From: a virus
Virus record (IMG/VR): IMGVR_UViG_3300028840_003668
Location: 1 to 29,036 of that record
Length of the DNA: 29,036 nucleotides
Strand: one strand, 5' to 3'
Position numbers and translations under genes: made by a program. Of the stretch, positions 1 to 29,036 are shown piece by piece. The notes beneath the pieces are model-generated. The model worked only from the letters and a program-made list of their open reading frames with translations, did no database searches and was not told the DNA's origin. How positions within the stretch are numbered: the first letter of the stretch is position 1; each line of letters begins with the position of its first letter.

Positions 1-1
1 A

Positions 2-403
2 ATGATCCGATCAGTTACACTGTCAGAAAAACAGATCGAAAAACTGCCTCCGATCTCCGTTATTGAGTGGGATCTGAAAGATTTGAAAGCAATGAAACCC
101 AGAAACCGGGCAGACTGTGAAAGAATCCCCAGGCCCTGCCCGTTTGTTTCATGTAGGTATCATCTTTACTGTGATATAAACCAAAAAGGATCCCTGAAGT
201 TGAACTTTCCAGATCTTGAACCGTGGGATCTGATCGTATCATGTGCCCTTGACGTTGCAGATCTCGGGGGCTGTACTCTGCAGGAAATTGGGGACGTTCT
301 GAACATAACCCGGGAGAGAGTCCGGCAGGTTCAAGATATGGCAATGAAAAAATTAAACAGAAAATACAGAATACAATTTTTATTTCAGGAGGTTTTGAAA
401 TGA
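2..403 (+). CDS. Sigma-70 region 4-like DNA-binding phage regulator
   Basis: Small protein of about 133 residues whose C-terminal third (about residues 88-122) reads as a sigma-70 region 4 helix-turn-helix: TLQEIGDVLNITRERVRQV, followed by a basic helix. No sigma regions 2 or 3 are present, so it is not a complete sigma factor. The middle has Cys46, Cys51 and Cys57 in a CPFVSCRYHLYC stretch, which might bind metal. I recall similar small proteins in phages and prophages of delta-proteobacteria-like hosts. A likely role is DNA-binding transcription control of phage genes, but this is inference. The ATG lies at base 2, so the true start could be upstream of the window and the gene may be 5'-truncated here. 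Its stop overlaps the next start (ATGA). Confidence 0.7.
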   Translation: MIRSVTLSEKQIEKLPPISVIEWDLKDLKAMKPRNRADCERIPRPCPFVSCRYHLYCDINQKGSLKLNFPDLEPWDLIVSCALDVADLGGCTLQEIGDVLNITRERVRQVQDMAMKKLNRKYRIQFLFQEVLK

Positions 404-612
404 AATCATTAAAGATTGAAATAAAAACCTGTTATGAATGTAAGTATATAAGATGGACAGATTTTGAAGATCCTTCAAAATATTATTGCTATCACCCTGA
501 TATGATATTTCACAATAAAAAGGCCGGAGAATTACAAGGGACATTGATCGGCATTTGGAAAGATGTAAGCAATGATATTTTTGTAAATTGCCCGTTGCCG
601 GATGTAAAATGA
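400..612 (+). CDS. Cys-rich small phage protein, putative zinc-binding
   Basis: A 70-residue protein with an N-terminal CYEC (C-x2-C), then YYCYHPD and a terminal NCPLPD. The order CxxC, YCxHP, CPLP recurs in many small phage proteins of unknown function and suggests a four-cysteine metal site. The start is well supported: a strong ribosome site (aggagg) lies 8-13 bases upstream and the ATG overlaps the preceding stop as ATGA. The stop in turn overlaps the helicase start as ATGA, so it sits inside a tightly coupled operon. Function unknown. Confidence 0.7.
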   Translation: MKSLKIEIKTCYECKYIRWTDFEDPSKYYCYHPDMIFHNKKAGELQGTLIGIWKDVSNDIFVNCPLPDVK

Positions 613-2156
613 ATCTTCGGCCATATCAAAAACAAGCCTTTGAAGAAGTTCGATCGGCCTTCAGGGATCACGATCGGATCTGCCTGCAGATGCCCACGGG
701 GGCAGGCAAAACGGTTTTATTCTCTGACATGGTAAAACATGCAGCCCGGAAGGAAAATCAAACCTGGATCCTTGTTCCCAGGAATGAATTACTTTTGCAG
801 GCCTCGGATCAGCTTGCAGAGATTGGAGTAAATCACGGAATCATTGCAGCCGGGCACAATGAATCAAGGGCATATAGAACCCATATTGTGAGCAGTAACA
901 CATTGATCAGACGCTGGGATAAAATCAAAAAGCCCCCCAGATTTTTAATTATTGATGAATCACATTTGTTTTACAAACGGCAGATCGAAATAATAAAACG
1001 GTTTCCAGATACCAAGATCCTGGGGGTTACTGCAACTCCGGAACGCCTTGACGGCCTGGGGCTGAATGAAATTTATGAAACACTGATTGAAGGCCCTGGA
1101 ATGCAGACACTGATCGAGCTGGGTTTTTTATCTCCGTTCCGGTATTTCTGCCCCCCACTGCAGGGACTGGATCAAATCCATAGAAAAGGGACAGACTACA
1201 ACCCGGACGAACTAGCAGAGTTATTGACAAAACGGCAGATATACGGGGACGCGATCCGGCATTATCGAAAATATGCACATAACAAGCCGGCCCTTGTGTT
1301 CTGCCGTTCTGTAAAGGCAGCGGCTGAAACGGCTGAAAGGTTTTCTGAAGCCGGTTACAGGTTTGAAAACATTGACGGCCGGATGAATTATAAACGACGG
1401 AAAACACTGATCGAAGGGCTCAGGGCCGGCCGGCTGCATGGTTTGACTTCATGTGAACTCGTAACATACGGCCTTGACGTTCCCAGGGTTGAAGCGATCA
1501 TAATGCTGAGGCCTACGCTTTCAACTGCCTTATATTATCAGATGATCGGCCGGGGCCTCAGGCCTTTCATGGAAGGCGGATACATAAAAAGAGAATGTAT
1601 CATTCTGGATCATGTCAATAATCTGCTGGAACACGGGCACCCCCTGGCCTTCCATGCCTGGAGGTTCAAGGGAACCGAAAAACGGCATAAAAGGAAGGAT
1701 TCCAATATAAGTATAAATTTAAGGCTCTGCCCTGAGCTTGATTTTATGTATTGCGATCGGCCCAGCTGCCAGAACTGCCCACACGGAAAAACAGGGGCCC
1801 AGATTGCCCAGAGACGGGCAGATCTGGAACAAATTGAAGGATCACTAAAGGAGATAAAAAGCCCCGTAGAATGGAAATCAAGGCCTTTCTGGGAAAGGCG
1901 GGATTATGTGGATAAAATCAACGCTGAAATTGAAAGTTACCACAGAAAGCCGGGGCCGGGCCCGGTTGAAGAACTGATCGGGATCGCTGATGCCCTGGGC
2001 CGGGATCCCATGTGGGTTTATTGGAGATTATCCGAAGGGCAAAGGCTTGTAAATGTTTCCTTGCTTCATGAAATTGCCAGGATCAAAGGATATAAACCCG
2101 GCTGGGCCCACTTTCGCGGGGAAGCCGTCCGGAAACGGCTGAAGCGTACAGCCTGA
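609..2156 (+). CDS. Superfamily 2 DEAD/DEAH-box helicase
   Basis: A 515-residue SF2 ATPase of the XPB/Ssl2-like type. Visible motifs: Q-motif region LRPYQ at residues 3-7, Walker A PTGAGKT at 29-35, motif II DESH at 116-119, motif III TATP at 141-144, and motif VI QMIGRGLRP near residue 310. Between the helicase core and the C-terminus is a cysteine cluster (CPELDFMYC, CQNC) that could form a small zinc site. The last ~100 residues are not recognised. It probably unwinds or remodels phage DNA during replication or recombination. I chose the ATG at 609, not the in-frame ATG at 588, because 609 overlaps the upstream stop as ATGA and the family begins with the LRPYQ segment. The motif order is complete, so it looks functional. 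Confidence 0.9.
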   Translation: MNLRPYQKQAFEEVRSAFRDHDRICLQMPTGAGKTVLFSDMVKHAARKENQTWILVPRNELLLQASDQLAEIGVNHGIIAAGHNESRAYRTHIVSSNTLIRRWDKIKKPPRFLIIDESHLFYKRQIEIIKRFPDTKILGVTATPERLDGLGLNEIYETLIEGPGMQTLIELGFLSPFRYFCPPLQGLDQIHRKGTDYNPDELAELLTKRQIYGDAIRHYRKYAHNKPALVFCRSVKAAAETAERFSEAGYRFENIDGRMNYKRRKTLIEGLRAGRLHGLTSCELVTYGLDVPRVEAIIMLRPTLSTALYYQMIGRGLRPFMEGGYIKRECIILDHVNNLLEHGHPLAFHAWRFKGTEKRHKRKDSNISINLRLCPELDFMYCDRPSCQNCPHGKTGAQIAQRRADLEQIEGSLKEIKSPVEWKSRPFWERRDYVDKINAEIESYHRKPGPGPVEELIGIADALGRDPMWVYWRLSEGQRLVNVSLLHEIARIKGYKPGWAHFRGEAVRKRLKRTA

Positions 2157-2215
2157 CTGTAATAGACAAGGCCGGGGCCTATGGGATAAGATCCGAGGGG
2201 AAAGGAGCAAAATAC

Positions 2216-2590
2216 ATGCTTGAAAATATCAAAGAATTTTATACAAAAACAAAGGCCTGGTTTTTAGGCCTTCCCTGGTACTTGAAAATAATATTATTCA
2301 TTCCGATCGTTGCCCTTGCAATCCTGTTAATTCTGCCCTATGCCTTGACGGCTTCAGGGCCTGGTAAGGGTATCAGGGAACATGAAGCCGTAGTTGATAC
2401 GGCGATCGACGATCTGAAGGAAAATATTGAGATACAGAAAAAGGAGATCGCAGAAAGGAAAAAATACATTTTGAAAAATCTGGAACTTGCCGATCGGGTT
2501 GATTCAGATACCCTGAAAAGGAAGGAAAGGATCTTACTTGCTGAAAGTATGGAAGAACTGGACAAATTGCAAAAGGAGTTTGATTTATGA
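2216..2590 (+). CDS. Single-pass membrane protein with coiled coil
   Basis: A 124-residue protein with one strong hydrophobic segment (about residues 21-45, ...IILFIPIVALAILLILPYAL) and a charged Lys/Glu-rich helical tail (about 60-124) with heptad-like spacing. A ribosome site (aaaggag) precedes the ATG. The 60-base gap from the helicase holds a short aggcc/ggcct dyad. Topology resembles inner-membrane spanin or lysis-accessory proteins, but no family is recognised. It sits with a second membrane coiled-coil gene (2745-3185), so a joint envelope role is possible. Its stop overlaps the start of the next small gene. Confidence 0.65.
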   Translation: MLENIKEFYTKTKAWFLGLPWYLKIILFIPIVALAILLILPYALTASGPGKGIREHEAVVDTAIDDLKENIEIQKKEIAERKKYILKNLELADRVDSDTLKRKERILLAESMEELDKLQKEFDL

Positions 2591-2748
2591 AATATATTTA
2601 CATGTGGGGCAATAATCCAATTAGGGCAAAATACAAAGGCAAAATCTGCCGTGTTCTTCAACGATTTGCCCTGAATAGCATTCTGATTGAATTTGAAAAT
2701 GGCGATCGGCTGATAACAAGCCGGAACGCATTAAGGAAAATATCATGA
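2587..2748 (+). CDS. 53-residue conserved phage miniprotein
   Basis: A short reading frame of 53 codons, ATGA-coupled on both sides: its ATG overlaps the stop of the membrane protein and its stop overlaps the ATG of the secreted protein. The product begins MKYIYMWGNNPIRAKYKG and ends SRNALRKIS. From memory, the pattern WGNNP...KG..CRVL...N...IEFE.G....SRNALR recurs in many Mu-like prophages as a ~50-residue hypothetical protein, probably a small beta-barrel. The double start/stop overlap plus the conserved pattern make it a real gene despite its size. Function unknown. Confidence 0.75.
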   Translation: MKYIYMWGNNPIRAKYKGKICRVLQRFALNSILIEFENGDRLITSRNALRKIS

Positions 2749-3185
2749 AAACCGGAATAATATTTTTTATGCTCTGCCTGTTGACAATGCCGGCAACGGC
2801 TCAGGCTGAAGAACGGATCAGGCTGCCGGAAGTTCAGACGCTGGAGATCGAAGGGCAGGCAATGAAATGTTTTAACGTTGAGCAGTATAAAACAGTGATT
2901 CTGATCGCGTCTGAATACAAAGGCCTGTTTGAATGGAGGGAGAAAACTGAAAGAACCCTGAAGCTGTATGAACTGCAGATCCGGGCATTTGAAACCCAGC
3001 TTTTGCATTATGAATCAATCATGGATATTCAGGAAAAGGATCGGGAATACCTCACAAACAGGATCGACGATCTGATCAAGGATCGGGCAGCCCTGAAGCT
3101 GGGATCGGATATTGAGAAATATATTTTATACGCTGTAAATGCTGCCCTTGCTGCAGGCCTGATCACTCTGGCAGTGAAACAATGA
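2745..3185 (+). CDS. Secreted/membrane coiled-coil protein, lysis accessory candidate
   Basis: A 146-residue protein with a clear N-terminal signal peptide (MKTGIIFFMLCLLTMPATAQA, probable cleavage after residue ~21), a helical charged middle (about residues 55-120), and a C-terminal hydrophobic segment (about 122-143, YILYAVNAALAAGLITLAV). The periplasmic coiled coil with terminal membrane anchor is what one expects of an envelope-spanning phage protein such as a spanin-like component, but the family is not recognised. It is the last plus-strand gene and runs 23 bases into the 3' end of the opposing VRR-NUC gene. No terminator hairpin separates them. Confidence 0.6.
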   Translation: MKTGIIFFMLCLLTMPATAQAEERIRLPEVQTLEIEGQAMKCFNVEQYKTVILIASEYKGLFEWREKTERTLKLYELQIRAFETQLLHYESIMDIQEKDREYLTNRIDDLIKDRAALKLGSDIEKYILYAVNAALAAGLITLAVKQ

Positions 3186-3522
3186 TTTCATAACGGCCCC
3201 CCATTTTCTCGATCACTTCCCTGAATTTTTTCTGATACTTTGTAAGGCTGCCGGAGGCCTTGACTTCCACGGCCAGAAAACGGGCAATTTTCTTACCTAC
3301 CATGTCCGGAGTGATCTCTATTTCTTCCCAGCCTGCAAGATCGGGCCAGCCTTTCGGGGCTGCCCTGAAAATCCGGGGCCTCTGTAGCATCATTAGATCA
3401 CGTTCTTTAATGACTCCGGCAGGCTTGCCAGCGTACCCCATGCCGGCGTTAATTCTGAACAACCTTCGATCAGGGGGCAGATCTTTCAGGATTTGTTTTA
3501 TTATGAGCTGTTCTTTTGTCAT
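3163..3522 (-). CDS. VRR-NUC domain nuclease
   Basis: A 119-residue protein that is essentially one VRR-NUC (PD-(D/E)XK) domain. Catalytic signature: GWPDLAG (Asp61), then FLAVEVKASG (Glu86, Lys88), then Gln97, in the usual D...ExK...Q order, preceded by the RINAG segment at residues 23-27. Phage proteins of this type are thought to act as structure-specific nucleases or Holliday-junction resolvases. It is the last gene of the minus-strand late operon, its start lies inside the 3' end of the transglycosylase gene, and its 3' end overlaps the convergent plus-strand operon. Family assignment is firm, substrate is inferred. Confidence 0.85.
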   Translation of the reverse strand: MTKEQLIIKQILKDLPPDRRLFRINAGMGYAGKPAGVIKERDLMMLQRPRIFRAAPKGWPDLAGWEEIEITPDMVGKKIARFLAVEVKASGSLTKYQKKFREVIEKMGGRYEIIVSLPE

Positions 3523-4036
3523 TAAGGGCAGCCTTCAACTTTCTGAGTAATCGGCCTTTGACTTTTCCCAGTTCAGGATCGCAACGGGCCGATCTGTAAT
3601 GGCCGTAAATTTGCTCCCAGGTTGCCGGCTTTTTTCCTTTTTCAGTGCAAATCATGATTGCAATTGCCAGCCTTCGGGCCCCGATCTCAATATTGGCCGA
3701 ATACTGATCCAGATATTTTTGAGCTTCAACGGCATAACGGGCATAAAGTTGATACATGCCCACCTCCCCCTTTTTGCCTACTGCATCCATATGAAAGGAA
3801 GATTCCGTAAAAGCCAGGGCGATCATTGCATCAATATCAACCCCGTGTTTTCGGGATTTCTCAGCAATGATCCGGCCCAGATCTTCAGCACAAGCAAAAC
3901 GATAATCTGAAGGCCTGACTTCCTGATCCTTCAGTATCCAGATGATCCCACGGGTTGCCCGGATATAATCAGCCATAAGATCCGGAGCTGCCCCCAGGGC
4001 CAGAATGGCCAGTATTAGCAGAAATATTTTTTTCAT
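3470..4036 (-). CDS. Lytic transglycosylase (SLT domain), endolysin or tail-associated
   Basis: A 188-residue muramidase-type protein. It has an N-terminal hydrophobic signal or anchor (MKKIFLLILAILALGAAPDL) and an SLT/lysozyme-like domain: catalytic Glu78 in FTESSFH, then GEVGMYQL at 90-97, GARRLA near 119-124 and YGHYRSA near 144-150. It should cleave peptidoglycan glycan strands with 1,6-anhydro ends. The N-terminal segment would export it to the periplasm or anchor it, as in SAR-type endolysins. An in-frame TTG at 4063 would add nine residues. I prefer the ATG at 4036 because it places Met-Lys-Lys directly before the hydrophobic run. Its tail overlaps the VRR-NUC start. Confidence 0.85.
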   Translation of the reverse strand: MKKIFLLILAILALGAAPDLMADYIRATRGIIWILKDQEVRPSDYRFACAEDLGRIIAEKSRKHGVDIDAMIALAFTESSFHMDAVGKKGEVGMYQLYARYAVEAQKYLDQYSANIEIGARRLAIAIMICTEKGKKPATWEQIYGHYRSARCDPELGKVKGRLLRKLKAALNDKRTAHNKTNPERSAP

Positions 4037-4040
4037 GGTG

Positions 4041-4865
4041 TTAAATATTGTATTTGGCTTCAACTATGGCTTTCTGTTCTTCAAGCCAGGCATGTACCTG
4101 ATCGATCTTTTCCTGATCTTCCTTTGCGTCAAAGGTAATTTTTGCCTGGGCCGTAAGCTTCAGCCGATCGATTACTTTTGATTTTTCGTTTTCCCTTGCA
4201 TCGGGCGAAAGGTTGTAAATCCTTTCCTCTTCAATCTGCTGCCTGATTTCGTCTTTATCCTGATCTGTGAGTTCTTCGGATTTTTTCCAGCCTGCCGGGG
4301 GCTTTTCATTAAGCTTTTTAATTTCCCTGGGGTTCCATTCTCCGTTTTCTTTGATCCAGTATTTCAGGCCCCTGAAGTCATGAACTGTTTTCTTATCTCT
4401 TTTTAGTCTGTGATTAGGCCCCATATTTTTGAAGGCTTCCATTAAATCATTGTATTCATCATCTTCGATCACCTCTTCGCCGATCTTGGGTTCGAAATAA
4501 ACCAGATTTTCTGCCTTCAATGCTGAATAACGATCCTTCAATCTTTTGATCAGATCTTTGATCTGTATTACAAGATCTCCCACTTCAAGATCGATCGTCT
4601 GAAGTTCAACAATCAATTTTTTGGCCTCAGGGCTTTCAATATTTCCTTTCTTATCATGAGCGATCAGGGCCTGCATTTTAGGGGCCATTTTTTTCAATAG
4701 TTTATCCCTTTTATCTGCAAGGTTCTTTTTTTCTTCCATGATTGGATCGGCCTCAATTGCTGCCTCTGTTTTCTTCCTCGTTTCAACGGGATCCACACAC
4801 GGACGATCAAAGCCCCTGATCACCTCGATCCCGTCAATTTCTTGCATTATTACAGTTCTTTTCAT
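4041..4865 (-). CDS. Coiled-coil protein next to tail fibre, possible fibre partner
   Basis: A 274-residue, highly charged protein rich in Glu and Lys, with long helical stretches (about residues 28-110 and 190-274) likely to form coiled coils. Start chosen at 4865: an ideal ribosome site (aaaggagg) lies just upstream, whereas the longer frame would reach back into the fibre gene. It follows the fibre gene by 13 bases, the usual place for fibre chaperones or accessory fibre proteins. No recognised domain, and it lacks an obvious Tfa-type motif. Role is inferred from position only. Confidence 0.6.
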   Translation of the reverse strand: MKRTVIMQEIDGIEVIRGFDRPCVDPVETRKKTEAAIEADPIMEEKKNLADKRDKLLKKMAPKMQALIAHDKKGNIESPEAKKLIVELQTIDLEVGDLVIQIKDLIKRLKDRYSALKAENLVYFEPKIGEEVIEDDEYNDLMEAFKNMGPNHRLKRDKKTVHDFRGLKYWIKENGEWNPREIKKLNEKPPAGWKKSEELTDQDKDEIRQQIEEERIYNLSPDARENEKSKVIDRLKLTAQAKITFDAKEDQEKIDQVHAWLEEQKAIVEAKYNI

Positions 4866-4878
4866 TTTGAGGCCTCCT

Positions 4879-5712
4879 TTAATACCTGATGCACATACGC
4901 CAGGCAAGGTTTATCATTCGGCTTTCATACTCAGAATGTAAAAAAGAATATGAACAAGTTGAAGTCATTGTATGAGCGAAAACTTCAGTATTTGCCGGAT
5001 CAAGCGTTATCTGGAAAATATCAAACGGGCCGCCAACGTCCCCAGTTTGAACAGTATATACAATTCCCCGCCAGTCTGGATCATCCCACCATTCTGTACG
5101 GTGACAATGCGCCCAAACGGCCGAAAGCTGCAGATCTCCGATCTCCCTCTGGGTTGCAGATTCCAGAAACCACGGATCAGCCCCTGCCCCTGTTGGATCA
5201 AATCCTCTGATTGCAACTCCTCGAGAATCAGGCAGCTGCAAATAAGGGCCGGCCGTGTTTCTGACTGCTCCGCCTGCATCTGAAGAGTGATAAAATGAAG
5301 GGGCCGTGGGGTTTCTGGCATTCCCACAATAAACAACTTTATCAAGCTCAGGATAATTTGCTATTAAAACACCCTGGCCCAGCATTTCCAAAAGTCTTAC
5401 ATCCTCACTTGAAGGGTTTGAAAATGTACCTGAGGCGTTATCTTGCCCAGCCCAGAAAATAACTTCCCCGGCATATCCTGAAATCCTCCGGATCGCTTCA
5501 TATGCCTGGGATCCGTTTGACACGCTTTCAGTCAAGGCGTTTGGTACTTGGTTTGATTCATCCATGAGAACTTGACGGGCCCCCCATAGATCATCAATTA
5601 CCGATTTGATCCAGGGTGTTCCGTCCGTTGCCCCCGGGCCCGTTGCATTCTGTGCAACTGTATTCGGAAAAGCTCCCACGGTATAAGGGATCGTGGTTTG
5701 GTAATCTATCAT
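4879..5712 (-). CDS. Tail fibre, collar-domain type
   Basis: A 277-residue receptor-binding fibre candidate. The C-terminal half shows the phage tail-collar pattern: LQLPDSRGVAIRGFD, a short Gly/Ala stretch, QREIGDLQ, histidines in WAHCHR, and the closing ESRMINLAWRMCIRY typical of fibre tips. The N-terminal ~90 residues probably attach to the baseplate. A good ribosome site (cggagg) precedes the ATG. It lies directly after the YmfQ-type baseplate gene, the standard Mu-like position. It is short for a fibre, so it may be a compact tip or be joined by another fibre protein outside the window. Confidence 0.8.
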   Translation of the reverse strand: MIDYQTTIPYTVGAFPNTVAQNATGPGATDGTPWIKSVIDDLWGARQVLMDESNQVPNALTESVSNGSQAYEAIRRISGYAGEVIFWAGQDNASGTFSNPSSEDVRLLEMLGQGVLIANYPELDKVVYCGNARNPTAPSFYHSSDAGGAVRNTAGPYLQLPDSRGVAIRGFDPTGAGADPWFLESATQREIGDLQLSAVWAHCHRTEWWDDPDWRGIVYTVQTGDVGGPFDIFQITLDPANTEVFAHTMTSTCSYSFLHSEYESRMINLAWRMCIRY

Positions 5713-5730
5713 TTTATTTTCCTCCGTTTT

Positions 5731-6573
5731 TTATATGTAATTTATTATCAGCCCGGCCCACGTATGCAGGGGCTTATGTCTCAAAATAATTCTCTTCAGC
5801 TCTGGAACCCTTTCATTAGGAACATCCCCAGGGACGGCCCGAGGAACCGGGGGATTAAGATCCCAGCCGCTGAAGGATTTTGCAACAAAGAAAATTAACG
5901 GCCAGCGGCCGGGCCGATCTGGAACTGGATAAACTTGTATCTGTCTTTTCATTGCAAGGAAATATCCAGCCGGGGAATATCTCGAGTTTGCAACCATGCC
6001 GGCATATCCGGCAACGCATAAATATTCTGGGGCCTGGCAGGCCATAGGAAAAGGAGCAAGCCCACAAGGCCCGAGTAATTCCCCGTTTACTATAAGTTCC
6101 CCGCCTGCATCCCAGCCGGCCCGGGCAAGGATCGGGCCGCCCAGGTTATAACCTGCATAGGCAATATCCCCGCCTGCAACTACCCAGTATCTAGTTCCTA
6201 ATATAATATTAGGATCGATCGCCGGATCATTCGATTGAACCACAAGATCAAAACCTGCATCCTGGATCCTTTGCTGCATATAATCCAGGCCAAAGCCGGC
6301 TTTTGCATAAACCCTTGAATGAAGTTGCTGCCGCCTTACCTCTTCTGATAAATTATCCTGGCTTAATATTCCATATTCATATTCAAGATCTTCAAGGGCC
6401 GTGGTTTTATACGGTTCTCTTACATATGCAAGGGCCTGCATAAAATCATATGAATCTTTTGCATTGTCCGCCTTCCCGTCAAGTAACTTGTCAAAATCAC
6501 CGTCCGGATCCGGGTTCCATAACTGCCCGTCTGGTAATAAAGCGTCAAGTGTGTGTCTCATATCAAGGGACAT
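5731..6573 (-). CDS. Baseplate protein, YmfQ/DUF2313 (Mu gp48-like)
   Basis: A 280-residue tail protein. The start region (LDALLPDGQLWN, then a helical EDLEYEYGI segment and REQ-like RRQQLHSR) and the end (RIILRHKPLHTWAGLIINYI) fit the YmfQ/Mu gp48 family, which acts at the baseplate edge and connects to fibres. The family core is usually nearer 200 residues. The extra length is a Gly-rich middle (about 125-200, with YNLGGPILARAG and GELIVNGE), which I recall in several phage members. It overlaps the baseplate J gene by 11 bases. Confidence 0.8.
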   Translation of the reverse strand: MSLDMRHTLDALLPDGQLWNPDPDGDFDKLLDGKADNAKDSYDFMQALAYVREPYKTTALEDLEYEYGILSQDNLSEEVRRQQLHSRVYAKAGFGLDYMQQRIQDAGFDLVVQSNDPAIDPNIILGTRYWVVAGGDIAYAGYNLGGPILARAGWDAGGELIVNGELLGPCGLAPFPMACQAPEYLCVAGYAGMVANSRYSPAGYFLAMKRQIQVYPVPDRPGRWPLIFFVAKSFSGWDLNPPVPRAVPGDVPNERVPELKRIILRHKPLHTWAGLIINYI

Positions 6574-8146
6574 AAATTATTCCCCCTGGATCCAGCTTTA
6601 TTAATTCCCCCATTGATAACATATAGGATCCTAAAAATACATCAGGTTCGATCCCTATTCCGATCCCGCTGGCATTTGCTCCGTAAGGATCCAGAATATC
6701 TTGAACAACCCTTGAAACGTTTATATCTGTGATCGTATCATTTCGGGTTATTACAGGATCAACCCCGTCAACAAATGGAACAACCGATCTGAAATATTGA
6801 TCAACTGCGTCGTCCAGTTCAGATTTTACCTGAGCTTCAACCCCGGGATCTACAATCAGGCCCCTGATTTCAACAAAAACAACAGTTCTGAAAATCGGCA
6901 GAACTTCAAGATTTTCGTTTGTATGCCCCAGCGGGGGCCGTGATTTTCCAGTAACCGGATCATAATTTATATATTGCCTTGCATCATCTAACAAAGAACT
7001 AGGGGGCACCCCGTCCGGATCGATCGTGGAATCGCATTCAATATACACCGTTCGATCTCCGGGCAGCAATTCGCGAATTACGATCATATCATCAAAATCA
7101 ACATAATCAGGATCTGAAGCTGTAAAACCTACGAAATACAAGCGATCGTCGACGGCTTCAAAAACCACGTCAAATGCTTGCCATGAAGTAGAAAGATCCC
7201 CTAGCCATAAAGGCAAATCCCAGTAATTCAAAACAATCGGATAGGCATTACCATCAGATCGAGCCCAGCCGTTGAGCCTGTATCTTTTGCCTGTTTCAAT
7301 ACAATCCTGATATGCACCCGGATAATTCAAGCCGTTCCTTGTTACCCTAAGGGCCCGAACTCCTCCATGTGGGGAAGTAGTAACCTTGCTTAACAAAGCC
7401 CCGTTTGTAGGTGTCCAGGCTGCAGTTGTGGGATCTTCGCAATCTCCATCAACAAAAGTAGTCAAAGGATAAATCGGGGCTGATGAATAAGGAAAGGCCC
7501 TTTCAACTCCAGGCGTTTGCTCTGCCCAGGTTCTATAGTCAACCCCGTTGCCTCCTCCGCCTGTTGTTCTTATTTCGTTTAATACCCTTCTCCTGTAACT
7601 TTCTTCAGATTCCTGATCAATTCCAATTTGATCAACAGTTACAATTGAGACAACCGTTTGAATTCCTGTTATGGGATTTGCAATTGATAACGTCTCAGTA
7701 TCCGGAAGGGTTGAAGCCGTCCCGGCAACCTGGGCAGTTATGCCGGCGTCAATAAATCCAGAGGCTGGAACGGTATAATCCTGATCTGTAACATACCTCA
7801 GGCCGTTTGAATCTCCGATCAATAATGTATTTCCTTCAACCAAGATCGGCGATCCTGAATCATTCCGAAGTCTGCCAGTGCATTGAAACGGAACGGCCGG
7901 GGTTTTTGTAACTCCGTAATTGCTGCCAATATCTTCAAGCCTTGTTCCTTTGGCCGTAAGTGCTAAAGTTTGCTCGATCTGAAAAGCTGCATACCTGTTT
8001 AATTCTGTATAATTTCCGGTATCAACGGCAGCCAGAACACGCAAAAAAGCTTTATCAGCAAGGGGGCTGTTTTGATTCAGCCGGCTTTCATAATTTGAAA
8101 GGGATCTTTCATAAACTTCCTGACTTGTAGGCAATTGAAACGGCAT
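6563..8146 (-). CDS. Baseplate J-like protein (Mu gp47-like) with inserted carbohydrate-binding-like domain
   Basis: A 527-residue baseplate wedge protein. Residues 1-220 carry the family start (VYERSLSNYESRL, TRLEDIGSNYGV) and the hallmark ESYRRRVLNEIRT...GGNGVDYRTWAEQTPGVERAF near 182-218. The family core resumes at LPGDRTVYIECD (about 361) and continues through IDPDGVPPSSLLDDAR to the C-terminus. Between them, residues ~223-361 form an extra beta-rich module with features of CBM4/9-like jelly rolls: an N-terminal FVDGDCED, GGVRALRV, QDCIETGKRYRLNGWAR, STSWQAFDVVFEA, and a terminal DYVDFDDMIV. Usual family members are about 350-390 residues, so the excess matches the insert. Ribosome site gagg precedes the start. 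Confidence 0.88.
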   Translation of the reverse strand: MPFQLPTSQEVYERSLSNYESRLNQNSPLADKAFLRVLAAVDTGNYTELNRYAAFQIEQTLALTAKGTRLEDIGSNYGVTKTPAVPFQCTGRLRNDSGSPILVEGNTLLIGDSNGLRYVTDQDYTVPASGFIDAGITAQVAGTASTLPDTETLSIANPITGIQTVVSIVTVDQIGIDQESEESYRRRVLNEIRTTGGGGNGVDYRTWAEQTPGVERAFPYSSAPIYPLTTFVDGDCEDPTTAAWTPTNGALLSKVTTSPHGGVRALRVTRNGLNYPGAYQDCIETGKRYRLNGWARSDGNAYPIVLNYWDLPLWLGDLSTSWQAFDVVFEAVDDRLYFVGFTASDPDYVDFDDMIVIRELLPGDRTVYIECDSTIDPDGVPPSSLLDDARQYINYDPVTGKSRPPLGHTNENLEVLPIFRTVVFVEIRGLIVDPGVEAQVKSELDDAVDQYFRSVVPFVDGVDPVITRNDTITDINVSRVVQDILDPYGANASGIGIGIEPDVFLGSYMLSMGELIKLDPGGIIYVP

Positions 8147-8147
8147 T

Positions 8148-8606
8148 TTATAACCTCAAATATGCAGGATCGATCTTTTGATTGATCCAGTTATCCCCGT
8201 ATTTATTCAACAGTATAAGTTGAACATCACGATCCGGGGGCTTAATCAGTGAAACGGCCCTTAAATTATTATTTCTAGGATTTGAAACCCTGTTTTCAAT
8301 TTCACTTGCAACCCTTGTATTAGTCATCCATTCAACCGCCCGATCCATTGCTGATCTCATATCATTGATCGCGTCAAGGTTAATTGGTTTTTGTGCCTGT
8401 TCTTCAACGTTGGATCCGATCTTCTGTTCTGGTTTTCTCATTAATTTATTTCCCCACCATCCGGGCCGGGTAAAAAAAGAAATCATAACAGCATTTTCAA
8501 GGCCTCGATCCATTGTGGGCTGGCCGCCTTTGAACGGAATATCAGATCCATTTTCAGTCAAGATCATTTTCGGATCGCCTTCGTAATATTTTGAATTTTC
8601 TGTCAT
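8148..8606 (-). CDS. Baseplate protein, Mu gp46-like
   Basis: A 152-residue protein. The stretch GLENAVMISFFTRPGWWGNKL near residues 35-56 and the downstream basic helices (DAINDMRSAMDRAVEWM, then VASEIENRV) fit the phage GP46 family, a small baseplate wedge component comparable to gpW/gp25 of other contractile tails. It sits between the spike-tip candidate and baseplate J, exactly the Mu order gp45, gp46, gp47. Its ATG overlaps the upstream stop as ATGA. Confidence 0.75.
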   Translation of the reverse strand: MTENSKYYEGDPKMILTENGSDIPFKGGQPTMDRGLENAVMISFFTRPGWWGNKLMRKPEQKIGSNVEEQAQKPINLDAINDMRSAMDRAVEWMTNTRVASEIENRVSNPRNNNLRAVSLIKPPDRDVQLILLNKYGDNWINQKIDPAYLRL

Positions 8607-8992
8607 TGTCCGCGCCCCTTATCCTGCCCGGCATCTGAAACAATAACCGGGCCAGCGATCGGCAACGTTGCAGGCGGGGGGCTCGGGTTGTCTCCGATCG
8701 CATTCATTGTCCCCGTGTCTCCTTCCCTTATAACTTCTTTTCCATCCGCCTTGGTATAAATTGCCGTGGGTTCTATTTCCTGATCTACCACTGTTCTGAT
8801 ACTTCCTGCAACATATCCTGAGGCCGATCCCCCGCTGAAAGAATATTCTAAGGTGTCCCTATAAACTCCTTTTCCTTGTAATTTGTTTTTATCAGACGGG
8901 TTTGATTCTATCACAAACGATCCGCCTGATATGGGAGATCCGGATCCGTGATCCAGGCTGCCCCCTTCAACTAGTATCAATTCAAGTGCCAT
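8603..8992 (-). CDS. Small baseplate protein, spike-tip/PAAR-like candidate
   Basis: A 129-residue Gly/Ser/Pro-rich protein without recognised catalytic motif. It contains GGSLDHGSGSPISGG near the start, a YVAGSIRTVVDQ strand region and IYTKADGKEVIREGDTGTMN, which is reminiscent of PAAR-like repeats that sharpen a tail spike. The last 25 residues are Pro-rich then charged. It lies between the gp45-like spike and gp46, ATGA-coupled on both sides, so a role at the spike tip is reasonable but not proven. It lacks the clear His/Cys zinc ligands of classic PAAR proteins. Confidence 0.5.
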   Translation of the reverse strand: MALELILVEGGSLDHGSGSPISGGSFVIESNPSDKNKLQGKGVYRDTLEYSFSGGSASGYVAGSIRTVVDQEIEPTAIYTKADGKEVIREGDTGTMNAIGDNPSPPPATLPIAGPVIVSDAGQDKGRGQ

Positions 8993-9465
8993 TATACATC
9001 AACCGTAAAGTTATCATTTACGTTAAATTGTCCAGTCAGCTCGTTTATTTCCCAGAATCCAAACCTGTTTTCTGCCCTGATCGTTCCTTTTTCATTTATT
9101 GATATTTTTCCGAATTCCGAAAGGCCGGCAATTTCAACCGATCCCGTGTTTAATAATTTTATACTTGCAACGATTGCCGATCCAGTGGGATCCAGAGCAT
9201 AGATATATTTTTCCCCTGGCTCTGCCTCTGGTAATATTTCATCATCGATCGCAATTCCGATCCCCCAGGCTCTGCCGGCATATAAAACAGCAATCTTGCT
9301 GCCTGGGGCCGGGTTGTAATCTTCTCCATTTTTTGTATAAATCTGGATCGTTTGAAGATCCTGGGGATCAGTCAGTTCAACAGTTGCAAGCCTAACCGGA
9401 ACACCTCCGGATCGATTCGTTGAAATCGTTGTTTCCTTAACTATGCCGATCATTAACTGAATCAT
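8992..9465 (-). CDS. Baseplate spike protein, Mu gp45/gpV-like
   Basis: A 157-residue protein with an N-terminal OB-fold-like region (about residues 5-85, RLATVELTDPQDLQTIQIYT, PGSKIAVLYAGRAWGIGIA) and a C-terminal run of short beta repeats (SIKLLNTGSVEIAGL...GKISINEKGTIRAEN) expected to form the trimeric beta-helix of the membrane-piercing spike. Mu gp45 is about 200 residues, so this is compact, and the next gene may supply the tip. Its ATG overlaps the stop of the hub gene as ATGA. An alternative ATG four codons downstream is possible. Confidence 0.8.
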   Translation of the reverse strand: MIQLMIGIVKETTISTNRSGGVPVRLATVELTDPQDLQTIQIYTKNGEDYNPAPGSKIAVLYAGRAWGIGIAIDDEILPEAEPGEKYIYALDPTGSAIVASIKLLNTGSVEIAGLSEFGKISINEKGTIRAENRFGFWEINELTGQFNVNDNFTVDV

Positions 9466-10652
9466 AATTCACTCTGTAATTTTTCAAGTAATCCCTCTGT
9501 TAAAAATTCCGCCTTTGCAGCTGCCCACGGTTCGACAAGATCCCGATCGGTGTAAACATTAGGGGGCACTAGGTATAATGTTGATCGGGTTCCCTCGGGC
9601 TCAAAGCTGTACTCAACTGCCCGGATCAGAAAGTCAAAGCCGTCTGGAATAAATAAAGTAGGGCTTTTGACAGTGATCAGCCTGTTTGGTTCGTACAAAA
9701 ATCCATCAGGGGCATACCAACCAGAAACCGGAAAGGGAATTGTAAGGGCATCAGCAAGAGTTTTATTTTTTCTCCATTTTGCAGCCTTTTCAACATTCCC
9801 CATATTGGCATTGTCAGCATTAAAGGCCGTAAATCTGGATCTTGTCACTGCGTAATCCTCAGCGGTTCCAGTTTTCCAGATTGTATAGGGTGTTCCCTTC
9901 GGTGAGGTTTGCGGAGATTGCCCGATCGCTCTATAGGTTGAAAATCTGGCCCGGCCGTCAAATTTTATCGACATATCAAGATAAGGGGGATCTTCCTCTT
10001 CAATAGTTCCGATCGGCTTTCCTGTTGTATTTGCCTTGGTAAACAATAATTCCCCTTGATTTGTGCATGAAACGAGGATCCCCCGCTGGCCGGCCATGCC
10101 TACAAGGTGATCAAGGATCGTATCTGTTGGCTCTGCCGTTACCCTGTCAAATGGCTCTGAATCCCCTGATTCATCAACTACGTCAAGGCCCAGAGGTTCC
10201 AGCAATTCCGTTGCCCGTTGCCCCAGTGTAACGTTATTCCTTTCATATTTGGCCGCTGGGTACTGATCCCAGGTTGCAACGTTTATATTACAATCAACAA
10301 TATCGGCCGTAGGTGTCCAGCCTTCAAGCTCAATCCGCCTTCCGTCTGTACTTACCTCAGGGCTTACACTGTATAAAATTCCATTCAGGCCAAGTAACCC
10401 CCCGAGATAAACTTGTGAAGGTAAATACTGGTAAGGAATAAACAGCTTGGATATTTTTTCATCAAACGGATCGAAATTCCTAACCGCTGTAAATCCATCC
10501 GCTGCCGTGTCCATTGTTCTTAATAACCGGGCTGATTCTACCCTTAATTCCGTTCCGTCAACAATCAGGGTAAATTCGTTTTTATCCTTTCCGGATATTG
10601 TGATCCCGGCAAGTTCCAAAAGGCTGTTTTTTAACGAATCTAATGCACCCAT
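9462..10652 (-). CDS. Baseplate hub protein, Mu gp44 (P)-like
   Basis: A 396-residue protein of the gp44/gpD-like hub family, close to the Mu P length. Recognisable are FTLIVDGTELRVESARLLRTMDTAADGF at residues ~27-54 (tube-like barrel start), IPYQYLPSQVYLGG, and the later VTLGQRATELLEPLGLDV and GQRGILVSCTNQGELLFTK segments (LysM-like and barrel parts of the hub). The hub links the tail tube to the central spike encoded next. The ATG follows the upstream stop by three bases and the ribosome site is weak, so it is probably coupled to the gene upstream. Confidence 0.85.
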   Translation of the reverse strand: MGALDSLKNSLLELAGITISGKDKNEFTLIVDGTELRVESARLLRTMDTAADGFTAVRNFDPFDEKISKLFIPYQYLPSQVYLGGLLGLNGILYSVSPEVSTDGRRIELEGWTPTADIVDCNINVATWDQYPAAKYERNNVTLGQRATELLEPLGLDVVDESGDSEPFDRVTAEPTDTILDHLVGMAGQRGILVSCTNQGELLFTKANTTGKPIGTIEEEDPPYLDMSIKFDGRARFSTYRAIGQSPQTSPKGTPYTIWKTGTAEDYAVTRSRFTAFNADNANMGNVEKAAKWRKNKTLADALTIPFPVSGWYAPDGFLYEPNRLITVKSPTLFIPDGFDFLIRAVEYSFEPEGTRSTLYLVPPNVYTDRDLVEPWAAAKAEFLTEGLLEKLQSEL

Positions 10653-10655
10653 TTT

Positions 10656-11996
10656 TTACACATAAATTACAACCTGCCGGCCTGCCGGCAGCAATAAAAG
10701 ATCATCCCCCTGGAGATCGTTTGATTCAATAAACAGATCGTAAATATCATCAATTGAGCCCAGATCCCCGTATTCAGTAACGGCGATCTCGATCGGGGCC
10801 CTGGGCCTGTCAAGTGTGAATTTCCTTTCAACCTTCAGATCGAAAGCTGCAAGTAATAAATATCTCACTGTTTGCCCCACGAGATTTGAAGCCAGGCCAT
10901 AGGCCCCATTTGCAAAATATTGATTTTCTATGAGCTGATCTGAAAGATCCGTTTGTACTTCCTCGAGTTTTATATGGATCGCATTGAATCGATCAAGGAT
11001 TTCTTCGGCAATTCCCACGGCATGAGCCCGGGTTTTCAGGGGGCCTGTAATTGCAATCTGGGATCTGGCCTGCGTAACTGCATTCAGGCCCAGTTCACAA
11101 GTCAAAGTAGAATTTTTCTTTTGATTGGCCGGGGCAGTAGTGGGGATCTGGCTATTCAGGCCCCCGGGCAACGTGTCAAAAAGTTCGTCTTGCATATCAT
11201 CGTAATAAGATAACCGGGCATCAATATCAGATATTGCAAGGCTGGGGTTTCTGAGCAGATCTTGCATTTGAGCCCCCAGGGCCTGGCTATCAAGTACAGT
11301 GGCATTGTAAATCCTCTGTAAGGATCGCTGAGTTGCAAGCTGGGTATTATAGATCAAGTCATTAACGGCCGTTAAAGGGCTCAGGGCCTTCTCTGAGCCG
11401 TTTTCAATGGCCATCGCAGTCAATGATAAGGTTTTTTCCAACGTCTCTGAGGCCGTGTTTACAGCATCCACAAAGGCCTGAAGGGCCCCCAGCCCGAGAT
11501 CATCCCCGAGCCCGTCAACTATGCCGGCCAACTCTCGGGCCGTTTGTTCTGTATCCGGATCGATAGGCTCGATCCATTCTGATGATATTTCTGTAATATT
11601 TCCAGATTCTACAGGGTTATCTATTTCCTCAACAGAGATCGGCTGAAGTTCAAAAAAACCGTGTACAGGATGATTGATCTCCCATGTTCCGGATTCCTTG
11701 ATCGCATAGAAAAAGGCAGCTGCCGTTTTATCGTTATTATCCCCGTCAAAATAAAAAGTCAGCCTGAAGCGATTTGAAAAAACTTCCATATCCTCAACAA
11801 CATCCCCTTTGACTTTGGGATATGAAAAGATCCCTAATTTTTTTGATACCGTCCGGGGGCTTCCCCTCCATTTGGCTTTGAATTCCGATCCCTCTGGGCT
11901 TTTGAATTCCATATATGGTTTAAGGCGTTCCCTCCAGTCATTAGGGCCAAGCCCCAGGGCATTCAGTAAACTTTCGTAATCATCAGTAAAGGCCAT
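10656..11996 (-). CDS. DNA circulation family baseplate/tail protein (Mu N, gp43-like)
   Basis: A 446-residue protein whose N-terminal ~110 residues match the DNA_circ_N pattern: WRGSPRTVSKKLG, FSYPKVKGDVVEDM and RLTFYFDGDNNDKTAAAFFYAIKE, followed by HPVHGFFELQP. The rest is long and helical, with a LysM-like end region. Despite the family name, Mu N is a tail protein joining tape measure and hub. Position between tape measure and gp44-like hub is the canonical Mu order. A gagg ribosome site lies upstream of the ATG. Confidence 0.85.
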   Translation of the reverse strand: MAFTDDYESLLNALGLGPNDWRERLKPYMEFKSPEGSEFKAKWRGSPRTVSKKLGIFSYPKVKGDVVEDMEVFSNRFRLTFYFDGDNNDKTAAAFFYAIKESGTWEINHPVHGFFELQPISVEEIDNPVESGNITEISSEWIEPIDPDTEQTARELAGIVDGLGDDLGLGALQAFVDAVNTASETLEKTLSLTAMAIENGSEKALSPLTAVNDLIYNTQLATQRSLQRIYNATVLDSQALGAQMQDLLRNPSLAISDIDARLSYYDDMQDELFDTLPGGLNSQIPTTAPANQKKNSTLTCELGLNAVTQARSQIAITGPLKTRAHAVGIAEEILDRFNAIHIKLEEVQTDLSDQLIENQYFANGAYGLASNLVGQTVRYLLLAAFDLKVERKFTLDRPRAPIEIAVTEYGDLGSIDDIYDLFIESNDLQGDDLLLLPAGRQVVIYV

Positions 11997-12005
11997 TTAA
12001 TAACC

Positions 12006-13943
12006 TCACATAAATTTATTAAGGCCGGAAATATTTGTATCAACTTTCCCAGCCTGCCTGGATTCCGTCCGGCTTTTTACTTCGGTTCCAGGGGGTGCAT
12101 TTACATCAATATACTGTTTTAAATTTACTTCTGCCTTCCTTGCTTCAACCTCTGTTTTATTCGGGGCTTCCCTGGATTCCATCCTTTCCCGCCTTTGTTT
12201 TTCCCGCCTTTGCCGTTCTTCAATTGATGTTTCCTTAGGCCTGGCAGCCTCTTCAAGAAATTCCATCGGGCTTAATTCCCGCATTGTTGGCCGCTGAGGT
12301 TTTGGCCCTTTTCTTTTCTGTTTTGGAACTCTTTTCATTGTCTTATCGATCAAATGTTTTACATTCTTTGTTTTCTGTTCAACGTCTGTACTCATGCGGA
12401 TAACTTCAGAATAACCGTTTTTTAATTTTTCCGTTGCGTTAATCATTCGATCAATGGCTACAACCCAGATCGACGCAACCCCGGCGATCAATCCAGCGGT
12501 TCCCAGAAATCCCCCGGCCCCTACTCCGCCCAGCAATTTCGTTGCCCCTCCAGCTGCAGCCCCTGCAGCCTGGGCCCCTCTGGCAATGCTCAACAGGCCA
12601 GCCCCGGCCTGAAGCATAAGAACTCCTTTTAATGCAAGCTTATAGGCAATCCAGCCCTTGACAAGATCGGCCAGAATATCCCGATGTTTCCAGCCCCATT
12701 TTACAATATCCATAAACGTCTTTGCAGCATCAACAAACGGCTTTACATCAAAATTCCTAACAGCTGCGATCGCCTTATCAATGGCCCCCGGAATTTCCTT
12801 TTCAAATGCATCAAAGAATTTTAAACCTACTTCGATCGCTGCAGATTTCAGGGCAAGTAATTTGTTTCCAAGTGATTTTTCGATCTCCTGGGCCATTTCT
12901 CCGGCTGCCCCTTTGGCATCAATCAAGGTTTTTTCGTAAGCCTTTAATTTATCCCGGCCGGCAGCAAGTAAAACCGAAGTTCCGGCAATCGCTCGTTTTC
13001 CAAATATCGTCTCAATTGCTGCCCCCCGCTGGGCCTTGCCCCAGTCTTTTGTTTTATCCCCTAGATCTCCCAGAATGTCGATCATAGGCCTAAGGGCCCC
13101 GGTTTCAGAATCAACGATCTCCAGCTTCAGATCTTTAAATATTTTCTTTGCATCATCTCCAGGTTTTTGAAGCTGCAGATACATATTTTTTAATGTGGTT
13201 CCTGCCTTGCTTCCTTTGATTCCAGCGTTTGCCATTTCACCCATTAAGGCGGAAAACTCTTCAAGGCTGGCCCCTGCAGCCGTTGCAACCGGGGCCCCGT
13301 CCTTCATGGTTTCATAAAAATCCTCCATTGTGAGGTTTGCACTTGTGATCGTTTTGGCAATAACATCATTAATCCGGCCCAGGTTTTCCCCTAGCTTGGC
13401 CGAATCCTTTGACATGAGATTGAAGGCCCCCAGGGCATCAGATGCAATATCAGAGGCCCGGGCAAGATCCATGTTTCCAGCCGTTGCAAGATCTGTGAGC
13501 CTGGGAAGGGCTGCCATTGCCTGTTTTGCGTCAAATCCGGCCATTGCAAGGAAATCCAGTCCGGCCGCTGCCTCAGTTGCAGAATATTTGGTATTTGCTC
13601 CCACGTCCCGGGCAACTTTTTGAAGGGCCTTGAATTCGTCCGATCCCCTGCCTATTTTCTCTGGAAATTTTGCAGATGCTGCAGTAATAGCCTGATCGAA
13701 ATTTATAAACTCTTCTGTAACCCCTCTGATCCCACGGCTGGCAAGCCCCATGCCCCGGCTGATCAATCCGGCTGTAAGAATTCCCCCGGTTATACTTTTG
13801 AACTGGCTGGCTGATCGGCTGGCCCGTCTGAAAGATCGATCCGAGCTGTTTGCAAACTTCTGAGCAGCGGCCCCCATACGCTTGAAGGTTCTGGATAATA
13901 GATCCTTGCCCTTGAACTTAGTTGTTACTACTGCATCAGGCAT
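12006..13943 (-). CDS. Tail tape measure protein
   Basis: A 645-residue protein of the TP901/PhageMin_Tail type. The N-terminal third is helical with FDQAITAASAKF, NTKYSATEAAAGLDFLAMAGF and ASDIASDALGAFNLM, the classic tape-measure core. Residues ~440-510 are hydrophobic and Gly/Ala-rich (membrane-insertion or channel-forming segment), and the C-terminus is highly charged (Arg/Glu-rich coiled coil). At about 0.15 nm per residue the tail would be near 95-100 nm (inference). Its ATG overlaps the TAA of the frameshifted chaperone product. Confidence 0.9.
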   Translation of the reverse strand: MPDAVVTTKFKGKDLLSRTFKRMGAAAQKFANSSDRSFRRASRSASQFKSITGGILTAGLISRGMGLASRGIRGVTEEFINFDQAITAASAKFPEKIGRGSDEFKALQKVARDVGANTKYSATEAAAGLDFLAMAGFDAKQAMAALPRLTDLATAGNMDLARASDIASDALGAFNLMSKDSAKLGENLGRINDVIAKTITSANLTMEDFYETMKDGAPVATAAGASLEEFSALMGEMANAGIKGSKAGTTLKNMYLQLQKPGDDAKKIFKDLKLEIVDSETGALRPMIDILGDLGDKTKDWGKAQRGAAIETIFGKRAIAGTSVLLAAGRDKLKAYEKTLIDAKGAAGEMAQEIEKSLGNKLLALKSAAIEVGLKFFDAFEKEIPGAIDKAIAAVRNFDVKPFVDAAKTFMDIVKWGWKHRDILADLVKGWIAYKLALKGVLMLQAGAGLLSIARGAQAAGAAAGGATKLLGGVGAGGFLGTAGLIAGVASIWVVAIDRMINATEKLKNGYSEVIRMSTDVEQKTKNVKHLIDKTMKRVPKQKRKGPKPQRPTMRELSPMEFLEEAARPKETSIEERQRREKQRRERMESREAPNKTEVEARKAEVNLKQYIDVNAPPGTEVKSRTESRQAGKVDTNISGLNKFM

Positions 13944-14544
13944 TAATCACTTTCCCAGGCTCTTTTAAAAATCTTATGCCAGCCGTTATAGTATTTCATT
14001 TTATGAAATGGCATTGCTTCAATTTCCCGGGGCTGGATCCCCAAGTGTATTAAATTTCCGATATATTGATCGATCTTGTCGATCACACAGTCATAAAAAA
14101 AGATGCAAGATACTCCGCAATTGAAAGATCCTTGCTTTTGAAATTCAGAATTATTGATACATCCTCCCCGATCAGGGCTGCAATCAACATTTGATTTCTC
14201 ATATTATCGTTGTCAGTATCTTTCATTGCTGCCCGGCAATTTCCGTCAAGTTCCTTATATTTTATTGTGCTTCCCTTCAGCTCTGCCGGGGGCTTTCTTA
14301 AATGCTGATAAACGATCGGCGTTCCGTTTTCGTCTTTGATCTCAAGATCTCCGTTTTTTATGGCTCTGATCAGTCTTGTGGAAACATATTCAAAAGACGA
14401 TTTCAAATCTTTACGGCTTCCGAAATCCTCCGGATCAACATCGTAATATTTAACGAGCTTGTTAAATATTGCCGTTGCGTTCTCTTTTGAGATCTTCGGC
14501 CCTTCAATCACTTCGGTTAATTCTCTTTTGGCTTGATCATTCAT
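13943..14544 (-). CDS. Tail assembly chaperone, -1 frameshift fusion (GT-like)
   Basis: Predicted product of -1 frameshifting at the seven-T run 14095-14101 (T TTT TTT in the zero frame). The ribosome would read residues 1-150 of the zero-frame chaperone, then 50 further codons in the -1 frame (from 14095) ending with TAA at 13945-13943, giving about 200 residues. The added part begins YDCVIDKIDQYIGN and contains GIQPREIEAMPFHKMKYYNG and ends RAWESD, a protein-like sequence with no stop that fits exactly before the tape measure ATG. This matches the conserved arrangement of tail chaperones (lambda G/GT and relatives). In phages the long form binds the tape measure. Confidence 0.85.
14067..14116 (-). 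promoter_or_regulatory. -1 programmed frameshift signal
   Basis: Read on the minus strand: an SD-like ggag at 14116-14113, an 11-base spacer, the slippery heptamer T TTT TTT at 14101-14095, a 9-base spacer, then a hairpin with stems tgatcg (14085-14080) and cgatca (14072-14067) around a 7-base loop. All three elements have spacings like those known to stimulate -1 frameshifting in bacteria, as in dnaX. The zero-frame stop lies within the hairpin 5' arm. Confidence 0.8.
14083..14544 (-). CDS. Tail assembly chaperone, zero-frame product (G-like)
   Basis: A 153-residue acidic/basic mixed, helical protein just upstream of the tape measure gene, where contractile and siphophage genomes encode the tail chaperone. 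Mu carries gp41/gp42 at this place. The zero frame ends three codons after the slippery site (FFMTV, stop at 14083-14085). Sequence itself has no domain I can name, so the call rests on position and the frameshift signal. The start is supported by a strong ribosome site (acagaggagga) about 8 bases upstream of the ATG. Confidence 0.8.
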   Translation of the reverse strand: MNDQAKRELTEVIEGPKISKENATAIFNKLVKYYDVDPEDFGSRKDLKSSFEYVSTRLIRAIKNGDLEIKDENGTPIVYQHLRKPPAELKGSTIKYKELDGNCRAAMKDTDNDNMRNQMLIAALIGEDVSIILNFKSKDLSIAEYLASFFMTV

Positions 14545-14593
14545 GATCGCTTCCTCCTCTGTTTAGGTTTTTTGTGGGAAAGTTGGGCTTCAG

Positions 14594-14971
14594 TTAGCTT
14601 GCAAGAAATACCGTCCATTCATCGGCCGGCATTAGAGTGATCGTTGTTCTGTTGGCCTCACTTTCATTATTTTCAATGTTGAATGTTCCTGAAGCTTTTG
14701 CCGTGTCTCCAGCTGCGTTGGTATATGAATATTTTACGTCCCCGAGCTGGGTATTAAAAGATCTGAGACGCTCCCGATCAGCTCCAGAGGTTGCCAATAC
14801 AACCCCCTCGATCACTGGAACACGTTTTACCATTCTGCGCATTCCTTTTCCAGAAGTGGGGATAACTTCATTTTCATAATTTGAAAACACCTCTGAAAAA
14901 TTAGCGTCTGCCATAACGTCAAAGGGGATCCCCTCGATCGTCAATTTTCTGATTGATCCGCCTACTTTCAT
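14594..14971 (-). CDS. Tail tube protein (Mu M, gp40-like)
   Basis: A 125-residue protein, close to the ~118 residues of Mu M. It reads as the phage tail tube family: KVGGSIRKLTIEGIPFDVMADANF at the start, then EVIPTSGKGMRRMVKRVPVIEGV and RTTITLMPADEW at the end, mostly beta strands. It directly follows the sheath gene by 15 bases and precedes the chaperone gene, the fixed order of Mu-like tails. A strong ribosome site (agaggagga) is present. Confidence 0.88.
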   Translation of the reverse strand: MKVGGSIRKLTIEGIPFDVMADANFSEVFSNYENEVIPTSGKGMRRMVKRVPVIEGVVLATSGADRERLRSFNTQLGDVKYSYTNAAGDTAKASGTFNIENNESEANRTTITLMPADEWTVFLAS

Positions 14972-14986
14972 TTTTTTATCCTCCTC

Positions 14987-16546
14987 TTACAGTACAACCG
15001 TCAAGGCTGTATCGAACTGGATCAGGCCGTCATATATCCAGGCTTCCCCGGAGAACAGAACAGGCAGCCGCATGTTAAAGCCCTTACCCCCTGGCCTTAT
15101 TTCGATCAATCCTCCAGCCTTCAATTTATCGATCGTAAATCCGGTTGAATAAATCCAGGCAAGATCATAAAAGGAATTTGTAAGGGCAAGTAATTCGTCA
15201 AGAACAGCATCAATATCCCTGGCCTTTTCCCTGTCTGTGAGCGATCCAACTTTTGCAACGTCTTCAACGATGCTGCAGCCCTGCCATTTTTCTTGTTCAA
15301 AAGTCAGCCTCAGATTATACAGCATATTTTGAATTATGCTTATATCCCTCATGGATCTGTATCCGTTTGAAGCTGAAGGGACAGAATCCGGATGATAGAA
15401 CGTTAAAAGATTTTGCATGTACACACTTGCCGATCTAACCCTTGTGGGGCTGATTCCGGCTTTTACTGCCGTATCCCGATCGTCATAGTCTGAAGTCCAC
15501 CGATCGGCCTTTGCCCCTGGAAATACTCCAGAAAGGATCTTGCCTAATACGTGTTCTTCTGCCCTGTTTGAATTCAGCCGGGCAGCTGTACCCAGAGCAA
15601 GGCAAGCGATTTCAACCGGATGATTAGGGCTTGCAGGAACTGCAATCACTCCGTTTGTTCGATCGCTTTTCCTTCCGTTGCCCAGTGCGAGTAGTGTGCT
15701 TAATCCCCCGGATCCTGGGGTTGTATCTCCATTCAGAGATCTGAAAGGCCTTGAAACGGTTTTTGAATAGTCTCCAAGGAAATCGTTTGCTTCCCCGTTG
15801 TAAACGCTCAGTTTATCCAGGGTTGTAGAATCAAGGCCGTATCCGTGTAATACATCCGTGTAATACGCTTCATTCTGATCGTCTCCGGTTCCTGTAGCGT
15901 CAAGGGCGTCGTCAATATCCGGAATTCCTGCCCCGCCTGTCATATCAACAACGGCATAAGCCAGGCCGGCCGGATCGGATTCCATAAAGCCCTGATTGAA
16001 TGATAAAGCAATATCATCACCAAAAGGCCCTTTTGATTTACAGGTAATATCGATCAAGCTTGTCGGGGTTCCTACTGCAGCGGTAACAGGCAGATCAGGA
16101 TCTGCCGTAATGGCTGCAACGGCTTTTGTTGCTAGGGCTGCCCCGTCGTCCCCTTTGGCCCCTACGATCGGAACTGCATCCCCTCCAATATATAAATGAA
16201 TTGTTCCGTTTTCTGTAAGTGTAGATCCTGCAAAATCAATGCTACCCGCTGAAGCCGTTGCCCCGCCTGCCTCCGCCTGAGGCATTACCCAGGTTTCAAC
16301 CCCCTGGGATCCTGCGTTTGCAGCTTTGGCCATACGGTGAAGCATAAAACCAAAGCCAAGTTTTGCCGCTGCATCTTCAGGGCTTGTAATTAAAAACGGA
16401 TCCTCCGGAGTAATTCCGGTTTTCGCTGGATCGTAAGTTCCGATTAAAAGTATTTTCCTGCTCAGAACCTGGGCAGCTGCCTGAAATTGTACATTTTCAA
16501 CGGCAGCCCCCACGGCCGGGGCAAGGCTTGAATTTGTCAAAGGCAT
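14987..16546 (-). CDS. Contractile tail sheath protein (Mu L, gp39-like)
   Basis: A 519-residue sheath protein. The start has VLSRKILLIGTYDPAKTG and the middle KGPFGDDIALSFN; the C-terminal half has NGVIAVPASPNHPVEIACLALGTAARL, NLRLTFEQEKWQGC and SIVEDVAKVGSL, all as expected of the Mu L family (about 495 residues). The protein forms the contractile sheath around the tube encoded next. Ribosome site aaaggagg precedes the ATG. The central region with two Gly/Thr/Asp-rich loops (around 225-245 and 290-300) is the variable outer domain. Confidence 0.92.
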   Translation of the reverse strand: MPLTNSSLAPAVGAAVENVQFQAAAQVLSRKILLIGTYDPAKTGITPEDPFLITSPEDAAAKLGFGFMLHRMAKAANAGSQGVETWVMPQAEAGGATASAGSIDFAGSTLTENGTIHLYIGGDAVPIVGAKGDDGAALATKAVAAITADPDLPVTAAVGTPTSLIDITCKSKGPFGDDIALSFNQGFMESDPAGLAYAVVDMTGGAGIPDIDDALDATGTGDDQNEAYYTDVLHGYGLDSTTLDKLSVYNGEANDFLGDYSKTVSRPFRSLNGDTTPGSGGLSTLLALGNGRKSDRTNGVIAVPASPNHPVEIACLALGTAARLNSNRAEEHVLGKILSGVFPGAKADRWTSDYDDRDTAVKAGISPTRVRSASVYMQNLLTFYHPDSVPSASNGYRSMRDISIIQNMLYNLRLTFEQEKWQGCSIVEDVAKVGSLTDREKARDIDAVLDELLALTNSFYDLAWIYSTGFTIDKLKAGGLIEIRPGGKGFNMRLPVLFSGEAWIYDGLIQFDTALTVVL

Positions 16547-16559
16547 TTCCTAACCTCCT

Positions 16560-17222
16560 TTATGCCGGATTTTCCACATAAACCCCGGCTTTTCCTTTGT
16601 CGTCAATTACTCCGTCCGGATCATGAGTTACTTGTAACTCAGTATCAAACTCAGCGGGATCCGGAGTTACCGGGATCAATCCGGTTGTTTCCTCTTCAAT
16701 CTTGCAGGTGAAATCAGCCGATCCCGTTAATACCACAAGTTCCCCATGTGTGATCGGTGTATCCTTCCGGTAATTTGTAAGCCAGCGGCTGGCAATCTTT
16801 CTGCTCATCTCGAGATCGATCGAACTTGCTGCCATAAGGGCTTGCCATACAAGCCGCCATAATTCGTCAAGTGATCTGTCAGCCTCGATCCTGGCTTTTT
16901 TAAATCCTGTTAGAGCTGCAGCAATTTCGGCCGGCGTTGCCGCTGGATTTTCCAGCGTTGCAAGATCTCCTTTTGCAGCGGCTGAGGCTGTAAGATCGAT
17001 CTTGAATGTCACTTCATGAGTCATCGGGCCAGATAAAGATCCCTGGCCCTGGGGGAAATCCCCTTGACTGTAATACACTTCAACCGATCGATTATTGTCC
17101 TTTACCTCTTCAGCTGCCTGGGCCCGAGTCTGAGCAGAGATCACCCTGAAATCCGTTCCAGCTTTGGAAATTAACAGATCTTCAATTGCATCCCTGACAA
17201 GTTCAAAATTCATCTCTGCCAT
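16560..17222 (-). CDS. Tail terminator or head-tail completion protein, unassigned family
   Basis: A 220-residue protein immediately upstream of the sheath gene, the position occupied by head-completion and tail-terminator proteins in Mu-like phages. It starts with a short helix (FELVRDAIEDLLIS), has beta stretches (RSVEVYYSQG, THEVTFKIDLTASA) and ends in a Pro/Asp-rich tail. The first part resembles the fold outline of tail-terminator proteins (helix then beta sheet), but I recognise no family. The start at 17222 directly abuts the preceding stop; an internal ATG at 17213 is an alternative. Confidence 0.6.
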   Translation of the reverse strand: MAEMNFELVRDAIEDLLISKAGTDFRVISAQTRAQAAEEVKDNNRSVEVYYSQGDFPQGQGSLSGPMTHEVTFKIDLTASAAAKGDLATLENPAATPAEIAAALTGFKKARIEADRSLDELWRLVWQALMAASSIDLEMSRKIASRWLTNYRKDTPITHGELVVLTGSADFTCKIEEETTGLIPVTPDPAEFDTELQVTHDPDGVIDDKGKAGVYVENPA

Positions 17223-17600
17223 TTATGGGGCCTCTTGCTCTGCCTTAATCAGATACAACCGAATAAAACCCAGCGATCCCCCGTCCTCGGATGGACGGCC
17301 TAACAGATAGGTTACTTTATCAGCTTCAGGATCTGGAGTAATAGGGATCTGAACGCTCCATTTTTCCCCGGGAACTGGCACACGGGAAAGGCTGGAACGT
17401 CTCACGGTGACAACAGGTTTATGAACGATCATTTCTCCGCCTGTGGCTGGATTTTCTACAATCGTATCATAAAGTATCTGGCCGTTTACGTTCTGCTCTA
17501 CCCCGTCTGGATCTTTTAATACAACCGGAAGGCCCCAGTTTTTAGGATCCTCCAGCGTATCGGCAAGATCCATTTCTGCCAGTTCCCTTAGGTTTGTCAT
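17223..17600 (-). CDS. Head-tail joining protein, FII-like candidate
   Basis: A 125-residue protein rich in beta strands: LPVVLKDPDGV, ILYDTIVENPATGGEMIVHKPVVTVRRSSLSRVP, GEKWSVQIPITPD and SLGFIRLYLIK. The pattern fits small head-tail attachment proteins such as lambda FII (~117 residues), which I recall in Mu-like phages of related hosts. It is ATGA-coupled to the gene upstream and directly followed by the next stop/start pair. Family match is by eye, moderate confidence. Confidence 0.6.
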   Translation of the reverse strand: MTNLRELAEMDLADTLEDPKNWGLPVVLKDPDGVEQNVNGQILYDTIVENPATGGEMIVHKPVVTVRRSSLSRVPVPGEKWSVQIPITPDPEADKVTYLLGRPSEDGGSLGFIRLYLIKAEQEAP

Positions 17601-17749
17601 TTATCGTTTTTTGTTTGCTTTGGTTTTCCGGTTTTCTTTTCAAGAGATTCCTTCATTTTCTTGGGCATTGTCTTTGCAATTTCCTCGGGGATCTCGTTTT
17701 TGAAAACTCGTTTATTCCAGCAAACTGTTACTCCCTTGGGCAGCTTCAT
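17597..17749 (-). CDS. Small Lys-rich phage protein
   Basis: A 50-residue reading frame, MKLPKGVTVCWNKRVF... to KQTKNDK, with a good ribosome site (aaaggag) 11 bases upstream and an ATGA overlap of its stop with the FII-like gene. Position between the capsid-side miniprotein and the joining protein suggests a head-completion or regulatory peptide. No domain recognised. The WNKR motif loosely echoes WNDKR in the neighbour upstream, which may or may not mean common origin. Confidence 0.65.
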   Translation of the reverse strand: MKLPKGVTVCWNKRVFKNEIPEEIAKTMPKKMKESLEKKTGKPKQTKNDK

Positions 17750-17755
17750 TTTAAA

Positions 17756-17953
17756 TTACTCCTTTGCCTTTTTAGCCTTTTTCTTTTCCGGCTTTTTAGG
17801 CTCAGGGGCTGCCTTGCTTTCCGTAATGTGATCGGATTTCATAAGGGTTTTTTTCCTTTTGTCCGACACTTCAGTCATGGGGATTGAATCCCCGTATCTG
17901 TACAGCTTGCCACTGTTTCCGCGCAATACGGATCTTTTATCATTCCAGAACAT
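17756..17953 (-). CDS. Small head-region protein with basic tail
   Basis: A 65-residue protein starting MFWNDKRSVLRGNSGKLYRYG and ending in a Pro/Lys-rich tail (PEPKKPEKKKAKKAKE). A strong ribosome site (acagaggagga) precedes the ATG just after the capsid stop. No family is recognised. The short structured part followed by a charged tail is common among phage head-completion miniproteins. The tail codons also supply the ribosome site of the next gene. Confidence 0.6.
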   Translation of the reverse strand: MFWNDKRSVLRGNSGKLYRYGDSIPMTEVSDKRKKTLMKSDHITESKAAPEPKKPEKKKAKKAKE

Positions 17954-17971
17954 TTTTACTTCCTCCTCTGT

Positions 17972-19180
17972 TTATGGGGCATCCGCGCAACCTGTAAGAA
18001 CTGCGAAGGCATCGCTTTGAACGTTTGCAAAAATCGGGGCCGCCTGGGTTCTTACAGTAACTGATTTTTTATTTGCTGGCGGATACGCATCGAAATAAAA
18101 GGCCTCAACTGGAACAACTGCCGGGCTTCCCATTATCTGCGGGGGAAGCTGGGGCCTGTTCATATTGATCCCGAAAAGTTCCTGATACCATGCCATTTCT
18201 TGGGCAGTGATCGGCATTCTTTCACGGGGCCCGAAATAGCGATCGTTTCTGGCCTCTGAATAACAGATCAGGCAATACCCGTCTGTCATGTACTTAGTGA
18301 AGGATCCGCCTGAATCAGTATATCCGTCAACGTAAGAGAACAGCCAGAGATCCCAGCCTGCCGGCGTCTGAATTCTGCCCCTGGGCCTGAATCCTCCGTC
18401 AACAAACTTCATGAACCTTGAAGGAACTGGATTGCTGTTCACGTCGATCAGCTGAAACCGTCTGTTATCTGCAAGGTTCTGAACGTCTGAATTAGTAACA
18501 AACGCGTTGATCGTATCATCAGCCATTACGATCATATCCGGGGTTACGTATCCGATTTCCCTCAGATCCTGGCAAGCCCCTTCAATATCTGCGATCGGGG
18601 TTGCGTTTGCATCCAGCCAGGTTGTTCCTACTCCCTGGGTTAAGTTTGCGTTTCTCTGGAAATCGTATGTTTCTCCAGCTCCGGCCGGCATGGTTCCGGT
18701 TAATATTGACTGTGAAGCCATATACTCAAAAAGCCGGACGATCCGCCTGACATGTTCCTGATGATTTTCAAGAAACAAATAACGCATACGATCCAAGGTT
18801 CTTTGATTTGAATATGAAGATTCACCGGGAACCCTGAAAAGGAGCTGATTTGCATCAATTCCGCCTTCCTCTTCAACCAGTGGAAAAGTTCTGTTGTAGT
18901 TCTTCCACTCTGGCAGGCTTGTATTTTTCTGGGTTGATCCCAGGCTTCGGCCTACTTTTCCACGGGGTAGAATTGCTGCCAGTTCTTCGCCTGAGGCTTT
19001 CACAAGATCAATGTCAATATCAACCGCGTCGGGGCTGAATCTCGTTTTACTTGCTGCATTCTGGCCGAAAAAAGCCTGAAAGCCTGTAGGCACTCCGATT
19101 ATTTGCCTGTAATCGAAAACTTCAACCATGTAGCGTGTATAGGCATCCACGGCATTCGGTACAGTTCCATAATGTGGCAT
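17972..19180 (-). CDS. Major capsid protein, lambda gpE-like
   Basis: A 402-residue capsid protein of the lambda gpE family (HK97 fold). Typical elements: an N-terminal arm with RYMVEVFDYRQIIGVPTGF, AAILPRGKVGRSLGS at residues ~67-82, the long helix LDRMRYLFLENHQEHVRRIVRLFEYM near 129-154, and the later PDMIVMADDTINAF and YFGPRERMPITAQEM segments. Lambda gpE is 341 residues, so this version has longer loops. Order protease, decoration, capsid is the lambda order. Ribosome site aggagg is well placed. Confidence 0.9.
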   Translation of the reverse strand: MPHYGTVPNAVDAYTRYMVEVFDYRQIIGVPTGFQAFFGQNAASKTRFSPDAVDIDIDLVKASGEELAAILPRGKVGRSLGSTQKNTSLPEWKNYNRTFPLVEEEGGIDANQLLFRVPGESSYSNQRTLDRMRYLFLENHQEHVRRIVRLFEYMASQSILTGTMPAGAGETYDFQRNANLTQGVGTTWLDANATPIADIEGACQDLREIGYVTPDMIVMADDTINAFVTNSDVQNLADNRRFQLIDVNSNPVPSRFMKFVDGGFRPRGRIQTPAGWDLWLFSYVDGYTDSGGSFTKYMTDGYCLICYSEARNDRYFGPRERMPITAQEMAWYQELFGINMNRPQLPPQIMGSPAVVPVEAFYFDAYPPANKKSVTVRTQAAPIFANVQSDAFAVLTGCADAP

Positions 19181-19195
19181 TTTATGTCCTCCTAT

Positions 19196-19630
19196 TTATG
19201 CAACTGAAGTCTGGATCGTATCTTCAAGGAAGATCCCGATCGCGCTCAGAAGCTGCCAGGCTGCCTTATTAAGATTTGCTGGCACGTTTACGATCGTGTC
19301 AGCCGTCAAGCTGTTCTCAAAAACAACCTGCCCGGCCGGAACGATCTGGTTTCCGACTAGTATTGAAACGTTTGAAACATCGCCGGCTACTATGTCAGCG
19401 GTTGCAAGCGTATCAAGTAGGATCCCGGCTGGAAACTGCGTTCCATCCGTTGCCGTTTCATCTGTCCACGGAACCCACTTTTCATTCGTGGGATCGTAGG
19501 CCATGACAGTACCGAAAACCATGTCTGCAGTTCTGCCGGCATCCTGTGCAACTGTCTCCGCGTCCTTATACAGGGCACTTTCACCCAGCCAGAACGGGAG
19601 ATTTTCAACGGTTGTTGAATTCTCTGGCAT
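19196..19630 (-). CDS. Head decoration protein, lambda gpD-like
   Basis: A 144-residue protein with the GpD/HDPD head-decoration pattern: a flexible N-terminus, TADMVFGTVMAYDPTNEKWVPW, then FPAGILLDTL, IVAGDVSNVSILVGNQIVPAG and an end helix. Such proteins trimerise on the capsid and stabilise it during packaging. It sits between the protease and capsid genes as gpD does in lambda. Ribosome site aaaggag supports the start. Confidence 0.87.
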   Translation of the reverse strand: MPENSTTVENLPFWLGESALYKDAETVAQDAGRTADMVFGTVMAYDPTNEKWVPWTDETATDGTQFPAGILLDTLATADIVAGDVSNVSILVGNQIVPAGQVVFENSLTADTIVNVPANLNKAAWQLLSAIGIFLEDTIQTSVA

Positions 19631-19643
19631 TTTTTACACTCCT

Positions 19644-20057
19644 TTATTCTGTGGGCCTTATGCCCTGTACTTCTTTTTTGAATCTGATCACTTCAGCAAG
19701 GTGATCCTCCTCCGTATTTATTTCTCCAGGATCTGATCCCGTAGGTTCTGCGTTCTGAGGGGGCACTGGCCTGATCCCTTCCGAATCTTCTGCAGCTTCC
19801 TGAACATCTTTCTGGGCCTGGGTTCTGTCATAGAACGCAACGGCCCCGAGCAATGACGGAAGATCCATATTTCCCTTGATTACATCAAAACCCATGTCTT
19901 TGATTGAATCGTTGTATTTTTCAGATTCAACATAATTCAGGGCCTGATTAATGGTTTTCTGCAGTTCTTCCCTTCCGGCCTTGTGGGCTTCAGCCCTGAG
20001 ATCTTCGATCTCTTTTCCAAGTTCCGGATTTTCCTTGATTACTTCCTGAAGTGTCAT
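19644..20057 (-). CDS. Nested scaffold protein (lambda Nu3-like), internal start
   Basis: An in-frame internal start at residue 421 of the protease gene would give a 137-residue, Glu/Lys-rich, mainly helical protein (starts MTLQEVIKENPELGKEIEDL). The internal ATG has an unusually good ribosome site: aaaaggag at 20076-20069, 11 bases upstream. This repeats the lambda C/Nu3 design, where the scaffold is made separately from the same reading frame as the protease C-terminus. Abundant scaffold is needed relative to protease, which fits an internal strong start. Confidence 0.8.
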   Translation of the reverse strand: MTLQEVIKENPELGKEIEDLRAEAHKAGREELQKTINQALNYVESEKYNDSIKDMGFDVIKGNMDLPSLLGAVAFYDRTQAQKDVQEAAEDSEGIRPVPPQNAEPTGSDPGEINTEEDHLAEVIRFKKEVQGIRPTE

Positions 20058-21317
20058 TTTTTCACATTCTCCTTTTGTTTGTTTCTGCTGATCCTGTTTA
20101 TTGATCTTTTGCAAATATTTGTCAATGTGACTCTGAACGGCTGTTCTGTCCCCTGCCGGAATCTGTACACCCCCACGGGCCCCTTTCATTGCTCCATTTG
20201 CAGCAAATACACCCCGCCTGATAGCATGGGGCCGGCCGTCAACAATATCCACAAACGGCAATTTGTAAGCCGTGAAATTTTCAGCATTTTCAGAATCATA
20301 CCAGAAAAAACCGTTTTTGTATGAAGCTGAAGGCTTATCAGCCGATCCGGTTGCCTGCCTCATGCGCCGATCCGCTGCCGTTGCATCCCAGGGCCGATCC
20401 GCGATTGGATAATCCTTGAAGGAAGTTGCCCCGGCTGACATTTCGGCTTCTTCCTGATCTGCAGCATTGATCAAGGCCTTCATAACGGCCGGCATTCCTT
20501 CCCCGGCTTCAATAACTCTGTTATGCCCCAGGGCAACCCGATCGATCATTCCGGCCTTTATGGCTGATTCCTTGCCTTTTTCGGGATCCCAGGCAACCAT
20601 TACACGGCCCTGCCCGAAATCCTTTTTGACTTTTGCAGCCTCGATCCCCCTGCCTTCAGCAATCCGGCCTATGAAAACCCGTTCGATCGCGTCTGCCTCC
20701 TCTTGAAGAACTGCCCGGCCTCGTTTTGTTGTTCCGTCCGGCCTTTTGTCCGGGGCATTTCTCGAGATAATTTCAACCCTTTTGATCCCGTGTTTTTCCA
20801 GCATTTCCCTGTTATTTATCTGAGCAATAACAACCCCGATCGATCCAGTCAGATTTACAGGGCTTGAAGCCTCGATCGTGTCAGCCGCTGAGGCTATCCA
20901 ATATCCGGCAGAGGCTAAGAGGCCCGTATTTACTACAGTTATATTTTTCTTCTGGCCCAGATTTCGAACGGCCTGCCATACTTCGTCAAGGCCGGATACT
21001 TCCCCGCCTGGGGTATTCATCAGAATTTTTACATTTCTGATTTTTTCCCGCTGGCCGATCATGTCAAGGGCCTTGATTATGTCATTATAGGCCGTTCCCT
21101 GAATCCCGAATAACTGAGCGATCGGAGGGGGCCCGGTTCTGCTCAGAACTCCGGAGATCTCGATCGTTGCGTTTTCCCCTTCCTCCGTTTCCTCAAATAT
21201 TACAGGAAACTCAACCGGGCCGAGATCAGCGGCCTCGACATTTCGATCTGAGATACTCAAAACGGCTTCAAGATAATCAATCAAGGCCGTCTCTTCACAA
21301 GCATAAATTTTTTCCAT
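19644..21317 (-). CDS. Prohead protease S49/ClpP-like with internal scaffold
   Basis: A 557-residue protein with three parts. Residues ~35-270 are an S49 (SppA/lambda gpC-like) protease: NTPGGEVSG at 101-109, nucleophile Ser136 in GLLASAGYW, and probable general base Lys191 in NAPDKRPDG. Residues ~297-405 are a separate domain seen by memory in other phage head proteins, with ASYKNGFFWYD, KLPFVDIVDG and RGVFAANGAMKGARGGVQIP. Residues 421-557 are a helical, acidic scaffold preceded by an internal ribosome site. It matures the prohead by digesting scaffold and perhaps capsid arms. The upstream ribosome site is weak (gaggg), so translation may depend on coupling. Confidence 0.9.
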   Translation of the reverse strand: MEKIYACEETALIDYLEAVLSISDRNVEAADLGPVEFPVIFEETEEGENATIEISGVLSRTGPPPIAQLFGIQGTAYNDIIKALDMIGQREKIRNVKILMNTPGGEVSGLDEVWQAVRNLGQKKNITVVNTGLLASAGYWIASAADTIEASSPVNLTGSIGVVIAQINNREMLEKHGIKRVEIISRNAPDKRPDGTTKRGRAVLQEEADAIERVFIGRIAEGRGIEAAKVKKDFGQGRVMVAWDPEKGKESAIKAGMIDRVALGHNRVIEAGEGMPAVMKALINAADQEEAEMSAGATSFKDYPIADRPWDATAADRRMRQATGSADKPSASYKNGFFWYDSENAENFTAYKLPFVDIVDGRPHAIRRGVFAANGAMKGARGGVQIPAGDRTAVQSHIDKYLQKINKQDQQKQTKGECEKMTLQEVIKENPELGKEIEDLRAEAHKAGREELQKTINQALNYVESEKYNDSIKDMGFDVIKGNMDLPSLLGAVAFYDRTQAQKDVQEAAEDSEGIRPVPPQNAEPTGSDPGEINTEEDHLAEVIRFKKEVQGIRPTE

Positions 21318-21326
21318 TGTCTGCCC

Positions 21327-21776
21327 TCAATTACAGGAAAGATCCGAGCATGGATCTTTTCCTGCCTTCAGTCTTTTTATATTCAGATTATAGATCCGAT
21401 CGTAATCGTTTTCTCTGCGTTGCCTACTTCGGATCTTTTCCGTCAAACGTCTTGATTCATCCCGGGCGATCTGTCTGTGCTGAACTTCCTGAACTGCATT
21501 CAATTTAAATTTCACTTGCCCGGATATTTCCTTTACTTCATGGATTTCTTTTGAATTTTCTTTTATTGCTGCATCCTGGGCCGTGTCTGTATTTTTTTGT
21601 TTTTCAGCTTGAATCTGTATTTTGTCATCAACTTGATCTTTCGTAGCTAACGCGATCCCGAACCATGATCCCCCGCCTGCAAATATTACTATGATTCCAA
21701 TAAGTAAATATTTCCAGTTTATATGTATTCCGTTCTCCTTTATTTCCATGATCCGGCTGTTCATACGTTCCCCCAT
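21327..21776 (-). CDS. Membrane-anchored coiled-coil protein
   Basis: A 149-residue protein with one transmembrane segment (about residues 20-45, NWKYLLIGIIVIFAGGGSWF...) followed by a long charged helical region (50-130) and a C-terminus with two cysteines (CSDLSC). Topology is like inner-membrane spanins or envelope accessory proteins, although its place in the head module is unusual for lysis. Start at 21776 overlaps the upstream stop as TAATG. An ATG at 21764 is an alternative. Function unknown, possibly a moron gene. Confidence 0.6.
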   Translation of the reverse strand: MGERMNSRIMEIKENGIHINWKYLLIGIIVIFAGGGSWFGIALATKDQVDDKIQIQAEKQKNTDTAQDAAIKENSKEIHEVKEISGQVKFKLNAVQEVQHRQIARDESRRLTEKIRSRQRRENDYDRIYNLNIKRLKAGKDPCSDLSCN

Positions 21777-23293
21777 TATGTCAACTGAACTGATTTTATA
21801 TTTGATCCGTCAATGCGATAAATCAGCCAGTAACTTGAATCTGTCCCTATTCCGATCCCCCTTGCACCATCAGGCCAGCTTGAAACGTCTGAAGCTGCCG
21901 GGGTTGCCCCTGCCAAGCTGAGATCGGCCTGCCATATTACAGAAAGCCTTGAATCATTCCCCTCGCATACTGTACCCGATCCAGTTCCGAAATTTTTATT
22001 AAAGGCTGTATTTTTTGAAAAGGCTGGCTCTTTTCCGCTGTCAAGAGTGTCAAGGGCATTTTCAACAGTAGATCCGGAAACCGTTGAATCATTATCGATC
22101 CGACTGGCCGGAGTATGTAATACTATTGATCCCCCGTTCTGCAATGTAACATCACTCTTGTCATATTTTGCGTTATTAATATTTAGCGTTGATGCATCAA
22201 CTAAAATTTCATTGCTTGAAATATTATTTGAAATATCAAGATCCGAATAACTCGGGGTTGCCCCGTTTAATAGTGTCAATGAATATTCATTTCCGGATTG
22301 CGTGAAGATCGAATGTGCCCGGAACTGAAGCCCGGCCCCTGTCATTTTGTTATCAATTACAACTCCCTGGCCGCCTTGAACTACAACTACAACGTCATTA
22401 ATAAAGCCCCCACATCCTTTTATGTCAAGTTCCGTTTGTGAGCTTGAAAGGCCTATTCCATACACGGTTGCCCCGTGTAAACTGATCACTGTATTATCCC
22501 ATTGTATACGGCCATAAATTGTTAATATTGCAGCATCAAAACCGGATTGCGTAGATACTGGCATGTCTTTTAATTTTAATGCATATGCATTTGCAGGCGC
22601 GATCAGGGTTGAATTGAATATATAAAGATTTTTTAATGCTGCTATTCCGTCAACGTCAACGGCCGAAATAACGATTTCATACAGATCACCGTTATCCCAA
22701 TCATTATCCGTACCCCCTGAAAGGGTTGCCGTGATCGTTGTTCCTGTATTATCTGTGATCACTCCCTCTGATCCATCTGTAAGATTTCTTATAATCTTTC
22801 CAATGAATTCATCATCTGCCCAGCTTTTGCCGGAATCCGTAAGGACTGATTGATCATCCGATCCGGTATGGCTGCCGGTATTATCTGAAACCGTTGTTTG
22901 AATAGTTATATTTTCAAATCTAATATTGCCCGTTAAACTTGCCCCTGCAAAAACGTTCCTTGTGCATGTGATCAACGTAGATTCACGAGCAAAGCCTTTT
23001 ACTATCAGATCCCCTGTTGTGGGTATTGTTATTTCCTCAGATCCCAGATCATAAGTCCCCGGCCATAGTATGATCGTTCTTTTCGTTCCAGTCACTGCAG
23101 CGATCGCAGACGGCAGATCCTTGTAAGGCCTTACTTCCGATCCATCTGCCGTATATGTCCCCGGCTGATTTTCGTTGCAGTGTATAAAATCCCCTTTGCC
23201 TATGTTGTCATAAATTGCAAGGCTTCCTCCAGAAACTGATCCGTAAGGCAGCCCCGGCCCGATTGCTTCAGTACATGCACAAGCCCCTTTCAT
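21776..23293 (-). CDS. Beta-helix structural protein in the head module
   Basis: A 505-residue protein that reads as a right-handed beta-helix of the pectate-lyase type from about residue 55 (RPYKDLPSAI, TIILWPGTYDLGSEEITI, LTGNIRFENITIQ), interrupted by a Thr/Asp/Gly-rich insert at ~137-207 (SHTGSDDQSVLTDSGKSW..., DNTGTTITATLSGGTDND), then resumed to ~350. The C-terminal part (SRIDNDSTVSGSTVENALDTL, AFNKNFGTGSGTVCEGNDSR) resembles repeat modules of phage fibres and appendages. It lies between portal and protease, so it may be a head fibre or capsid-borne glycan binder rather than a tail fibre. Start 23293 chosen for the ATGA overlap with the gene upstream. No catalytic residues are evident. 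Confidence 0.7.
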   Translation of the reverse strand: MKGACACTEAIGPGLPYGSVSGGSLAIYDNIGKGDFIHCNENQPGTYTADGSEVRPYKDLPSAIAAVTGTKRTIILWPGTYDLGSEEITIPTTGDLIVKGFARESTLITCTRNVFAGASLTGNIRFENITIQTTVSDNTGSHTGSDDQSVLTDSGKSWADDEFIGKIIRNLTDGSEGVITDNTGTTITATLSGGTDNDWDNGDLYEIVISAVDVDGIAALKNLYIFNSTLIAPANAYALKLKDMPVSTQSGFDAAILTIYGRIQWDNTVISLHGATVYGIGLSSSQTELDIKGCGGFINDVVVVVQGGQGVVIDNKMTGAGLQFRAHSIFTQSGNEYSLTLLNGATPSYSDLDISNNISSNEILVDASTLNINNAKYDKSDVTLQNGGSIVLHTPASRIDNDSTVSGSTVENALDTLDSGKEPAFSKNTAFNKNFGTGSGTVCEGNDSRLSVIWQADLSLAGATPAASDVSSWPDGARGIGIGTDSSYWLIYRIDGSNIKSVQLT

Positions 23294-23553
23294 ACGTCCA
23301 CCCGGATCTTTCCAGAGACACCTTGACAAATCATGTAAACGTCAATGTCTCTACTTGAAGAAATTGGCAAATGATTTCCGTCGATCTTTCTGGCTGTACT
23401 CATATCAGTAGGGGCCGGATCTCCAGCATCAACCCACGTTTGAAAAAATGCCTCCGGTTCTGCATCCATGATCCAGATATGCCCCTGTTGTACTGCATCG
23501 GCAACCTTTACCCATGCACTGATCCCCACTTCTATAATTGAAGGCCCTGCCAT
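23290..23553 (-). CDS. Small beta-rich protein preceding the beta-helix gene
   Basis: An 87-residue protein (MAGPSIIEVGISAWVKVADAV... ending SGKIRVDV). Strong ribosome site (aaaggagga) after the portal stop, and ATGA coupling to the beta-helix gene. No family is recognised. Likely a virion component or partner of the next protein given the coupling. Confidence 0.55.
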   Translation of the reverse strand: MAGPSIIEVGISAWVKVADAVQQGHIWIMDAEPEAFFQTWVDAGDPAPTDMSTARKIDGNHLPISSSRDIDVYMICQGVSGKIRVDV

Positions 23554-23568
23554 TTCCGATCCTCCTTT

Positions 23569-25155
23569 TTATTTTATTTCCCACGGGGGCAAGGGCAATT
23601 CTTTGTATTGCCTGGCAAGTTTTGCCCTGTTTGCTCTGCCGTCCGTTCCGTTTTTCTCTCGGGCAACCCGATCAAGATCCTGGGCCCCGATTTCAATATA
23701 TGTTTTATCCGCCTTTGCAGTTCTCAGCGGATCAATATTTGGCATAGGTGATCCGATCCATGCACACGAAAGCCAGGCGGCCCGTAATCTCGGATCCTGC
23801 CAGCCCGGGGCCTGAATTCTGCCGGCTGCAATTTCCCCTTCCAACCATGCCTCATATATCGGCCTTAAAAAATCAGCCTCGATCTCAGCTCTCCATATCT
23901 GGGCAATTCTCCAGAACAGGATCAGGGTTGCCCGGGAAGCTGAATAATTCTGATTGAATCTCATTAATAGAATTTCGATCGGCATTCCCGAAGAGGCTGC
24001 CAGATATGCACAAAACGAATCAACAAACCGATCGTATTGCTGGGCTGGGGTTGTATCCCTGAAGGGCTCGAGGCTTTCCCCTTCCTTCAGGTTGAACACT
24101 CCCACGGATCCCGGCTGGGTAATCGTTGCCTCAGGTAATGGAATATATGACAGATCCATAGTCTCGGAAATATCATCAAGGGGGCTTTGTGTAGGGCTGG
24201 CCCCTATGTAATCGGAAGGGGCTTGCCCTGCCGGCCTTGTAATATCAAGTAAAGGATTACTGGCCGGATTATCCGGGCTGGGTTTTACCCACATTGTAAT
24301 TGATGACTGATTGATCGCTTTTTTAATGTGGGAAGTTGAAAAATCCGTCAAGTTTTCGAATTCCTGCAGGGCATGAGCAAGGCGGGAATATCCACGGCCT
24401 TGAAAAGCGTAATCTTGCTGGAACCCGTGTAAAATCATCTTTTTTCCAGATTTCGGGCCTTTGGCCGGAACTTTAACAAGCTCGTAAGCATTATTTTTTA
24501 ATACATAAACCCAGTATGCGATCTCCCGGCCGTCAATATCCCGTTCTATTCCGTCCCCTTCAAGGAACTGATAACCCAGGGTATTTATTATTGCATCCCC
24601 TCGGATCTGGCTTGGATCTATAAATCCAAACTGCAGGGGATTCAGCAGATCAGAACGCTGGGAATAAAACAACCTTACAAAATAATCATTGTCCCTCTGT
24701 TGAAATATTTCAACGAGCCGTTGAGCCTGATAAAATGTAAGATTTTCCAGCCTATGGCATTTTTTGCAACTGGCCCACAAGTCAAACCGTTCTGATACAT
24801 TTTGCCCCCAGGCCTCAGCCCTTTCGGGATCCAGATCCAGGATCTGGGATCTCGGGGTTGCGTCAAGCTTTAAACCCACTTCGATCACTGTATCGGCAAA
24901 ACGTTCGACTATTGCCCGGGCTTGTGGGGTATCATGAAAGGCCGATCGGGCATTCTGCCGGGTTAGGGCATTGTTGATCGAAGGGCTCAGGCCGGAATTG
25001 CTGAGGCCCCAGGGCCATTTTGATCCCCCGGTTCCGTAATAATCCTGGCCGTAAAACCTTCCATATGAAGCTTCAGGCGGTTCGACAATCTGCAAACTTC
25101 TTACTTTTATTCCATCTGTAAAGGCTTCATTGAATTTCTTTGCAGGTAATGACAT
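23569..25155 (-). CDS. Portal protein, lambda gpB-like
   Basis: A 528-residue portal of the lambda gpB family (gpB is 533). Recognisable are ALTRQNARSAFHDTPQARAIVERFADTVIEVGLKL near the N-terminus, LGYQFLEGDGIERD, GREIAYWVYVLK, MILHGFQQDYAFQGRGYSRL and the QNYSASRATLILFWRIAQIWRAEI stretch typical of the clip/stem region. It forms the dodecameric packaging vertex. Start at 25155, not the longer frame at 25206, because it overlaps the upstream stop as TAATG and gives the MSLPAKK start expected for the family. Confidence 0.9.
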   Translation of the reverse strand: MSLPAKKFNEAFTDGIKVRSLQIVEPPEASYGRFYGQDYYGTGGSKWPWGLSNSGLSPSINNALTRQNARSAFHDTPQARAIVERFADTVIEVGLKLDATPRSQILDLDPERAEAWGQNVSERFDLWASCKKCHRLENLTFYQAQRLVEIFQQRDNDYFVRLFYSQRSDLLNPLQFGFIDPSQIRGDAIINTLGYQFLEGDGIERDIDGREIAYWVYVLKNNAYELVKVPAKGPKSGKKMILHGFQQDYAFQGRGYSRLAHALQEFENLTDFSTSHIKKAINQSSITMWVKPSPDNPASNPLLDITRPAGQAPSDYIGASPTQSPLDDISETMDLSYIPLPEATITQPGSVGVFNLKEGESLEPFRDTTPAQQYDRFVDSFCAYLAASSGMPIEILLMRFNQNYSASRATLILFWRIAQIWRAEIEADFLRPIYEAWLEGEIAAGRIQAPGWQDPRLRAAWLSCAWIGSPMPNIDPLRTAKADKTYIEIGAQDLDRVAREKNGTDGRANRAKLARQYKELPLPPWEIK

Positions 25156-25445
25156 TACCAAACCCTTTGTTTGCGTCTCAGGTTCATAACCACAAGGCCC
25201 CCACATTCTAGCCGCCTGTATAAATTAGCGATCTCTTGCTCCAGGCTATCAATTATTTCTTTTACTTCGGTTAGTTTTCGCCTTTTGGCCTGTTGGCTGC
25301 CTTCCCCTGAATCAAATCTGTATGATTCAATTTCTTCCCCTAGCAGCGTATCAAGTAATGTTTCGGCTTTTGCTTTCTGGGCTTCCTTGGTTGCGATCTC
25401 TTCTCTGATTCTGTCCCGTTCTGATTGGTTCAAACAGTTGGCCAT
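25155..25445 (-). CDS. gpW-like small head-tail protein
   Basis: A 96-residue highly helical protein between terminase and portal, where lambda has W. Features: an N-terminal helical hairpin, the IESYRFDSGEGSQQAKRRKL stretch and a second helix LTEVKEIIDSLEQEIANLYRRL. The FDSGEGSQ...RR.L...I..LE pattern is recurrent in gpW-like or DUF6148-type proteins of mosaic phages. It probably joins the filled head to the connector. It follows the structured non-coding gap, and its own ribosome site (aggtgag) is only fair. Confidence 0.7.
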   Translation of the reverse strand: MANCLNQSERDRIREEIATKEAQKAKAETLLDTLLGEEIESYRFDSGEGSQQAKRRKLTEVKEIIDSLEQEIANLYRRLECGGLVVMNLRRKQRVW

Positions 25446-25501
25446 ATGCTCACCTTATTCTGACTATATATATTTTTCCGAATCAGTCAATGTAACATAA
25501 A

Positions 25502-25534
25502 GAACCCCCTGGATATGGGGGGCCCAGGGGGTTC
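25502..25534. terminator. 11-bp hairpin, weak terminator-like on the minus strand
   Basis: Perfect 11-base arms gaaccccctgg and ccagggggttc around an 11-base G-rich loop. On the minus strand it is followed by a modest U-rich run (tttatgtt), so it could act as a partial rho-independent terminator or attenuator before the portal gene. Without a longer U-tract, termination is uncertain. Confidence 0.4.
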
Positions 25535-25556
25535 AACCCTAAACAGAGGAAGGGTT
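25535..25556. repeat. Hairpin with RBS-like loop
   Basis: Arms aaccct and agggtt around a 10-base loop. On the plus strand the loop is aaacagagga, identical to the ribosome-site region of several late genes. On the minus strand the loop is its exact complement (tcctctgttt). It directly abuts the first hairpin. Confidence 0.55.
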
Positions 25557-25567
25557 GAAATAATAAT

Positions 25568-25587
25568 ACAGATTTTATCGAATCTGT
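25568..25587. repeat. Small A/T-rich hairpin
   Basis: Arms acagatt and aatctgt, 7 bp, with a 6-base loop (ttatcg). Third element of the same cluster, between the RBS-like hairpin and the 15-bp hairpin. Confidence 0.5.
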
Positions 25588-25602
25588 CCACCTGGGCCCG
25601 GA

Positions 25603-25642
25603 AAGGCGACGGCCCCCGGAGGGTACAGGGGGCCGTTGCCTT
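25603..25642. repeat. 15-bp hairpin, strongest of the cluster
   Basis: Left arm aaggcgacggccccc at 25603-25617, right arm gggggccgttgcctt at 25628-25642: 14 matched pairs plus one G-T pair, with a 10-base loop (ggagggtaca). Very GC-rich, so it should fold on either strand. Not followed by T-runs, hence not a simple terminator. The G-T pair keeps pairing in the plus-strand RNA (G-U), whereas the minus-strand RNA has a C-A mismatch. Confidence 0.55.
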
Positions 25643-25720
25643 GGTAAGTCAAACACAGTTAATGAGGTTCGAATTTTCTGGGGTTGCCCCTCCTTTCTGA
25701 AATTTAAGATCAACAAATGA

Positions 25721-25743
25721 AGCCCGATCGTAAATTATCGGCT
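25721..25743. terminator. Hairpin after the terminase gene
   Basis: Arms agcccgat and atcggct pair over 7 bp with one bulged C. On the plus strand it is followed by a T-rich run (tttattctgtcaattttt), so it would be a weak terminator for a plus-strand transcript. On the minus strand it lies 9 bases after the terminase stop without a strong T-run. Confidence 0.35.
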
Positions 25744-25751
25744 TTATTCTG

Positions 25752-27728
25752 TCAATTTTTCTTACTGCCTTTGGCCGGCGTTACGGGTACAGGCTGCCCG
25801 GTTTTAATAGTCAGATAATCAAGGATCGTTCTGGAATTTATTTGCTGCAGCTGCATAGGGTGAACGCCCCGGCTTTGTTGGCTGGCAATATATAATTTTA
25901 CCGCTGAATCAAGGTAAACATCTGCAGCCCCGAGGCAATAAACCCGGCAATCAAGGCTTTCGTTTCTACGGCCTCCAGATTGAAAACTACCGTCTGATTT
26001 TTTTTCTTCTGCAACTAACATTCTGAAATATTTTTCTGAATAATCGGCTGGAAAATCACAAAACCCCGGCTTTTGCGGTTCCTGATCTCTTCTCTGCAAT
26101 TTTAGATTTCTATAAATAATATTTTTATAATGCTCTGTTGATAGCGTGTAGAGTGTCAGATCCTGATCCAGCTTGGTTGCCCTGAATCTCTTATATGATT
26201 TAAATCCGGCAATGTCGGATTTTTCCCCCTTTCGGGTTTTCACCATTGAATCACCCTTGCAAGGATAAAACCATTTCGGCAGCCGTTCACAGAACTGATA
26301 AACCACATGGGAAATATTACCGTCTCCGGAATCTATAAACCCAAGTTCCGGAGTAAAAGCATAGTTATCCTTTCTATTAAAATTCAGCTTTCCGGCCTGT
26401 ATAAATTCGTATAGTTCCTCCCATGCTCCAGAATACGGATCGTCAACTGCCCCGTAAAATATTTCATATGCAATGCTCCAGGTTCTGTAGCCTAACCCAT
26501 GCCCACAGATTTCGATCTCTATTCTGGCCGGGTTTTCGTCCGGCCGGCTTTCGCTTCCCCTCTGAATATCTGCCCCGGCAGTTAGAAATAAAACCCCATA
26601 AGGAACCGATCGGCTTTTATAATTCCCCCTCAGCTCGATCACGTTCTCGAGTTTTGGCCGGCTGCCCTTTTCCTTGTATGGCATTCCCAGATATAAATTT
26701 GTAAAGCTCTGGATCTCGTTTTCTTCCTGGGCCCTTGTCCAGAGGCCCCAGAGTTCGAACCAGTCGATCATACCTACCGGGCTGTAAATCGTTGAAAGCT
26801 GATACGATCTGTAATATCTGCTATGGCTCTGCCCCGTGGGCCTCCATTCCCCGGCCTTCAGCATTCCTGTTTTATGGTGATTCCGGATCGGTTCTGTACA
26901 TTTCGCACATTCATAAAAAACGTTTTCAATCCTGCCGGCCGTTGTTTCGGGCTTTATCCGTTCCCACTCCAGGATCTGCATTGTTCCACAATACGGACAA
27001 GGAACAAAAAAACGCCTTTCATCTCCGGCCAGGTATTCTTTATAAATTGCCGAATCTTCGAATGTTGTGGGGGTTGAAAAATCCAGCACTTTACGGCGGG
27101 CCCCCCAGGCGTTTGTTCTGGCATAGGACACGTTCAACCAGTTCCCTTCATGTGTTCTAAGTAGGATCGGGGCCCCGTCAATTTCATCCCGAATCAATAC
27201 CCGTTTTGCGTCTGCCCTGAGACTGGCCGCTGATTGTGCTGAGGCCATATCAAGGGCCCCGCCTGCATATTCCTTCACAAACGTTTTATCCCCCGTTCTC
27301 CGCGTGTGTGTATTCTCCGTTTGCGCTGCAAATTTATGCCTCAATCCGCATGAATCGATCAGAGGTTCAAGCCGTTTAGTTGCCCACTTTTCCAATAAAT
27401 CCCCGGTTGCAGAAATAAACAGGATCTCTGCCGGGCTTTCATCGATCCAGTATGCGATCACGTTCTCAGCGTTTGCGGTTGCCCCTATCTGGGCCCCCTT
27501 CATAAATACAGTATGTTGAACCGGACTGTGGGGGGCCATGTTGTTCATAATTTCTATGAGGTAAGGCGTCCTTTCATTGCTCCAGAAACCGGGAAAGGGT
27601 GTACTAGGGGGCATAATCCGGCGATCCTGGATATAATCCGAAATCAGGCCGATCGGTTTTCTGATCGGTTTCTTCAGATTTTCATCAATAAAAAAATCAA
27701 TGTCTATCTGGTAAGGATCAGCTTTCAT
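25752..27728 (-). CDS. Terminase large subunit, GpA family
   Basis: A 658-residue DNA-packaging motor of the lambda gpA family (641 in lambda). ATPase part: Walker A-like KGAQIGAT at residues 77-84, Walker B VLIRDEID at 177-184. A zinc-like CPYC at 244-247 with CAKC at 274-277 follows. The nuclease part begins near LFLTAGADIQ and includes GFIDSGDGN. It cuts concatemeric DNA at the packaging site and drives it into the prohead with the small subunit. ATGA overlap with the upstream nuclease gene. Its 3' end faces the structured intergenic region. Confidence 0.92.
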   Translation of the reverse strand: MKADPYQIDIDFFIDENLKKPIRKPIGLISDYIQDRRIMPPSTPFPGFWSNERTPYLIEIMNNMAPHSPVQHTVFMKGAQIGATANAENVIAYWIDESPAEILFISATGDLLEKWATKRLEPLIDSCGLRHKFAAQTENTHTRRTGDKTFVKEYAGGALDMASAQSAASLRADAKRVLIRDEIDGAPILLRTHEGNWLNVSYARTNAWGARRKVLDFSTPTTFEDSAIYKEYLAGDERRFFVPCPYCGTMQILEWERIKPETTAGRIENVFYECAKCTEPIRNHHKTGMLKAGEWRPTGQSHSRYYRSYQLSTIYSPVGMIDWFELWGLWTRAQEENEIQSFTNLYLGMPYKEKGSRPKLENVIELRGNYKSRSVPYGVLFLTAGADIQRGSESRPDENPARIEIEICGHGLGYRTWSIAYEIFYGAVDDPYSGAWEELYEFIQAGKLNFNRKDNYAFTPELGFIDSGDGNISHVVYQFCERLPKWFYPCKGDSMVKTRKGEKSDIAGFKSYKRFRATKLDQDLTLYTLSTEHYKNIIYRNLKLQRRDQEPQKPGFCDFPADYSEKYFRMLVAEEKKSDGSFQSGGRRNESLDCRVYCLGAADVYLDSAVKLYIASQQSRGVHPMQLQQINSRTILDYLTIKTGQPVPVTPAKGSKKN

Positions 27729-28159
27729 ATTTTATGAATATCTCTTGCCCTGTCTATGGCTTCCCGCAATGTTGTTCCGGCCCTGGGCTCAATCCATGTT
27801 TTATTATGCCTGATTGCCACAACTTCGGATCTGTGGGCCATTATGGGGGATTCGTCCGGGTGATCATTATGAACACATAAGAAATAATAAGCTGGGATCC
27901 CTCCGTTCTCCATGCCGTCGCATTGCCTTTCAAATGCCAGCCGCTGGCCGTAAGGCAGATTCATACTTTGATATTTCAGTTCAAAATATGCAAATAGTCT
28001 ATTATTGAAATCAAGGGCCCCGTCAATATCCGTGGGTGTAATCTTTCCGTATCTCAGGCCGGAATAATCCCTGAGCTGCCGGGCAAATTTTTCGTTGCCT
28101 ATGGCCCCGCGTGGGGGTTCAAATATATCATCAACTTTGTTAAATTTTATTGTTGGCAT
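27725..28159 (-). CDS. PD-(D/E)XK-like nuclease between terminase genes
   Basis: A 144-residue protein with the pattern TPTDIDGALDF, then FAYFELKY: Asp46 followed 14 residues later by Glu60-Leu-Lys62, the order of PD-(D/E)XK nucleases, with a Gln at residue 72 (PYGQRLAFERQCD) as in Hjc- and VRR-like relatives. I recall similar proteins near terminases in other phages. A likely substrate is branched or damaged DNA that would block packaging. A strong ribosome site (acagaggagga) precedes the ATG, which lies within the 3' end of the small terminase gene. Confidence 0.75.
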   Translation of the reverse strand: MPTIKFNKVDDIFEPPRGAIGNEKFARQLRDYSGLRYGKITPTDIDGALDFNNRLFAYFELKYQSMNLPYGQRLAFERQCDGMENGGIPAYYFLCVHNDHPDESPIMAHRSEVVAIRHNKTWIEPRAGTTLREAIDRARDIHKI

Positions 28160-28922
28160 TGCTCCGATCCTCCTCTGTTTTTCCCTGGCCGGATCTGCCG
28201 GCCGTCAATTCCCCCTGTTCTGCCTCAAGATTTGTATTTATACTTTTTAGGAATTCATCCAAAAGCCTTTGAACATGCTTCAAGGTTTTGAATATTTCCC
28301 GTTCAATGATCTTGTTTATCTGTAAAATCGTTTCCTGTTCAGCTGCCCCACATAATGAAGCGATTTCCGGAGATACCCGATCCCCGAGACTCCGGAACTG
28401 ATTTACATCTATCATGTACAGCCGATTAAATACCCGTTGAACCATTACCCGGGGGACAAGTTCTTTTCTTTTTTCCTGCCGGGCCAGTTGCAGCTTTTTG
28501 ATTTCCTCGATCCGTTTCCATGTATCCGCGTCTGTCTTTGTGATCCTTATTGCTTCCTGAATTGCCGGATCATCCGTGTGCCCGTTCTCTGGATCCAGGG
28601 GCATGTCAGGAAGTTGATCAATTATGATTCCAGGGGGCTGATAATCTGGGGTATTGTCCTTTCCCTTGCCGTTGCCCCTTTTCTTCTCTGCCTTAGATTT
28701 CCCCCGGGGTTTATGCCCCTTCCTTCCTGCCGGCTTCCTTTTTACTTCTTTTTTCTGCCCCTGCCTTCCCCTGGCATTCTCCAGATAATGTTTATTTGTG
28801 GGGTGAGTTGGATCAATCCCCCGAGCAGACTTGAATATACGGCCTTCCTTTCGGGCCCTGATGATTGCAGCATTCGAAACCCCGGCCAATTGTGCAAATT
28901 TGTTTTGTGATAAATATTCCAT
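28140..28922 (-). CDS. Terminase small subunit-like DNA-packaging protein
   Basis: A 260-residue protein with an N-terminal winged-helix/MerR-like HTH (LSQNKFAQLAGVSNAAIIRARKEGRI, residues 4-29), a very basic Lys/Arg/Gly-rich linker (about 52-90) and a helical C-terminal half (about 125-235) suited to oligomerisation and large-subunit contact. The layout follows lambda Nu1 (181 residues), with a longer linker. It is the first late gene here and probably recognises the packaging site. The upstream ribosome site is weak, and the region 28923-29036 carries several dyads. Confidence 0.75.
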   Translation of the reverse strand: MEYLSQNKFAQLAGVSNAAIIRARKEGRIFKSARGIDPTHPTNKHYLENARGRQGQKKEVKRKPAGRKGHKPRGKSKAEKKRGNGKGKDNTPDYQPPGIIIDQLPDMPLDPENGHTDDPAIQEAIRITKTDADTWKRIEEIKKLQLARQEKRKELVPRVMVQRVFNRLYMIDVNQFRSLGDRVSPEIASLCGAAEQETILQINKIIEREIFKTLKHVQRLLDEFLKSINTNLEAEQGELTAGRSGQGKTEEDRSNANNKI

Positions 28923-29036
28923 ATTTCAAGATCTTATAGCATTAGTTACAACCTGAGGCAAGGTGTTTCAACAGGGCCCCTGTAACTACAGTATTTGTGT
29001 AAATAGCTATAAAATAGCGGGCTGCGCGACATTTAG
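28923..29036 (-). promoter_or_regulatory. Upstream control region of the late operon (dyads, possible promoter)
   Basis: 114 bases with no gene, upstream of the small terminase. It holds an 8-base inverted pair tagttaca (28943-28950) and tgtaacta (28981-28988), a quasi-palindrome acaggg-c-ccctgt (28971-28983) and gctat-aaa-atagc (29006-29018). On the minus strand there are possible promoter hexamers (TTGAAA 28971-28966 with TAACTA 17 bases on, or TTGCCT with TATAAG 17 bases on), none compelling. The dyads suggest binding sites for a late activator or, next to terminase, a packaging (cos/pac) site. The element may extend beyond the window. Confidence 0.35.

Follow-up and report, generated by a model that had tools for sequence, protein, structure and literature searches.

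A folded non-coding gap between the terminase and head genes of an uncultured phage is probably a transcription boundary

Introduction

What purpose is served by some 300 folded, non-coding bases between the DNA-packaging genes and the head genes of a phage? The question is raised by the window analysed here, a virus record of 29036 bases from an uncultured phage. A first-pass annotation of the sequence had singled out the gap, and had offered as candidates a structured regulatory RNA, an attenuator setting the ratio of terminase to head genes, and a plus-strand RNA acting as a sponge for CsrA-type proteins. Here the gap is considered through its folding, its predicted promoters and the corresponding junction in relatives of the phage.

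Results

The genes flanking the gap are all on the minus strand, and separate into DNA-packaging genes on one side and head genes on the other:

25752..27728, minus strand: terL, the gpA-type terminase large subunit (Pfam GpA_ATPase 1e-58, GpA_nuclease 3e-46)
25155..25445, minus strand: gpW-like head-tail connector gene, 96 aa, named by position
23569-25206: lambda-family portal gene

The gap measures exactly 306 bases, bounded by the stop codon of terL (25752) and the ATG of the gpW-like gene (25445). It is the largest intergenic gap on the minus strand, the runner-up having 139 bases, in agreement with the earlier statement that the operon holds only one gap of more than 300. Lying between terL and the portal gene, the 96-aa gene corresponds in position to gpW of lambda. 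Pfam gave no match for its protein, and searches with gpW as a single query or as an alignment query gave no usable matches. The family aligns well across the relatives, and the member in one of them (L002) has a weak match to a head-tail adaptor family. With terL and portal as queries, several hundred loci were found. About 115 distinct relatives were compared, and in 94 distinct loci both terL and gpW could be located. The terL nearest to that of the window shares 58% identity with it. The closest cellular copies are in MAGs of Desulfobacteraceae (55%), Zixiibacteriota (54%) and Desulfuromonadales (50%), and from these assignments a host in the Desulfobacterota may be guessed. Among the best 25 matches listed, no phage isolate exceeded 34% terL identity, and all were below 60%.

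The gap folds more stably than every one of its dinucleotide shuffles, with z = -4.0 for the plus and -3.7 for the minus strand. In a coarse scan with 25 shuffles it came about fourth by fold z among 193 windows, and two other 306-base stretches had clearly lower values; the gap is thus one of the most strongly folded regions of the window, but not the only one. In the same coarse 25-shuffle scan, two stretches with a fold z below that of the gap lie within coding sequence at 17331-17936, a region containing small genes with good SDs. The GC content is 0.458 in the gap, 0.464 in terL and 0.480 in portal, and rises to 0.574 in the 141-base core. Promoters were scored with a matrix trained on the relatives only, with the window excluded, and the sites in the window were ranked on both strands. 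The elements of the gap, in the order in which minus-strand transcription would meet them, are:

25727..25755, minus strand: P0, predicted promoter TTGACA-17-TACGAT lying over the terL stop codon (14.1 bits, best site in the window)
25720..25744, minus strand: hairpin adjoining the terL stop, overlapping the spacer and -10 of P0
25496..25720, minus strand: predicted P0 transcript of ~225 nt, a candidate non-coding RNA, its ends placed from the promoter and terminator
25680..25690, minus strand: small hairpin GGGGCAACCCC; the SD-like AAAGGAGGGG beside it has no start codon within working range
25603..25642, minus strand: 15-bp hairpin with one non-Watson-Crick position, minus-strand loop TGTACCCTCC, and a U-tract on neither side
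25520..25599, minus strand: alternative three-way junction, in which 25599-25588 pairs with 25531-25520 and so excludes the terminator hairpin
25563..25590, minus strand: P1, weak promoter-like TGGACA-16-TATTAT, the spacer being an inverted repeat
25568-25587: 7-bp hairpin
25532..25559, minus strand: 9-bp hairpin TTCAACCCT / AGGGTTGAA
25496..25534, minus strand: terminator-like hairpin GAACCCCCTGG / CCAGGGGGTTC, then TTCTTTATG (moderate U-tract)
25463..25490, minus strand: P2, TTGACT-16-TATAGT, predicted promoter of the gpW-portal head unit (12.6 bits, second best site)
25450..25456, minus strand: SD-like AAGGTGA for gpW, after P2; most relatives have no SD here

The hairpins described in the first-pass annotation were all recovered, that is, the four within 141 bases (25502-25534, 25532-25559, 25568-25587 and 25603-25642), the 15-bp stem at 25603-25642, apart from its one unconventional pair, and the fifth by the terminase stop at 25720-25744. 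The stem at 25603-25642 is the longest in the 29 kb window and that at 25502-25534 ties for second; the latter, terminator-like hairpin has 11 bp and -15.9 kcal/mol, with only a moderate U-tract and a competing alternative fold. A search of Rfam with the whole window at gathering score, together with a lax search of the gap and 12 relatives' loci, gave no match, and no tRNA or tmRNA was found in the window. Searched at the DNA level against records of phages, plasmids and eight of the relatives, the gap had only chance-level matches. No homologous hairpin set was seen in any relative, and the relatives' gaps have no sequence in common with that of the window.

The predicted P0 transcript, 25720-25496, folds with z = -4.7, none of 200 shuffles being as stable, and contains no ATG before its last three bases. 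P1 was at first favoured as the main promoter for its likeness to P2 (20 of 29 positions identical, a likeness reached in 2 of 300 shuffles), and was dropped because it falls outside the 25 best sites in the window by the clade matrix. That matrix gave no good promoter on the plus strand in or near the gap. P2 has the position of the conserved promoter found before gpW in the relatives, described below. Its -10 ends 17 nt before the gpW ATG, compared with 5-9 nt in most relatives, and is followed by the SD-like AAGGTGA, so that the window phage is predicted to keep a short leader with an SD rather than the leaderless arrangement of a close -10 and no SD.

A promoter of the form TTGACA-N16-18-TATAAT stands directly before gpW across the phage group. 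It scores at least 10/12 in 46% of the loci where the gap is no shorter than 40 bases, by mechanical start calls that are wrong in some loci (e.g. L017 and L024). The corresponding figures are 3.4% for shuffles, 8% for the opposite strand, and 1% and 4% for the sequences ahead of portal and terL, respectively. Loci with no gap also carry it, in that case within the end of terL. The -35 is strong, TTGACA being retained at 90-96% at five positions, and the -10 ends 5-9 nt before the gpW start in 47 of the 54 relatives with the promoter. An SD-like sequence precedes gpW in 27% of cases, against a background of 24% and a value of 66% for portal; these percentages depend on the same start calls. 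Leaderless placement was found for 44 of 78 gpW genes and for 16 of 416 other genes (p = 4e-28). In hold-out loci, outside the first set, it was found in 11 of 21 with the starts as called, or 13 when a later in-frame start is taken. With a -10 box 5-9 bases from the ATG and no ribosome-binding site, a leaderless gpW mRNA is predicted in most relatives. Of all the results, this predicted leaderless promoter, common to the group, is both the best founded and the most unexpected.

Several relatives show further sequence features around these promoters. In L129, L005 and L014 an operator-like inverted repeat, TTGTCAA...TTGACA, includes the -35 of the gpW promoter as one of its halves. L007 has an inverted repeat ATGTCCCAT...ATGGGATA across the gpW start codon, and starts related to ATGGGATA occur in L174, L151 and L186. 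A leaderless-type TTGACA promoter is also present before the gene upstream of terL, probably terS, in L144, L006, L008, L174 and L214.

The distance from terL to gpW varies from -23 to 4348 with a median of 114; it is at most 60 in 32 loci, 60-500 in 40 and above 500 in 22. The spot is empty in some relatives, and in others it contains protein genes, tRNA genes or short units of promoter, hairpin and terminator. Protein cargo, which can be on either strand, includes DNA methylases (L199, L010), a PAPS-reductase-like protein (L317), a glucosaminidase and a weakly matching lysozyme (L015, L009), and small proteins without known identity; the majority of the cargo has no family match. Three tRNA genes (Glu, Met, Thr) lie between terL and gpW at 4246-4477 in L219. 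In L144, 86-128 bases past the terL stop, a sequence like the 3' half of a tRNA (GGAGGGTTCGACTCCCTCCCGACCG) stands before a T-rich stretch, and ARAGORN calls no tRNA there.

Extra sense promoters were found in 12 of the 37 loci with gaps of 90-500, compared with 2 on the antisense strand and 0.7 in shuffles, and ten of the twelve have theirs at -32 to +28 from the terL stop; L002 has three promoters ahead of the gpW promoter. Of 40 gaps, 6 contain a promoter-to-terminator unit (the window, L002, L017, L024, L026 and L212), compared with 0.0 in shuffles. The window was counted here through P1, which the unit scan matched with the terminator because P0 is more than 170 bases away, and the pairing with P0 rests on the relatives-only matrix. 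Sense terminators number 20 where 7.5 are expected, with antisense terminator-like hairpins almost as frequent at 17. The units mostly lack an ORF above about 30 codons, although those of L029 and L174 enclose ORFs of 94 and 89 codons, respectively. None of the relatives' inserts shares sequence with that of the window. The gaps of L017 and L024 have in common a short unit consisting of a TTGACACCCC promoter, a CCCC-loop hairpin, a pyrimidine-rich linker and a hairpin or T-run. The unit in the L026 gap resembles it, and the three are possibly one RNA family with stem changes.

Discussion

We consider that the gap is probably a boundary of minus-strand transcription within the late region, carrying a small non-coding insert of the moron kind. 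The terminase unit would end at the gap. P0, at the terL stop, would begin a distinct RNA of about 225 nt with a strong fold, and the hairpin at 25534-25502 would end that RNA and leave it as a stable species. P2, right behind the hairpin, would then start the gpW-portal-head mRNA. P2 appears to be an old feature of the phage group, usually giving a predicted leaderless gpW mRNA, and P0, its RNA and the terminator would together make up a small insert of the moron type, where the relatives have nothing or other cargo. The RNA may regulate host or phage functions in trans, or its synthesis may merely insulate the head unit from terminase transcription. The evidence is drawn from sequence: a promoter that is conserved together with its position, the lack of an SD before gpW in relatives, a second promoter in the gap, more promoter-terminator units than expected, and no coding signal. 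To be set against it are the moderate U-tract of the window's terminator, the near equality of antisense and sense terminator-like hairpins in the gaps, the distance of P2 from the ATG, unlike that in most relatives, the lack of any homologue of the folded sequence, and the 15-bp hairpin, for which terminator function does not account. Of what the first-pass annotation had proposed in general terms, a structured RNA and a break in expression between terminase and head genes are supported by the promoters, the terminator-like hairpin and the recurring units.

The hairpins could instead be the remains of a decayed moron, or plain terminators, with P2 alone mattering and the P0 RNA having no task. 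The P0 RNA has no homologue in any relative, the inserts are unrelated in sequence and many relatives have none, all of which would suit such a remnant. A decaying element would not be expected to keep the best promoter in the window and a fold far beyond that of shuffles, however, and non-coding units recur in several relatives; we take this to be possible but doubtful. A different use of the same hairpins is attenuation. RNA reading through from terL or P0 would form the three-way junction and escape termination, and a ligand, protein or ribosome could then determine how much terminase mRNA is made relative to head mRNA. The terminator-excluding helix is indeed preferred in upstream-started transcripts (pair probability 0.99 for the junction, 0.003 for the terminator hairpin), while RNA begun at P1 can form only the terminator, so that this part of the earlier proposal is possible. 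An equally good helix arises in 50 of 1000 shuffles (5%, p = 0.05), the helix depends on the self-complementary GGGCCC, and with P2 in place read-through is not needed for the head genes, which together make an attenuator unlikely. Phage lambda offers another precedent in pR', 6S RNA and tR', where a constitutive-looking promoter, a short structured RNA and a terminator are followed by the late genes. By analogy P0 would always fire and a Q-like factor would permit read-through into the head genes. The order of elements in the window is the same, and promoter-terminator units are in matching order in L002, L026 and L212. Unlike those of lambda, the head genes here have their own promoter, P2, directly behind, and control of this type seems to us quite improbable.

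The remaining explanations fare less well. An ORF at 25483-25716 (77 aa) is the sole long frame here and is open from 10 nt past the P0 -10 box, as a small protein gene expressed from P0 might be. It starts with TTG and has no SD, its codon usage is non-coding (-0.09 per codon, compared with +0.09 to +0.32 for other genes) and it has no relatives in phage records or viral contigs; the codon usage and the absence of relatives rule it out as a gene in our judgement, and we regard expression of such a protein as very improbable. We give an equally slight chance to a DNA-level packaging site, cos or pac. The gap contains long inverted repeats and lies beside terL, but it is missing in many relatives with the same terminase. 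Moreover, judged by eye, the contigs of many relatives tend to end some 0.7-1.0 kb ahead of terL, an apparent clustering that would fit a cos site upstream of terS rather than in the gap. Least probable of all is the plus-strand CsrA/RsmA sponge. GGA is present in two plus-strand loops, as had been noted, but these loops are on the non-transcribed strand and the transcribed minus strand reads TCC there, for which reason the sponge is rejected. The surrounding genes are all minus, the plus strand offers no good promoter in or near the gap, and the Rfam check that had been suggested returned nothing at gathering score and no CsrB/RsmX/Y/Z family even at E < 5.

A wider form of the boundary and moron-like insert reading can be put forward tentatively, as a speculation that we think doubtful in its full extent. 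The terL-gpW junction might be a hotspot of fast-evolving non-coding morons that act in trans on the RNAs of the host or of rival phages, placed before a clade-wide leaderless promoter that frees the head operon both from terminase transcription and from SD-based initiation. The comparison with the relatives shifts the focus from one odd gap to a rule for a whole group of uncultured phages. Its members seem to initiate head-gene transcription at a dedicated promoter of host type, with mostly leaderless mRNA, behind an accessory spot, which suggests how the expression of terminase and head genes could be uncoupled without a single long late transcript. Exact RNA 5' ends are predicted and can be checked in any cultured member, and the junction is a place in which to seek new phage RNAs and accessory genes.

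We found no description of the terL-gpW junction in the open-licence literature on sRNAs of phages, on their leaderless late genes and on morons in late operons, and the nearest comparisons, beside that with lambda, are with three known systems. Phage morons are autonomous promoter-gene-terminator inserts (criteria as used in PMC5567305). The insert in the window is like them in having its own predicted sigma70-type promoter (P0, the best-scoring site) and a place between late genes at which relatives have nothing or an unrelated insert (distances of -23 to 4348). The terminator-like hairpin behind it, with its moderate U-tract and competing fold, may be the counterpart of their terminator. 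It differs in that its cargo has no coding signal and in that the GC content of the whole gap (0.458) is close to that of its neighbours (0.464 and 0.480). Prophage ncRNAs have been reported where transcriptomes exist (PMC7067206), and the prophage sRNAs AgvB and AsxR of E. coli O157 are encoded at a moron insertion site downstream of PR' (PMC4104026). They resemble the RNA predicted here in being short, terminated and encoded close to a late promoter at an accessory location, whereas the unit in the window is at terL-gpW and oriented as the late genes, and pairing with Hfq or host sRNAs is not known for it. Finally, leaderless genes with a -10 box adjoining the ORF are described for Deinococcus-Thermus (PMC12340547). 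The gpW genes of the relatives, with a -10 5-9 nt before the ATG and no SD, are of this type, except that they keep a strong -35 TTGACA and that the window phage itself has a short leader and an SD.
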